64,000 nucleotides of DNA from Jiangella mangrovi (GTDB lineage: Bacteria > Actinomycetota > Actinomycetes > Jiangellales > Jiangellaceae). The notes beneath the pieces were generated by a model. That model saw only the letters and a list, made by a program, of their open reading frames with translations, was not told the origin of the DNA and searched no databases. Shown here in pieces: positions 1 to 64,000 of this stretch (position 1 is the first letter of the stretch; each line of letters begins with the position of its first letter). Made by a program: the position numbers and the translations under genes. The DNA lies in contig NZ_JACHMM010000001.1 of the NCBI RefSeq assembly GCF_014204975.1, positions 4,464,001-4,528,000 on the forward strand, read 5' to 3'.

Positions 1-1
1 G

Positions 2-325
2 GTGATCGTCGATGCCGGGCGGGTGCTGGCCGAGGGAACGCCCGCCGAGCTGACCAGCGGCGTGTCCGACGACGTCATCCGGTTCGGCGGACCTCCGCGG
101 CTGGACGTCGCGTCGCTGCGGGCCGCGCTGCCGGACGGCGCGGTGGTGCGCGAGGTGACGCCGGGCGCGTACGAGGTGGCCGCCGTCGTGGACCCGCGGC
201 TGCTGGCGACGCTGACGTCCTGGTGCGCGGCCAACGACATCCTGGCCGAGGGCCTGCAGGTGGGTCACCGGTCGCTGGAGGACGTGTACCTGGAGCTGAT
301 CGGCGCGGGGAGGCCGGCCCGGTGA
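2..325 (+). CDS. ABC transporter ATP-binding protein, C-terminal fragment
   Basis: Only the last ~107 residues are inside the window; the nucleotide-binding core lies to the left. The visible part opens with a segment typical of the end of the ABC ATPase domain (VDAGRVLAEGTPAEL, after the H-loop region), followed by the accessory C-terminal domain of DrrA/CcmA-type exporter ATPases ending SLEDVYLELIG. That SLED.(V/F) ending is common in ATPases that partner ABC-2 permeases. The stop codon overlaps the GTG of the next gene (GTGA), so the two are translationally coupled and form one exporter. The substrate cannot be told. The first codon shown is not the true start. Confidence 0.85.
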   Translation: MIVDAGRVLAEGTPAELTSGVSDDVIRFGGPPRLDVASLRAALPDGAVVREVTPGAYEVAAVVDPRLLATLTSWCAANDILAEGLQVGHRSLEDVYLELIGAGRPAR

Positions 326-1092
326 GCGGGTCTTCGGTGTTCGCGCCCGCGCCAGGAGGTGCGCCGGTCGGGCGGATGCTGCTCGCCCAGACGCTGTTCG
401 AGGTCCGGCTGCTGGTGCGCAACGGCGAGCAGCTGCTGCTGACGGCCGCGATCCCCGTGGTGCTGCTGTGGCTGCTGACGGCCGCGCCGGTGTTCGACAC
501 GGGCGCGTATTCGCGGGTGGACTTCCTGGTGCCGGGGATCCTGGCGCTCTGCGTGATGTCGACGGCGTTCACGTCGCTGGCGATCGCGACGGCGTACGAG
601 CGCCGCTACGGCGCACTGAAGCGGCTGGCGGCGTCGCCGCTCCCCCGGTGGGCGTTGCTGCTGGCCAAGGCGCTGACGGTGCTGGTGGTCGAGGCCCTGC
701 AGGTGGCGGTGGTGTGCGGGCTCGGGCTGGCGCTGGGCTGGCGGCCTTCGGGGTCCGCAGTGTCGGTGGCGGTGCTGCTGGTCGTGGGGACGCTGGCGTT
801 CGCCGGGCTGGGACTGCTGATGGCCGGGACACTGCGCGCGGAGGCGACGCTGGCGGCGGCGAACCTGGTGTACCTGTTGCTGCTGGTGCTCGGTGGCGTG
901 GTGATTCCGCTGTCCGGGTTCCCGTCGGGCGTGCGGGCGGTCGTGGAGCTGACGCCGACGGGGGCGCTGGCCGATGGCCTGCGGTCGGTTCTCGCCGACG
1001 GCGACGGGCTGCCGTGGGGCTCGGTGGCCGTGCTGGCCGTGTGGGCGGTCACCGGCCTGGCCGCTGCGGCGCGCTGGTTCCGCTGGGAGTAG
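322..1092 (+). CDS. ABC-2 type transporter permease
   Basis: 256-residue integral membrane protein, partner of the ATPase just upstream. About six hydrophobic segments can be seen (near residues 35-50, 68-90, 115-140, 148-165, 178-200 and 232-250), the usual topology of ABC-2 permeases. The cytoplasmic stretch YERRYGALKRLAASPLPRW (residues ~91-109) is the conserved loop of the DrrB/NodJ type. I chose the GTG at 322 because it overlaps the upstream stop. In actinobacteria an ABC exporter pair often sits near ctaA and ctaB, as here. Substrate unknown; drugs, lipids or a cofactor are possible. Confidence 0.85.
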   Translation: MSGSSVFAPAPGGAPVGRMLLAQTLFEVRLLVRNGEQLLLTAAIPVVLLWLLTAAPVFDTGAYSRVDFLVPGILALCVMSTAFTSLAIATAYERRYGALKRLAASPLPRWALLLAKALTVLVVEALQVAVVCGLGLALGWRPSGSAVSVAVLLVVGTLAFAGLGLLMAGTLRAEATLAAANLVYLLLLVLGGVVIPLSGFPSGVRAVVELTPTGALADGLRSVLADGDGLPWGSVAVLAVWAVTGLAAAARWFRWE

Positions 1093-1578
1093 CGGCGGGG
1101 CGCCCGCTTCGACGGTGCCGTCAGGAGGGACTTCTTCCCGCCCTGACGAGGAGAAGTCCCACCCGACGAGTGTCGTGGGCGAGCTACTGCTGCTCTGGCG
1201 GTAGTAACCCGCCCACGACGACCTGGCGAGGTCGGGGGCGCTTGCTGGGCCGCCCACCACGATTTCCCGAGCCCCAACACGCCTGCAATCGTGTCGAGGC
1301 TCGGGTAATCCTCGTGATGTAGCGGATCGTTGATGATCATCGCCGCCCGCAGCCCACCAAGGCGGGACGAAACGGACGCGGAGGGGGCGAGGCGTCCCCA
1401 GGCTCTCCCCGTCCCCCTGATAGCTGCCAGGTTCTTGGCCGCGTGCGTGCGGGTCAAGTCGAAGCCCCCAACCACGCGGTCGAGTAAGCACAGGGGCGCC
1501 GACTTGAGGCGCAGGTGCGCGGCTAAGACACTGAGCAGCAGGGGGACGGGGAGCCGACCTCAGCCCCCCGGCAGAACC
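1093..1578. other. 486-bp gene-free spacer with several strong inverted repeats
   Basis: The spacer lies between the convergent ends of the exporter operon and the PH-domain operon. No reading frame here looks like a gene. It contains: two mutually exclusive hairpins (1120-1147 and 1127-1160); a 10-bp stem at 1172-1181/1210-1219 with a secondary inner stem; an imperfect palindrome at 1256-1320 whose arms are CCCGAGCC/GGCTCGGG plus ACACG/CGTGT; and a long imperfect inverted repeat at about 1382-1574. Some of this may be bidirectional termination, but it is far more structure than that needs. Confidence 0.7.
1405..1553. repeat. Long imperfect palindrome (~149 bp, perhaps 190 bp)
   Basis: Outer arms 1405-1419 and 1539-1553 are 15-bp perfect inverted repeats (CTCCCCGTCCCCCTG and its complement). 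The similarity continues inwards: TCAAGTCG at 1454-1461 pairs with CGACTTGA at 1500-1507, GCCCC pairs with GGGGC near the centre, and the stretches between are recognisably complementary with mismatches. Weaker similarity continues outwards to about 1382 and 1574. No transposase remnant is recognisable. It could be a MITE-like element, a large structured RNA, or a terminator array for the minus-strand operon ending at 1579. Confidence 0.65.
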
Positions 1579-3177
1579 TCAGGACGTGTTCCCGACGTCC
1601 TCCGGCGGGGCGTCGCGGACGAGGAAGGGGGCGAGCAGGCCGGGGACGGCGTCGGCGCCGAACTCGAGGACCTCCTGCTCGTCGGCGTCGATGACGGAGT
1701 AGCGGCGGGCGCCGGCCGCGGTGGTGGCCGTGAGCGTCATGAGCCCGGCCCGGCGCTGGAAGACCGACTGACTCACCCGCCAGCCGATGATGCCCTGCCG
1801 CTGCAGGTACACGGTCGCCTTGCGGACGCTGCCCTTGCGCGCGACCAGGTAGGCGTCGTCGAGGTCGTGGCCGAGCGAGCGGTAGGCGTCGTGGGCCAGC
1901 AGCACCAGCGCGACGCACAGGCCGGCCGCCAGCACCGCCAGCACGACCGCCCAGAAGGTGCGCACCGGCGAGCCGAACGACAGCCAGACGATGACGCCCG
2001 CCAGCACGAGGTCGGCCGCGAGCGCCCACCGCAGCCGCCGGGTCCGGGCCGCCTGCGGGTGCGGCCGCAGCCGGCCACCGGGACGGACGCCGGCGACCGC
2101 CGCCGCGACCGAGGCCGCGACCGTCATGGGCGCCGCCGGCAGCAGCGTCGACGCCTCGGACTTGGCGTCGGTGCGCAGTCCCGTGGTGACGACGTCGACG
2201 CGGGCCGCGCCGGCGGAGCGGACGCCGAGCGGCTCGACGATCTCGACACCCCGGACCCGGCGTTCCTCGATGCTCACCGACCTGGTCGTGAGCAGGCCGC
2301 GCCGGACCCGCAGCGTCCCTCCGGGCTCACGCTCGAGCCGGTAGTTCCACCATGCCTCGAGCGTGAGCGCGAGCATGGCGACCATGCCGACCAGCACGAA
2401 CACCCCGGCGAACAGCAGCAGCGTCTGCGTGGCGCCGATGCGTTCGACGACGTCGCGGGTGTAGTCGACCGGCAGGCTCTCGCGGCCGAACCAGTCGAGC
2501 ACCTGGAACATGCCGCCGACCGCAGCGCCGGCGACCGCGAACGTCCAGAACGAGAGCGGCGCGAACCGCAGCCAGGCCGGGTTCCAGGTCGCCAGCGTCC
2601 GCACGCCGGGCTCGGCACCGTCGGCGGTGGCGAGCGGGCGGTCGAGCAGCAGCGCCCGCAGCCGCTCGGCCTCCTCGCGGTGGACGGGGTCGAGCACGAG
2701 CGTCTGCTGCGGTTGGCCGGGCCCGGCCTCCATGCCCTCGCCGGTGCCGATGCTGACCTTGACCAGTCCGAACGCCCGCTGCACCGGCTCCGCCGACAGG
2801 TCGACCGTGCGGATGCGCTCGCGGGCGAGCGAGCGCTTCGAGGTGAAGATCCAGCCCTTGTGCAGTTCCATGCGTGTGGGGGTGACGCGGTAGCGGGTGT
2901 GCCGCCAGCGCACGTGGTCGGCGATGCCCGCGCCGACCACCGCGACCACCACCGCCGGCACCACGAACGCCAGCGCGATGCCGTAGGACACGCCGGCGCC
3001 GACACCGATGACGACGGGCGTGCCGCTGGCCAGCGCGAGGCCGAGCACCCAGACGACCGTGACCTTGACGGTGTCGCGGTGCAGTGCCAGCCAGTCGGGC
3101 TCGCGGCCCGCCGCCGGGGCGCTCCCGGACGACACCGGGCCGGGCTGCGCCGGGCCGGAGTGCGCCGGGTCGCTCAC
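1579..3177 (-). CDS. PH (bPH2/YdbS-T-like) domain membrane protein, large subunit-like
   Basis: 532 residues. Two hydrophobic pairs (about residues 45-85 and 210-280) and another near 385-430 separate bacterial PH domains; a PH signature (RYRVTPTRMELHKG then RERIRTVDLSAEPVQRAFGL) is clear near residues 100-150, and a second (SIEERRVRGVEIVEPLG) near 310. This is the YdbT architecture, usually paired with a YdbS-like small protein, as here. The GTG at 3177 overlaps the stop of the small partner, so the two are coupled. In Bacillus, YdbS/YdbT protect against some antimicrobial peptides, but a role here is inference. The long in-frame extension upstream of 3177 is the antisense or other-frame shadow of the small gene. 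Confidence 0.8.
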   Translation of the reverse strand: MSDPAHSGPAQPGPVSSGSAPAAGREPDWLALHRDTVKVTVVWVLGLALASGTPVVIGVGAGVSYGIALAFVVPAVVVAVVGAGIADHVRWRHTRYRVTPTRMELHKGWIFTSKRSLARERIRTVDLSAEPVQRAFGLVKVSIGTGEGMEAGPGQPQQTLVLDPVHREEAERLRALLLDRPLATADGAEPGVRTLATWNPAWLRFAPLSFWTFAVAGAAVGGMFQVLDWFGRESLPVDYTRDVVERIGATQTLLLFAGVFVLVGMVAMLALTLEAWWNYRLEREPGGTLRVRRGLLTTRSVSIEERRVRGVEIVEPLGVRSAGAARVDVVTTGLRTDAKSEASTLLPAAPMTVAASVAAAVAGVRPGGRLRPHPQAARTRRLRWALAADLVLAGVIVWLSFGSPVRTFWAVVLAVLAAGLCVALVLLAHDAYRSLGHDLDDAYLVARKGSVRKATVYLQRQGIIGWRVSQSVFQRRAGLMTLTATTAAGARRYSVIDADEQEVLEFGADAVPGLLAPFLVRDAPPEDVGNTS

Positions 3178-3668
3178 GTCGCGTCGCCCGGGGTCTCGTG
3201 CGTGATGCGGGTGAGCTCCTCGGCGAGGTCGGCCGCCTGCTCGTGGTCGAGACCCTCGATCTTGACCGCCCCCGCCGACGACGCCGTGGTCACTGTGACG
3301 GTCGACAGCCCGAACGCCCGCTGCAGCGGCCCGCGGGCGGTGTCGACGGTCTGGATGCGCGACATCGGCGCCACCCGCCAGACCTGCCACAGCACGCCGC
3401 CACGGGTGTAGACGGCCTGGTCGGTGACCTCCCAGCGGTGGATCCGGAACCACCACGGCGGCAGCAGGACGAGCGCCACCAGCCCCAGGACCGCGAGCAC
3501 GGCCGCCGGGATCAGGAACCACGGCCGCGCCGGCGCGATGAGCAGGCCCAGAACCAGCAGCGGCACCACCACGACGGCCGTCAGCACCGCCACCTGCGCC
3601 CGCCACCAGCCCATCACCCGCTGGTCCAGCCAGTTCCGGGGCGGTCGCAGCCGAGTGCCGCCGCTCAT
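3174..3668 (-). CDS. PH (bPH2/YdbS-like) domain membrane protein, small partner
   Basis: 164 residues: a short cytoplasmic N terminus, two adjacent membrane helices (about residues 25-75), then one bacterial PH domain with the characteristic HRWEVTDQAVYTRGG and MSRIQTVDTARGPLQRAFGL strings. I chose the ATG at 3668 because a GGGAGG ribosome-binding site lies 8 nt upstream; in-frame codons to 3791 look non-coding. It overlaps the larger PH-domain gene by 4 bp and must form an operon with it. Confidence 0.82.
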   Translation of the reverse strand: MSGGTRLRPPRNWLDQRVMGWWRAQVAVLTAVVVVPLLVLGLLIAPARPWFLIPAAVLAVLGLVALVLLPPWWFRIHRWEVTDQAVYTRGGVLWQVWRVAPMSRIQTVDTARGPLQRAFGLSTVTVTTASSAGAVKIEGLDHEQAADLAEELTRITHETPGDAT

Positions 3669-3776
3669 GTCCGTTGCCTCCCGCAGCTCGTCGCGACAAG
3701 CGGGACCGGCGCCCGAGGTCACCGGTGTGCCCACGGCGACCCTCGCGGCGATCATGACCGGCCCGCAGACGCACGG

Positions 3777-4095
3777 TATCGGAGCCGTCACGCCGAGGCG
3801 ACCGAAGCGGGACGAACCATGCCGTCGCGCCGGCCGAAGACCGACCGGCCACGGCCGGCGGGTCGCGGTCGTCGCGGCAGCGGCAGGCCCCGCGCGAGGC
3901 GACCTCGCGCTCGACGAGGATGGCGCCGACGGCAGTGCCGATGGCGGTGCCGACGGCGGCCCGCTCCCCCACGCCCGGCCGCGCGGCGGAGCGCTCGCCG
4001 TCGAGCGGCACGGCGCCCAGCAGGACCAGCGCGACCGCGATGACGGCGGCAGCGGCCACCCGGACGGGGCGGGAGGGTGCGGATCGAGAGGTCAT
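3777..4095 (-). pseudogene. Possible decayed small membrane protein ORF
   Basis: From the ATG at 4095 the first ~70 codons show the strong G/C third-position bias of real genes here and encode a basic N terminus, a hydrophobic helix (VAAAAVIAVALVLLGAVPL) and a second apolar stretch (AVGTAIGTAVGAILVEREV). After about residue 75 the bias weakens and the frame simply runs on through the shadow of the PH-domain genes without a stop of its own. It may be the remnant of a longer protein (a sensor kinase N terminus is one possibility) or chance. No ribosome-binding site is evident. The right limit given is approximate. The rest of the 3669-4334 spacer shows no gene. Confidence 0.25.
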
Positions 4096-4258
4096 GGACC
4101 GGACGCTAAGCCGGAATCACCCCGCTCCGGCCGATTCTGGCTTTGCCCGAACGACCAGGGCGTTTGCCCGAGTCAGGGCTACCCGAGACACCATCCGAAA
4201 GCCCCGCAGGGCCAACCACCGGGCTAATCCCGGCCGCCAACGGGCAAAGCGCCGACCC

Positions 4259-4264
4259 TTGACA
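4259..4264 (+). promoter_or_regulatory. Candidate -35 box for ctaA
   Basis: A perfect TTGACA lies 71 bp before the ctaA start, but no convincing -10 hexamer sits 16-19 bp downstream, so the promoter call is weak. A 10-bp inverted repeat (GCTTTGCCCG at 4140-4149, complement at 4241-4250) brackets the region just upstream. Confidence 0.25.
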
Positions 4265-4334
4265 GGACCCCCGACTGTGAGGCAGCCGACCCCGCCCCGG
4301 AGATCGCGACCGGCCGCCGGGTCCCTACCATGAC

Positions 4335-5309
4335 GTGGTGACCACGACCGTCCCCACGACCCCGGCTCCGGCGCCCGGGCGTCCGCCCGGCCGAGCCGCG
4401 CGGCTGGTCCGGTGGCTCCCGCTGCCGTCGGAGGCGACGCTGCGCAAGCTGGCCGTCGCGTCGCTGGTCACGCAGGCCGGCATCATCGTGACCGGCGGAG
4501 CGGTGCGACTGACCGACTCGGGGCTCGGCTGCCCGGACTGGCCGCACTGCACCGCGGGCTCGCTGACCGCGACCTCTGAGATGGGCGTGCACGGGGCCAT
4601 CGAGTTCGGCAACCGCATGCTCACGTTCGTCGTGGGCGCGGTCGCCTTCCTCATGCTGGTCGCGGTCCTGCGCACCCTGACCTCGGACCGGCCGCGCCGC
4701 GACCTGGTCGTGCTGTCGGCGGTGCTGCTCGGCGTGGTGCCGGCACAGGCGGTCGTCGGCGGCATCACCGTGTGGACCGACCTGAACCCGTGGGTCGTGA
4801 TGTTCCACTTCCTGGTGTCGGCCGCGCTGGTCGGCGTCGCGACGGTCCTGGTCAGGAGGACGCAGTGGCCACTGGGCGCGGTGCCGGGGCGGGTCGGCCA
4901 GCCGTGGCTCGAGCGGCTGGGCCTGCTCACACTGGTCGTGACGGCCGTCGCGGTCTACCTGGGCGCCGTCGTCACCGGCAGCGGCCCGCACGCCGGCGAC
5001 CCCGACTCGAAGCGCACCGGCCTGGACGTCGCCGTCGTCACCCAGGTGCACGCCGACTCCGTGCTGCTGCTCATCGGCATCTCGGTCGGCCTCTGGTTCA
5101 CCGCCCGGGCGCTGGGCTCCCCCGGCCGGGCCGCGACCGCGGCCGCCGTGCTGCTCGCCGTCGAGTTCGGGCAGGGCCTCATCGGCATCGTGCAGTACCG
5201 CCTCGAGCTGCCGGAGCTGCTCGTCGGCCTGCACATGCTCGGCGCCGCCCTGATGGTGATGGCCGCGACCGACGCCTGGCTCGCCACCCGCTGGCTCCCG
5301 TCGCGCTGA
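4335..5309 (+). CDS. ctaA: Heme A synthase (COX15/CtaA)
   Basis: 324-residue polytopic membrane enzyme that oxidises the C8 methyl of heme O to the formyl group of heme A for cytochrome aa3 oxidase. The Cys pair loop RLTDSGLGCPDWPHC (residues ~56-70, CX5C) and the heme-ligand histidine regions (HGAIEFGNR near residue 86, MFHFLVSAAL near 157, TQVHADSVLL near 235, VGLHMLGAAL near 298) are present, in eight predicted helices. The start is GTG at 4335 or 4338; the nearby ATG at 4330 is closed by a stop. There is no obvious Shine-Dalgarno, so the transcript may be leaderless. Its partner ctaB lies 1.4 kb downstream on the other strand. Confidence 0.95.
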   Translation: MVTTTVPTTPAPAPGRPPGRAARLVRWLPLPSEATLRKLAVASLVTQAGIIVTGGAVRLTDSGLGCPDWPHCTAGSLTATSEMGVHGAIEFGNRMLTFVVGAVAFLMLVAVLRTLTSDRPRRDLVVLSAVLLGVVPAQAVVGGITVWTDLNPWVVMFHFLVSAALVGVATVLVRRTQWPLGAVPGRVGQPWLERLGLLTLVVTAVAVYLGAVVTGSGPHAGDPDSKRTGLDVAVVTQVHADSVLLLIGISVGLWFTARALGSPGRAATAAAVLLAVEFGQGLIGIVQYRLELPELLVGLHMLGAALMVMAATDAWLATRWLPSR

Positions 5310-5409
5310 CGCACGCCGAGCCGACCACCCAGGACCACGTCCGTTTGGCCCGGTGTGACCCGGGTACCTCCCTGGCAGCAATCCTGCCGCCTTGGGAGGT
5401 GTGTCGAAC

Positions 5410-5667
5410 ATGAGTATCGGCCTCGGAGTGTTCCTGATGGCACTGGGCCTGATCCTGGCCCTCGGTGTCCGGGACCGGCTGTCCGACTTCGATCTCAGCA
5501 TGATCGGCTGGGTGCTCACCGGCGTCGGTGCCCTGGCCATCGTCGTCTCCGTCATGATCACGTCGATGCGGACCCGTGGCCGCCGGACGACGGAGTACGT
5601 CGATCGTCCCCGCACGACGGAGTACGTCGAGCGCCGCGAGCGCCGCGACGACATCGACCCCATCTGA
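5410..5667 (+). CDS. DUF6458 family small membrane protein
   Basis: 85 residues with two helices (SIGLGVFLMALGLILALGV, and MIGWVLTGVGALAIVVSVMI after a short DFDLS linker), then a charged tail in which the string RTTEYV occurs twice. This layout matches the small actinobacterial DUF6458 family; function unknown. The ATG at 5410 has GGGAGGT 9 nt upstream, which decides the start over the in-frame ATG-like codon at 5392. Confidence 0.8.
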   Translation: MSIGLGVFLMALGLILALGVRDRLSDFDLSMIGWVLTGVGALAIVVSVMITSMRTRGRRTTEYVDRPRTTEYVERRERRDDIDPI

Positions 5668-5677
5668 TCCACCGTGC

Positions 5678-5710
5678 TGACGCTGAGGCCACCTGTCGGC
5701 CTCAGCGTCA
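5678..5710. terminator. Bidirectional hairpin terminator
   Basis: Perfect 13-bp stem (TGACGCTGAGGCC and complement) with a 7-nt loop between two convergent genes, one ending at 5667 (+) and one at 5718 (-). There is no T-tract, as is usual for actinobacterial terminators. Confidence 0.85.
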
Positions 5711-5717
5711 ACACGTC

Positions 5718-6686
5718 TCAGGAGTCCGCGGCCGAAATCAGCGCCTGCGCGAACCACTCCATGGTCGCGACGCTGCCGGAGCGGACCTGGCCGGCGGGCC
5801 AGTCGTTGATGACGCCGACCAGCTCCCAGTACCGCTCGACCCGGCGGTCGGAGAAGAGGGCGATCTGCTCCCCCAGCTCGCGCCGGAAGCCGTCACCGTC
5901 GGACACCCCACGAGCGTGCGCGAACCGGGGCGCCAGCTGGTCGGCCACCAGCCGGCCCTCCGGCGACGACGGTGCCACCTCGGCCGTCAGCAACGGCGTC
6001 ACCAGCTCGGCCACGCTCTCGTACAGCGCCACCTCAGCAGGCGACGGACCGGACGACCCCGACGGCGCAGCACCAGACCCCGCCTCCGCCATCTGCCGCA
6101 CCCGCGCCCGGTAGGACGGGTCCCGCACCAGCTCGGCCAGCTCGACCCAGGCCTCGACCTGGGCGGGCGTGGGGTCGTCGGGCAGGTCCACCCGCACCGA
6201 GCGCATCCGCGACGCGAACACCGGGTCGGTGTCCAGACCCTCGAAGGTGGACGACCAGTAGTCGTCGATGATCTGCTGCCGCTCGGCGGCGGACAGGTGG
6301 GCCAGGCGGTTCATGAGATCGAGCTCCTCGTGGTCGTCGATCCCCAGCGCGGCGACCGCGCGCAGCACCGAGCGCCGGGTCCGGAGCAGCCGGATCTGCG
6401 CGTCGAGGGCGGCGGCGTGCGCCGTCGCCATGTCGGCCAGCGTCAGCGTCCGGTCGAGGACCCGCCGCACGGTCGCGAGGTCGATGCCGAGCTCGCGCAG
6501 GGTACGGACGAGGTCCAGCCGGGCCAGGGCGACGGTGTCGTAGCGGCGGTAGCCGGCCGGGGATCGGTCGGTGGGCGGCACCAGCCCGATGTCGGCGTAG
6601 TACCTGATCGTCTTCACCGGGAGTCCGGTGCGCCGGGCCAGGTCGCCGATGCTCAGGAAGGAACCGTCGTCGTTCACACCCACCAC
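5718..6686 (-). CDS. MerR-family transcriptional regulator
   Basis: 322 residues. The N terminus is a classic MerR winged helix-turn-helix (FLSIGDLARRTGLPVKTIRYY, then GYRRYDTVALARLDLVRTLRELGI), followed by the dimerisation coiled coil and a long helical effector domain of about 200 residues. No cysteine or metal site is seen in the coiled-coil end. Stop-to-start distance from ctaB is only 25 bp on the same strand, so it probably shares the ctaB transcript. The start could be any of three in-frame GTGs at 6686, 6683 or 6677. Target and inducer unknown. Confidence 0.85.
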   Translation of the reverse strand: MVGVNDDGSFLSIGDLARRTGLPVKTIRYYADIGLVPPTDRSPAGYRRYDTVALARLDLVRTLRELGIDLATVRRVLDRTLTLADMATAHAAALDAQIRLLRTRRSVLRAVAALGIDDHEELDLMNRLAHLSAAERQQIIDDYWSSTFEGLDTDPVFASRMRSVRVDLPDDPTPAQVEAWVELAELVRDPSYRARVRQMAEAGSGAAPSGSSGPSPAEVALYESVAELVTPLLTAEVAPSSPEGRLVADQLAPRFAHARGVSDGDGFRRELGEQIALFSDRRVERYWELVGVINDWPAGQVRSGSVATMEWFAQALISAADS

Positions 6687-6711
6687 CGTCGTGTCTCCAG
6701 CGACGGGAGAG

Positions 6712-7665
6712 TCAACCCAGGATCAGCACATCGGCCATGACGGCCGCGAACACCACGGTCAGGTAGGTGATGGAACCGTGGAAGAGCCGCATGGCCGTCA
6801 GTCCGGCACCGTCGGGCATGCGCCGCGCCCGGCCGTACAGGCGGTGCGCCTCGGCCATGAACCAGACGCCGGCCAGCACCGACGCCAGCCCGAAGATCCA
6901 CCCCAACCCGGCCACCGGCCACAGCACGAACGTCGTCGCGACCATGGCCCACGAGTACAGCAGGATCTGCAGCGCCACCACCCGCGGCGTCGCCACGACC
7001 GGCAGCATGGGCACGCCGGCCCGCGCGTAGTCGTCGCGGTAGCGCATGGCCAGCGGCCAGTAGTGCGGAGGCGTCCAGAAGAACACCACCAGGAACAGCA
7101 GCACCGGCGGCCAGTCGAGCGACCCGGTGACCGCCGCCCAGCCGATGAGCGTGGGCACGCAGCCGGCCACGCCGCCCCACACGATGTTCTGCGACGTCCG
7201 CCGCTTGAGCAGCATGGTGTAGACGAGCACGTAGAACAGGTTGGCCGCGATGGTCAGCGCCGCCGCCAGCGCGTTGACCCACACCAGCATGATCGCGACC
7301 GAGGCGGCCAGCAGCGCGGATGCGAACGCGAACGCGGGGTAAGGGGCGACCACGGCACGCGCGAGCGGCCGGCGCCGGGTGCGGTGCATGACGGCGTCGA
7401 TGTCGCGCTCGAGCACCTGGTTGAACGCGTGCGCGCTGCCGCCGGCCAGCGTGCCGGCGACGAGCGTGGCGACGACCAGGCCGAGCGACGGCAGCCCGCG
7501 CTCGGCGAGCACCATGGCCGGGAGTGTCGTGACGAGGAGCAGCTCGACGACGCGCAGCTTCATGAGCGACACGTAGGCGCCGACGACGGAGACCAGCCGT
7601 CCCAGCCGCCCGTGCGGCTCCGGCGCGCGCCGGGTCGCCGGAGAGCGAGGCTCGACGGACGTCAA
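6712..7665 (-). CDS. ctaB: Protoheme IX farnesyltransferase (heme O synthase)
   Basis: 317 residues, UbiA superfamily. It attaches farnesyl diphosphate to heme B to make heme O, the substrate of CtaA. The first prenyl-diphosphate motif is NQVLERDIDAVMHRTRRRPL-like (near residue 98-117) and the second is FFWTPPHYWPLAMRYRDDY (near 203). About nine helices are evident. No ATG or GTG fits the frame; a TTG at 7665 preceded by AAGGTG is the best start. Divergent from tkt, with a 207-bp shared upstream region; this ctaB-tkt arrangement is widespread in actinobacteria. Confidence 0.95.
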   Translation of the reverse strand: MTSVEPRSPATRRAPEPHGRLGRLVSVVGAYVSLMKLRVVELLLVTTLPAMVLAERGLPSLGLVVATLVAGTLAGGSAHAFNQVLERDIDAVMHRTRRRPLARAVVAPYPAFAFASALLAASVAIMLVWVNALAAALTIAANLFYVLVYTMLLKRRTSQNIVWGGVAGCVPTLIGWAAVTGSLDWPPVLLFLVVFFWTPPHYWPLAMRYRDDYARAGVPMLPVVATPRVVALQILLYSWAMVATTFVLWPVAGLGWIFGLASVLAGVWFMAEAHRLYGRARRMPDGAGLTAMRLFHGSITYLTVVFAAVMADVLILG

Positions 7666-7872
7666 CGTTCACCTTCGTGTGGTCGAAGAGACAGGCGGGA
7701 GTGGGAACATCCGCCAGCATGGCCTGTTGAGTCTAACGGTGCGCCCAATCCGCCGAGCGGCCGGGCACGCGTCTGAGTGACGTCGATACGCTCGACCCGT
7801 GAACTGCCGTCTCAGCGACGGCGCAGGAGTGAGACGTAGGGACCCCATCCGCCTGAGAGGAACGTCACGCCG

Positions 7873-9978
7873 GTGAACACGACACGCGACAACAGCGCAG
7901 ATTTCGAGTGGACGGAGCTCGACGACCGGGCGGTCGACACCGTGCGGCTGCTGGCCATGGACGCCGTCGAGCAGGCGGGCAACGGGCACCCCGGAACCGC
8001 GATGAGCCTCGCTCCGGTCGCGTACACGCTGTACCAGCGCGTGCTCCGTCACGACCCGTCCGACCAGCACTGGCTGGGGCGTGACCGGTTCGTCCTGTCG
8101 GCGGGCCACAGCAGCCTGACGCAGTACATCCAGCTGTACCTGTCCGGCTACAAGGTGAGCCTCGACGACCTCAAGGCGTTCCGCACCTGGGGCTCGTCGA
8201 CGCCGGGCCACCCCGAGTACCGGCACACCGACGGCGTCGAGGTCACCACCGGCCCGCTCGGGTCCGGGTTCGGGACGGCGGTCGGCATGGCGTTCGCGCA
8301 GCGCCGGGTCCGCGGCCTGCTCGACCCCGACGCGCTGCCGGGCGAGAGCGTCTTCGACCACCACGTCTTCGTCATCGCCTCCGACGGCGACCTCCAGGAG
8401 GGCGTGTCGCACGAGGCCAGCTCGCTGGCGGGCACGCAGGAGCTGGGCAACCTCGTCGTCATGTGGGACGACAACCACATCTCCATCGAGGACGACACCA
8501 ACATCGCCTTCACCGAGGACACCGTCGCCCGCTACGAGGCGTACGGCTGGCACACCCAGGTGGTCGACTTCACCGCCGACGGCGAGTACAAGGAGAACCC
8601 GCAGGCGATCTTCGAGGCGCTCGAGAACGCCAAGGCCGTCACCGACCGGCCGTCGTTCATCGCCGTCCGCACCATCATCGGCTGGCCGTCGCCGGGCAAG
8701 CAGAACACTGGCGCCATCCACGGCTCCGCGCTCGGCGGCGACGAGGTCGCGGCCACCAAGCGGGTCATGGGTGCGGACCCCGAGAAGCACTTCGACGTGG
8801 CCGACGACGTCCTGGCGCACGCCCGTCGGGTCGGCGACCGCGGCAAGCAGCTGCGCACCGAGTGGGACCAGCGCTACGCCGCCTGGCGCGAGGCCAACCC
8901 CGACCGCGCCGCGCTGCTCGACCGCATCCAGAAGCGCGAGCTCCCCGAGGGCTGGACGGACGCCCTGCCCACCTTCGAAGCCTCCGAGAAGGGTGTGGCC
9001 ACCCGCGCCGCGTCGGGCAAGGTGCTCAACGCCATCGCGCCGGCGCTGCCGGAGCTGTGGGGCGGCTCGGCCGACCTCGCCGGCTCCAACAACACCACCA
9101 TCGAGGGCGAGCCGAGCTTCCTGCCCGAGAAGCGCTCGAGCAAGATGTTCCCCGGCGACCCCTACGGCCGCACCATGCACTTCGGCGTCCGCGAGTTCGC
9201 GTCCGGCCTGATCATCAACGGCATCGCGCTCAACGGCCTGACCCGCCCGTACGCCGCCACGTTCCTCGTCTTCAGCGACTACCAGCGCGCCGCGGTCCGG
9301 CTGGCCGCGATCCAGCAGCTCCCGGTGACGTTCGTGTGGACGCACGACTCCATCGGCCTGGGCGAGGACGGCCCCACCCACCAGCCGGTCGAGCACCTGT
9401 CGGCGCTGCGGGCCATCCCGGGCCTCGACGTCGTCCGCCCGGCCGACGCCAACGAGACCGCCGTCGCCTGGCGCACTATCCTGGAGCGCCAGCACCCGGC
9501 CGGCCTGGCCCTGACCCGCCAGAACGTCCCCACCTTCGACCGCGAGGTCTACGGCGACGCCGAGGGCACCGCACGCGGCGCCTACGTCTTCGCCGAGGCC
9601 GAGGCGGACGGCGGGGCCACGACGCCGCAGGTCATCCTCATGGCCACCGGCTCGGAGCTGCAGCTCGCCGTCGAGGCGCGCGAGCGGCTGCAGGCCGACG
9701 GCGTCGCCACCCGGGTCATCTCGGTGCCGTCGCAGGAGTGGTTCGAGGAGCAGGACGCCGAGTACCGCGAGTCGGTGCTCCCGGCCGCCGTCAAGGCCCG
9801 CGTCTCCGTCGAGGCCGGTGCCGCCATGAGCTGGTACCGCTACCTCGGCGACGCCGGCCGCGCGATCAGCCTCGAGCACTACGGCGCCTCAGCCGACTAC
9901 CAGACCCTGTACCGCGAGTTCGGCATCACGGTGGACGCCGTGGTGGCCGCGGCCCACGACTCCATCTCCAACGCGTAG
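7873..9978 (+). CDS. tkt: Transketolase
   Basis: 701 residues, thiamine diphosphate-dependent, moves two-carbon units between ketoses and aldoses in the non-oxidative pentose phosphate pathway. The N-terminal catalytic His loop ([14 protein letters not shown]), the TPP motif GDLQEG ... WDDNHISI (residues ~170-200), the pyrimidine-domain Glu region ([11 protein letters not shown]) and [19 protein letters not shown] are all intact. Length matches the family. GTG start with GAGAGGA upstream. First gene of a six-gene operon; tal begins 12 bp after its stop. Confidence 0.97.
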
Positions 9979-9990
9979 GGGGAACCCACC

Positions 9991-11106
9991 ATGAGCACCA
10001 CATCCGACCCGCTCGCCCGGCTCTCCGAGGAAGGCGTCGCCGTCTGGCTCGACGACCTCTCCCGCGACCGCCTGACCACGGGCAACCTGCAGACGCTCGT
10101 CGACGAGAAGCACGTCGTCGGCGTCACCACCAACCCGTCGATCTTCCAGGCCGCCATCACCAAGAGCAGCCTGTACGACGACGACCTGCGCCGCCACGCG
10201 GGCCTCGGCTCCGACGCCGACGCCGCCGTGCGCGACCTCACGACCGACGACGTCCGCGCGGCCGCCGACCTGTTCACGTCGGTGGCCCAGCGCAGCAGCA
10301 ACGGCGACGGCCGGGTCTCCATCGAGGTCGACCCGCGGCTGGCTCACGACACCGACGGCACCATCGCCCAGGCCCGCGAGCTCTGGTCCGAGGTCGACCG
10401 CCCGAACATCTACGTCAAGATCCCCGCGACGAAGGCCGGCCTGCCGGCGATCACCGCGGGCATCGCGGCGGGAATCAGCGTGAACGTCACGCTGATCTTC
10501 TCCATCGACCGCTACCGTGAGGTCATGGACGCCTACCAGGCGGGGCTCGAGCAGCGGCTCGCCGCCGGTGAGTCGCTCGAGGGCATCGCCTCCGTCGCGT
10601 CCTTCTTCGTCAGCCGGGTCGACTCCGAGATCGACAAGCGGCTCGAGTCCGTCGGCACCGACGAGGCGCTCGCCCTTCGCGGGAAGTCCGCCGTCGCCAA
10701 CGCCCGGCTCGCCTACGCCGCCTACCTCGAGGTCGTCGGCGCCGAGCGCTGGCAGCGCCTCGAGCAGGCCGGCGCGCAGCGGCAGCGGCCGCTGTGGGCG
10801 TCGACGTCGACGAAGAACCCGGACTACCCGGACACCCTCTACGTCGACGACCTCGTCGCTCCCGAGACCGTCAACACGATGCCCGAGGCCACCATCGAGG
10901 CGGTCGCCGACCACGGCACCGTCGACGGCGACACCGTCACCCCGAACATCGGGAACGCCCGCGAGACGCTGGCCGCGGTCAGCGCCGCCGGGGTCGACCT
11001 CGACGACGTCAGCGCGGTCCTCGAGCGCGAGGGCGTCGAGAAGTTCGAGACGGCCTGGAACGACCTGCTCGACTCCGTGAACGCCAAGCTGGAGGCCGCC
11101 AAGTGA
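9991..11106 (+). CDS. tal: Transaldolase
   Basis: 371 residues, the longer (TalB_3B-type) form usual in actinobacteria and cyanobacteria. The Schiff-base lysine is K143 in [11 protein letters not shown]; the TTNPSIFQ signature (residues ~46-53) and [11 protein letters not shown] strand are also present. It transfers a dihydroxyacetone unit between sedoheptulose 7-phosphate and glyceraldehyde 3-phosphate. Strong site GGGGGA 7 nt before the ATG. Its stop overlaps the GTG of pgi by 4 bp. Confidence 0.96.
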
Positions 11107-12695
11107 CCGCTCTCTCCGTCACCACCTACGGCGTCGACGCGGACGCCGTCGTCGACGGCCTGGTCGGCGAGAAGGTCGCGTCGCGCATCGCGGCGAAGGA
11201 CGCCACGTTGTGGGGTCCCGAGGCGGAGTCCGAGGCGTCCATCCGGCTCGGCTGGACCGACCTGCACGAGACCTCGCGGCCGCTGCTGGCCGAGATCGAG
11301 GCGCTGCAGGCCGAGCTGCGGGCCGAGGGCCTCGACCGGATCGTGCTGGCCGGCATGGGCGGCTCGTCGCTGGCGCCCGAGGTCATCACCCGGTCGGCGG
11401 GGGTCGAGCTGACGGTCCTCGACACCACCGACCCGGGCTCGGTCGCGCGGGCGCTGGCCGACCGGCTCGACCGCACGGTCATCGTCGTGTCCAGCAAGTC
11501 CGGCTCGACGGTCGAGACCGACAGCCAGCGGCGGGTGTTCGCGGCCGCGTTCGAGGCGGCCGGCATCGACGCCGCCAGCCGCATCGTCGTCGTGACGGAT
11601 CCGGGCTCGGGCCTCGCCGACCTGGCGAACGAGCAGGGCTACCGCAAGGTCTTCCTCGCCGACCCGAACGTCGGCGGCCGCTACTCCGCGCTGACGGCGT
11701 TCGGCCTGGTCCCGAGCGGGCTGGCCGGTGCCGATATCGCCGCCCTGCTGGACGAGGCGGCCGCCGTCGCCGAGCACCTGGCCGGCGACGTCACCGACAA
11801 CCCGGCGCTGCGCCTCGGCGCGGCGCTGGCCGGCGGGCACGCACAGGGCCGCGACAAGGTGGCCATCGCCGACGCCGGCTCGGGCATCGTCGGGCTCGCC
11901 GACTGGGCCGAGCAGCTCATCGCCGAGTCGACCGGGAAGCAGGGCACCGGCATCCTGCCCATCGCGTCCGGCGACGTCGACGACCCCGAGGTCGCGCACC
12001 CCGCCGACGACGTGCTGCCGGCCATCGTCGGCTCCCCCGCCGAGCCGCCCGCCAAGGGCGTCGTCGTCGACGGTGAGCTGGGCGCGCAGTTCCTGCTCTG
12101 GGAGTACGCCACCGCCGTCGCCGGCAAGTTGCTGGGCATCAACCCGTTCGACCAGCCCGACGTCGAGAGCGCGAAGATCGCCGCCCGCGGCCTGCTCGAC
12201 GCCACCCCCGAGCCGGAGCCGGCGGCGTTCACCGACGGCGGCATCGAGGTGCGCGGCTCGGCCGGGCTCCTCGACGGGGTGACGTCGCTGGACGGCGCCG
12301 TCGACGCGCTGCTCGGGCAGCTCGCGCCCAACGGCTACCTCGCCGTCATGGCCTATCTCGACCGCGAGGGCGACGACGCCGGCCTGGCCGACGTCCGGGT
12401 GCCGCTCGAGCGGCGCACCGAGCGGCCAGCGACGTTCGGCTGGGGCCCGCGGTTCCTGCACTCCACCGGCCAGTACCACAAGGGCGGGCCGGCCCAGGGC
12501 GTGTACCTGCAGGTCACCGGCACGCCCGCCGAGGACCTCGCCATCCCAGACCGGCCGTTCACCTTCGGGCAGCTGATCGCCGCGCAGGCGACCGGCGACG
12601 CCCAGGTGCTCGCCGACCACGGCCGCCCCGTGCTGCGGCTGCACCTGACCGACCGCAAGGCAGGCATCGAGACCCTGAGGGGCATCCTGAGGTGA
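11103..12695 (+). CDS. pgi: Glucose-6-phosphate isomerase (actinobacterial short type)
   Basis: 530 residues with two SIS domains. [13 protein letters not shown] (near residue 82), [12 protein letters not shown] (near 124) and [11 protein letters not shown] (near 190) are the sugar-phosphate contacts; [18 protein letters not shown] near 440 matches the C-terminal signature. This is the version found downstream of tal, also known fused to transaldolase in some species. It links fructose 6-phosphate and glucose 6-phosphate so carbon can cycle back into zwf. The start is the GTG overlapping the tal stop. Confidence 0.93.
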
Positions 12696-14221
12696 ACGTC
12701 CAGAACCCGCTGCGCGACAAACGCGACAAGCGGCTGCCGCGGATCGCCGGGCCCTCGGGCCTGGTGATCTTCGGCGTGACCGGCGATCTCGCGCGCAAGA
12801 AGCTCATGCCGGCCGTCTACGACCTCGCCAACCGCGGCCTGCTGCCGCCCGGCTTCTCGCTCGTGGGCTTCGCCCGGCGCGACTGGGCCACGCAGGACTT
12901 CGGCAAGATCGTGCACGACGCCGTCAAGCAGCACGCGCGCACGCCCTTTCGCGAGGCCACGTGGCGGCAGCTGGCGCAGGGGTTCCGGTTCGTCCCGGGC
13001 GACTTCAGCGACGACGACGCGTTCGACCGGCTCGCGGACACCGTCCGCGAGCTGGACGAGCAGCAGGGCACGGGCGGCAACTACGCCTTCTACCTGTCGA
13101 TCCCGCCGTCGTTCTTCGACATCGTCAGCAAGCAGCTCGACCGCTCCGGCCTCGCCCACCCGGACGAGCCGGACCAGTGGCGGCGGGTGATCATCGAGAA
13201 GCCGTTCGGCCACGACCTCGCCAGCGCGCGCGAGCTGAACGCCATCGTCGAGAGCATCTTCCCGCCCGACTCGATCTTCCGCATCGACCACTACCTGGGC
13301 AAGGAGACGGTCCAGAACATCCTGGCGCTGCGCTTCGCGAACCAGCTGTTCGAGCCGACCTGGAACGCCCACTACGTCGACCACGTGCAGATCACCATGG
13401 CCGAGGACATCGGCATCGAGGGCCGGGCCGGCTACTACGACGGCATCGGCGCGGCCCGCGACGTCATCCAGAACCACCTGCTGCAACTGCTGGCGCTGGT
13501 GGCCATGGAGGAGCCGGTCTCGTTCAACGCGTCGGACCTGCGCGCCGAGAAGGAGAAGGTGCTCTCGGCGGTCCGCCTCCCCGAGGACCTCTCGCTGCAC
13601 ACGGCGCGCGGGCAGTACGCGGCGGGCTGGGCCGGCGGGCTCAAGGTCAACGGCTTCCTCGACGAGGACGGCATCCCCGAGGGCTCGACGACGGAGACCT
13701 ATGCCGCCGTCCGGCTCGACATCGACACCCGCCGCTGGGCGGGCGTGCCGTTCTACCTGCGCACCGGCAAGCGGCTGGGCCGGCGCGTCACCGAGGTCGC
13801 CATCGTCTTCAAGCGGGCGCCGCACCTGCCGTTCGAGTCCACCGCCACCGAGGAGCTGGGCCAGAACGCGCTGGTCATCCGGGTGCAGCCGGACGAGGGC
13901 ACCACCATCCGGTTCGGCTCGAAGGTGCCGGGCACGGCCATGGAGGTCCGCGACGTCACCATGGACTTCGGCTACGGCGGCTCGTTCACCGAGGAGAGCC
14001 CCGAGGCCTACGAGCGGCTCATCCTCGACGTCCTGCTCGGCGACCCGCCGCTGTTCCCGCGGCACGAGGAGGTCGAGCTGTCCTGGCAGATCCTCGACCC
14101 CATCGAGGACTTCTGGGCCAAGAGCGGCGACCAGCCCGAGCAGTACGCGCCCGGCGGCTGGGGCCCGAAGTCGTCGGACGAGATGCTGGCGCGCGACGGT
14201 CGCAGCTGGAGGCGTCCATGA
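12692..14221 (+). CDS. zwf: Glucose-6-phosphate 1-dehydrogenase
   Basis: 509 residues. The NADP-binding GVTGDLARKKLMPAVYDL (residues ~28-45), catalytic RIDHYLGKETVQN (near 197) and EKPFGHD (near 169) are intact; the family is 470-520 residues. It oxidises glucose 6-phosphate to 6-phosphogluconolactone, producing NADPH. GTG start overlaps the pgi stop; its own stop overlaps the opcA ATG. The overlaps keep Zwf, its assembly factor OpcA and the lactonase in step. Confidence 0.97.
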   Translation: MNVQNPLRDKRDKRLPRIAGPSGLVIFGVTGDLARKKLMPAVYDLANRGLLPPGFSLVGFARRDWATQDFGKIVHDAVKQHARTPFREATWRQLAQGFRFVPGDFSDDDAFDRLADTVRELDEQQGTGGNYAFYLSIPPSFFDIVSKQLDRSGLAHPDEPDQWRRVIIEKPFGHDLASARELNAIVESIFPPDSIFRIDHYLGKETVQNILALRFANQLFEPTWNAHYVDHVQITMAEDIGIEGRAGYYDGIGAARDVIQNHLLQLLALVAMEEPVSFNASDLRAEKEKVLSAVRLPEDLSLHTARGQYAAGWAGGLKVNGFLDEDGIPEGSTTETYAAVRLDIDTRRWAGVPFYLRTGKRLGRRVTEVAIVFKRAPHLPFESTATEELGQNALVIRVQPDEGTTIRFGSKVPGTAMEVRDVTMDFGYGGSFTEESPEAYERLILDVLLGDPPLFPRHEEVELSWQILDPIEDFWAKSGDQPEQYAPGGWGPKSSDEMLARDGRSWRRP

Positions 14222-15174
14222 TCATCGACATGCCCTCGACCACCGCCGGCGCCGTCGGCAAGCGGCTGGTCGAACTGCGCGAGAAGCACGGCGCCGTGGC
14301 GCTCGGCCGCGTCCTCACCCTGGTCCTGGTGACCGAGGAGGCCGACGCCGAGGACGCCATCGAGTCGGCCAACCAGGCCAGCCACGAGCACCCCTGCCGC
14401 ATCATCGCGGTCATCCGCGGCACGTCGCGCGGCTCGGCCCGGCTGGACGCGCAGATCCGGGTCGGCGGCGACGCAGGCGCCAGCGAGGTGCTGGTGCTGC
14501 GGCTGTTCGGCCCGCTGACGGCGCACGCCGAGTCCGTCGTCGTGCCGCTGCTGCTGCCGGACAACCCCGTCGTCGCCTGGTGGCCGGCGGAGTCGCCCAC
14601 GGTGCCGGCCGACGACCCAGTCGGCAAACTGGCGCAGCGCCGCATCACCGACGCCGCGGCCTGCAAGCGGCCCCTCGCCGCGCTGCAGGAGCGGGCCGAG
14701 AGCTACCGCCCCGGCGACACCGACCTCGCGTGGACCCGGCTCACGCTGTGGCGGGCGCTGCTGGCGGCCGCCCTCGACCAGCCTCCGTACGACGAGGTCA
14801 CCGCGGCCCGGGTGGTGGGTGGGCCGGACAACCCGAGCGCCGACCTGCTGGCCGGCTGGCTGGCGCACACGCTGCGGGTCCCGGTGACGCGGACCAAGGC
14901 GACCGGCGTCGACGGCCTGTTCAGCGTCAAGCTGGAGCGGCCGTCCGGGGCCATCGGCATCGAGCGGCCCGACGACGAGGTCGCCACGCTGACGGTGCCC
15001 GGCCGGGCCGACCGCCGGGTCGCGCTCCCCCGCCGCTCGGCGGGCGAGTCGCTGGCCGAGGAACTGCGCCGGCTCGACCCCGACGAGGTGTACGGCGAAG
15101 TCATCCAGGAAGGATTGGACGAGCTCCACGAGACCGGCAAGATCACCCGGACCAAGGCGAAGGCCAGGCGATGA
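14218..15174 (+). CDS. opcA: Glucose-6-phosphate dehydrogenase assembly protein OpcA
   Basis: 318 residues. OpcA is needed for full activity and oligomerisation of Zwf in cyanobacteria and actinobacteria and always lies next to it. Recognisable family strings are RVLTLVLVTEEADAEDAIESAN-like (residues ~30-50), HPCRIIAVI, ESVVVPLLLPDNPVVAWWP (near 103) and the C-terminal LDPDEVYGEVIQEGL. It overlaps zwf and pgl by 4 bp on both sides. Confidence 0.95.
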   Translation: MIIDMPSTTAGAVGKRLVELREKHGAVALGRVLTLVLVTEEADAEDAIESANQASHEHPCRIIAVIRGTSRGSARLDAQIRVGGDAGASEVLVLRLFGPLTAHAESVVVPLLLPDNPVVAWWPAESPTVPADDPVGKLAQRRITDAAACKRPLAALQERAESYRPGDTDLAWTRLTLWRALLAAALDQPPYDEVTAARVVGGPDNPSADLLAGWLAHTLRVPVTRTKATGVDGLFSVKLERPSGAIGIERPDDEVATLTVPGRADRRVALPRRSAGESLAEELRRLDPDEVYGEVIQEGLDELHETGKITRTKAKARR

Positions 15175-15944
15175 CCACTCCTACGATCGTGATCCACCGC
15201 GACACCGACGTGCTGGTGCAGGCCGTGGCGGCCCGCCTCATCACGCGGCTCGTCGACGCGCAGGCCGCCCACGGCGACGCGTCCGTCGTGCTCACCGGCG
15301 GGACGGCGGGCATCGCCACCCTGCGCGCGGTGGCGGCGTCGCCGGCCTGCGCGGCCGTCGACTGGTCGTCGCTGTCGGTCTGGTGGGGCGACGAGCGGTT
15401 CCTGCCGACGGGTGACGCCGATCGCAACGAGACACAGGCCCGCGAGGCGCTGCTCGACCACGTCCCGGTCGACCCGTCCCGGGTCCACGCGATGCCGCCG
15501 CTGGTCGACGGGCTGACACCCGAGGACGCGGCCTCGCAGTACGCCGAGGTCCTGGCGCGCGAGACCGAGAAGCGGCTGCACTCCGGCGCGCCCGCGTTCG
15601 ACGTCCTGCTGCTGGGCGTCGGCCCCGACGGCCACGTCGCGTCGCTCTTCCCCGAGCACCCGGCCCTGCACGACGACCGCGCCGTCGTCGGGGTCCGCGG
15701 CGCCCCCAAGCCGCCGCCGGAGCGGGTCAGCCTGAGCATGCCGGTCATCCGCTCGGCCGACGAGGTCTGGCTGGTCGTGGCGGGTGCCGACAAGGCCCCC
15801 GCGGTGCGCATGGCGCTGGGCGGGTCCGGCCCGGTGCAGATCCCGGCCGCCGGCGCTCAGGGTCAGCGCGCGACGCGGTGGCTGCTCGACCGCACGGCCG
15901 CGGCGGAGCTTCCGCCCGGTCTGGGCCGTCCTGCATCGCCCTGA
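15171..15944 (+). CDS. pgl: 6-phosphogluconolactonase
   Basis: 257 residues of the DevB/SOL type. Family strings: VVLTGGTAGIATL (residues ~35-47), WWGDERFLPTGDADRNE (near 66) and LLLGVGPDGHVASLFPEHP (near 145), the last carrying catalytic Asp/His. It hydrolyses the Zwf product. Last gene of the operon; gnd is not in the window. ATG overlaps the opcA stop. Confidence 0.95.
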   Translation: MTTPTIVIHRDTDVLVQAVAARLITRLVDAQAAHGDASVVLTGGTAGIATLRAVAASPACAAVDWSSLSVWWGDERFLPTGDADRNETQAREALLDHVPVDPSRVHAMPPLVDGLTPEDAASQYAEVLARETEKRLHSGAPAFDVLLLGVGPDGHVASLFPEHPALHDDRAVVGVRGAPKPPPERVSLSMPVIRSADEVWLVVAGADKAPAVRMALGGSGPVQIPAAGAQGQRATRWLLDRTAAAELPPGLGRPASP

Positions 15945-15969
15945 GGTGCATTGACCGAGATGTGACGCG

Positions 15970-15998
15970 GCCGGGAAGGTATGCCTATCCTTCCCGGC
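15970..15998 (+). terminator. Hairpin after pgl, abutting the next start codon
   Basis: A 10-bp perfect stem (GCCGGGAAGG and complement) with a 9-nt loop, 25 bp after the pgl stop and ending on the base before the ATG at 15999. It may terminate the pentose phosphate operon, or fold in the leader of the small gene and hide its start region. An in-frame ATG at 15981 lies in the loop. Confidence 0.6.
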
Positions 15999-16172
15999 AT
16001 GGCGTCGGTGAAGGCGAAGAAGAAGTGCTGCCGCGATCAGCCGCGGTGCAAGGTGTGCCCGGTCGTGCTCAAGCGGCTGGCAGACGCCGGGCTGCTCGAG
16101 CGCGAGGGCCGGCGGAAGTACTCGTTCGACGCCAAGCCGCCGAAGTCCGCCGTCGCGGCCGCCCGCGCCTGA
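15999..16172 (+). CDS. Conserved cysteine-rich mini-protein
   Basis: 57 residues (63 if the ATG at 15981 is used). Basic, with four cysteines arranged KKKCCRDQPRCKVCPVVLKRL, a spacing (CC-x5-C-x2-C) suited to binding zinc, followed by a short helix, LLEREGRRKYSF and an Ala/Lys tail. I recall similar small proteins of unknown function in other actinobacteria, which argues that it is a real gene. Codon bias is normal for the window. No Shine-Dalgarno is free: the bases before 15999 are in a hairpin. Confidence 0.65.
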   Translation: MASVKAKKKCCRDQPRCKVCPVVLKRLADAGLLEREGRRKYSFDAKPPKSAVAAARA

Positions 16173-16195
16173 CGCCGTTCTGACGCCAGCACCGG

Positions 16196-17572
16196 TCACG
16201 GGGTGATCGACTGCGGGAACCGGAACCAGTCGTCCGGGTCGTAGCGGCGCTTGACCTCGCGCAGCCGCGCCAGGTTGGCGCCGTGGTACGCCGTGTCGCT
16301 GTCCGCCAGGCTGAGGTCGGGGAAGTTCGCGTAGGCACCGCCGGTCCCGTGCGCGTGCGGCAGCGCCCAGGTCCCGGCCAGCCAGTCCGCCGCCGCCGTC
16401 CCCGCGTCGGGGTCCTCGACGGCGGTCGAGACGTTGACCAGGAACGACTCCTCGCGGTGCGGGAACGCCGTGGCGTCGACGGGTACCCGGTCGTAGCCGC
16501 CGCCCCAGGCGAAGAACGTGCACTCGCGGGCGTACCCGGAGATCCGGCTGGCCACCAGCCGCTCGACGAACGCCGGCACCGTCGCCGCCGGCCACGGGTG
16601 ACGGAAGAACTCCGACCGGCCGGTGACGAGCTCGGTCGGCACGACCCCCTCGGGCAGGGCCGAGCCGAGCAGGTTGAGCCGGCGTACGGCCGGGAGGTAC
16701 GGGCTCTGCTCGCGGATCCGCCATGCCGGCTCCGCGCCGACGGCGTCGAGGACGGGCGCGAGCCGCGCTGCCGCCGTCACCTCGTCGGCATCGAGCACCA
16801 TGCCGAACAGGCTCACGTCGGGCGCCTCGCTCGGGTCGGCGGGCACGACGAGGCGCAGCTCCGGGACGACCTCGTCCGGGGCTTGCGGCGCCCATTCCTG
16901 CCACGCGGCGATGACGGCGGCCGCATGCTCGTACGCCCAGGTCAGGTGGAACGCGAACGTGGTGGCCGGCATCGGCACGGTCGCGAGGACGAGGCTGGTG
17001 ACGACGCCGAACTGCCCGCCGCCGGAGCCGCGCAGCGCCCACAGCAGGTCGGCGTCGCTCTCCTCGTCGCACCGGACGACGCGGCCGTCGGCCAGCACCA
17101 CCTCGGCGGCGACCAGCCGGTCGCCGGCCAGCCCGTACGCCCGGCCGAGGAAGCCCAGTCCGCCGCCGAGCACGTGGCCGGCGACGCCCACCGTCGGGCA
17201 GGTGCCCATGGGCACGGTCCGGCCGTGTGGCTCCAGCGCGTCGTAGAGCGGGCCCAGCCGCACGCCCGCGCCGACGGTGACGCGCTCGCCCGCGACCTCG
17301 ATCCGGTCCATCGGCGTGACGTCGACCAGCAGGTCCGTGGTCGACGACCGGCCCGCGTAGCAGTGCCCCCCGCTGCGCGGCACCGTGCGGAGGCCGTGCT
17401 CGCGGCCGAACGCGATCGCCGTCGCGACGTCGGCGGCGTCGGCGGCCCTGACGACGGCCGCCGGCCGCTGGTCCTGCGGCTGCAGCCGGGCCGGTCGCCG
17501 GGCGGACTCATAGGCGTCGGTGCCGGGCAGCAGCAGCGTGCCCGTGAGGGCCGCCGCGAGGTCATCCCACAT
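16196..17572 (-). CDS. FAD-binding oxidoreductase with bicovalent flavin (BBE-type)
   Basis: 458 residues, berberine-bridge/oligosaccharide-oxidase family. The FAD-PCMH domain carries both anchors for doubly linked FAD: His in RSGGHCYAGRSS (near residue 68) and Cys in MGTCPTVGVAGHVLGGG (near 125). The C-terminal BBE segment RLREVKRRYDPDDWFRFPQSI is intact. No signal peptide, so probably cytosolic. Substrate unknown: sugars, alkaloids or polyketides are all seen in the family. Divergent from an ArsR-like regulator, with a palindromic operator between them. Confidence 0.88.
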   Translation of the reverse strand: MWDDLAAALTGTLLLPGTDAYESARRPARLQPQDQRPAAVVRAADAADVATAIAFGREHGLRTVPRSGGHCYAGRSSTTDLLVDVTPMDRIEVAGERVTVGAGVRLGPLYDALEPHGRTVPMGTCPTVGVAGHVLGGGLGFLGRAYGLAGDRLVAAEVVLADGRVVRCDEESDADLLWALRGSGGGQFGVVTSLVLATVPMPATTFAFHLTWAYEHAAAVIAAWQEWAPQAPDEVVPELRLVVPADPSEAPDVSLFGMVLDADEVTAAARLAPVLDAVGAEPAWRIREQSPYLPAVRRLNLLGSALPEGVVPTELVTGRSEFFRHPWPAATVPAFVERLVASRISGYARECTFFAWGGGYDRVPVDATAFPHREESFLVNVSTAVEDPDAGTAAADWLAGTWALPHAHGTGGAYANFPDLSLADSDTAYHGANLARLREVKRRYDPDDWFRFPQSITP

Positions 17573-17611
17573 GGACCCCGACTCTGGCCAAGGTGCCGGA
17601 AAAGGGCGAGA

Positions 17612-17631
17612 CTTTTAGCCAGGACTAAAAG
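17612..17631. promoter_or_regulatory. Palindromic operator CTTTTAG-N6-CTAAAAG
   Basis: Perfect 7-bp inverted repeat with a 6-bp spacer, A/T-rich in very GC-rich DNA, centred between the divergent starts at 17572 and 17653. Its position and form suit a dimeric winged-helix regulator, most likely the neighbouring ArsR-like protein controlling itself and the oxidase. Confidence 0.7.
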
Positions 17632-17652
17632 CTCGGTCGCGGGAGGACTGGG

Positions 17653-18636
17653 GTGATCGAGTGGCGGCTGCTGCCCGAGGACGTGGCCCGCATGCGGTTC
17701 GCGTACTCGCCGCTGCTCGAGCTGGCCTACAGCCTGGTGGCGCTGCGGGCGCCGGACGAGCACACGCTGCATCTGCCCTGGGTGCGGGCGACCCGGACGC
17801 TGGTCGCCGACCTCGACCTGAGCGAACTGTTCGCGATCGCCCCGGTGCACGGCTTCATCGCCGACTTCATCTCACCGACGCCCGCCGAGCCGCAGCCCGA
17901 CATCGCCACCGAGCTCGACGCCGTCCGGCGCACCGAGCCGGAGCGGGTCGTCGCCGACCTCGCCGACGTCCCGCACGTGCCGTCGCGCGTGGCGAACCGG
18001 ATCCGCGCCGACCCCGCGGCCGCCCTGGTCCGCATCGCCGACGCGCTGGAGGCGTACTGGGACCTGGCGCTGGCGCCACACTGGCCGCGGATCCTGCGCC
18101 TGCTCGAGGCCGACGTGCTGTGGCGGTCGCGACGGCTGGCCGCCGGCGGGTTCGCGGCGCTGTTCGAGGACCTGCACCAGACGGTCCGCCTGGACGGCGA
18201 CCGGCTGTCGGCGGCCGACCCGTTCGACTACGCCGGGCGGCTGGGCGGCACCGGCCTGACCCTGGTGCCGCACGCCATGGGCTGGCCGCGGGTGCACAAG
18301 ATGACCGGCCGCAACTCCCGGTACAAGCCGATGATCGCCTACCCCGTCCGCGGCGTCGCCACCCTGTGGGAGACCACGCCGCCACCTCCGCCGGACGCGC
18401 TGGCCGCCCTGATCGGCCGCACCCGCGCGACGATCCTCACCACCCTCGCCGAGCCCACGACGACGACCGCGCTGGCCCGCCGGCTGGGACTCACCGCCGG
18501 CGCCGTCAGCCAGCACCTGACCGTCCTGCGCGCCGCCGGACTCGTGTCCCGCACCCGCACCACCAGGACGGTCCTCTACCGCCGCACCACCCGCGGCGAC
18601 GTCCTGTCCGACCGCGACCCCTCGAACCCCGGTTGA
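17653..18636 (+). CDS. ArsR-like winged-helix regulator with DUF5937-type N-terminal domain
   Basis: 327 residues. A long N-terminal effector domain (residues ~1-240, opening IEWRLLPEDVARMRFAYSPL) precedes a C-terminal ArsR helix-turn-helix: TTALARRLGLTAGAVSQHL then LRAAGLVSRTRTTRTVLY. No metal-binding cysteines, so not a metal sensor. GTG start with GGAGG 6 nt upstream. Divergent from the FAD oxidase. Its last codons run into a dispersed palindromic element, which supplies the stop. Confidence 0.85.
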   Translation: MIEWRLLPEDVARMRFAYSPLLELAYSLVALRAPDEHTLHLPWVRATRTLVADLDLSELFAIAPVHGFIADFISPTPAEPQPDIATELDAVRRTEPERVVADLADVPHVPSRVANRIRADPAAALVRIADALEAYWDLALAPHWPRILRLLEADVLWRSRRLAAGGFAALFEDLHQTVRLDGDRLSAADPFDYAGRLGGTGLTLVPHAMGWPRVHKMTGRNSRYKPMIAYPVRGVATLWETTPPPPPDALAALIGRTRATILTTLAEPTTTTALARRLGLTAGAVSQHLTVLRAAGLVSRTRTTRTVLYRRTTRGDVLSDRDPSNPG

Positions 18637-18691
18637 TCATGGAGAAGGGCGGCTCTCCAGCGCCTCGGAAGCCGACCTTCTCCATGATCAA
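18633..18691. repeat. Dispersed palindromic element, family A, copy 1
   Basis: 59 bp. Terminal 16-bp perfect inverted repeats TTGATCATGGAGAAGG/CCTTCTCCATGATCAA, inner stem GGCT/AGCC. The TGA of the upstream regulator is inside the left arm. Near-identical to copy 2 (18896-18954) and to the reverse complement of copy 3 (47311-47365). Confidence 0.92.
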
Positions 18692-18895
18692 CATGGGGGC
18701 GCCGTCTTCACTCGCGGGGGGGGGGAGCCATTGCCGGCGAAGTCGCCGGGCCGAGAGCAGCGAGCGGCACCAAGGGCGCCGACGACCGTCGGACTATCTG
18801 TCGGAGACGAGCTCCGTCGATGTCGTCGGGGTGAGGCGGGCGGCGACGTCGCGGCCGAACCCGTCCACCCGCCTCCTGGCGGTGACCAACCCCGG
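18692..18895. other. Spacer with G10 run and a decayed copy of the ankyrin gene's 3' end
   Basis: Between two family A palindromes. It has ten consecutive G at 18716-18725. On the minus strand, about 18794-18890 reads GFGRDVAARLTPTTST then a stop, closely matching the last residues of the neighbouring ankyrin gene (FGHPDVAARLTPTST). The DNA at 18825-18847 matches 18982-19004 almost exactly. I read this as the remnant of a duplication. The rest shows nothing. Confidence 0.6.
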
Positions 18896-18954
18896 TTGAT
18901 CATGGAGAAGGGCGGCTCTCCAGCGCCTCGGAAGCCGCATTTCTCCATGATCAA
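18896..18954. repeat. Dispersed palindromic element, family A, copy 2
   Basis: Same 59-bp palindrome as copy 1, in the same orientation, with two changed bases near the right inner arm. The flanks also match (ACCCCGG before, CATGGGGGCGCCG after), so about 80 bp is directly duplicated. It lies 17 bp from the 3' end of the DinB-ankyrin gene. Confidence 0.92.
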
Positions 18955-18971
18955 CATGGGGGCGCCGGGCC

Positions 18972-19871
18972 CTAGGTCGATGTCGGGGTGAGGCGGGCCG
19001 CGACGTCGGGGTGGCCGAAGTAGCCGGCCCAGCCGGCGGCGTCGAGGCCGAACGTGTCGTCCTTCGCCGCGACGTCGGCGCCGTGCTCGATCAGCAGGGT
19101 CACCACCTCCAGCTCGCCCGCGCCGGCCGCGTAGTGCAGGGCACCGTCGATCGGCGCGCCGGCGGCGACCAGCGCCCGCACGACGTCCCAGTGGTGCAGC
19201 CCGGCAGCCTCGGCCACCAGCGTCGGCCGCACCCCGTCGACGCCCGCGGACCCCGCCCGCAGCGCCGCCGTCACGCCCGCCGCATCACCCCGCAACGCGG
19301 CCGCCACCACCGGGTCGCGCCGGTCCGCGTACGCCCGGTAGAGGTCGCGGAGCAGGCAGATCTCCGCACCGTGCGCCATGACCTCGCGGTTGACGTGCAG
19401 CACCAGCTTCGCCATGGAGTCGGCGGCATACGGCCCGCCCCGCGGTCCCAGCGGCCGCAGCATCGCCTCGTCGTCCAGGCCCGCCACCCCGGACCGCCAC
19501 AACCCGTAGGCCTCGTCGAGCAGCGCCAGCGCGCCCACGGCGTCACCGGGAGGCGCCGCCGGCCAGTGCCGGTCGTCGTACATGTCCGCGTCGGCGGGGG
19601 CGGGGTCGAAGAACGCCCGCGCCCGCTTGCCGAGCACGTCGCGGCCCACGTGGACCACCCGCCAGGCGATGGTCGTGACCGGCGGAACGGGTGGCTCGGG
19701 CTGCAGCTGCTCGAGCTCCAGCGCGCCGCCGGGGCCGGTGGGCCGCAGGCTCCACGCCCCCTCGACCGGCTCCCACCGGTACTCGTCGTCGGTGAGGCCG
19801 GCCAGCCGCGGCCGGAAATGGAAACCCCAGTAGAACTCGAGCTGGTCGAGCAGATCAGCACTCCATGTCAT
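18972..19871 (-). CDS. DinB-like protein fused to ankyrin repeats
   Basis: 299 residues. The N-terminal ~175 residues form a DinB/DUF664-type four-helix bundle (SADLLDQLEFYWGFHFRPRLAGLTDDEYRWEP, a stretch typical of the family; metal-site His seen in RVVHVGRDVLG and LVLHVNREVMAHGAEI). From about residue 195 there are two to three ankyrin units (DPVVAAALRGDAAGVTAALRAG; LHYAAGAGELEVVTLLIEHG). ATG at 19871; the longer in-frame extension has no support. Divergent from a WYL regulator, the usual partner of such DinB genes. Possibly thiol-dependent transferase or toxin-detoxifying; unproven. Confidence 0.82.
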   Translation of the reverse strand: MTWSADLLDQLEFYWGFHFRPRLAGLTDDEYRWEPVEGAWSLRPTGPGGALELEQLQPEPPVPPVTTIAWRVVHVGRDVLGKRARAFFDPAPADADMYDDRHWPAAPPGDAVGALALLDEAYGLWRSGVAGLDDEAMLRPLGPRGGPYAADSMAKLVLHVNREVMAHGAEICLLRDLYRAYADRRDPVVAAALRGDAAGVTAALRAGSAGVDGVRPTLVAEAAGLHHWDVVRALVAAGAPIDGALHYAAGAGELEVVTLLIEHGADVAAKDDTFGLDAAGWAGYFGHPDVAARLTPTST

Positions 19872-19896
19872 ACGGACCACCGTAGGACCGCAATAG

Positions 19897-19909
19897 GACA
19901 CCGTCTGTC
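19897..19909. promoter_or_regulatory. Candidate WYL-regulator operator GACA-N5-TGTC
   Basis: A 4-bp inverted repeat with a 5-bp spacer in the 49-bp gap between the divergent DinB-ankyrin and WYL genes. A GACA-N5-TGTC core has been associated, as I recall, with YafY/WYL regulators beside DinB genes. The gap also has several GTCCTA-like repeats. Short, so only moderately convincing. Confidence 0.45.
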
Positions 19910-19920
19910 ATATTGGTGGC

Positions 19921-20862
19921 GTGCGCGCCGAACGCCTCGTCCAGATCGTCCTGCTGCTGCAGACGCACGGCCGGCTGACGGCGGGCGAGCTGGCGCGGCG
20001 GCTCGAGGTCTCGACCCGCACCGTGCAGCGCGACCTCGACGCGCTCAGCACGGCCGGGTTCCCGGTCTACGCCGGCCGCGGCTACGGCGGCGGCTGGTCG
20101 CTGGCCGCCGACTACCGCACCCGGCTGACCGGCCTCTCCCCCGCCGAGACCGCCGCGCTGTTCGTCGCGTCGACGGCGCACGTGCTGGCCGACCTCGGGC
20201 TCGACACCGCCGCGGGAACGGCCGAGGCGAAGCTGCTGGCGACGGTGCCGGCGCACGCCCGCCGGCAGGCCGACCTCGCCCGGGAGCGCGTGCTGGTCGA
20301 CCACGCCGACTGGATGGAGGCGCGCGAGCCGTCGCCGTGGCTGCCGGTGCTGCAGCGGGCGGTGTGGGACGGCACTCGCGTGCGGCTCACCTACGGCGGC
20401 GCGCCGGACGCCGTCGTCGTCGAGCCGCTGGGGCTGGTGGCGAAGAAGCGGTCCTGGTACCTCGTCGCCCGCAGGACGACCGGCGAGCTGCGCACCTACC
20501 GGGCCGGCCGCATCGTGCACGCCGGCGGCACCGACGAGCGCTTCGACCGGCCGGACGACTTCGACCTCACCGCGTACTGGCACGCCAACAGCGAGCGGTA
20601 CTTCGCCGAGTTACGCCGCTACCCGGTCCGGCTGCGCGTCCGCGGCTACGCGGCGACCCGGCTGCGCTGGGCCCGCAACGCCGTCGTCGAGAGCGCCACC
20701 GCGGGCGAGGACGGCTGGGAGGAGGTCGCGATGACGTTCGAGTCGGCCTACGAGACGCGGATCCACCTGCTCGGGCTGGCCGGCGACGTCGTGGTGCTCG
20801 AGCCGGACGAGCTGCGCGCCGACATGCGCCGCGCGGCGCGGTCGTTCCTGGACCAGAACTAG
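19921..20862 (+). CDS. WYL-domain (YafY-type) transcriptional regulator
   Basis: 313 residues. N-terminal HTH_11 (RAERLVQIVLLLQTHGRLTAGELARRLEVSTRTVQRDLDAL), then a WYL domain with GLVAKKRSWYLVARR (residues ~170-185) and the C-terminal WCX extension. GTG start at 19921, no clear ribosome-binding site; probably leaderless or nearly so. Its TAG stop shares CTAG with the stop of rbpA on the other strand. Confidence 0.9.
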   Translation: MRAERLVQIVLLLQTHGRLTAGELARRLEVSTRTVQRDLDALSTAGFPVYAGRGYGGGWSLAADYRTRLTGLSPAETAALFVASTAHVLADLGLDTAAGTAEAKLLATVPAHARRQADLARERVLVDHADWMEAREPSPWLPVLQRAVWDGTRVRLTYGGAPDAVVVEPLGLVAKKRSWYLVARRTTGELRTYRAGRIVHAGGTDERFDRPDDFDLTAYWHANSERYFAELRRYPVRLRVRGYAATRLRWARNAVVESATAGEDGWEEVAMTFESAYETRIHLLGLAGDVVVLEPDELRADMRRAARSFLDQN

Positions 20863-21200
20863 AGCGAGCGGCGCTTGCGCAGCGCCTGCAGCGCCTCTTC
20901 GAGGATGGCGGCGCCGTCCTCGTCGCTGCGCCGCTCCTTCACGTAGGCCAGGTGCGTCTTGTACGGCTCGGTGCGCGGGGCGGCCGGCGGGTGGTCGCGG
21001 TCCTGGCTGGCCGGCAGGCCGCAGCGGATGCAGTCCCACGACTCGGGGATGACGGCCTCGGCGGCGAAGCTGGGCGAGCTCTCGTGGCCCTGCTCGCAGT
21101 AGTACGTCACCTTGCGGCGTGGTGCGGAATCGCCCCGTTCAGCCTCACCCATGGGTCCGGCGCCCACACGGCTCCCACGGATCGCGTTGCCTCCGACCAC
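20859..21200 (-). CDS. rbpA: RNA polymerase-binding protein RbpA
   Basis: 113 residues. RbpA binds RNA polymerase and the group 1/2 sigma factors and stabilises open complexes; restricted to actinobacteria. Diagnostic N terminus GGNAIRGSRVGAGPMGEAER, core cysteines in YYCEQGH and WDCIRCG, and the sigma-binding C terminus PYKTHLAYVKERRS. The GTG at 21200 with GAGAGGA upstream is the right start; the frame continues open to 21590 but that part is not conserved. Confidence 0.96.
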   Translation of the reverse strand: MVGGNAIRGSRVGAGPMGEAERGDSAPRRKVTYYCEQGHESSPSFAAEAVIPESWDCIRCGLPASQDRDHPPAAPRTEPYKTHLAYVKERRSDEDGAAILEEALQALRKRRSL

Positions 21201-21220
21201 GGTGCGTCCTCTCTGACGTG

Positions 21221-21451
21221 CTAGCTGGCGTTCAGCAGGCCGAGCGCGACGATGGCGGCGGCCCAGACGAGACCCAGGGCGACCGTGAGCCGGTCGAGGT
21301 TGCGCTCGGCGACCGAGGAACCACCCAGCGAGGACGAGACACCGCCGCCGAACATGTCGGACAGGCCGCCACCCTTGCCCTTGTGCATGAGCACCAGCAG
21401 GATCAGCAACGCGCTGGTGATGACCAGCAGGATCGAGAATGCCAGTTCCAC
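21221..21451 (-). CDS. secG: Preprotein translocase subunit SecG
   Basis: 76 residues, two membrane helices around the conserved cytoplasmic loop LVLMHKGKGGGLSDMFGGG. Part of SecYEG. The GTG at 21451 gives the family's normal length; the frame's 18 extra upstream codons are not conserved. It sits between tpiA and rbpA, the standard actinobacterial order. Confidence 0.95.
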   Translation of the reverse strand: MELAFSILLVITSALLILLVLMHKGKGGGLSDMFGGGVSSSLGGSSVAERNLDRLTVALGLVWAAAIVALGLLNAS

Positions 21452-21568
21452 GGTGGTGTGCCTTTGTCCTTCCGGATCGGCGGGCCGGCAGAGCGCCGGC
21501 CGCACGGTCCAAGACTACGCGTTCGAGCCCGTCGTGCCGAATGGTACCTGGTGCTCGTGAATGATCAT

Positions 21569-21610
21569 GTCCCCGCCCCCGGGCCCTCAAACCGGCCGGG
21601 TGACGGGGAC
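21569..21610 (-). terminator. Hairpin after tpiA
   Basis: Outer arms GTCCCCG/CGGGGAC with an inner CCCGG/CCGGG stem, 17 bp past the tpiA stop and well before the secG start. Likely full or partial terminator of gap-pgk-tpiA. Confidence 0.7.
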
Positions 21611-21626
21611 ACGAACGAGGTGGATC

Positions 21627-22412
21627 TCAGGGGTTGCGGTGGTACCGGGCGATGAGCGCGAACTCGTCGGCGTCGATGCTCGCACCGCCCACCAGGGCGC
21701 CGTCGACGTCGGTCTGCTCCATGATCGGCTTGACGTTCGCCGCCTTCACGGAACCGCCGTAGAGCACCCGCACCGCCGCCGCGACCTCGGCCCCGTAGAG
21801 CTTCGCCAGCCGTTCGCGGATGGCCGCGGCCAGCTCCTGCGCGTCGTCGGGCGTGGCGACCTCGCCGGTGCCGATGGCCCAGACCGGCTCGTAGGCGACG
21901 ACGATGCTCGCCGCCTGCTCCGCACCCAGCCCGTCGAGGCCGCCGTCTAGCTGTGCCAGCGTGTGCTCGACGTGCCGGCCCTCCTGCCGGACCTCGAGCG
22001 GCTCGCCGACGCACAGGATGGGGGTGAGCCCGTGCTGGTACGCCGCCTTGACCTTCGCGGCGACGACCTCGTCGGTCTCGGCGTGGTACTGCCGGCGCTC
22101 GGAGTGGCCGACGACGACGTACGTGCAGCCCAGCTTCGCCAGCATGGCCCCGGAGATGTCGCCGGTGTAGGCGCCGGAGGCGTGCGGTGAGAGGTCCTGG
22201 CCGCCGTAGGCGATGGCGTAGCGGTCGGCGTCGATGAGCGTCTGCACCGAGCGGATGTCGGTGAACGGCGGCAGCACCGCCACCTCGACCTTTTCGAGGT
22301 CGTCGTCGTTGAGCGAGAAGGCGAGCTTCTGCACCAGCGCGATGGCCTCGAGGTGGGTGAGGTTCATCTTCCAGTTGCCGGCCATGAACGGCCGGCGGGC
22401 GGTGGTCGCCAT
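21627..22412 (-). CDS. tpiA: Triosephosphate isomerase
   Basis: 261 residues, TIM barrel. Substrate loop FMAGNWKMN (residues ~9-17), catalytic His in VVGHSERR (near 101), catalytic Glu in [10 protein letters not shown] (near 171) and the phosphate loop VLYGGSVK near 215. ATG overlaps the pgk stop (ATGA). Confidence 0.97.
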
Positions 22413-23602
22413 CAGGACTCCAAGACGGTCAGGCCGGGCAGTTCCTTGCCCTCGAGCAGCTCGAGGGAGGCGCCGCCACCGGTCGAGATGTGCGTGAACG
22501 CGCCCTCGTCGAGGCCGAGCTGACGCACCGCGGCCGCGGAGTCGCCGCCGCCGACGACGCTGGTGCCCTGGACCTCGGAGACGGCGAGCGCCACCTGCCG
22601 GGTGCCCTCGGCGAACGGCGCCAGCTCGAACACACCCATGGGGCCGTTCCAGACGACGGTCTTCGCGTCGGACAGCTTGCCGCGGAACAGCTCGATGGTG
22701 GCCGGGCCGATGTCGAGGCCCTTCTGGTCGGCCGGGATGGCCGACGCCTGGACCACCGCGGTCTCCGCGTCTGCCGCGATGTCGGCCGCGACGACGACGT
22801 CGACCGGCAGCACCAGCTCGACGCCGCGCTCGGCCGCGCGGTCGAGGTAACCCCGCACGGTCTCGACCTGGTCCTCCTCGAGCAGCGAGCCGCCGACCTC
22901 GTAGCCCTGAGCCTTCAGGAACGTGAACGCCATGCCGCCGCCGATGAGCAGGCGGTCGACCTTCTCGAGCAGGTTGTCGATGACGCCCAGCTTGTCGGAG
23001 ACCTTCGAGCCGCCGAGCACCACGACGTACGGGCGCTCGGGGTCGTCGAGGACCTTCGAGAACGCCTGCACCTCGGCCTGCACCAGCAGGCCCGCGGCGT
23101 GCGGCAGCCGCTGCGCGAGGTCGAAGACGCTGGCCTGCTTGCGGTGCACGACGCCGAAGCCGTCGGACACGAACAGGTCGCCCAGCTCGGCCAGTTCGTC
23201 GGCGAACGCACCGCGCTCGGCGTCGTCCTTGCTGGCCTCGCGCGGGTCGAAGCGCACGTTCTCGAGCACCGCGACGTCGCCGTCGGCCAGCGCGGCCACC
23301 GTCTTCCGCGCGCTCTCGCCGACGACGTCGGACGCGAGCGCGACCTCGGCCCCGAGCAGCTCGCCCAGCCGCTTGGCGACCGGCGCGAGCGAGTACTGCG
23401 GGTCCGGCGCGCCCTTGGGCCGGCCCAGGTGCGCCATGACGACGACCCGGGCGCCGGCCGCGGTGAGCCGCTGGATGGTCGGCACGGACGCTCGCACGCG
23501 GCCGTCGTCGGTGATGGTGTCGCCGTCGAGCGGCACGTTGAGGTCCGAGCGCAGGAGGACCCGCTGACCGCGCAGGTCCCCCAGCTCGTCGATTCCCCTC
23601 AT
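22412..23602 (-). CDS. pgk: Phosphoglycerate kinase
   Basis: 396 residues, normal length. [13 protein letters not shown] near residue 15 binds 3-phosphoglycerate with HLGRPKG near 57; nucleotide-binding [18 protein letters not shown] near 190 and [13 protein letters not shown] near 360 are intact. ATG at 23602, 5 bp after the gap stop. Confidence 0.97.
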
Positions 23603-23607
23603 CGCGC

Positions 23608-25292
<1,685 letters not shown>

Positions 25293-25344
25293 CCGCCGTC
25301 AGCCGCATTCAGCCGTATTCGTCGAACGGGGAGATCCGCAGCTC

Positions 25345-26868
25345 ATGAACCAGACGACCATCACCATCATCGGCCTCGTCGTCCTCGTGGTCCTGATCGT
25401 CCTGCTCATCACGAGCCGCTACAAGGTGGCCGGCCCCAACGAGGCGTACATCGTCACGGGGCGGCGCGGCAAGGCGGTGCGCAACCCGGAGACCGGCGTC
25501 GTGTCCACCGACCTGTCCGGCCAGCGGGTGGTCATGGGCGGCGGCACGTTCGTCATCCCGTTCGTGCAGAAGCTGCACATCCTCGACCTCTCCAGCCGGC
25601 GACTGTCGGTGCAGATCCGCGGCGCGGTGTCCGGCCAGGGCGTCAAGCTCAACGTCGAGGGCGTCGCCATCGTGAAGGTCGGCGGCAACGAGGACCAGAT
25701 CCGGGCCGCCGCGCAGCGCTTCCTCACCCAGCAGGAAGAGGTCGAGACCTTCACGCAGGAGGTCCTGGCCGGCGCCCTGCGCTCCATCGTCGGCGGCCTC
25801 TCCGTCGAGCAGATCATCCGCGACCGCGCCGCCTTCGCCCAGCGGGTCGCCGACGAGTCCGAGAACTCCCTCACCGGCCAGGGCCTCGTCCTCGACACCT
25901 TCCAGATCCAGGACATCACCGACGACGGCAGCTACCTGTCCGACCTGGGCCGCCCCGAGGCCGCCCGGATCGGGCAGGAGGCCGCGATCGCCGAGGCCAA
26001 CGCCCGGCAGGCCGCCGAGCAGGCGCGCATCCTGGCGGAGGAGGAGATCGCCGTCGCCCAGCGCGGGCTGGCGCTGCGGCAGGCCGAGATCAAGGCCGAG
26101 ACCGACGCCGCGTCGGCGCGTGCGGCCGCCTCCGGACCGCTCGCCCAGGCCGACCAGGACCAGGCGATCCTCGCCGAGCAGGAGAAGGTCGCCGTCCGCC
26201 AGGCCGCGCTGACCGAGCGGCAGCTGGACACCCAGGTGCGCAAGCCCGCCGACGCCGAGCGGTACCGCGTCGAGCAGGAGGCCGAGGCCAAGCGCAACTC
26301 CGACATCGCCGAGGCCGAGGCCCGCAAGGCCGCCGCCATCGCCGCCGCCGAGGGCCGCGCCGAGGAGGCCCGGCTGGTCGGTGAGTCGGAGAAGGCCCGC
26401 CGGGCGGCGCTGGCCGAGGCAGAGGCGATCGAGGGCGCCAAGCGCGGTGAGGCCGAGAAGGCCCGCCGCGTCGCCGAGGCCGAGGCCGTGCGCGCCGAGG
26501 GTGAGGCCGAGGCGTCGGCGATCCTGGCCCGCGGGCACGCCGAGGCCGAGGCCATGGACAAGCGCGCCGAGGCGTTCGCCCACTACAACGAGGCGGCGGT
26601 GTTGCAGATGCTGATCGAGGTGCTGCCGTCCATCGCGCGCGAGGTGTCGGCCCCGATCGGCGCCATCGACAAGCTGACGGTGGTGTCCTCCGACGGCGTG
26701 AGCACGCTGCCGCGGCAGGTCACCGACAACGTCGTCCAGACCCTCGAGATGCTGAAGAACGCGACCGGCCTCGACCTCGACGAGCTCATCAAGAGTGCGG
26801 CGTCGGGTGCGGTCGGCCGGCTCGGCGCCGGGTCGAACGGCTCGAACGGCTCCGACCCGCAGCCCTGA
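25345..26868 (+). CDS. Flotillin-like SPFH protein
   Basis: 507 residues. N-terminal membrane segment (TIIGLVVLVVLIVLLI), then an SPFH/Band 7 domain (about residues 30-200, YIVTGRRGKAVRNPETG; FVIPFVQKLHILDLSS), then a very long Ala/Glu/Arg-rich coiled coil (~200-420) with repeated AEAEA/EARKAA strings, and a C-terminal oligomerisation region. Disordered SNGSNGS near the end. Membrane scaffold with its NfeD partner. ATG with GGGGAGA upstream. Confidence 0.93.
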   Translation: MNQTTITIIGLVVLVVLIVLLITSRYKVAGPNEAYIVTGRRGKAVRNPETGVVSTDLSGQRVVMGGGTFVIPFVQKLHILDLSSRRLSVQIRGAVSGQGVKLNVEGVAIVKVGGNEDQIRAAAQRFLTQQEEVETFTQEVLAGALRSIVGGLSVEQIIRDRAAFAQRVADESENSLTGQGLVLDTFQIQDITDDGSYLSDLGRPEAARIGQEAAIAEANARQAAEQARILAEEEIAVAQRGLALRQAEIKAETDAASARAAASGPLAQADQDQAILAEQEKVAVRQAALTERQLDTQVRKPADAERYRVEQEAEAKRNSDIAEAEARKAAAIAAAEGRAEEARLVGESEKARRAALAEAEAIEGAKRGEAEKARRVAEAEAVRAEGEAEASAILARGHAEAEAMDKRAEAFAHYNEAAVLQMLIEVLPSIAREVSAPIGAIDKLTVVSSDGVSTLPRQVTDNVVQTLEMLKNATGLDLDELIKSAASGAVGRLGAGSNGSNGSDPQP

Positions 26869-26886
26869 CGAGGGCTTTTGGGGTCG

Positions 26887-27594
26887 TCACCACCAGGCGA
26901 CGGCGGTCGTGGTGCCGGGGACGACCTCGGTGAGGCCGCCGTCGCGGACCACGACGGCGGCCCGGTTCCGCGTCGTGGCCGGCCAGTCGCGGGGCGCGAC
27001 AGGGACGAGGCGGACCGGGCAGCCGGCGGCGGACCACGCACGGCGCCGGGCGGCGGGCATGGCGTGCCAGGCGAGCTGGGCGGCGTGCCCGACCTGCGCC
27101 GCCGTCTTGCCCGCCGTCATGGCGACCCCCGGATTGACGACGACGGCGAGCGCTGCGGCAACCGCGGGGTCGGCCGGGTGGTCGCCCGGGCCGCCTCCGT
27201 CGCCGTCGTCGATGATGTCGGTGCCGCCGACCTGCAGCTTCCGCACGATGTCCGGGGTGTCGGCGACCGGGACCGGCAGCAGCGCCCGCACGCTCGCGCC
27301 GTCGTGCACGACCCCCACACCGGGCAGGTCCTGGACCCGTCGCCAGCCGATGCCGCGGGCGCGGCGGACCACCTTGCGGATGCGGTCGCCCTCGTAGGCC
27401 CGGAAGGCGGCCGACCACCGCGGGTCGGCGTCGTCGGCGTACGCGGCGTCGACCAGCCGGCCGACCGCCGTCGCGACCGCCTCGAGCAGCGCCCGCCGGG
27501 TGGGCGGGTCACCCTCGGGCGAGCCGGGCCGGGGCAGGTGGACGACGATCTGCATCGCCCACCCGCCGTCAGGCTCGGGCCCGGGCTCGCTCAC
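26887..27594 (-). CDS. Peptidyl-tRNA hydrolase II-like protein
   Basis: 235 residues from the GTG at 27594 that overlaps the whiA stop (GTGA); an ATG at 27555 is the alternative (222 residues). The C-terminal half, [29 protein letters not shown], follows the Pth2 pattern in which a basic residue and the AAQ.GHA motif line the active site. The N-terminal ~110 residues look like a diverged repeat or extra domain of unknown role. Coupled to whiA, so likely on that transcript. It converges on the flotillin gene with only 18 bp between. Confidence 0.7.
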
Positions 27595-28571
27595 GGCGCG
27601 AGCATGTCCGGGGTGAGGCTCGCCTCGGTGTCGGGGATGCCGTCGTCGGCCGCCTTGCGGTCGGCCATGGCGAGCAGCCGGCGGATGCGGCCGGCCACGG
27701 CGTCCTTGGTCATGGGCGGGTCGGAGAGCTGGCCGAGCTCTTCGAGGCTGGCCTGCTTGTTCTCGAGGCGCAGCAGGCCGGCCTGGCGCAGGTGCTCGGG
27801 GACGTCCTCGCCGAGGATCTCGAGCGCCCGCTCGACCCGTGCCCCGGCCGCGACCGCCGCCCGCGCCGAGCGGCGCAGGTTGGCGTCGTCGAAGTTGGCC
27901 AGCCGGTTCGCCGTGGCCCGCACCTCGCGGCGCATGCGCCGCTCCTCCCAGGCCAGCACGCTGTCGTGCGCGCCGAGCCGGGTGAGCAGCGCGCCGATGG
28001 CGTCGCCGTCGCGCACCACCACGCGGTCGGTCCCCCGGACGTCGCGCGCCTTGGCCGAGATCTCGAGCCGCCGAGCCGCGCCGACCAGCGCGAGCGCCGC
28101 CTCGGGCCCCGGGCAGGTCACCTCGAGCGCGGAGCTCCGTCCGGGCTCGGTGAGCGACCCGTGCGCGAGGAACGCGCCCCGCCACGCGGCCTCGGCGTCG
28201 TGGTCGGCCCCGTTGACCACCTGCGGCGGCAGCCCGCGGACCGGCCGCCCGCTGCCGTCGATCAACCCCGTCTGGCGCGCCAGCCGCTCGCCGTCGCGCA
28301 CCACGCGCACGACGTAACGGCTCCCCTTGCGCAACCCCCCGGCGGCCACCATCGCGAGATCGCTCTCGTGGCCGAACACCTCCGCTATGTCACGTCGCAG
28401 CCTGCGGGCCGCGACCCCCGTATCCAACTCGGCCTCGATGACGATCTTCCCACTGACGATGTGCAGGCCGCCGGCAAAGCGCAGCAGCGACGACACCTCA
28501 GCCTTACGGCAGCACGTCCTTGTCACCTCGAGGCGAGCCAGCTCGTCCTTCACGGATGCTGTCATCGCCAT
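27591..28571 (-). CDS. whiA: Sporulation/cell division regulator WhiA
   Basis: 326 residues. Two LAGLIDADG-derived repeats ([19 protein letters not shown] opening; [12 protein letters not shown] near residue 138) and a C-terminal helix-turn-helix ([25 protein letters not shown]). Catalytic acidic residues of homing endonucleases are absent, as expected for WhiA. It regulates division and differentiation genes in actinobacteria. ATG at 28571 or 28565. Confidence 0.96.
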
Positions 28572-28644
28572 GCCGTGATCCTGCCACACCGGAGGCCCAT
28601 GCCGGACGAGCCTTCCGCCGAACGGTCCCCACCACTCCCTTCCC

Positions 28645-28720
28645 AAGTTGATCTTGGAGTAACCGCGGAATCAATCGGACATTCCGTCGGACGACTCCGC
28701 GATTACTCCAAGATCAACTT
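28645..28720. repeat. Palindromic element, family B, copy 1
   Basis: 18-bp perfect terminal arms AAGTTGATCTTGGAGTAA/TTACTCCAAGATCAACTT, with an inner CGCGGA/TCCGCG stem. The arms resemble family A (TTGATC.TGGAG), so the two families may be related. It lies between yvcK and whiA. Confidence 0.9.
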
Positions 28721-28832
28721 GGCTGCGCGGGCGTGGTTGGGCACAGGAAAGGGCCGACGCAGGATGAAGTCGGCGGGGCGCCGTCGACGCCGGAACACCG
28801 CACTCGGATATCGCCACCCGCTGTTCCGCCCG

Positions 28833-28906
28833 AGTTGGTCTTGGAGTTCTTCGGCATCGCGGGGGGATTTGCCCGGATTGATACCCGAAGAACTCCAAGA
28901 TCAACT
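28833..28906. repeat. Palindromic element, family B, copy 2
   Basis: 22-bp arms (AGTTGGTCTTGGAGTTCTTCGG and complement with one G-T pair) around a 30-nt centre. Shares the arm ends GTTG.TCTTGGAGT with copy 1, but the centre is unrelated, so the conserved part is the arm. Confidence 0.88.
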
Positions 28907-28955
28907 TCGGTGGAGTCTGGCGACGGGCGGGCAGGGGCGGGGCGGGCGGGGCGGG

Positions 28956-29972
28956 TCAGCGCCAGGAGCCGATGCCGCCCTCGCCCAGCGTGGCGGCGTA
29001 GGTCTGCCCGAGCCGGACGGGGTCGTGCTGGGCGGAGCCGTCGCTCATGGCGACGTCGGCGACGACGAGCTCCGCGCCCAGCTCGCCGGCGATGCGGCGC
29101 AGCAGCTTCTCGTCGGTGCAGGAGCGCCGCTCGGCGATGACGAGGTCGAGGCGCAGGTCCGGCGCGTACGCCCCCAGCACCTCGAGGTGCATCTCGGGCG
29201 TGAAGCCGGTGGTCTCGCCGCCCTCCTCGGACAGGTTGAGCGTGACCGCGCGCCGCGCCGTCGTCGTGACCAGGGCGTCGCGCAGCTCGGGGACCAGCAG
29301 GTGCGGGACGACGCTGCTGAACCAGGAGCCCGGCCCCAGCACCACCCAGTCGGCGTCGGCGATGGCCTCGAGCGCCTCGGGGCAGGCCGGCGGGTTCTCG
29401 GGCACCAGGCCGACCGCCACGATGTCGCCGTCGGTGGTGGCGACGGCGTGCTGCCCGCTGACGGTGAAGACGTCACGCGGGGCGCCGGCCTGCGCCGCGG
29501 GCCGTCCGACCAGGGCCTCGATGGTCAGCGGGACCAGCGACATCGGCAGCACCCGGCCCTGGGCGCCGAGCAGCCGGCCGACCCAGTCGAGGCCCTCGAC
29601 GTGGCCGCCGAGCAGCTCCCAGAGGGCGACGATGAGCAGGTTGCCGGCCGCGTGGTTGTGCAGCTCTCCCCCGCTGAGGAACCGGTGCTGCAGCACCCGC
29701 GCCCACGTGCGGCCCCAGTCGTCGTCACCGCAGAGGGCGGCCAGCGCCATGCGGAGGTCACCGGGCGGCAGCACGCCCAGCTCCTCGCGCAGCCGGCCGC
29801 TGGAGCCGCCGTCGTCGGCGACGGTGACGACCGCCGTCAGCCGGCCGGCCATGCGCCGCAGCGCCGACAGCGAGGCCGCGAGTCCGTGCCCGCCGCCGAG
29901 CGCGACGACCTTCGGGCCGGCCAGCCGGCCGCGGGCCACGCCGCCCGCCGTTGCTGTGAGTGGTTCTGTCAT
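28956..29972 (-). CDS. YvcK/CofD-like protein (GlmR family)
   Basis: 338 residues. N-terminal Rossmann loop KVVALGGGHGLAASLSALR, then VTVADDGGSSGRLREELG, HNHAAGNLLIVAL and VLGPGSWFSSVVPHLL, the family's UDP-sugar-binding motifs. Family proteins bind UDP-GlcNAc and steer carbon into cell-wall precursors. Overlaps rapZ by 4 bp. Separated from whiA by a 384-bp spacer that holds two palindromic elements; usually the two genes nearly touch. Confidence 0.94.
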   Translation of the reverse strand: MTEPLTATAGGVARGRLAGPKVVALGGGHGLAASLSALRRMAGRLTAVVTVADDGGSSGRLREELGVLPPGDLRMALAALCGDDDWGRTWARVLQHRFLSGGELHNHAAGNLLIVALWELLGGHVEGLDWVGRLLGAQGRVLPMSLVPLTIEALVGRPAAQAGAPRDVFTVSGQHAVATTDGDIVAVGLVPENPPACPEALEAIADADWVVLGPGSWFSSVVPHLLVPELRDALVTTTARRAVTLNLSEEGGETTGFTPEMHLEVLGAYAPDLRLDLVIAERRSCTDEKLLRRIAGELGAELVVADVAMSDGSAQHDPVRLGQTYAATLGEGGIGSWR

Positions 29973-30856
29973 TCCCGTCCGAGATCGCGATGGACCACGA
30001 GGGTCTCGATGCCCTGTTTGCGCAGCCGCTGCGCGAGCGCCTCGCTCATCGCGACGCTGCGGTGCTTGCCTCCGGTGCAGCCGATGCCGATGGTGACGAA
30101 CCGCTTGCCCTCATGCAGGTAGCCGGGCGCCACCATGGCGACGAGGTCGCTGTAGTGCTCGAGGAAGTCCTCGGCCCCCGGCTGCGTCAGCACGTAGTCG
30201 CTGACCTCGGAGTCCGTGCCGTTCTGCGGGCGCAGGTGCGGCACCCAGTGCGGGTTCGGCAGGAACCTCATGTCGGCGACCATGTCGGCGTCCACCGGCA
30301 GACCGTACTTGAAGCCGAACGAGATGACGATGGCGCGCAGGCCCGTCAGCTCGGGCGCCGAGAACGCCGACCGGACCCGGGCGGCCAGTTCGTGCGGGTT
30401 GAGCAGCGACGTGTCGATGACGACGTCGGCGGCGACCCGCAGCGACGCCAGCTCCTCACGCTCGCGCTCGATGGCCTGGAGGATGCGCCCGGCGCCCTGC
30501 AGCGGGTGCGGCCGGCGCGCGGACTCGAACCGGCGGACCAGCGCCTCGTCGCCCGCCTCGAGGAAGAGCACCGTCGGGCGGTACCCCTGCTCGGTGAGGA
30601 GGTCGAGCGCGCCGCGCAGCTCGCTGAAGAACACGCCGCCGCGGACGTCGGCGACGACGGCGACGCGGCGCAGGTCGGTGCGCTGGGTGACGGTGGTGAC
30701 GAGGTCCATCAGCAGCGACGGTGGCAGGTTGTCGACGACGAACCAGCCGATGTCGTCGAGGGCTGCCGTCGCCGCCGTCTTCCCGGCGCCCGACATTCCG
30801 GTGACCAGGAGCAGCTCGAGCTTCTCCGAGGCCTCCGGTCGGCCCTGGTCGTTCAT
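29969..30856 (-). CDS. rapZ: RapZ-like nucleotide-binding protein
   Basis: 295 residues. Walker A in LLVTGMSGAGKTAATAAL (residues ~20-30), WFVVDNLPP, VLFLEAGDEALVRRFESARRPHPL and the C-terminal IGIGCTGGKHRSVAM. In enterobacteria RapZ controls GlmS via small RNAs; in actinobacteria the role is less clear, though the fixed link to yvcK and whiA suggests cell-wall carbon control. ATG at 30856. Confidence 0.95.
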   Translation of the reverse strand: MNDQGRPEASEKLELLLVTGMSGAGKTAATAALDDIGWFVVDNLPPSLLMDLVTTVTQRTDLRRVAVVADVRGGVFFSELRGALDLLTEQGYRPTVLFLEAGDEALVRRFESARRPHPLQGAGRILQAIEREREELASLRVAADVVIDTSLLNPHELAARVRSAFSAPELTGLRAIVISFGFKYGLPVDADMVADMRFLPNPHWVPHLRPQNGTDSEVSDYVLTQPGAEDFLEHYSDLVAMVAPGYLHEGKRFVTIGIGCTGGKHRSVAMSEALAQRLRKQGIETLVVHRDLGRE

Positions 30857-30936
30857 GGTGCGATCCCCTTGTGCGGTGGAGGGTGTGGCTGTTCAGGTGT
30901 GGGGGCGCGCGGCGGGAGCCTCGGCGACCGTGCCGG

Positions 30937-32934
30937 TCACGTCTCGAGGATCTCGCCGGTTGCGGTGTTCACGGCCGGCGCGGCCGGGCGCTCCGCCAGC
31001 GCGTCGACCACCGCCTGCGCCGTCGCAGGACCGAAGCCGGGGACCTCCGCGATCTGCTCCATGGTCGCAGCTCGGAGCCGTTTCAGCGAGCCGAACCTGG
31101 TCATGAGCGCCTTGCGCCGGGCGGGTCCCAGCCCGGGGACGCCGTCGAGCAGGCTGTCGACCATGGAGGTGGACCGGCGCTGGCGGTGGAACGTGATGGC
31201 GAAGCGGTGCGCCTCGTCGCGGACCCGCTGCAGCAGATACAGCCCCTCGCTGGTGCGCGGCAGGATGATCGGGTGGTCGGAATCGGGCGGCCAGACCTCT
31301 TCGAGGCGCTTGGCCAGGCCGACCACCGGGATGTCGCTGACACCGGCCTCGTCCATGGCCTGCCGGGCGGCGTTGACCTGCGGCTGCCCCCCGTCGACGA
31401 CCACCAGTCCGGGCGCGTAGGCGAACTTGCGCGGCCGGCCGGTCTCGGGGTCGATGCCCGGGCGCAGCCCGTCGTCCGCCGGCGCGCCGACGGCGTCCGC
31501 TGCGGTCTCGTCCTGGTCGGCCTGGTGCGACTCGCGCAGCCGGCGGAACCGCCGGGTGAGGACCTCGCGGATGGAGGCGACGTCGTCGGTGCCGCCCTGC
31601 TCGCCACGGACGGTGAACTTGCGGTACTCGCTCTTGCGCGGCAGGCCGTCCTCGAAGACCACCATGGAGCCGACGACCTCGGTGCCGGCGAGGTTGGAGA
31701 TGTCGTAGCACTCGATGCGCAGCGGCGGCTCGTCGAGCTCGAGCGCCTCCTGGATCTCGCCGATGGCGCGGCTGCGGGTGGTGAGGTCGCTGGCGCGCTT
31801 CGTCTTGTGCAGGTTGAGCGACTGCTTGGCGTTGGCGGCGACCGTCTGCAGCAGGGCCCGCTTGTCGCCGCGCTGGGGCACCCGGACGTCGACCCGGCCG
31901 CCGCGCAGCTCGGTGAGCAGCTCGGTGAGGGCCGCGGCCTCCTGCGCGTCGTCGGGCACGGCCGGGACGAGGATCTCGCGCGGGACCGACTCGCCGCCCA
32001 GCTCGCCGTAGAGCTGCAGCAGGAACCGCTCGACCAGCTCGCCGGCCGGGGCGTCGTCGGCCTTGTCGGCGACCCAGCCGCGCTGCCCGCGGACCCGGCC
32101 GCCGCGCACGTAGAAGACCTGGACCGCGACCTCGAGGGCGTCGTCGGCCAGCGCGACGACGTCGGCGTCGGTGCCGTCGCCCAGCACGACGGCGTTGGCC
32201 TCCATGGCGCGGTCGAGGGCGGCGATGTCGTCGCGCAGCCGGGCGGCCCGCTCGAAGTCGAGCTCCGCCGCCGCGGCCTTCATCTCCTTCTCGAGCCGCC
32301 GGATGTAGCCGGTGGTCTTGCCCTCGAGGAACGAGACGAGGTCCTCGGCGATCTGCAGGTGCTCGTCGGCGTCGACCCGGCCCACGCACGGGGCGGAGCA
32401 CTTGCCGATGTAGCCGAGCAGGCAGGGCCGGCCGATCTGCTTGGACCGGTTGAACACGCCCTTGGAGCAGCTGCGCACCGGGAACACCCGCAGCAGCTGG
32501 TCGAGCGACTCGCGGATGGCCCACGCGTGGGCGTAGGGCCCGAAGTAGCGGACGCCGCGCTTCTTGGCCCCGCGCATGACCATGGCGCGCGGGAACTCCT
32601 CGTTCAGCGTGACCGCGAGGTACGGGTAGGACTTGTCGTCGCGGTAGCGGACGTTGAACCGCGGGTCGAACTCCTTGATCCAGGAGTACTCCAGCTGCAG
32701 CGCCTCGACCTCGGTGCGCACGACCGTCCACTCGACCTTGGCGGCCGTGGTGACCATGGCGAACGTGCGCGGGTGGAGCGCGGAGAGGTCCTGGAAGTAC
32801 GACGACAGCCGGGCGCGCAGGCTCTTGGCCTTGCCGACGTAGATGACGCGCCCCCGCGCGTCGCTGAAGCGGTAGACCCCGGGCTCGACCGGGATCGACC
32901 CCGGGGCCGGTCGGTACGTCGTCGGATCGGCCAC
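30937..32934 (-). CDS. uvrC: Excinuclease ABC subunit C
   Basis: 665 residues. GIY-YIG nuclease domain ([25 protein letters not shown]) makes the 3' incision, a UVR motif (residues ~205-240, [17 protein letters not shown]) binds UvrB, an RNase H-like domain makes the 5' incision, and tandem helix-hairpin-helix motifs ([33 protein letters not shown]) bind DNA. GTG start at 32934 with only a weak Shine-Dalgarno. Confidence 0.97.
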
Positions 32935-33156
32935 AGGACCAGCCTATGACCTGCCACCGACGAGGTCGGCACGGCGCGCGTTCGCCCAGGGCGTGACAAC
33001 CGCGTGCACCGGCAATGCGAGCACCATGTACGCCGATGTGCCGACAATTCTCACACCTCCCTCGGCCGATGAGCCGAACAAATCGGAATCGCCGCGAACG
33101 ATCGTGCTGACGGGCCTATCTTCGGGGGACTTCGAGACAAGGCGGGAGGCATGGGA

Positions 33157-33987
33157 ATGCCCACATCTGTACGTACAGAGAATTTCGTCGACCAACTCGG
33201 CGACTCGTTCAGCCGACTCGGCACCGACATCGGCGACTTCGTGCCGCGCCTGGTGGTCGCGCTTCTTCTGCTGCTGGTCGGCCACTGGGTCGCGAAACTG
33301 ATCCGGCGGCTGCTGACGGCGGGCCTCAACAAGGTCGGCGCGGGCCGGCTCACCGAGGCGGCCGGAATCGAGAACACCCTGCGTCAGGCCGGCACCAGCG
33401 GCGTGGCGCTCATCGGCCAGGTGGCCTATTTCCTCATCTTCGTCATCTTCGTGCAGATCGCCGCGGAGGTTCTGGGAATCGACGAACTGACGTCGATGCT
33501 CAATGGCCTGATCGCCTATCTGCCGCTCGTGGCGGTGGCACTGCTGGTCCTGTTCGTGGCCGCCGCGATCGCGAATTGGGCGGCGAATGTCGTCCGGCCG
33601 TTCGCCGAGAGCCGCAACATGGGCTGGGTCAGCACCGCGGTGCGCGTCGGCGTGCTGGTGGTCGGGGTCCTGGCCGCCTTCGACACGCTGAACTTCGCGC
33701 CCTCGGTGACGTCGAAGATCGAGAACACGCTGCTGCAGTACCTGCCGCTCGCGATCCTCGCAGCCGCCACGATCGCGTTCGGCGTCGGTGGCATCAACAC
33801 CGCCCGCGAGTGGTGGACCAAGCTGTCGCCGTCGACCTTCGACCCGCCGATGGGCCGGACGGCGGCGTCGGCCTCCGCGTCCGCGTACCCCGCGCCGGGC
33901 ACGGCCGCACCGGCCGACCCGCCGTCGGGCCAGCCTCTCTTCGGCCACGACGAGCCACCGCCCATGGAGCCGCGGCCGGGCGTCTGA
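33157..33987 (+). CDS. Conserved TM-helix (CmpX/MscS-like) membrane protein
   Basis: 276 residues with five apolar segments, repeating units of the TM_helix family (FVPRLVVALLLLLVGHWVAKLIRRLL; LIGQVAYFLIFVIFVQIAAEVLGI; YLPLVAVALLVLFVAAAIANWAA; YLPLAILAAATIAFGVGGIN). Such proteins resemble mechanosensitive channels without the MscS beta domain. The Pro/Ala-rich C-terminal tail is probably disordered. ATG at 33157 has GGGAGG 7 nt upstream; the ATG at 33151 is too close to it. Confidence 0.82.
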   Translation: MPTSVRTENFVDQLGDSFSRLGTDIGDFVPRLVVALLLLLVGHWVAKLIRRLLTAGLNKVGAGRLTEAAGIENTLRQAGTSGVALIGQVAYFLIFVIFVQIAAEVLGIDELTSMLNGLIAYLPLVAVALLVLFVAAAIANWAANVVRPFAESRNMGWVSTAVRVGVLVVGVLAAFDTLNFAPSVTSKIENTLLQYLPLAILAAATIAFGVGGINTAREWWTKLSPSTFDPPMGRTAASASASAYPAPGTAAPADPPSGQPLFGHDEPPPMEPRPGV

Positions 33988-34102
33988 CGCCCGCCGCAGC
34001 TCCCCTGACGCCGCACCCGGCCGCCGGTTCACCCCGTTCGCACCGGCCGGGTGCGGCCCCGTCAGACCAAGCCAGCATCGCGAACGCGACGCGGGCTGAC
34101 CA

Positions 34103-34203
34103 GGCGGAGGGGGCGGTGGATGTGGAGCCGGCGTCAAGAGCGCCCGCGGCATGCTTCACCGCCGCGTAGCGGAGCCGGCGCAGCATCCACCGCCCCCTCC
34201 GCC
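34103..34203. repeat. 101-bp inverted-repeat element
   Basis: 20-bp perfect arms (34103-34122 GGCGGAGGGGGCGGTGGATG and complement at 34184-34203) around a 61-bp centre in which GGAGCCGGCG occurs twice. It lies between the convergent channel-like gene and the Rieske gene, so it may terminate both, but its size suggests another dispersed element. Confidence 0.85.
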
Positions 34204-34230
34204 GGACCCACCGCCCTGGCGTGAGGCGAC

Positions 34231-34800
34231 TCAGGCGGGGAGGACCTGGTCGCCCTGGACGACGACGGCGACCGGCGCCAGCGGCTGGGTGGCCGGACCC
34301 GTCACGACCGACCCGTCCATGGCGCTGTACTGGCTGCCGTGGCAGGGGCAGGTGATGACGTCGCCCTCGATCTCGGTGACGGCGCAGCCCTGATGCGTGC
34401 AGGTGGCGCTGAAGCCGAGGAACGTGCCGGCGGTCGGCTGGGTGACCACGACTCCGGCACCGTCGTTGATGAAGCCGCTGCCCACCGGGACGTCGGCCGT
34501 GCTGGCCAGTGCGTCGGCGGCCGGCTCGTCGGGCTCCTCGGGCGGCGCGGACGGCTCCTCGCTCGGTTCCTCGGCCGGCGTGGTGGCCTCGGCGCTGGGC
34601 TCGGCCTCCGGTTCCGTGGCCGGCGGCGCGCCGCTGGTGCTCGGCTCGCTGTCGCCGCCTCCGCAGGCCGCCAGCAGGCCCGCGACGCCGACGGCGCCCA
34701 TGCCCATCAGCGCGGTCCGCCTGCCGACGCACCGCCCGCAGCCGGTATGGCCGCCGTCGGTCTCGCCGGTAGTGGTCGGTGCCGTGTGGTGCTGTGCCAT
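34231..34800 (-). CDS. Rieske (2Fe-2S) protein, Tat-type lipoprotein
   Basis: 189 residues. Twin-arginine start RRTALMGMGAVGVAG followed by a lipobox-like LLAAC (near residue 46), so probably Tat-exported and lipid-anchored. Then ~60 acidic/Pro residues as a linker, and a Rieske domain with both ligand boxes CTHQGC and CPCHGSQY and the closing PLAPV. This is the soluble-type Rieske protein, not the cytochrome bc1 subunit. Electron partner unknown. Confidence 0.9.
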   Translation of the reverse strand: MAQHHTAPTTTGETDGGHTGCGRCVGRRTALMGMGAVGVAGLLAACGGGDSEPSTSGAPPATEPEAEPSAEATTPAEEPSEEPSAPPEEPDEPAADALASTADVPVGSGFINDGAGVVVTQPTAGTFLGFSATCTHQGCAVTEIEGDVITCPCHGSQYSAMDGSVVTGPATQPLAPVAVVVQGDQVLPA

Positions 34801-34871
34801 CGATCGCCTCTCCGTCCGGGGTACCCGCTCATCCTCTTCTACGAGCGGGCGGGCCGAACGGATTCCGTGGT

Positions 34872-37736
<2,865 letters not shown>

Positions 37737-37929
37737 GAGGCCCCGTGGACTCCGGTATCGGCGAGTTCGAGCTGTGGACGGACGGACAGAGGTGCGGTTG
37801 GTTGCATCGTAGGGGGCGGGTCCGACAAGGTCGGCGTCATTGCGTTGCTCGTGCGGCCGGACCGGCCCGGACCGGCCAACACAGTCGCCCCGTCGGCCGA
37901 TGAGGACTAGGTTCGAAGGCGTGCCCACC

Positions 37930-38673
37930 GTGAACGCCGAACCGATGTCCCACGATTCCGGCGACTCTCCCGCCGCCGGACCGGTGACCGCCGCGACCGA
38001 GCGACTCATCGCCACGGCCGCCGCGCTGGACGACGCTGACCTGACCGCACCCAGTCTATGTCCCGGCTGGACCCGCGCCCACGTCCTCACGCATGTGGCC
38101 CGCAACGCCGACGCGCTGTCCAACCTGCTGTCCTGGGCGCGCACCGGCCGCGAGAACCCGATGTATCCCAGCCTCGAGGCCCGCGACGCCGACATCCAGG
38201 CCGGCGTCGCCCGCTCGCCCGCCGAGGTGGTCGACGACCTCCACGTCTCGGCCGACCGGTTCGTCCGCGCCGTCATGGAGATGCCCGACGACGGCTGGGA
38301 GCGCCAGGTCCGCCGCGGGTTCGCCGCCACCGGCGAGCCGCTGCCCGGACGGCGGGTGCTGTGGCTGCGGCTGCGCGAGCTCGAGATCCACCACGTCGAC
38401 CTCGACGCCGGCTACGAGCCCGGCCACTGGCCCAGCGCCTTCGTACGGCGGGCGCTGGACGAGACGGTGCGCGCCTTCGGCCGCCGCGACGACGTCCCGG
38501 CCATCGCTCTCGAGGTCGACGGCGGCGGGGTCGAGCACCTGGGCCCGGACGCCCCGGTCACCGTCGCCGGCGGCCCGGCCGAGCTGCTCGGCTGGCTGAC
38601 CGGCCGCTCCCCCGGCGCCGGGCTGCGGGTGCAGCCGCCGGGCGGGCTGCCCGCGCTGCCGGCCTGGCTGTGA
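37930..38673 (+). CDS. Maleylpyruvate isomerase-like DinB/MDMPI protein
   Basis: 247 residues. N-terminal mycothiol-dependent maleylpyruvate isomerase metal-binding domain: [21 protein letters not shown] carries one His of the metal site and [15 protein letters not shown] the others; the C-terminal ~80 residues form the MDMPI C domain. Members use mycothiol or act on thiol adducts. GTG at 37930 has GAAGG 8 nt upstream and is preferred to the GTG at 37921. Divergent from uvrA; an MBL hydrolase follows 10 bp after. Confidence 0.85.
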
Positions 38674-38683
38674 CGGCGTCGTC

Positions 38684-39343
38684 GTGACGGTGTACTCGGG
38701 GCACGTGCGGCCGGGCGGCGTCCCAGCGGTGCACGAGCTGGCCGGGCTGGTCGTCACCAAGGCGTCCGTGGGCGGGGCGTGGGACAACAACACCTACGTC
38801 CTGCGCTGCCGCTTCTCCGGCGACGAGCTGCTGGTCGACGCCGCCGCCGAGCCTGTGCGGGTGTTGCAGCTGTGTGGCGAGGGGCCGGTGCGCTACGTGG
38901 TGACGACGCACCGCCACCGCGACCACTGGGGCGCGTTGGAGTCGGTGGCGGCGGAGACCGGGGCTGTCACCGTCGCCCACGAGGACGACGCCCCCGCGAT
39001 CCCGGTGCCCACGACGCATCCGGTGCGCGACGGCGACCGGCTGCGGTTCGGCTCCGCCGAGGTCGAGGTCATTCACCTGGTGGGCCACACCCCCGGCAGC
39101 ATCGCCCTGCTGTACGACGACCCCACCGGTCCGCCGCACCTGTGGACCGGCGACTCGCTGTTCCCCGGCGGAGTGGGCAAGACGACCTCGCCCGCCGACT
39201 TCACGTCGCTCGTCGACGACGTGGAGCACAAGCTCTTCGACCGGTTGCCCGACGAGACCTGGGTCTACCCCGGCCACGGCGACGACACGACCCTCGGCGC
39301 CGAGCGCCCCCACCTCGCGGAGTGGCGCGCCCGCGGCTGGTGA
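38684..39343 (+). CDS. Metallo-beta-lactamase-fold hydrolase
   Basis: 219 residues. Metal site: THRHRDHWGA (H-x-H-x-D-H, near residue 75), GHTPGS (near 129), GDSLFPGGVG (near 150) and PGHGDD near the end. Glyoxalase II-like. An MBL gene next to an MDMPI gene and uvrA is common in actinobacteria and fits thiol conjugate detoxification, but the substrate is unproven. GTG at 38684 or 38690. Confidence 0.88.
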   Translation: MTVYSGHVRPGGVPAVHELAGLVVTKASVGGAWDNNTYVLRCRFSGDELLVDAAAEPVRVLQLCGEGPVRYVVTTHRHRDHWGALESVAAETGAVTVAHEDDAPAIPVPTTHPVRDGDRLRFGSAEVEVIHLVGHTPGSIALLYDDPTGPPHLWTGDSLFPGGVGKTTSPADFTSLVDDVEHKLFDRLPDETWVYPGHGDDTTLGAERPHLAEWRARGW

Positions 39344-39497
39344 GCCCCGGTCAACCGACGCACGCTCGGGAAACCGGCGGACGCCTCGGAAACCGGCGGA
39401 TGGCGGCCACATCCGGGCCGCAAGCGTCGGATTCCGGAGCGTGAGCCGGATCCCCGGGCGTCACCGCCCGCCACGAGCAGCCGGCCGGACGGCGAAA

Positions 39498-39539
39498 GGG
39501 GACGGTGGCCCCGGCGCGAACACCGGGGCCACCGTCCCC
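39498..39539. terminator. Bidirectional terminator between MBL gene and terC
   Basis: 17-bp perfect stem (39498-39514 with 39523-39539), 8-nt loop, between two convergent genes. The strongest simple hairpin in the window. The preceding 155 bp has only a short direct repeat (GGAAACCGGCGGA twice). Confidence 0.92.
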
Positions 39540-39552
39540 CCACGATGAGGCG

Positions 39553-40695
39553 TCAGCGGTGGTCGTCGACCCGCTGACCGTCGACCTCGTCGGCCGTGGC
39601 AGCGGCGTCGTCCGCGGACGACGGTGACTCGGAGACCTCGGCCGAGGGCGAACCCGAGCCCGAGGCCGAACCCGCACCCGGGCCCGCGGCCAGGGCACCG
39701 GCCTGGGCGGCCTTGCGCTCGTCGCTGCGCGATTTCAGCAGGCTGAGGATCGTCGTCACGACCAGGGTGCTGAGGATGACCGTCAGGGACAGCCAGATGG
39801 GCACCTCGGGCACGTTGTGGAACGGCTCGCCGCCGTTGATGAACGGCAGGTTGTTCTCGTGCAGCGCGTGCAGCACCAGCTTCACGCCGATGAAGGCGAG
39901 GATGACGGCGAGGCCGGCGGACAGGTAGACGAGCTTCTGGAGCAGTCCGCCGATGAGGAAGTAGAGCTGCCGCAGCCCCATGAGCGCGAAGATGTTCGCC
40001 GTGAAGACGATGAACGCCTCTTGGGTGAGGCCGAAGATCGCCGGGATGGAGTCGACGGCGAACAGCAGGTCGGCCGAGGCGATGGACAGGAAGACGATGA
40101 GCATCGGCGTGTAGAGCCGCTTGCCGTTCTCGCGGATGCGCAGCTTGATGCCGTGGTACTCCTGCGTCATCGGCAGCACCTTCTGGGCGCGGCGGACGAA
40201 CGCGTTCTCGTACTCGTCGTCGTGCTCCTCGTGGTGGACCTGCTGGTTGGCCAGCTTGACGGCGGTGTACACGAGGAACGCGCCGAAGATGTAGAACACC
40301 CAGGCGAACTGGTTGATCAGTGCCGCGCCGAGCAGGATGAACACGCCGCGCAGCACGATGGCCGTCAGGATGCCGAACATCAGCACCGACTGCTGGAACT
40401 GCCGGGGCACCCGGAACTGGGCCATGATGATGACGAAGATGAACAGGTTGTCGACACTGAGGCTGTACTCGGTGAGCCAGCCGGCGAAGAACTCGCCGGA
40501 GGCCTGGCCGTGGCCGACGAAGCCCAGGACGATGCCAAAGACCACCGCCAGGCCGACATAGAAGGCCACCCACAGGCTGGCCTCGCGGATGGACGGGGCG
40601 TGCGGGCGGCGCGTGACGATCAGGAGATCGAGCACGAGCAGCAGGATCAGCACGACGAACGTGCCGATCTCGAACCAGACGGGCAGGTTCAACAC
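39553..40695 (-). CDS. TerC/Alx-family membrane protein (Mn2+ export related)
   Basis: 380 residues, about eight to nine helices. TerC signatures: EYSLSVDNLFIFVIIMAQF (near residue 76) and SIASADLLFAVDSIPAIFG (near 198), each with conserved acidic residues within the membrane. The C-terminal ~60 residues are Ala/Gly/Ser/Pro-rich and probably disordered. TerC/Alx proteins are linked to manganese export or loading of exoenzymes, matching the Mn-type riboswitch in its leader. GTG start at 40695. Confidence 0.93.
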   Translation of the reverse strand: MLNLPVWFEIGTFVVLILLLVLDLLIVTRRPHAPSIREASLWVAFYVGLAVVFGIVLGFVGHGQASGEFFAGWLTEYSLSVDNLFIFVIIMAQFRVPRQFQQSVLMFGILTAIVLRGVFILLGAALINQFAWVFYIFGAFLVYTAVKLANQQVHHEEHDDEYENAFVRRAQKVLPMTQEYHGIKLRIRENGKRLYTPMLIVFLSIASADLLFAVDSIPAIFGLTQEAFIVFTANIFALMGLRQLYFLIGGLLQKLVYLSAGLAVILAFIGVKLVLHALHENNLPFINGGEPFHNVPEVPIWLSLTVILSTLVVTTILSLLKSRSDERKAAQAGALAAGPGAGSASGSGSPSAEVSESPSSADDAAATADEVDGQRVDDHR

Positions 40696-40746
40696 GAAGA
40701 CAGAGTCCTCTCCGGTGAGCTGACCGCACAGCGGACGCTGTGCGCA

Positions 40747-40856
40747 ACCGGAGGTCTCTTCCGCCCGGGTTCACCGGGCCGACGGCACCGGGACGCCCCT
40801 GGTGTAGGGAGCATCCGTGATGACGATGCCACCGCGTCGGGATTACTCCCCTCCAC
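40747..40856 (-). ncRNA. yybP-ykoY manganese riboswitch
   Basis: In the leader of terC. On the minus strand the 5' part reads GGAGGGGAGTA and the 3' part GGAAGAGACCTCC; the GGAGG/CCTCC ends close the aptamer helix, and GGGGAGTA and GAGACC are the two conserved internal-loop halves of yybP-ykoY RNAs. Between them lie at least two helical arms, one ending GGCCCGG/CCGGGC. This class senses Mn2+ and often controls TerC-family genes. A G/C-rich dyad (GCACAGCGTCCGCTGTGC) follows before the start and could form the expression platform. Confidence 0.85.
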
Positions 40857-40865
40857 GCTGATCCC

Positions 40866-40871
40866 AGTATA
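40866..40871 (-). promoter_or_regulatory. -10 box of the terC promoter
   Basis: TATACT on the minus strand, about 10-15 bp before the riboswitch. This is a near-perfect -10 hexamer in a short A/T patch. No good -35 box at the usual distance: TTGCGT is 20 bp and TTGGTG 15 bp upstream. Confidence 0.6.
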
Positions 40872-40942
40872 TTTCACAGCCCCGCCCACCAACGCAATTC
40901 GCCGTCCATCCCGGCGAGTACCCGGTGAATCCCGGGCCATGC

Positions 40943-41902
40943 TCAGAGCACGCCGTTGCGAGCGGCCTGCAGCCCGGCCTGGAACCGGGTCCGGGCTCCG
41001 AGCCGGCCGCTGATCTCGCGGATGCGCCGCTGGACGGTGCGCTGGCTGGCGCCGACGTGCCTGGCGATCGACTGCTCCGTCAGCCCGGCGGCCAGCAGGT
41101 TCAGGATGACGCGGTCGTCGTCGACCTGGCCGTCCTGGTCGCTGGGCGCCAGCCGCAGCGGCATCGCGCGCAGCCAGGTCTCCTCGAACACCTCGGCCAG
41201 GACGTCGAGCAGCCCGCTGGGGTGCACGACGAGCAGCTGGTCGGTGATGAGCGCGCCGGCCTTGGCCGGGAGCATGGCGTACCGGTCGTCGATGAGCAGC
41301 ATGCGGGCCGGCAGCGTCGGCGCGACCCGGGCCTCCTCGCCCGCCGCGATACCGCCGATGAGGTCGGCCAGCCGGCCGGGCAGATCGACGGCGCTCTGCT
41401 CGTAGAGGACGCGGTGGCGGACGCCGGCCCGAAGCAGCTCGACCTCGATGGGGTTCGGCTCGCTGTTGACGACGCCGTAGGGCGGCCGCTCCATGGCTCT
41501 GACCTGCGTGCGGGCGCTGCTGTAGACGTCGACGAGGCGGCGCGCGGTCGCGTCGGAGCCGGTGACGATCTCGACGAGGTCGCCGGGCTCGACGGCGTCG
41601 TGGCGGCGGCGGTGCGTGACGGCGAGCTCGTCGACCAGGGCGCGGCTGCGCTGCAGGTCGCGCTCGCGGGCCGCCAGGGTGTCGGCGAACGCCAGCGCGG
41701 GGTCGACCAGGCGGTACGTCGGAGGCTCCCCCGGCACACGGTCGGCCAGGCCGCGCAGCTCGAGCGCGTCGAGGATCTTCTCGATGACGTCGGGGGGCAC
41801 GCCCGCCGGTCCGAGAGCTGCCGCCGTCGCCGGCCGGGCGCGCTCCAGCAGGGCGAGGTAGACGGTCTGCTCCTCGTCGCTGAGGCCGAGCTGTTCCAGC
41901 AT
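40943..41902 (-). CDS. TrmB/LuxR-type transcriptional regulator
   Basis: 319 residues. An N-terminal TrmB-like winged helix (LEQLGLSDEEQTVYLALLERAR) precedes a phospholipase-D-like effector region, and a LuxR/GerE helix-turn-helix closes the protein (LNLLAAGLTEQSIARHVGASQRTVQRRI). Many actinobacteria have this hybrid. It is divergent from the subtilase at 42052, often its partner. ATG at 41902; upstream in-frame codons unsupported. Ligand unknown. Confidence 0.85.
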   Translation of the reverse strand: MLEQLGLSDEEQTVYLALLERARPATAAALGPAGVPPDVIEKILDALELRGLADRVPGEPPTYRLVDPALAFADTLAARERDLQRSRALVDELAVTHRRRHDAVEPGDLVEIVTGSDATARRLVDVYSSARTQVRAMERPPYGVVNSEPNPIEVELLRAGVRHRVLYEQSAVDLPGRLADLIGGIAAGEEARVAPTLPARMLLIDDRYAMLPAKAGALITDQLLVVHPSGLLDVLAEVFEETWLRAMPLRLAPSDQDGQVDDDRVILNLLAAGLTEQSIARHVGASQRTVQRRIREISGRLGARTRFQAGLQAARNGVL

Positions 41903-42038
41903 GCGCGGCTCCCGCAGGGTCGAGACCGCTGGCCAAAACCTGCCACTGACGGATTTTCGCCAAAGCATAACCCTTGTCACGTTCCGTGAAACTTGTGCAC
42001 GATCCGGACACCGCACCCCCACGTCGCCCCGTATCCCC

Positions 42039-42044
42039 GGAGGG
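42039..42044 (+). promoter_or_regulatory. Shine-Dalgarno deciding a TTG start
   Basis: GGAGGG, 7 nt before the TTG at 42052. This makes that TTG a better start than the GTGs at 41986 or 41995, and it places the signal peptide exactly at the N terminus. Confidence 0.7.
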
Positions 42045-42051
42045 CAGAGCG

Positions 42052-45000
42052 TTGCGCAGGTCCTGGAGAGCGGCCACGGCCGCCGTCGTCCTCACCGGTC
42101 TGGTCGCGCAGGTGATCCCTGCCGCGACCGCCGAACCCGCCGGTCCGGCGGAGTCTCCACCGCTCGCCGTGCCCGCCGGCGGGGTCACCGTCACGCTGAT
42201 CACCGGCGACCGCGTGCACGTCACGACCGCGGCCGACGGGCGGGCGGCGGCCACCGTCGACCCCGCGGCCCGGGCCGACGGGACCGTGCCCGGCTTCCAC
42301 GAGCAGGAGATCGACGGGCATCTGTACGTCGTCCCGGCCGACGTCGCGCCGCTGGTCCCGGACCTGCTGGATCGCGCGTTGTTCGACGTCACGGCGCTGA
42401 TCGGGCAGGGTTACGACGACGCGAGCAGCGACGTGCTGCCGGTCATCGTGGAGGCGACGGCGTCGGCTGCGGCCGCCGCTCGCGGCATTGCGGGACCGCA
42501 GCTGCCCGCCGTCACGCCCACCGACTCGCTGGAGTCGATCGGGGCCGTCGCCGCCGACGTCGACAAGGACGCCGCCGCGGCGCTCGCGGACGCGCTGACC
42601 GGCGCCCGGCCCATGGACTCCCCCGCCGCCCGGACGGCCGCCGCGGCCGCCGGCCCGCTCGCCGGGGTCGAGAAGATCTGGCTGGACCAGACCATGAGCA
42701 CCGTCGACGAGGACAGCGCCCCGCAGGTCGGCGCGCCGGAGGCCTGGGCGGCCGGGTTCACCGGCGACGGCGTCACGGTCGCCGTCCTCGACACCGGCAT
42801 CGACAGCACCCACCCGGACCTGGCCGGCAAGGTCGTCGCCGAGGCGAACTTCAGCGTCTCGGACAGCACGACCGACCGGTACGGGCACGGCACCCACGTC
42901 GCGTCGATCGTGGCCGGCACCGGCGCGGCGTCGGACGGGCAGCGCCGCGGCATCGCCTACGAGGCCGACCTCATGAACGTCAAGGTGCTCGACGACGGCG
43001 GCTCCGGCCCGATGTCCGAGGTCATCGCCGGCATGGAGTGGGCGGTCGACAACGGCGCCGACGTCGTCAACCTCAGCCTGGGCGTGCGCGGCGGCTACAC
43101 CGACGGCACCGACCCGGCCAGCCAGGCGGTGAACGAGCTCAGCGCGGAGTCCGGCGCGCTGTTCGTCATCGCCGCCGGCAACGACGGGCCGGGCGACGGC
43201 ACCGTCACGACCCCGGGCGCGGCCACCAGCGCACTCACCGTCGGCGCCGTCGACAAGCAGAACGGGCTGGCCGGCTTCTCGTCGCGCGGCCCGCGCGCCG
43301 GCGACTTCGCGCTCAAGCCGGACGTGACGGCGCCGGGCGTCGGGATCATCGCGGCGCGGGCGGCCGGCGCCGTCATCGGCACCCCGGTCGGCGACGACTA
43401 CCTGGCGCTGGACGGCACCTCGATGGCGACTCCGCACGTCGCGGGCGCGGCGGCGCTGCTGGCGCAGCAGCGGCCGGAGTGGACCGGGCCGGACCTCAAG
43501 GCGGCACTCGCGTCGACGACGTCGCCGAACGAGGCGCTGACCGTCTACGAGCAGGGCACGGGGCGCATCGACCTCGCCCGCGCCACGTCGCAGCAGGTGG
43601 TCGCGACGACCGGGCCGCTGGACGCCGGCTACTTCCCGTACCCGCAGGACGACGCGCAGCCGGTTACCCGGACGGTCACCTACCACAACACCGGCTCCGC
43701 CCCCGTGGTCCTGTCGCTCGCGGCATCGGTGACGGACGAGGACGGGGCGGCGCCCGCGCCCGGCATGGTCACACTCGGCGCGCCGACGGTGACCGTCCCG
43801 GCCGGCGGGACGGCCGATGCCGCCGTCACCGTCGACCCCGCGGCCGGCGACTACGGCCTGTACGGCGGCAGGCTGGTCGCGACGGGGCCTGGCGGCGTGA
43901 GCGTGCGGACCGCGCTGGGCTTCCACAAGGAGTCCGAGCGCTACGACCTCACGGTCCGCGGGATCGCCCGCGACGGCCGCCCGGCCGGCGGCATCAGCCT
44001 GGTCGACGTGGTCAACGTCGACGACACGTCGGTCTTCGCGGCGACGAGCGTCGGGTTCGTCGACGGCGCGGCGACGCTGCGGGTGCCGCCGGGCCGGTAC
44101 GCGGCCATGGGCTACGTGTTCACCTACGACGAGCCGCACGTGTTCACGACGGAGACGGCGGCGGTGTTCGCGCCGGAGTTCGTCGTCGCGGGCGACACAT
44201 CGGTCACCCTGGACGCCCGCGACACCGTCCCCATCGAGGTGTCGGCGCCCGACCCGGTCGAGGCGACGAACACGATGCTCGCGTGGTGGCGCTCGGACCC
44301 GTGGGGCAAGTCCTACGCGCACTCGTTCTCCGTCGGCGCTCAGGACTCCTTCGCCTCCCCGACCGAGCCGGTCACCGTCGGCGACTTCGAGTACTACACG
44401 CAGTACTCACTGGTGGCGCCGCTGATCCAGGTGCGCACGCTGACGCCCGTCGAGCGGCCGATCGAGGCGACCTACGTGCTGAACTCGGCGCTGCTGGACG
44501 GTGAGTTCGAGCTGCCGATCGTGTACGCCGGGCTGGGCCGGCCGGCGGACTTCGAGGGTGTGGACGTGGACGGTGGCATCGCGCTGATCCAGCGGGGCGA
44601 GATCACCTTCCTCGAGAAGATGCGCAACGCCGAGGCCGCCGGGGCGAAGCTGGTGATGATCTTCAACAACGTGTCCGGCGCGCTGACCATCGGCGGCGAC
44701 CCGTCGACGGTGCCGACGATGGCGATAACCCGCTCCGAGGGCGAGGCACTGCTCGCGCTGCTGGACCAGGGCCCGGTGACGGCGGCGGTGTCGGCGATCA
44801 AGGTCAGCCCGTACCTCTACGACCTCGTGCTGGTCGAGGAGGACGTCGTGCCGCCGTCGCTGGACTACGTCGTCGACGCGTCGAACACCACCCGCGTCGA
44901 CGTCGACTACCACAGCCACGTTCCGGGACAGGGCATCGGCGAGCTGCGGCACAAGTGGCGCCCGTGGGACGCGTTCTCGTTCGGCTTCCTGCGCCGGACG

Positions 45001-45840
45001 ACCGCGCCGCAGTCACGGGTCGAGTACGTGTCGGGCGGCGACACGTCGTGGGCGCAGTACGCGTACGGCGCATCGACGGACGCCGATCCGTTCGGCTTCC
45101 CCATGCTGTCGGCGCCGCGGACGTACGCGGGCGACGGCGAGCGGGTGTCCGACGCGTGGTTCCGGCAGGTGCTGGCGCCGGGCGTGCTGCCGGTCGACTT
45201 CGGGGCGTCGAGCGCGGCGGCCTACCGGTCGGGCGACGAGGTGTCGCTGCGGTTGCTGGAATGGACGGACGGCGCGGGTCACTACGGCGGCCTGGTGCCG
45301 TCCGTGGACACACCGGCGTTCCGGCTGATCGCGGACGGTGCCGAGGTGGCGTCGGGTGGTCAGGCGGTCGGGACGTTCCCGGTGCCGGCGGACTCGTCGT
45401 CGCTGCGGATCGAGCTGGACGTGGCCCGGTCGGCCCCGTGGTGGCTGGCATCGACGGCGACCTCGACGGCGTGGACCGTGCCATCGTCGACCGTCGATGC
45501 GCCGACGACACTCCCCCTGCTGACCGTCGGCTACGGCGTCAACGTGTCGCTGCTGAACGTGGCGGCGAAGCCGGGCGCCCAGTTCGTCGACCTGACCGTC
45601 GGACACCAGCCCGGTGCCGTGGGCGTGGCGCCGGTGGCCGGTGCCTCCGTGTCGGTGTCGTTCGACGACGGCGTCAGCTGGCAGCCCGCGCGGGTGGTGC
45701 CGCGCGGCGGCGGCGAGTTCCGCGCCGTGATCAGCCGGGTGCCCGCCGACGCGACCCACCTGTCGCTGCGGGTCTCGGCCTGGGACGGCGACGGCGGGCG
45801 GATCGAGCAGGTGGTGCTGCGCGCCTACACCCTCGACTGA
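42052..45840 (+). CDS. Large secreted S8 (subtilisin-like) serine peptidase
   Basis: 1262 residues from the TTG at 42052. A signal peptide (basic start, apolar AATAAVVLTGLVAQV, AXA-type end near residue 27) precedes an inhibitor-like propeptide, then the catalytic domain with triad D247 (VAVLDTGID), H279 (YGHGTHVAS) and S457 (DGTSMATPH). A PA (protease-associated) segment lies further along (VDGGIALIQRGEITFLEKMRNA, near 845). The remaining C-terminal ~500 residues are beta-rich, unidentified. The LuxR-type gene upstream is the likely controller. Strong hairpin terminator follows. Confidence 0.93.
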   Translation: MRRSWRAATAAVVLTGLVAQVIPAATAEPAGPAESPPLAVPAGGVTVTLITGDRVHVTTAADGRAAATVDPAARADGTVPGFHEQEIDGHLYVVPADVAPLVPDLLDRALFDVTALIGQGYDDASSDVLPVIVEATASAAAAARGIAGPQLPAVTPTDSLESIGAVAADVDKDAAAALADALTGARPMDSPAARTAAAAAGPLAGVEKIWLDQTMSTVDEDSAPQVGAPEAWAAGFTGDGVTVAVLDTGIDSTHPDLAGKVVAEANFSVSDSTTDRYGHGTHVASIVAGTGAASDGQRRGIAYEADLMNVKVLDDGGSGPMSEVIAGMEWAVDNGADVVNLSLGVRGGYTDGTDPASQAVNELSAESGALFVIAAGNDGPGDGTVTTPGAATSALTVGAVDKQNGLAGFSSRGPRAGDFALKPDVTAPGVGIIAARAAGAVIGTPVGDDYLALDGTSMATPHVAGAAALLAQQRPEWTGPDLKAALASTTSPNEALTVYEQGTGRIDLARATSQQVVATTGPLDAGYFPYPQDDAQPVTRTVTYHNTGSAPVVLSLAASVTDEDGAAPAPGMVTLGAPTVTVPAGGTADAAVTVDPAAGDYGLYGGRLVATGPGGVSVRTALGFHKESERYDLTVRGIARDGRPAGGISLVDVVNVDDTSVFAATSVGFVDGAATLRVPPGRYAAMGYVFTYDEPHVFTTETAAVFAPEFVVAGDTSVTLDARDTVPIEVSAPDPVEATNTMLAWWRSDPWGKSYAHSFSVGAQDSFASPTEPVTVGDFEYYTQYSLVAPLIQVRTLTPVERPIEATYVLNSALLDGEFELPIVYAGLGRPADFEGVDVDGGIALIQRGEITFLEKMRNAEAAGAKLVMIFNNVSGALTIGGDPSTVPTMAITRSEGEALLALLDQGPVTAAVSAIKVSPYLYDLVLVEEDVVPPSLDYVVDASNTTRVDVDYHSHVPGQGIGELRHKWRPWDAFSFGFLRRTTAPQSRVEYVSGGDTSWAQYAYGASTDADPFGFPMLSAPRTYAGDGERVSDAWFRQVLAPGVLPVDFGASSAAAYRSGDEVSLRLLEWTDGAGHYGGLVPSVDTPAFRLIADGAEVASGGQAVGTFPVPADSSSLRIELDVARSAPWWLASTATSTAWTVPSSTVDAPTTLPLLTVGYGVNVSLLNVAAKPGAQFVDLTVGHQPGAVGVAPVAGASVSVSFDDGVSWQPARVVPRGGGEFRAVISRVPADATHLSLRVSAWDGDGGRIEQVVLRAYTLD

Positions 45841-45885
45841 GGGCTGGATCCGCTCTGACGACGAGGTGTCTCCCGCCCGGTGGGA

Positions 45886-45916
45886 TGGGTCCCCGCCCTG
45901 ACTGGGTGGGGACCCA
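45886..45916 (+). terminator. Terminator of the subtilase gene
   Basis: TGGGTCCCC/GGGGACCCA 9-bp stem with an inner CCC/GGG pair, 46 bp past the stop. Between this and the IS element at 45976 nothing else is seen. Confidence 0.8.
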
Positions 45917-45989
45917 CCTTACGGGCGCTCACCGACAGACTCCGGCTGCGGCGGCGACGGGCCGCCAGCCGGTTGTTGACGCTTCTATG

Positions 45990-47042
45990 TCAAGCTGCTG
46001 ATGGTTGGCAGGTCGTGGGTGGGATGTCGTGGCGGAGTGCGCGGTGGATGACGTTGGTGAGGTGGCGTTTGAGCACTCGTATCGCGCCGCGTTTGCCCTT
46101 CGTGTCCTGGTGTTTGGCGATCAATGCTTGAGCCGGGCGGTGGCTTCGGGCTTGGGTTCTGGCGATGGTGTGGAGGGCTCTGTTCAGGCGTCGGTTGCCG
46201 CCGCGGTCCAGGCGGTGTCGTTCGGTGTCGGAGCTCCAGACCGGGATCGGGGCGGTGCCGGCCAGGCGGGCCAGCGCGGCGCCGTTGCGGATGCGGGTGG
46301 GGTCGCCGAGCTCGGCCAGGATGGTTGCTGCCACGACGGGCCCGACGCCGGGGATGGCGAGCAGGTTCGGGCAGACGCGGCGGGTGTGTTCGCCTAGTTC
46401 GCGGGTGAGTTCGTTGATGTCGCTGGTGAGGGTCTCGAGGCGGTGGCAGTTGGCCAGCAGTACTCGCCGCAGCGGGGTGTCGGGGAACTCCTCGAGCCGG
46501 GCGGCCAGCTCGCGGGGCGCCTTGAGGGTGGTCAGCGTCGTCGGTTCCAGGCCCGGGGCGAGTTGGTGCAGCCGCCAGCGCATGGTGTTGATCAGCCGGG
46601 TCCGTTCGCCGACCAGCTGGTCGCGGTGCTCGACCAGCGGCGCCAGCTGTGCGCCGGGGTCGTCGACACGGTGGGTGGCCAGGTAGCGGGCGTTGTCCGG
46701 GTTCAGTGCGGCCTTGGCGACGGCGAGCGCGTCGAGCGGGTCGGACTTGCCCCGCGGGCCGGTGTGGTGGCGTTCGGCGACCATCAACCGGACCGGCACC
46801 CACACCACCACCTGCCCGGCCGCAACCAGCGCCGACGCCAGGCGCCGCGCCAGGGCGCGGCCGTCCTCGATCGCCCACGTCACCGCCCGGCCGGCGGCGC
46901 GCCGCCCGGCCCAGGCCAGCAGTTTCGCGACCGAAGACGGATCATCGTCGACGGTCAGCGGCGTCCCGACCCGCCGGCCCGCTTCGTCGATGATCACCGC
47001 GGTGTGGGTCTGCTTGTGCGGGTCGATCCCCACTGTCACCAT
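45990..47042 (-). CDS. IS110-family transposase
   Basis: 350 residues. N-terminal DEDD RuvC-like domain: GIDPHKQTHTAVI (first Asp), WAIEDGRALARRL (Glu), KSDPLDALAVAKAAL (Asp pair). C-terminal Tnp20 domain with LLAIPGVGPVVAATILAEL and ARLAGTAPIPVWSSDTERHRL holding the serine. Full length, no frameshift, so probably active or recently active. ATG at 47042 with VTVGIDPHK; longer N-terminal frame (to 47111) is unlikely. Confidence 0.95.
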   Translation of the reverse strand: MVTVGIDPHKQTHTAVIIDEAGRRVGTPLTVDDDPSSVAKLLAWAGRRAAGRAVTWAIEDGRALARRLASALVAAGQVVVWVPVRLMVAERHHTGPRGKSDPLDALAVAKAALNPDNARYLATHRVDDPGAQLAPLVEHRDQLVGERTRLINTMRWRLHQLAPGLEPTTLTTLKAPRELAARLEEFPDTPLRRVLLANCHRLETLTSDINELTRELGEHTRRVCPNLLAIPGVGPVVAATILAELGDPTRIRNGAALARLAGTAPIPVWSSDTERHRLDRGGNRRLNRALHTIARTQARSHRPAQALIAKHQDTKGKRGAIRVLKRHLTNVIHRALRHDIPPTTCQPSAA

Positions 47043-47230
47043 GAGGTGTCCGTTTCTGCTCGCAAGCCTGTGACGGGCAACGTGTCGCGAGGACCCGGAC
47101 CGGGTGGACATACCTCTCTTGGGGCCGTGAACCCCAGGCTTCTATCAAGTCACTCCCGGCCGGGCCCTCGCCCCCTTGTGAGCACCATGGACAGGTCAAC
47201 ACCAAGCCACCGGCCACCAGCCGGGACAGA
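47043..47230 (-). ncRNA. Candidate IS110 bridge-RNA region
   Basis: In IS110-group elements the non-coding end upstream of the transposase encodes the bridge RNA that pairs with target and donor DNA. Here that end holds the ACCCGG-A-CCGGGT palindrome (47093-47105), a TGGGG/CCCCA hairpin (47120-47136) and a further GC-rich dyad around 47155-47170. The RNA's exact extent and guide loops cannot be set by eye. Confidence 0.45.
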
Positions 47231-47310
47231 TCATGGATGAGTCACCCAGCGCCCACACCGGCACACCGCCCCGTCGAGCAGCACCCCGGCACAACCGATC
47301 CTGACAGAGA

Positions 47311-47365
47311 GATCATGGAGAAGGTAGGCTTCCGGGGCGCCGGAGAGCCGCCCTTCTCCATGATC
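47311..47365. repeat. Dispersed palindromic element, family A, copy 3 (inverted)
   Basis: GATCATGGAGAAGG/CCTTCTCCATGATC arms; the centre is the reverse complement of the centres of copies 1 and 2 with four or so changes, including GGCTTCCG and GGAGAGCCG. It lies between the IS element and the uvrB stop. GATCATGGA alone is repeated at 47230, near the IS edge. Confidence 0.9.
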
Positions 47366-47463
47366 AATATGGTTCTGTGCTGCGCCGATCGTCGTCGGCT
47401 GAGGCCGAGGCCGGGGCCGCCCGGCCCGGCGCTTCCGGCCGGCGGACGGGCTCGGCGGATGGG

Positions 47464-49575
47464 TCAGCCGACGCCGGCTTCGTGCATGCCGCGCAGCTCG
47501 CGCTTGAGCTCGGAGATCTCGTCGCGCAGGCGGGCGGCCAGCTCGAACTGCAGCTCCGCCGCGGCGGCGTGCATCTGGTCGCTGAGCTGCTGGATGAGGC
47601 CGGCGAGGTCGGCCGCGGGCATGCCGGCGAGGTCGGCGGCGTGCTTGCCGACGCTGCCGACGCTGGCCCGGACCCCCGGCACCGGCGACTTGCCCCGGCT
47701 GGCGGCGCGGCCGGAGCCGCCGATGAGCGCCTCGGTGTCGGCGTCCTCGCGGGCCAGCATCTGGGTGATGTCGCTGATGCGCTTGCGCAGCGGGGTGGGG
47801 TCGATGCCGTGTTCGCGGTTGTAGGCGATCTGCTTCTCGCGCCGGCGGTTGGTCTCTTCGATCGCGTTCTGCATGGACGGCGTGATGGTGTCGGCGTACA
47901 TGTGGACCTGGCCGGACACGTTGCGGGCCGCGCGGCCGATGGTCTGGATGAGCGACGTGCCGGAGCGGAGGAACCCCTCCTTGTCGGCGTCGAGGATGCT
48001 GACCAGCGACACCTCGGGGAGGTCGAGGCCCTCGCGGAGCAGGTTGATGCCGACGAGCACGTCGAACTCGCCCATGCGCAGCTCGCGCAGCAGCTCGATG
48101 CGGCGCAGGGTGTCGACCTCGCTGTGCAGGTAGCGCACCTGGACGCCGCGTTCGAGCAGGTAGTCGGTGAGGTCCTCGGCCATCTTCTTGGTCAGCGTGG
48201 TGACCAGGACGCGCTCGTCGCGCTCGACCCGTGTGCGGATCTCGTGGATGAGGTCGTCGATCTGGCCCTTGGTGGACTTGACGACCACCTCGGGGTCGAC
48301 CAGGCCGGTCGGGCGGATGATCTGCTCGACGACGGAGTCGACCTTGTCCATCTCGTACGGGCCGGGTGTGGCCGACAGGTACATCGTCTGGCCGATGCGC
48401 TGGAGGAACTCCTCGAACCGCAGCGGCCGGTTGTCCATGGCGCTGGGCAGCCGGAACCCGTGGTCGACGAGCGTGCGCTTGCGGCTCATGTCGCCCTCGT
48501 ACATGCCGCCGATCTGCGGCACCGTGACGTGTGACTCGTCGATGACCAGCAGGAAGTCCTCGGGGAAGTAGTCGAGCAGGCAGTTGGGCGCCGACCCGGG
48601 CTCGCGGCCGTCCATGTGCAGCGAGTAGTTCTCGATGCCGGACGTGAAGCCGACCTCTCGCATCATCTCGATGTCGTAGGTGGTGCGCATGCGCAGCCGC
48701 TGCGCCTCGAGCAGCTTGCCCTGCCGCTCGAACTCGGCCAGTCGCTCCTCGAGCTCGGCTTCGATGCCGCGGATGGCCCGCTCCATGCGGTCGCGGCCGG
48801 ACACGTAGTGGGTGGCCGGGGCGACGTAGGTCTCCTGCTCCTCGCGCATGACCTCGCCGGTGAGCGGGTGCATGGTCATGATGCGCTCGATCTCGTCGCC
48901 GAAGAACTCGACCCGCAGCGCCAGCTCCTCGTACATCGGGATGATCTCGAGGGTGTCGCCGCGCACCCGGAACGTGCCGCGGGTGAGGTTCTGGTCGTTG
49001 CGGGTGTACTGGACGTCGACCAGCTCCCGCAGCAGGCCCTCTCGGTTGCGTTCGTCGCCGACCTTGAGGTGCACCATGCGGTGGAGGTACTCGTCGGCCG
49101 AGCCCAGGCCGTAGATGCAGGACACCGTCGCCACCACGATGACGTCGCGCCGGGTGAGCAGCGACCACGTGGCCGAGTGCCGCAGCCGCTCGACCTCCTC
49201 GTTGATGGAGGAGTCCTTCTCGATGTAGGTGTCGCTCTGCGGGACGTACGCCTCGGGCTGGTAGTAGTCGTAGTACGAGACGAAGTACTCGACCGCGTTG
49301 TTGGGGAACATCTCGCGCAGCTCGTTGGCGAACTGGGCGGCCAGCGTCTTGTTCGGGACCATGACCAGCGTGGGTCGCTGCAGCTTCTCGATGAGCCAGG
49401 CGGTGGTGGCGCTCTTGCCCGTACCGGTGGCACCGAGCAGGACGGTGTCCTTGTCGCCTTGGCGGATGCGCCGTTCGAGCTCGGCGATGGCCGCCGGCTG
49501 GTCGCCCGAGGGCTCCCACTCGCTGACGACCTTGAACGGGGCCACCGTCCGGGTGATCTCACTTGCCGCACGCAT
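47464..49575 (-). CDS. uvrB: Excinuclease ABC subunit B
   Basis: 703 residues. Walker [20 protein letters not shown] (near residue 47), the damage-wedging beta-hairpin [16 protein letters not shown] (near 93), DESHVT helicase motif, C-terminal helicase motif TIGRAARN, and the UVR motif [20 protein letters not shown] at the end that docks UvrC. ATG at 49575; the in-frame ATG at 49599 lacks support. Confidence 0.98.
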
Positions 49576-49634
49576 GACATCGAGAGTATGCGGTCGCACC
49601 GACAGAGTCCGAGCCTCCCGCTACGCTCACAGCG

Positions 49635-51119
49635 ATGGACGACGAGACCCGCAGGTTCCTCACCACGTTCCACACCTTCCTCCAGGACGTCGTGCACCAG
49701 GCCGGGTCCGACGGCGACACCGGCGGCGAGCCGCTGCTCCCCGTCCTCGAACGGCACCTGGGCGTGCCGCCGCGGTCGCTGCCCGTGGTGGGCGAGCGCA
49801 TCTCGACGGTGCGCTACACCGATGCCGACGTCGCGCTCGAGCAGCTCGCTCGGCGGCACGGCGGACGGCGGCTGCTCGGCATCGGCGGCGGTCAGCAGCG
49901 GCGGCACTCGTCGCTGGCCGAGATCGTCGAGTACGCCGGCCGCCGTCAGTTCCCCGTCGGCCCGGTCGACTACGCCCGCGTGCCCGTCGGCCCCGACACC
50001 AGCCGTCAGGTGGTCTCGTTCGGGCTGCACCTCTTCACGTACGACGGCGTCCCGGTCGCCGTCCTGCAGCGCGCGCCGCAGCCGCACTTCGGGCGCGAGC
50101 ACCCCGAGCTCGAGGTGCTGGCCGCGGCCGACACCGTCGTCCCCGCCCTGTTCGACGAGCTGCGCCGGCTCATGGCCGAGCACAGTGTGCTGCGCGGGCA
50201 GGTCGTCACGTTCACGACCAGCGAGTTCGGCGCCAGCAACGGCTCCGTCACGTTCCTGCCCCGTCCGGAGCTTCGGCCCGACGACGTCGTGCTGCCCGAC
50301 GGCCTGCTGGCGAAGGTCGAGCGGCACCTCACCGGCGTCGCCCGGCACCGCGCCGCCCTCGCCGCGGCCGGGCAGCACCTCAAGCGCGGCGTCCTGCTCT
50401 TCGGCCCGCCCGGCACGGGCAAGACGCACACCGTCAAGTACCTCATGGCGGTCAGCCCCGGCACGACGGTGATCGTGCTGTCCGGGTCGTCCCTGCAGCT
50501 CGTCCACGCCGCGGCCGAGACCGCCCGCGCGCTGGAGCCCGCCGTCGTGGTGCTCGAGGACTGCGACCTCGTCGCCGAGGACCGCACGTTCTCCTCCGGC
50601 CCGCAGCCGCTGCTCTTCGAGGTGCTCGACGCGCTCGACGGGCTGGCCGACGACGCCGACGTCGCGTTCGTGCTCACCACCAACCGCGCCGACCTGCTCG
50701 AACCGGCGCTGGCCCAGCGGCCCGGCCGGGTCGACCTCGCCGTCGAGATCCCGCTGCCCGACGAGGCGTCGCGGCGACGGCTGAACCGGCTCTACGCGCG
50801 CGACCTGCCGTTCACGCCGTCGGCGCTGGACGAGGCGGCCGCGCGGTCCGAGGGGACGACGGCGTCGTTCGCGAAGGAGCTCATGCGCCGGGCGGTGCTG
50901 ACGGCGGCAGATGAGGGTCACGCGCCGGGCGACGCCGACCTGTCCGTCGCGCTGGACGAGCTGCTCGGCGACGCCGAGGTGCTGACCCGGAGCCTGCTCG
51001 GCAGCGGCGACGGCTCCGTCGACGACGGCGGCAGCTTCGGCCGGGCGGGTGGTGGCGGCCCGCGTCCCGGGCTCGCACCGCCGGGGCGGCGCGGCGGGTT
51101 CTACCGCCCGCTCCCCTGA
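49635..51119 (+). CDS. AAA-family ATPase
   Basis: 494 residues. The N-terminal ~240 residues have no recognisable domain. AAA module: Walker A LLFGPPGTGKTHTVKYL (near residue 257), Walker B VVVLEDCDLVA (near 312, hhhhED), sensor 1 LTTNRADLLEPAL and an arginine-finger-like QRPGRVDLAVEIPLP. This resembles classical Cdc48/FtsH-like AAA rather than a chaperone loader. Gly/Pro-rich C-terminal tail. ATG at 49635; divergent from uvrB with 59 bp between. Function unknown; DNA repair is a guess from position only. Confidence 0.85.
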   Translation: MDDETRRFLTTFHTFLQDVVHQAGSDGDTGGEPLLPVLERHLGVPPRSLPVVGERISTVRYTDADVALEQLARRHGGRRLLGIGGGQQRRHSSLAEIVEYAGRRQFPVGPVDYARVPVGPDTSRQVVSFGLHLFTYDGVPVAVLQRAPQPHFGREHPELEVLAAADTVVPALFDELRRLMAEHSVLRGQVVTFTTSEFGASNGSVTFLPRPELRPDDVVLPDGLLAKVERHLTGVARHRAALAAAGQHLKRGVLLFGPPGTGKTHTVKYLMAVSPGTTVIVLSGSSLQLVHAAAETARALEPAVVVLEDCDLVAEDRTFSSGPQPLLFEVLDALDGLADDADVAFVLTTNRADLLEPALAQRPGRVDLAVEIPLPDEASRRRLNRLYARDLPFTPSALDEAAARSEGTTASFAKELMRRAVLTAADEGHAPGDADLSVALDELLGDAEVLTRSLLGSGDGSVDDGGSFGRAGGGGPRPGLAPPGRRGGFYRPLP

Positions 51120-51125
51120 CCTAGG

Positions 51126-51166
51126 ACATCACCACGATTCCCCGCGCCGCACCACGATCGCAGGCG
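51126..51166. repeat. 41-bp repeat shared with the spacer at 1280-1320
   Basis: The reverse complement matches 1280-1320 at 33 of 41 positions without gaps, including the runs CGCCTGC, ATCGTG, CGGG and GTGATGT. At 51174-51189 a perfect 16-bp palindrome (GCACGAGATCTCGTGC) follows. It lies in the 79-bp gap between two convergent genes, as the other copy does. Confidence 0.75.
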
Positions 51167-51198
51167 TAGTCCGGCACGAGATCTCGTGCTGAACGTGA

Positions 51199-52383
51199 TC
51201 ATTCCGAGGGGTGCCAGGCGGTCCGCTCGGCCCAGGCGTCGGCGCGGGCGAGGGCGGCGTTGATCCAGGGGGTCTTGCGCTCGGCGTACTGGTCGATGGT
51301 GTCGTGCGGCTGCGCGGCGAGGTCGCGCTTCAGGGCCGCGTACTCGGCGACGGCGTCGGGGTGGGCCCGCAGCCAGTCGCGCAGCAGCAGGGCGTCGCGC
51401 CAGGTCGGCGAGGTGACGGGGCGGACGTGGCAGTTGACGGCACGGCCGGGGTCGGCGTTGCAGGCCAGGGCCTTGTCGCGCTCGACGCCGTCACGGTCGA
51501 CGTCCCACCAGCGGTCCGGCAGCCGCACCAGCCCGGCCTCGGCCAGCCCGCCGGCCAGCGACCCCGCCGTCTCGAGGTCGGCGACGACCAGCTGCACGTC
51601 GACGACGTCCTTCGCCGGCAGCCCGGGCACCGACGTCGAGCCGTGGTGGTCGGCGCGGATCAGCCGGTCCCCCGCGAGGCGCCGGATCCGGTCCAGTAGC
51701 CGCCGGGCCTGCTCGGCCCATGCGGGGTCGGGGTCCGCGATGACGGCGTGCGGCGGCCGCGGCGCGCGGGTCCCGGCGCGCAGGTGCGCCTCGAACGGCG
51801 CCAGCCGCTCCGTCCACAGGGCGTCGACAGCGGCCTCGGTATCCACAAGAGCCCCGGAGTTGTCGATCCAGACGTCCGCCGCCGCGCGCCGCTGCTCGTC
51901 CGTCGCCTGCGCCCGGATGCGGGCCAGCGCGTCGGCCGGCGTCATGCCGCGGTCGTCGACCAGCCGCCGCAGCCGCTCGTCCTCGGGCGCGTGCACGACC
52001 ACGACCAGCGGGAACCCGGTCTCGTAGCCGTTCTCGACCAGCAGCGGGATGTCCTCGACGACGACGGCGTCCGGCCCGGCGGCCGCGACCAGCTCCTGCC
52101 GCCGCCGTCCGACCAGCGGGTGGACGATGGCGTTGAGCGCCCGCCGCCGGTCCTCGTCGCCGAACACGACCTTCCCCAGCGCGGGCCGGTCGAGGGCTCC
52201 GTCGGGCGTCAGCACCTCCGGCCCGAACTCCGCGGCGACGGCGGCCAGCCCGGGAGTCCCCGGCTCGACCACCTCGCGCGCCAGCAGGTCGGCGTCGATC
52301 ACCGTCGCGCCCCGCTCGGCGAGGCGGCGCGCCACCACCGACTTGCCCGCCCCGATCCCGCCCGTCAGGCCCACTCTCAGCAC
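51199..52383 (-). CDS. coaE: Dephospho-CoA kinase fused to a GrpB/UPF0157 domain
   Basis: 394 residues. The N-terminal ~200 are CoaE, which phosphorylates dephospho-CoA in the last step of CoA synthesis: P-loop LTGGIGAGKSVVARRL, IDADLLAREVV, and the lid with DDRGMTPADALARI. From about residue 210 a GrpB-like domain (nucleotidyltransferase fold; ADHHGSTSVPGLPAKDVVDVQL) follows. This CoaE-GrpB fusion is known in actinobacteria. GTG start at 52383. It is followed (reading along the minus strand) by the convergent AAA gene. Confidence 0.93.
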   Translation of the reverse strand: MLRVGLTGGIGAGKSVVARRLAERGATVIDADLLAREVVEPGTPGLAAVAAEFGPEVLTPDGALDRPALGKVVFGDEDRRRALNAIVHPLVGRRRQELVAAAGPDAVVVEDIPLLVENGYETGFPLVVVVHAPEDERLRRLVDDRGMTPADALARIRAQATDEQRRAAADVWIDNSGALVDTEAAVDALWTERLAPFEAHLRAGTRAPRPPHAVIADPDPAWAEQARRLLDRIRRLAGDRLIRADHHGSTSVPGLPAKDVVDVQLVVADLETAGSLAGGLAEAGLVRLPDRWWDVDRDGVERDKALACNADPGRAVNCHVRPVTSPTWRDALLLRDWLRAHPDAVAEYAALKRDLAAQPHDTIDQYAERKTPWINAALARADAWAERTAWHPSE

Positions 52384-52601
52384 CCCACGACCCTAGGGGA
52401 TGCCTGACGGATAGTGGTGGATGCGGACGCCGTCCAGGGACCGATCCAGCAAGGAGGAGGAGGAGGTCGATGCGGTGCCATCGGACGACGACGACAACGC
52501 AGCCGGTCGGTTTCTGGGCGTCGATCCGCGCCGCCGAAGATCCGTCAGGCACCCCTAGCGGGCGGCGGTCCCGGCGAGGATCATGTGGACCAGGGGTCGC
52601 C

Positions 52602-53294
52602 ATGGTGATGAAGCTGCCTTCGCAGTCCACGAGCGGGCCGATGCAGCCGGGGAGCGTCCGGGCGCAACTCCTGGCCACCGAGCACTGGAGTCTGCTCGCG
52701 ACCCGCAGCCAGACGTGGGCCGAGGTGATGGGCCGCATCACGATCCACCTGACGGTGTCGTCGGCGGCGATCGTGGCGCTGGCGCTCGTGGCGCAGGCGT
52801 CCGGCTTCGGGCCGACCTTCCAGGGGCTGGCGATCGGGCTGGCCGCGATCGTGCTGCTGCTCGGCACGCTGACCGCCGTTCGCGTGTACAACGCCTCGAC
52901 GGACGACCTGGCGCTGGTCCTGGGGATGAACCGGCTGCGGGCGGCGTACGTCGCGCTCGACCCGGGCGTCGAGACCTACCTGGTGGCGGGGTCCACCGAC
53001 GACCTCGCCGGGATCGACCGCACCTACGGCATGATCGTCCGCCGCAACCTCAGCCAGGTGCTGGGCAGTGCGGCGCTGTTCGTCTCGGCGGTCAACGCGA
53101 TCGTCGCGGGCGTCCTGTGCGCGCTGGTCACCGACGCGCTGGGTGGCGCGACGGTGGCGGTCGCGCTGGTCGGCGTGGCCGGCGGGCTGGTCCACCTGGC
53201 GGTCATGGCCGAGATCGGCCGACGCCAGTACCGGCGGTTCCTGCACCGCTACGAGCCCCGCTTCCCGGCGGCGCCGGGCCCGAAGGAGCCCTAG
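52602..53294 (+). CDS. Small polytopic membrane protein, unknown
   Basis: 230 residues with four apolar segments (SAAIVALALVAQ; GLAIGLAAIVLLLGTLTAV; QVLGSAALFVSAVNAIVAGVL; GATVAVALVGVAGGLVHLAVM), short loops and a basic tail. I do not recognise the family. The ATG at 52602 follows AGGGG by 6 nt. A longer version starting at 52470 (274 residues) would have a much stronger ribosome-binding site but a poorly coding N-terminal stretch. Divergent from coaE; its TAG overlaps the stop of the lipoprotein. Confidence 0.7.
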   Translation: MVMKLPSQSTSGPMQPGSVRAQLLATEHWSLLATRSQTWAEVMGRITIHLTVSSAAIVALALVAQASGFGPTFQGLAIGLAAIVLLLGTLTAVRVYNASTDDLALVLGMNRLRAAYVALDPGVETYLVAGSTDDLAGIDRTYGMIVRRNLSQVLGSAALFVSAVNAIVAGVLCALVTDALGGATVAVALVGVAGGLVHLAVMAEIGRRQYRRFLHRYEPRFPAAPGPKEP

Positions 53295-54037
53295 GGAGTC
53301 GGTGTGGCGGACCCGCCCGGGGTCGGGGCCGGTGAAGCGCCCGGGGTCGTCGTCGCGGCCGGCTCGCCGCCCAGCAGGTGCGCGGCCAGGTTCACCAGCA
53401 CGACCGGCTCCGCGGCCGCCGGGACCACGCCGTGGAGCAGCGTGATGACGTAGGTGCGGACGTCGTCGGCGACCACGAACGAGACGTCCGCCGGGTCGGA
53501 CAGCAGGAACCCGTCGCGGCCGGCGACCGGCTGGGCGGTGACGGTGGCCGCGGCGGCCTGGGCGCTGTCGACGGTGGACTCGATGCGGCCGGCGGCGGTC
53601 TCGGCGTCCGTGTAGCCGCTGACGGCGATCTCGAGCGGCACCGGCGGCGGCGTGGGCGGCGGCGTCTGCCCCTCGGGCACCTCGGGGACGCCGTAGCTGC
53701 AGGTCAGCCGGCCGGTGCGGCCGGAGTCGGGCAGGAACTCGTCGTTGTAGACGCGGACGGTCTCGCCCTGGATGGGCACCTGCAGGATCTGCGCGATGTC
53801 GCCGGCGCTGGCGAGCTCGCTGCACAGCTCGGGAACGCCCGTGGTGGACGACGGCGACGCGGTCGGGTCACCGGCCGCCTCGGTGCCGTCGCCGTCGGTC
53901 GGCTCCCCCGACGTCGGCACGACCGGCACCTCGGGCTCGCCCCCGTTGGAGCAGCCGGCCAGCAGGAGGACCAGCGGCACGGCCGCGGCCAGCGCGACCT
54001 TGGCCGGCACGGCACGGCGGCGGTCAAGGCTCGTCAT
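53291..54037 (-). CDS. Predicted lipoprotein, unknown
   Basis: 248 residues. Type II signal peptide (RRRAVPAKVALAAAVPLVLLLAGC, lipobox LAGC), then a Thr/Pro/Glu-rich linker, a folded domain of ~150 residues with two cysteines (ELCSEL; LTCSYG), and a Pro/Ser/Thr-rich tail. The DUF3558-type actinobacterial lipoproteins share this layout, but I cannot claim homology by eye. ATG at 54037 with GAGGAG 6 nt upstream. Confidence 0.78.
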   Translation of the reverse strand: MTSLDRRRAVPAKVALAAAVPLVLLLAGCSNGGEPEVPVVPTSGEPTDGDGTEAAGDPTASPSSTTGVPELCSELASAGDIAQILQVPIQGETVRVYNDEFLPDSGRTGRLTCSYGVPEVPEGQTPPPTPPPVPLEIAVSGYTDAETAAGRIESTVDSAQAAAATVTAQPVAGRDGFLLSDPADVSFVVADDVRTYVITLLHGVVPAAAEPVVLVNLAAHLLGGEPAATTTPGASPAPTPGGSATPTP

Positions 54038-54131
54038 CACCGTCTCCTCACGCTCCGGACCGGGTTCCGCCGGGCTCGCCCGGCGAGCACACGGTAACCC
54101 GCGCCGCCGCCGTCGGGCCCCCGGACATGCG

Positions 54132-54166
54132 GCGAGCCCCGCACCCGGTGTGGGTGCGGGGCTCGC
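54132..54166 (-). terminator. Terminator of rpsA
   Basis: 15-bp perfect stem (GCGAGCCCCGCACCC with complement), loop GGTGT, 31 bp past the rpsA stop. No T-tract. Confidence 0.9.
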
Positions 54167-54196
54167 GTGCCGAGCGTCAGTGCGTGAGCGAGTGGC

Positions 54197-55681
54197 TCAG
54201 TTGCCGGTGAGCTTCTCGCGCAGCGCCTGCAGCGCCTCGTCGGACGCCAGCGTGCCGGGGCCCTCCTCCTCGGTGCTGCCCGAGGAGTACGAGGACGGGT
54301 TGTCGGCCTTCGCCTCGGCGTCGGCCTCCTGCGCGCTCTCGATCTGCGTCTTGTGCGCTTCCCAGCGGGCGTGGGCCTCGGCGTACTGCCGCTCCCACTC
54401 CTCGCGCTGCTTCTCGTAGCCCTCGAGCCAGTCGTTGGTCTCGGGGTCGAAGCCCTCGGGGTACTTGTAGTTCCCCTCGGCGTCGTAGTCGGCCGCCATG
54501 CCGTACAGCGTCGGGTCGAAGTGCTCGCTGACGTGCGCGGCGGTGTCGCCCTCGTTGGCCTGCTTCAGCGACAGCGAGATGCGGCGACGCTCGAGGTCGA
54601 TGTCGATGACCTTGACCATGACGTCCTTGCCGACCGTGACGACCTGCTCGGGCACCTCGACGTGGCGCTCGGCCAGCTCGGAGATGTGCACGAGGCCCTC
54701 GATGCCGTCCTCGACGCGGACGAACGCGCCGAACGGGACGAGCTTGGTGACCTTGCCGGGCACGATCTGGCCGATCTGGTGGATCCGGGCGAACTGCTGC
54801 CACGGGTCCTCGAGGGTGGCCTTGAGCGACAGCGAGACGCGCTCGCGGTCCATGTCGACGTCGAGCACCTCGACGGTGACCTCCTGGCCGACCTCGACCA
54901 CCTCGGACGGGTGGTCGATGTGCTTCCAGGAGAGCTCCGAGACGTGCACCAGACCGTCGACGCCGCCGAGGTCGACGAACGCACCGAAGTTGACGATCGA
55001 GGAGACCACGCCGGAGCGGATCTGGCCCTTCTGCAGCGTCTGCAGGAAGGTCGACCGGACCTCGGACTGGGTCTGCTCGAGCCACGCCCGGCGGGACAGG
55101 ACCACGTTGTTGCGGTTCTTGTCCAGCTCGATGATCTTGGCCTCGATCTCCTTGCCGACGTACGGCTGGAGGTCGCGGACCCGGCGCATCTCGACCAGCG
55201 AGGCGGGCAGGAAGCCACGGAGACCGATGTCGAGGATGAGGCCGCCCTTGACGACCTCGATGACGGTGCCGGAAACGACGCCGTCGGCCTCCTTGATCTC
55301 CTCGATCTTGCCCCAGGCACGCTCGTACTGCGCGCGCTTCTTGGACAGGATCAGGCGGCCTTCCTTGTCCTCCTTCTGCAGGACGAGGGCCTCGACGTCG
55401 TCACCGACCGACACGACCTCGGAGGGGTCGACGTCGTGCTTGATGGAAAGCTCGCGCGAGGGAATGACACCCTCGGTCTTGTAGCCGATGTCGAGTAGGA
55501 CTTCGTCCCGGTCGACCTTGACGACGGTACCGGAAACGATATCGCCGTCATTGAAGTACTTGATGGTCTCGTCGATCGCGGCGAGGAAGGCTTCCTCGGA
55601 CCCGATGTCGTTGACGGCGACCTGCGTGGTCGTCCTGGGGGCCGTCGAGGTAGGCGTCTCGGCCTCGATGCTGCTCGTCAT
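54197..55681 (-). CDS. rpsA: 30S ribosomal protein S1
   Basis: 494 residues with four S1 OB-fold domains (residues ~40-105, 125-190, 210-280, 295-365); the last two carry the typical GAFVDLGGVDGLVHVSEL and GAFVRVEDGIEGLVHISEL. The C-terminal ~110 residues are acidic and less conserved, usual for actinobacterial S1. It binds mRNA on the 30S subunit. ATG at 55681; promoter recognised upstream. coaE is nearby, as in many actinobacteria. Confidence 0.97.
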   Translation of the reverse strand: MTSSIEAETPTSTAPRTTTQVAVNDIGSEEAFLAAIDETIKYFNDGDIVSGTVVKVDRDEVLLDIGYKTEGVIPSRELSIKHDVDPSEVVSVGDDVEALVLQKEDKEGRLILSKKRAQYERAWGKIEEIKEADGVVSGTVIEVVKGGLILDIGLRGFLPASLVEMRRVRDLQPYVGKEIEAKIIELDKNRNNVVLSRRAWLEQTQSEVRSTFLQTLQKGQIRSGVVSSIVNFGAFVDLGGVDGLVHVSELSWKHIDHPSEVVEVGQEVTVEVLDVDMDRERVSLSLKATLEDPWQQFARIHQIGQIVPGKVTKLVPFGAFVRVEDGIEGLVHISELAERHVEVPEQVVTVGKDVMVKVIDIDLERRRISLSLKQANEGDTAAHVSEHFDPTLYGMAADYDAEGNYKYPEGFDPETNDWLEGYEKQREEWERQYAEAHARWEAHKTQIESAQEADAEAKADNPSSYSSGSTEEEGPGTLASDEALQALREKLTGN

Positions 55682-55846
55682 GTGGAAGGGGACTCCGGAC
55701 AAGGTTCGGTGGTAGCTTCGCGCGCCAGGACCCTTGGATCGCTGTGCCATCACCGACCAGGTCCTGATTACCCCTGTGCCGCCAACCGACAGTAACGAGC
55801 GCGAGCCTGCTCCGTCCGAGGTCGCACAGGCCCACAGCGCACACAC

Positions 55847-55876
55847 AGATTACCTGTCCGCAACGACCAGGGTCAA
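55847..55876 (-). promoter_or_regulatory. rpsA promoter (-35 TTGACC, -10 TAATCT)
   Basis: On the minus strand TTGACC (55871-55876) and TAATCT (55847-55852) are 18 bp apart, a close fit to the primary sigma consensus. Transcription should begin near 55840, giving a leader of about 160 nt. The rest of the 55682-56021 spacer has a weak inverted repeat CCGGGCG/CGCCCGG (55975-56019) that may terminate the upstream DUF3068 gene. Confidence 0.8.
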
Positions 55877-56021
55877 TCGGCGGAAGGTCGCGAGTTGATC
55901 ACGCCGGCGAATTCGGCTATGGGGTCGCGGGTGGACGAGCCACCGTCCGGTCGGTCAACCCAGAATACTCTTCGCCGGGCGAAACCGCGGATCCTGATAT
56001 CGACCCAGGTCGCGCCCGGTG

Positions 56022-57920
56022 TCAGTAGCGGTGCAGGCTGCCCGCGGACTGGCCGTCCTCGTCGAACTCGTCGAACAGGCCGTCGTCGTCGCGGGCGCGG
56101 CGGCGGCCGGACTGCGCGGGCGTGGCGGGCCGGGACTCGGCGGCGGGCCGCCGCTCGGGGGCGAGTTCGGGGGCGGGTTCGGGGGCCGACGGCGTCGACG
56201 TGGCGGCCGAGTCGGGGGTCGCCGCGGCGTCTCCGGCGAGGTCGGGGTGCTCCTCGGCGAACCGGGCCAGCTCCGCGCGGGCCTGCTCGAGCCGGGCGAG
56301 GTCGGAGCGGGTGCGCTCGAGCGCGGCGTCGCGCTGGGTGGGTTCGACGACCGGCTGCACGTGCGGACGGCCCACGGGCGGCCGGACGGCGGACGCCTGC
56401 GGCCGGCGCGGCAGCGGCTTGGGCTCACCGGCGGGCGGCTGCTCCCCCGCCTGCTCAGTCGGCGGCGTCGCGGGCGGCTGGGCGGCCGGGGCGGCGGGCG
56501 CCGCCGGCTCGGCCATGGCGGCGGCGATCCGGTCGGCGCGGGTGCGCGGCTTGCCGGTCGCCTCGGCCGGGTCCGCGGCGGACGCGGCCGAGGGAGCGGC
56601 CGGCGTCTCCTCGACGACGGACTCGGCGGGCTGCGCGTACTGCGGCGTCCGCGGTTCGTACTGGCGCTGAACTGCCGCCTCGTCGCGGTTCGAGCCGGCG
56701 ACCGGCTCACCGAGCTGGCGGCGCGTGTAGACGTCGTCGTAGCGGGGCGCCTCGTAGGGGGCGACCCGCGGCGGCTCGTAGGAGCGGACCGGCTCGGGGC
56801 TGCGGGTCTGCGGCCGCTGGCGGGCGAGCTGCTCCTCGGCGGCCCGGCTCATCACCGTCGACCCGGCGACGATCCCGGCCTCCCGCCCAGCACCAGCGAC
56901 GGAGCCACCACCGCCGAAGCCGCCGCTGACACCGTCGTCCTCGGGAAGGGGCGCACGGCGCTTGCCGTCGTAGGAGCGGCGCCGGGCGAGCACCAGCCCG
57001 AGGATCATCAGCACGCCGCCGGCGGCCGCGGCCGAGACGGGGATGGTGTCGCGGGCGAGCTCGAGCTGTTCGGCGCTGGAGGCGTACTCGTCGACGTTGG
57101 CGGTGACCTGCTCGCCGGTGTAGGCGAGCGTGCCCTGGACGATGGTCGGGCCGCGGGTGCCCTCGAAGTCGAGGTAGGAGTCCTGCTCCTCCTGGCCCTT
57201 GATGATCGCGCCGGTCTGCGGCTCGACCCAGAGGGTGCGGGTGGTGCTGTAGATGCGGTCGGCGACGATGGACCCGGCCTGACCGAACAGCGCGCCCGGG
57301 ATCTCGAGCGCCGACACCGGCGTCGGCTCGATGACCTGCTGGAACACGTAGACCGGCAGGCCCTCGAGGGTGGTCTCGCTCTGGAACTCCATGGGCCGGG
57401 TCTCTTGGATCGTGGAGTCCCAGAACGGGTACGACCGCTGCTCGACCCCGAAGGGGAGCTTGAAGTAGTAGCCCTCGTGGTCGACCTCGACGCGGTCGGC
57501 GCGCTCGCCGGTGGGCGTGTAGTACTGGTCGTTGCCGTCGACGGACTCCGACGAGTGGCGGTCGAAGGCGACCCGCTCCTCGTAGTACGAGAGGACGTTC
57601 TCCTCGGGGGTCGCACCCTCGCCGAGCGCGTCGAAGTTGGTGACGCTGGTGTCCCAGACGGCGGTGTCGCCGCTGCTCTCGCCCTGGTCGGGAATGATGC
57701 GGCGCACGGAGCGCACGTCGGTGACCCGCTCGACCTCGGCCTCCTGCCGCACGACGGCGCCGAGGTCGAGGACGGTGACGTCGGACCCCGTCGACACCCG
57801 CTCGGCGACGTCGTTGGGGACGACCGCCAGCCTCGGGTAGGCGTACCAGCGGGACAGCGGCGCGAGTACCAACATCAACACGCCCAGGCCCACCAGGACC
57901 AGGCCGATACTGCGCCGCAT
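56022..57920 (-). CDS. DUF3068 (PorA-family-like) membrane protein with disordered tail
   Basis: 632 residues. N-terminal helix (IGLVLVGLGVLMLVLAPL), a ~270-residue extracytoplasmic DUF3068 domain (SDVTVLDLGAVVRQEAEVERV; EYASSAEQL), a second helix (SAAAAGGVLMILGLVLARRR, near 300), then ~310 cytoplasmic residues rich in Pro, Ala, Glu and Arg and probably unstructured. Common family members are ~350-450 residues, so the tail is long. ATG at 57920 with GGAAGG upstream is preferred to the TTG at 57926. Function unknown. Confidence 0.88.
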   Translation of the reverse strand: MRRSIGLVLVGLGVLMLVLAPLSRWYAYPRLAVVPNDVAERVSTGSDVTVLDLGAVVRQEAEVERVTDVRSVRRIIPDQGESSGDTAVWDTSVTNFDALGEGATPEENVLSYYEERVAFDRHSSESVDGNDQYYTPTGERADRVEVDHEGYYFKLPFGVEQRSYPFWDSTIQETRPMEFQSETTLEGLPVYVFQQVIEPTPVSALEIPGALFGQAGSIVADRIYSTTRTLWVEPQTGAIIKGQEEQDSYLDFEGTRGPTIVQGTLAYTGEQVTANVDEYASSAEQLELARDTIPVSAAAAGGVLMILGLVLARRRSYDGKRRAPLPEDDGVSGGFGGGGSVAGAGREAGIVAGSTVMSRAAEEQLARQRPQTRSPEPVRSYEPPRVAPYEAPRYDDVYTRRQLGEPVAGSNRDEAAVQRQYEPRTPQYAQPAESVVEETPAAPSAASAADPAEATGKPRTRADRIAAAMAEPAAPAAPAAQPPATPPTEQAGEQPPAGEPKPLPRRPQASAVRPPVGRPHVQPVVEPTQRDAALERTRSDLARLEQARAELARFAEEHPDLAGDAAATPDSAATSTPSAPEPAPELAPERRPAAESRPATPAQSGRRRARDDDGLFDEFDEDGQSAGSLHRY

Positions 57921-58073
57921 GGACAAGCCTTCCTCGGAATCGGGGTCTCCGCGTCGCCACGTGCGGCCACCGCCGGGCGCGGCCCCGGGGCGGCACAGGG
58001 GCTCCCCGTGAAACTACCCTCCGATCCCGGCCCGTGCATGCCACTCGGCAACATCGGGCCGGAAGTTCGCAGC

Positions 58074-59060
58074 TCACCCGCCCCGCAGCGCCGGAAGCAC
58101 CCGCTCCCCGTAGACCCCCAGTGCCTCGACCGGCGCCGCACCGGACGCGTTCTGCAGGCACACCACCGTCGCGCCGAGCCGCTCGACCTCGCGGATGCGC
58201 TCGACGTGCGCCGACGGGTCCGACGACAGGATGTAGGCGGCCGCGAACTCCTCGTCGGAGACGGTCTCCTCGCCGTGCCGGTACATGGCGTCGGGGTCGT
58301 GCCAGTCGTCGGAATAGTGGTCGGGTGGCTGGGCGCCCTTCCAGACCCGCGCGGCCTCGAACGCGGCCGAGTCGTCGGGAGCCCAGGAGAACCCGGCCTG
58401 CAGGATGATCTCGCCCGGTTCCTTGCCGAGGTCGTCGCAGGCACCGCGGTAGGCGTCGATGACCGACGGCGCCTGCTCCGGGTCCGCCAGCGTCCACAGG
58501 CCGTCCCCGAACCGCGCGGCCAGCCCGGCCGCCTGCGAGCCGAACGCGGACACGTACACGGGCACCCGCCGCGACGGCCGGGTGTGCAGGACGGCGCCGA
58601 CGGTGCGGAACCACTGCCCCTCGAACTCCACCCGCTCACCGTCCAACAGCCCGGTGATGATCGCCAGCGCCTCGCCCAGCCGGTCCAGCTGCTCGTCCGG
58701 CGGCGGCCAGTTCATTCCGCACGGCGTCTCGTTGAGACTCTCGCCGGACCCGAGGCCGAGGAAGGCTCGCCCGGGCGCCAGCGACTCGAGCGTCGCGAAC
58801 GCCTGCGCCACGACGGCCGGGTTGTACCGGAACACCGGCGCCGTCACGCCGGTGCCCAGCGGGATCCGCGCCGTCGCGTGCGCGATGGCGCCGAGCACGA
58901 CCCAGGCCTGCGGCGACTCCCCCGGCTCCCACCACGGCTGGTAATGGTCGCTGAGGTTGACGGCGTCGAAGCCGGCCCGCTCGGCCGCCTGCGCCTGGTC
59001 GACCAGCGACGACGGGCCGAACTGCTCGGTGGCGAGCTGGACCCAGTACTGCGACGGCAT
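58074..59060 (-). CDS. LLM-class F420-dependent oxidoreductase
   Basis: 328 residues, luciferase-like TIM barrel of the TIGR03557 kind (QYWVQLATEQFGPSSLVDQAQAAERAGFD; FLGLGSGESLNETPCG; VYVSAFGSQAAGLAARFGDGLW). Such enzymes use coenzyme F420, characteristic of actinobacteria. ATG at 59060 overlaps the stop of the PfpI-like gene (ATGA), so the two are coupled. Substrate unknown. Confidence 0.9.
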   Translation of the reverse strand: MPSQYWVQLATEQFGPSSLVDQAQAAERAGFDAVNLSDHYQPWWEPGESPQAWVVLGAIAHATARIPLGTGVTAPVFRYNPAVVAQAFATLESLAPGRAFLGLGSGESLNETPCGMNWPPPDEQLDRLGEALAIITGLLDGERVEFEGQWFRTVGAVLHTRPSRRVPVYVSAFGSQAAGLAARFGDGLWTLADPEQAPSVIDAYRGACDDLGKEPGEIILQAGFSWAPDDSAAFEAARVWKGAQPPDHYSDDWHDPDAMYRHGEETVSDEEFAAAYILSSDPSAHVERIREVERLGATVVCLQNASGAAPVEALGVYGERVLPALRGG

Positions 59061-59632
59061 CAGACCGACGAGGCCTGGGCGGCGTGCCGGCCCTCGGCGA
59101 ACTCCTCGACCATCTTCGCGCAGAAGGCGGGAAGGTCGTCGGGCTTGCGGCTGGTGACCAGGCCCTGGTCGGTGACGACCTCCTCGTCGACCCAGGTGGC
59201 GCCGGCGTTGCGCAGGTCGGTCCGCAGGCTGGGCCACGACGTCAGCGTGCGGCCGCTGACGACGCCGGCCTCGACCAGCGTCCACGGGGCGTGGCAGATC
59301 GCCGCGACCGGCTTGCCCGCGGCAAACATCGCCCGCACGAACGCGACGGCCTCGGGCGAGGTCCGCAACTGGTCCGGGTTCGCCACCCCGCCGGGCAGCA
59401 TGAGCGCGTCGTAGTCGTCCGGGTTCGCCTCGCCCACGGCGCGGTCGACCTGGAACGTGTCGGCCTTGTCGAGGTGGTTGAAGGCCTGTACCTCGCCGGG
59501 CTGCGGCGCGATCAGCGACGGGTGTCCGCCGGCGTTCTCGATCGCCGTCCACGGCTCGGTCAGCTCGACCTGCTCGACCCCTTCGTTCGCGACGAGGACC
59601 GCGACCCTCGCGCCGTCGATTCGCTCGGCCAT
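59060..59632 (-). CDS. PfpI/DJ-1 family protein (type 1 glutamine amidotransferase-like)
   Basis: 190 residues. Opens ERIDGARVAVLVANEGVEQVEL, has the nucleophile elbow AICHAPWTL (Cys near residue 107) and DDYDALMLPGG. DJ-1/PfpI members act as deglycases, chaperones or proteases; assignment between these is not possible. ATG at 59632. Its first 73 bp overlap the end of the AftD-like gene in another frame. Confidence 0.93.
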   Translation of the reverse strand: MAERIDGARVAVLVANEGVEQVELTEPWTAIENAGGHPSLIAPQPGEVQAFNHLDKADTFQVDRAVGEANPDDYDALMLPGGVANPDQLRTSPEAVAFVRAMFAAGKPVAAICHAPWTLVEAGVVSGRTLTSWPSLRTDLRNAGATWVDEEVVTDQGLVTSRKPDDLPAFCAKMVEEFAEGRHAAQASSV

Positions 59633-62600
59633 GAGGCTTCCCTCCCACTCTCGGGCTCCGGTGTCCTGACCTTCGGCCGGTACCCGGCCGGTCCGGAGCC
59701 ATTCGCGGAGCCGTTCCCGGAGCCGTTTCCGGAGCCGTTCGCGGAGGGGTCGAACATCGCGTCGATGGTCACGTACTCGTCGCCGCCCTCGGGGACGGAG
59801 CCCGCTCGCTGCCAGGCCACGGAGCCGATGACGGCGAGCGCCACCCCTACGAGCACGAGCCCCTGCGCCAGAGCCGAGTGGGCGCCCGGGTCCGGGCCGG
59901 GCCAGGGCCGCAGCGCGACCACGAACCCGGCGAGCAGGACGGCGCCCGCGGCCAGCCCGGGCGCGAGGCGGGTCAGCCAGGGCCGGCCCGGTCCGGCGAG
60001 CAGGACGACGGCGCCGACGGCGGCGGCCGCCAGTCCCGCCGGGCCGCCCAGCAGGAACAGCACCGCCGCGCCGAGCACGATCACGGGCGCGGCGCGCTGC
60101 CGCCGGTGCCGGGCCAGCGGCCGGGCGGGGACGGGCGGCCGCAACGCCGGTCGCGGCGGCTCCTCCTCCGCCCCGAGCGGGACCGTCCGGCGGGCCCGGC
60201 GGCCCACATAGGCGGGCGCCCCGACGGCGTCCGACGACACCCGCTGGGCGGGCACGGGCGACGGCGACGGCGGCAGCGGCGGTACCCGGGTACCGCGCCA
60301 GGCAAGCACGCCGACCAGCAGGACGGCGCCCAGCCCGGCCAGCAGCGCCCACTGGTACGGCCGGTCGGGCGCGTAGCTCAGCCGCACCACCCCGGCGGCG
60401 CCGACCGGCAGCACGAACCCCTGCGACCAGCCGTCCAGCCGGACCGCCTCGAGGGACTCGCCGTTCAGCGTCGCCTCCCAGCCGGTGTTGAGGTTCTCGG
60501 CGACGGCGAGGACGGCGGGCTCCTCGCGGGCCGGGACGACGACCTCGCGATCCGTCGCGTCCCAGGTCTGGACGGTGATGTCGAGCCCGGACGGCGCCGC
60601 GGGCGGCTCCGTCGCCGGCCGCAGCGTCACCGACTCCGGCCGCACCCCGGCGCTGGTCGCGAAGACGACGTCGTGCGTCCCCTCGTCCAGCGCGACGGGA
60701 CCGCGGCCGTCGCCGCACGGCCGCACCTCGAGCCGCCGTCCGTGCAGGAGGTCGCCGGCGGTGGTGACGATGCGGGTCGTCACCGGCTCGCCGTCGACCA
60801 CCAGCGCGGGGCCGTCGCCGCACGCGATGGTGACCTCGCGCGCCTCATCGACCGGCAGCCGCAGGTCGTCGGCGCCGAGGACGCGCACCTCGGAGAGGCC
60901 GGCGGGGAGCACCGAGCGCAGCCCGAACGACGGGTCGCGGTCCTCGACCTCCGCGACCTCGACGATCTGGACGCTGAGCTCGTCGGTGCGCACCGGCTCG
61001 GGGAACGTGACGGTGCCGTCGCCGTCGACGCTCGCCTGGAACCGCGCGTCGCCGGCCCGCACCTCGACCAGGCTCGGCCGCGACGCCGCCAGCCATGGCT
61101 CCACCTCGAGTCGCAGCCCCTCGATCGTGCGCCGCGGCCCCCAGGTGAGGGTCAGCGTCGGGGCGTCGTCGTCGGGAGCGGCCACCCAGCCGGTGCCGGG
61201 GTCGTGGTCGACGGCGGCCTGGGGCCGGCCGAGCGGGTCGGACACCGCGCGCGAGCTGGCCGTCGCGACCATCGCGAGGTCGGCGTCGATCAGCTCCTCC
61301 AGCGTCCGGCCGGGCCGCGGCCGCGCGGTCAGCTCCGCCTCGTAGTCCGCGGCGGCGGCGAGCTCGACCCGCCGGCGCAGCGCGCCGTTCTCCTCCCCGG
61401 GCCGGGCCAGCTGCCGGGCGCACCGGTCGACCCGGCTGTCGCCGGAGCGGGTCGCGACGCACTCGCCACGCCGTCCGTCGGCGGCCGCGAAGACCAGCGT
61501 CGCGGGCGCGGGGTCCCCGTCGACGCCGCCGCCGAGGTCGGCCCCGGACACCGACGGGACCCGCAGCGTCCGGGTCACGTCGAGGCCGGGAACGGTGAGC
61601 TCGCGGATGCCGACGCCGCTGACGGTGCCCTCGCCGACGGCGACGACGGTGACCCGCAGCGTGCTGGTCTCTCCGGACGGGACGGCGAGCACCTGCGCGC
61701 CGCTGGGGCTCAGGTCGCTCTCGAGGACGCCGGTGTCGGTCTGGACGGCGACCCGCCGCATCGGCGCGCTGACCGGGCCGCCGGCGAGCGGCGTCAGCTC
61801 CACCGACGTGACGTCGCGCGGCTCGTCGAAGCGCAGCTCCAGCCACTGGCCGACGGCGCTGCCGTACTCCCCCGACACCCAGCTGGTACCGGTGTCGCCG
61901 TCGACGGCGGCCCAAGGCGAGTTCTCGGCGCCGCGCGCCATGGTGGCGCGCGGGTCGGACCCGGCCGACGAGGCGGTCACGGACTCGATCCCGTCGACGA
62001 CGGCGACCGTCTCGCGGGCCGCGTCGTCCATCTCATTCGCGCCCTCACCTGAGGAGCGCGCCTCGGGCGACGGTAGGAAGTCGCGCACGACCCGGCCCAA
62101 CCCGCCGTCGTCGCCTGCCCGCAGCGTCTCGGTGGTGTTGTCGCGGCTGGCGCCGAACCAGACGGCGCGGCGGCGCAGGCCGTCGGTGACGACGGGGACC
62201 GGGTGCGGGTCGGCGATCCCGGCGCCGTCGCCGGCCACGAACACCGCGCGGCCGTCGAGCACGCCCGCGTCGCCGGCCGTCAGCAGCGACTCCGGCCCGC
62301 CGGACATCCGCACCGAGCCGTCCAGCGGGTAGGCGCGGACGCGGTGCTCCTCGGTCTCGGGGTCGGCGACGGCGTAGATCTCGATCGCCGGGTACTCGAC
62401 GTCGAGGCGCGAGTCCGAGGCGGAGGAGGGATCGTCGTCGGCGCCGACCTGCGGGCCGAACGTCGCCACGCGCTCCGCGCCGGGGAGGTCGGCGACGGCC
62501 TGGTGCACGAGCGCCGGGCGCGGGGCGTCGGTGCGGGACCGGTCGAGGTCGTTGCGGACGACGAGGTGGGTGACGCCCGCGCGGCGCAGCGCCTCGACGA

Positions 62601-64000
62601 CGCCGGCGCCGCCCTCGCCGGCCGCGATGCGGGTCTCGACGGCGTCGAGCAGCCGGATGTTCCCCGCCGACGACAGCGGGACGGAGTCGCGCACCGCCCA
62701 CGGGGTGTCGCCGAGGGCCTGCAGCGGCTCGTCGCGCGGGGCGCCCCATGTGTACTCGCCGAACGACGCGCCGGGCACCAGCAGCGCGCGGCCGGTGCCG
62801 GCGTGGTCGTCGAGCCAGGCCGAGGCGTCGTGCCAGTAGTCCGGAACGGCGTCATACGACCCGGCCTGCGGCAGCCGCCCGGCCAGAGCCGGCGTCGCCA
62901 CCCCGGCGATGACCACCAGCGACAGCCCGACGACCAGCGCGCTGAACCGGCGGACCGAGATCGCCGGGACCCGAAGCGACGCCAGCGCGTGCGCCAGCCC
63001 CAGCGCGAGAGGCAGCCGCAGCACGACGTCGAACTTGTGCACGTTGCGGAACGGCGCCAGCGGCCCGTCGAGCAGCTCGCGCACCGTCGCCGCCAGCGGC
63101 CCGGCCGCCGCGCCGACGTAGCCCGCCGACACCAGCGCCAGGCCGAGCACGGCCGCCGTCAGGAACACCCGCCGGCCGGGCATGTCCCGTCGCGCCAGCC
63201 CGCCCAGCCCGATGGCCGCGATGAGCACCGTGTGCAGGATCAGCACCGGCTCGCTGGCCAGCAGCCAGCCGGCCGGCCACTGCGGCCCACCGGCCACCGC
63301 CAGGTAGGACAGCCAGTGGTCGTTGCCGCGCAGCACCTCGATCAGCGACGTGTGCTGGGTGGTGTTGCCGGCCGTCTCGATCCAGTCGAGGAACGGCGGG
63401 CTGTGCGACCCCAGCAACAGCAGCGGCACCCACCACCACACCGTCACGGCAGCGCAGCAGCCCACCCACCACGCCGCGAACCGCCACCGACCGGGCCAGT
63501 GCGACGCCAGCAGCAGCCAGAGCCCGGCGGGGACGACGGCGGCAGCGGTGGCGGCCGCGTTCACCCCGCCCATGCACAGGACGGCGAGCGCCGACAGCGC
63601 CGCGTTCCGGACGACGGGTCCGCCGCGCCAGGCCCGCACCAGCGGGATGAGCGCCCACGGGGCGAGCGCCGTCGGCCAGGCCTCGACCGACACCGCACCG
63701 AGCGACACCAGGATCCGCGGCGCCAGCGCGTACACCATGCCGCCGAGCAGCCGGGTCCACGTCCGCCCGATGCCCATCTCGCCGGCCAGCTTGACCACGC
63801 CGAGGAACGCCGCGACCAGGATCAGCGACCACCACAGCCGCTGCACCACCCAGGCGGGCAGCCCGGCGAGGTCGCCGGCCAGGTGCAGCGGGCCCATGGG
63901 CCACAGGTAGCCGTAGGCCTGGTTCTGCAGCTGTCCGAACGCGGCGGCCGGCTCCCACAGGTGCAGGGCGCGCTGCAGGAACCCGGCGGGGTCGGCGGTG
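59560..64000 (-). CDS. AftD-like alpha-(1->3)-arabinofuranosyltransferase family protein (DUF3367), partial
   Basis: 1480 codons seen, 5' end beyond the window. The visible start FLQRALHLWEPAAAFGQLQNQAYGYLWP-type sequence (residues from 64000 down) is the conserved luminal loop of DUF3367/AftD GT-C transferases, followed by about eight to ten helices, two F5/8-type (CBM/discoidin-like) domains near the middle (e.g. DGDTGTSWVSGEYGSAVGQWLELRF) and closing helices. The C-terminal tail has a four-residue tandem repeat NGSG/A. A long stop-free overlap (73 bp) with the PfpI gene is unusual. It should transfer arabinofuranose or another sugar from a polyprenyl donor outside the membrane. Confidence 0.88.
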   Translation of the reverse strand, partial: TADPAGFLQRALHLWEPAAAFGQLQNQAYGYLWPMGPLHLAGDLAGLPAWVVQRLWWSLILVAAFLGVVKLAGEMGIGRTWTRLLGGMVYALAPRILVSLGAVSVEAWPTALAPWALIPLVRAWRGGPVVRNAALSALAVLCMGGVNAAATAAAVVPAGLWLLLASHWPGRWRFAAWWVGCCAAVTVWWWVPLLLLGSHSPPFLDWIETAGNTTQHTSLIEVLRGNDHWLSYLAVAGGPQWPAGWLLASEPVLILHTVLIAAIGLGGLARRDMPGRRVFLTAAVLGLALVSAGYVGAAAGPLAATVRELLDGPLAPFRNVHKFDVVLRLPLALGLAHALASLRVPAISVRRFSALVVGLSLVVIAGVATPALAGRLPQAGSYDAVPDYWHDASAWLDDHAGTGRALLVPGASFGEYTWGAPRDEPLQALGDTPWAVRDSVPLSSAGNIRLLDAVETRIAAGEGGAGVVEALRRAGVTHLVVRNDLDRSRTDAPRPALVHQAVADLPGAERVATFGPQVGADDDPSSASDSRLDVEYPAIEIYAVADPETEEHRVRAYPLDGSVRMSGGPESLLTAGDAGVLDGRAVFVAGDGAGIADPHPVPVVTDGLRRRAVWFGASRDNTTETLRAGDDGGLGRVVRDFLPSPEARSSGEGANEMDDAARETVAVVDGIESVTASSAGSDPRATMARGAENSPWAAVDGDTGTSWVSGEYGSAVGQWLELRFDEPRDVTSVELTPLAGGPVSAPMRRVAVQTDTGVLESDLSPSGAQVLAVPSGETSTLRVTVVAVGEGTVSGVGIRELTVPGLDVTRTLRVPSVSGADLGGGVDGDPAPATLVFAAADGRRGECVATRSGDSRVDRCARQLARPGEENGALRRRVELAAAADYEAELTARPRPGRTLEELIDADLAMVATASSRAVSDPLGRPQAAVDHDPGTGWVAAPDDDAPTLTLTWGPRRTIEGLRLEVEPWLAASRPSLVEVRAGDARFQASVDGDGTVTFPEPVRTDELSVQIVEVAEVEDRDPSFGLRSVLPAGLSEVRVLGADDLRLPVDEAREVTIACGDGPALVVDGEPVTTRIVTTAGDLLHGRRLEVRPCGDGRGPVALDEGTHDVVFATSAGVRPESVTLRPATEPPAAPSGLDITVQTWDATDREVVVPAREEPAVLAVAENLNTGWEATLNGESLEAVRLDGWSQGFVLPVGAAGVVRLSYAPDRPYQWALLAGLGAVLLVGVLAWRGTRVPPLPPSPSPVPAQRVSSDAVGAPAYVGRRARRTVPLGAEEEPPRPALRPPVPARPLARHRRQRAAPVIVLGAAVLFLLGGPAGLAAAAVGAVVLLAGPGRPWLTRLAPGLAAGAVLLAGFVVALRPWPGPDPGAHSALAQGLVLVGVALAVIGSVAWQRAGSVPEGGDEYVTIDAMFDPSANGSGNGSGNGSANGSGPAGYRPKVRTPEPESGREASWPSESTARGSRSSSRTKGSSRSS
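59696..59743. repeat. 12-bp tandem repeat, four units, in the AftD tail
   Basis: Four units of GAGCCRTTYSCG (e.g. GAGCCGTTCCCG). In the minus-strand frame each gives Asn-Gly-Ser-Gly/Ala. It falls within the disordered end of the AftD-like protein, upstream of the overlap with PfpI. Confidence 0.85.

Follow-up and report, generated by a model that had tools for sequence, protein, structure and literature searches.

On the minus strand of the window, the 64,000-nucleotide stretch of DNA analysed here, a TerC-family gene (terC) is preceded directly, on the same strand, by a predicted aptamer of the yybP-ykoY manganese class. The features are collected in table 1. Positions 40857-40871, the putative promoter and the start of the leader, lie outside the aptamer proper. 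The closest named relatives of this terC are those of Jiangella species; among 60 related genomes, 55 gave a match to its product (30 loci were compared), as did 37 loci in named or binned genomes.

The next same-strand gene upstream (40943-42022, minus) encodes a TrmB-type regulator with weak, below-cut-off GerE/HTH matches near the C-terminus; we saw no link between this gene and terC. Also near terC, on the plus strand (41974-45840), is a large subtilase gene, Peptidase_S8 with a PA domain. The TerC proteins of B. subtilis are reported to metalate exported enzymes (PMC10550928); a link of this kind between terC and the subtilase would be conjectural.

Table 1. Features of the terC leader and gene, in window coordinates.
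Feature	Position	Strand	Evidence or remark
terC, 380 aa, GTG start	39553-40695	minus	Pfam TerC 171 bits; NCBIfam TIGR03718 R_switched_Alx 377 bits (cut-off 246.4)
Mn2+ riboswitch aptamer (predicted; three-way junction, without P2)	40748-40856	minus	R1 match 79.9 bits, E 1.1e-17; covariation in 93 homologues
P1 5' strand GGAGG	40850-40854	minus	pairs with 40754-40750; helix 1 covaries, one pair GC:70 AU:19 UA:2 GU:1
L1 5' strand GGAGUA	40844-40849	minus	GGAGTA in 93/93 aligned homologues
P1.2 5' strand AUCC	40840-40843	minus	pairs with GGA(A) 40762-40759; helix 2, two-sided changes in 4/4 pairs
Linker CGACG, 5 nt	40835-40839	minus	occupies the place of hairpin P2 of four-way-junction members
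P3.1 5' strand CGGUGGCAUCG	40824-40834	minus	pairs with 40790-40780; helix 3, two-sided changes in 8/11 pairs
L3 UCAUCAC	40817-40823	minus	third residue A40821, predicted Mn2+-contacting adenosine; A in 93/93
P3.2 5' strand GGAUGC	40811-40816	minus	pairs with 40796-40791; helix 4, two-sided changes in 4/5 pairs
P4 hairpin GCCCGG-UGAAC-CCGGGC	40763-40779	minus	helix 5 covaries, 99.3% of cells paired
L1 3' strand GAGA	40755-40758	minus	GAGAC in 91/93 rows of alignment A3; AAGAC in the other two
P1 3' strand CCUCCGGU, also anti-SD strand	40747-40754	minus	complementary to 40716-40710
Dyad GCACAGC-GTCC-GCTGTGC, spacer hairpin within the OFF-state loop	40726-40743	minus	sequence; in both predicted conformers
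terC Shine-Dalgarno region ACCGGAGAGG	40707-40716	minus	sequence; first seven bases paired at 0.86-0.99 in the ligand-free computed fold
-10 hexamer TATACT	40866-40871	minus	sequence; transcript start predicted near 40859

Comparative evidence for the aptamer

Folded as a single sequence the element is unremarkable (z -1.45), so the case for a riboswitch rests on comparison. Upstream of many TerC loci we found a repeated design: GGAGG-GGAGTA, a short C-rich strand, a linker of 3-8 nt, a helix ending in CG-TCA, a hairpin, and then GG(A/G)A-GAGAC-CTCCGG. The first leaders were chosen by a pattern that included GGGAGTA and GAGAC, and 28 of 41 distinct leaders were kept; the constancy of GAGAC in these 28 is meaningless, because it was part of their search pattern. 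Their MAFFT alignment (A1) mis-set the rows with an extra P1.2 base and that of L053. The covariance model R1 was built on alignment A2, which holds 15 of these 28 actinobacterial terC leaders; 13 were left out, the rest being recovered by search. The window and its genus were excluded from training; the genomes holding the contigs of the nearest Jiangella relatives count as that genus. Two rows (L021, L022) come from the window's family. The structure of A2 was set by hand, and A2 was not fitted to it, whereas a later alignment, A3, was fitted.

Does the hand-set structure hold? RNAalifold, unaided, returned the same P1, P1.2, P3.1 and P3.2 from A2, with 26 pairs of which 14 carry two-sided changes. 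Over the 15 leaders 95.1% of cells are paired and two-sided changes occur in 16 of 30 pairs, amounting to 69 two-sided cells as against 25.1 in shuffles (0/500). Sliding the partner strand by a single base lowers the paired share to 51-55%.

R1 scores the element in the window at 79.9 bits, the next best place in the 64 kb scoring 14.8 bits. The leader of E. coli alx is matched too (41.4 bits, E 2.2e-7), but E. coli mntP gives no hit at E up to 1. At 60 TerC loci R1 found a copy in 44 and none in 16. The class was sampled with 393 genomes, to which the window's own genus contributes 12; at E 0.001 R1 matched 276 of the 393 and left 117 without a match. In a draw across the phylum 35 of 149 genomes were matched, 25 of these outside the class. 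These counts are those of a model that has no P2 and so favours P2-less copies. The window's own genome contains two clear copies, the one described here and a second at C1:1006292-1006385 (62 bits), and R1 gave no match near its other two TerC paralogues.

Alignment A3 contains 93 copies (92 distinct): 27 from loci fetched for TerC, E. coli alx, and 65 from the RNA search alone. The last were not chosen by the GGGAGTA/GAGAC pattern, although most were drawn from the better matches listed for the class. The paired share rises to 96.6% of cells, two-sided changes are found in 23 of 29 pairs, and two-sided cells number 446, where shuffles that ignore relatedness give 122 (0/500). The L1 motif, invariant in the 93, appears as GCAGTA in one (L164) of 21 further rows.

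In the window itself the L1 loop GGAGUA/GAGA is flanked by P1 and P1.2, both of which covary, and L3, with its constant third residue, lies between P3.1 and P3.2. The two halves of the L1 loop, GGGGAGTA (40851-40844) and GAGACC (40758-40753), and the closing helix GGAGG/CCTCC (40854-40850 / 40754-40750), all on the minus strand, had been listed in the initial annotation and are present. At the outer position of P1.2 an A faces an A here, and the two are unpaired. There is no P2 and no four-way junction, the linker CGACG alone standing at that place; in all 93 copies, alx included, the linker from P1.2 to P3 measures 3-8 nt (4 nt in 69). By motif and residue numbering A40821 is predicted to correspond to A48 of the X. 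oryzae aptamer, an equation for which we take residue 47 of that aptamer to be a C. In X. oryzae an invariable adenosine is reported to contact Mn2+ through its N7, and the substitution A48U to abolish the stably docked state (PMC6754395).

Why, then, is the element not recognized by the Rfam model of its class? The initial annotation had named a score below threshold with RF00080 as grounds for rejecting a manganese riboswitch. Taken literally, that is the outcome: RF00080 (Rfam 15; a 177-position model named Manganese, gathering threshold 45 bits) gave no match at the gathering threshold over the whole window, nor any at E 10 over 40500-41100. However, the model equally finds no match, at E up to 1, in the E. 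coli alx leader, and the E. coli mntP leader, at 41.6 bits, falls under the cut-off. The first of these is reported as a Mn2+ riboswitch (titles cited in PMC13274385 and PMC10550928) and the second is described as one (PMC11647493). The negative result, therefore, cannot decide the matter. Of the 14 known genomes in the search tool's own control, 2 have an RF00080 match over the cut-off, and its alignment to mntP fits the 177 positions to the mntP type. In a draw equal in size and place to that searched with R1, it matched 8 of 393 genomes, none over the cut-off. Its best match in the window's own genome, a weak one of 20.4 bits, is the second copy at C1:1006292-1006385. We take the failure as a property of the model rather than of the riboswitch class; the seed of RF00080 may be in need of alx-type members. 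Weak matches to RF00810 and RF02471 (14.8 and 11.1 bits, against cut-offs of 68 and 45) were taken as chance.

Relatives, target genes and L3 types

The closest known counterpart is E. coli alx, which shares with the window the GGAGUA of L1, a P1.2 followed by a 5-nt linker into P3, the lack of P2, and a target of the TerC family; its L3 is UCAUUAC where the window has UCAUCAC. It differs in being 127 nt long, with the extra length in P4, in being richer in A/U, and in a match between the P1 3' strand and the SD of only 4 Watson-Crick pairs. Since alx also lacks P2, the window element is alx-like and not a new architecture: P1.2 is joined to P3 by a short linker, L3 is of the UCA type and the target is of the TerC/Alx subfamily.

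The aptamers of E. coli mntP, X. oryzae and L. lactis, in contrast, have P2 and a four-way junction, while sharing L1, L3 with its invariant A, P1, P3 and P4 (PMC6754395, PMC11087558); in this comparison the mntP DNA was read by eye, and the X. oryzae and L. lactis aptamers are represented by their descriptions. The published structures are described as four-way junctions with P1 stacked on P2 and P3 on P4 (PMC11087558). A three-way junction within the yybP-ykoY class is described for the mgtA Mn2+ riboswitch of Streptococcus, which by that description resembles the window element in architecture but serves a P-type ATPase rather than terC (PMC9495176). Actinobacterial members of the class are not new as such, given the yybP-ykoY Rfam hit of 40.9 bits in Corynebacterium pseudotuberculosis contained in a paper of 2013 (PMC3917459). 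In the open-licence literature we found nothing closer on actinobacterial, terC or junction work.

Which genes do the copies precede? Of the 65 found by the RNA search alone, 58 precede terC and 5 gdt1, and 2 were unmatched to either. One of these two is cut off by the end of the sequence compared; the other, a 79.6-bit copy at L123:1434-1531 (minus), precedes a 477-aa open frame with no Pfam or NCBIfam match at E 0.001. Twenty further, mostly weaker copies, picked from the match list of the phylum draw, comprise 9 before terC, 5 before gdt1, 5 before P-type cation ATPase genes (L155, L157, L161, L163, L170) and 1 before a PGPGW gene. UPF0016/MneA proteins and P-type ATPases are listed as the main Mn2+ efflux systems (PMC13274385). 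In Vibrio parahaemolyticus, mneA and terC are both reported to lie behind a yybP-ykoY riboswitch, and RNA-seq coverage to show no drop at the riboswitch (PMC13274385). The initial annotation had named terC as the target and its family as one fitting the class. The gene linkage kept among relatives, the TerC/Alx subfamily assignment (TIGR03718) and the presence of related copies before terC, gdt1 and P-type ATPase genes all speak for both statements.

The type of L3 follows the target. Among the 93 copies it is UCA in 86 of 86 before terC and ACA in 5 of 5 before gdt1. The 20 further copies, read by eye, repeat the pattern: all 9 terC copies and all 5 ATPase copies have UCA, and all 5 gdt1 copies have ACA. 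The second copy of the window's own genome (L074, minus strand) conforms to the same aptamer model, but precedes a gene of the GDT1/UPF0016 family (Pfam 158.7 bits) and has an L3 of ACACACU in place of UCAUCAC. The L3 of E. coli mntP, by eye ACAUACU, is also of the ACA type, which among the copies examined occurs only before gdt1.

The leader start and the proposed switching platform

Where does the leader transcript begin? The initial annotation had pointed to TATACT as a -10 box. The hexamer is present (40871-40866), and in 38 of 92 leaders a TANNNT motif is found at a distance of 3-16 nt ahead of P1, as against 7.8 expected by shuffling (maximum 15 in 200 shuffles); the count covers 92 of the 93 leaders, one having fewer than 60 nt upstream. 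The distances peak at 7-8 nt, and 54 of the 92 leaders have no TANNNT in range. On the other hand, a scan with the sigma-70 consensus found no promoter before the element, and no -35 box was identified. From the enrichment and the peak, many leader transcripts seem to start with P1 or shortly ahead of it.

How might the state of the aptamer be passed to the gene? The heptamer CUCCGGU (40753-40747), made up of most of the P1 3' strand and three further bases, is fully complementary to ACCGGAG (40716-40710) of the Shine-Dalgarno (SD) region, whose end is 14 nt before the GTG. Across 89 leaders, the Watson-Crick run that joins the P1 3' strand to the SD region of the same leader averages 6.65. 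With leaders swapped the figure is 5.59 (sd 0.11), and 0 of 2000 permutations reach 6.65; with shuffled letters it is 3.76. Two AAGAC rows and two without an assigned gene had been dropped from the 93. Of the in-frame candidates, the one with the strongest SD was taken as the start codon, which biases observed and swapped pairs equally towards good SDs. A few of the chosen starts are CTG, and some of those of gdt1 (75-119 nt downstream) may be wrong. The two strands change in step, CCTCCAGGC occurring with GCCTGGAGG (L029), CTCCTGAC with GTCAGGAG (L066), and CTTTCG with CGAAAG (L048, L057). The comparison thus shows the aptamer fold, the conserved core, the gene linkage and an anti-SD complementarity whose two strands vary together across the leaders. 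Runs are short in 15 of the 89 (3 in 5 leaders, 4 in 10). At the short end stand alx (4) and all five gdt1 copies (3-5), and such leaders probably use another platform.

The lowest-energy ligand-free fold of 40690-40859 is the OFF form, at -84.5 kcal/mol, with pair probabilities of 0.77-0.95 in the OFF helix. Forcing P1 gives -78.3 kcal/mol, a cost of about 6, and forcing P1, P1.2 and P3.1 together gives -76.7, a cost of about 8. These energies take no account of tertiary terms or of co-transcriptional order; as modelled, some 6-8 kcal/mol is what binding would have to pay. In the computed ON form part of the SD is still held in a local hairpin. Complementarity, swap test and fold suggest that the P1 3' strand could sequester the SD in the OFF form, its predicted function. 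A precedent of a kind is E. coli mntP, whose ribosome binding site is described as becoming open when Mn2+ is present (PMC11647493).

What role might be played by the dyad between aptamer and gene, which the initial annotation had proposed as the possible expression platform? It is present at 40743-40726, and relatives in Jiangella show paired substitutions in it (e.g. L004 versus L015). However, it forms in both computed states, where it shortens the loop of the OFF helix. The likely switch is the helix between the P1 3' strand and the SD, which encloses the dyad, and not the dyad itself. The dyad was also considered as a terminator and rejected, there being no T run behind it.

Interpretation and alternative readings

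We consider it very likely that the element belongs to the yybP-ykoY class as an alx-like, P2-less Mn2+ riboswitch, and that it turns on the translation of a TerC/Alx-family gene. The class assignment made in the initial annotation has thus found comparative support in the R1 match and in the covariation of the homologues. Without Mn2+ the leader would adopt the OFF fold, in which CUCCGGU is paired with ACCGGAG. Mn2+, bound between L1 (GGAGUA/GAGA) and L3 (UCAUCAC) by way of A40821, would lock the aptamer; P1 (GGAGG/CCUCC) would then form and reclaim the anti-SD strand. The SD would be exposed and terC translated. We infer Mn2+ as the ligand, the direction of switching and the translational level of control; terC is probably controlled at translation.

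Might the same Mn2+ aptamer act instead on transcription, either through Rho or through an antiterminator and a terminator to which the dyad would belong? Other members of the class, in B. subtilis for instance, have intrinsic terminators, and such a platform has been proposed for L. lactis (PMC11647493); the window too offers the dyad and one terminator-like site with a 5-pair stem (40714-40701). But this site lies on the SD, no T run follows the dyad, and the anti-SD complementarity is leader-specific across the group, so that we regard transcriptional control as improbable, though Rho may play some part. We give still less weight, and very little, to the reading in which the scaffold responds to something other than Mn2+, such as a different divalent metal or pH. 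TerC proteins have been linked to tellurite and zinc in Klebsiella. Against this, L1, L3 and the discriminator A are all kept, and the genes behind the copies include terC, gdt1 and those of P-type ATPases, a set of targets that recurs behind the riboswitch in Vibrio, with mneA (UPF0016) and terC (PMC13274385), and in Streptococcus, with a P-type ATPase (PMC9495176). That the likeness is accidental, or that the leader is structured yet binds no ligand, we think hardly credible: the RF00080 result and the unremarkable single-sequence fold would agree with it, but covariation in 93 homologues excludes chance, and a model built on actinobacterial leaders matches E. coli alx.

The Mn2+ riboswitch acting on terC translation, our preferred reading, belongs to a known class. 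The surprise is how common the alx-like type is in actinobacteria, where the Rfam 15 model missed it. If the copies work as we suppose, terC, gdt1 and some of the P-type ATPase genes would lend themselves to testing as a single Mn2+ regulon, and alx-type members would have to be added to RF00080.

A broader proposal can be put forward tentatively, as one we think rather less likely than the reading of the window itself and somewhat short of an even chance. The copies may form a widespread actinobacterial branch of P2-less Mn2+ riboswitches, unseen by the current Rfam model. Its platform would be minimal, a single strand doing duty in P1 and as the anti-SD. Such a branch would have two target-tied L3 dialects, UCA for terC and P-type ATPases and ACA for gdt1, which perhaps set different Mn2+ thresholds for each exporter, and it may also regulate the PGPGW/TIGR02611 gene of L168. 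The literature consulted gives that gene no manganese link; it is a possible additional Mn2+-regulated gene. The observation itself was made once, in an actinobacterium, where a 44.4-bit copy at L168:101-208 precedes a PGPGW/TIGR02611-like membrane protein.
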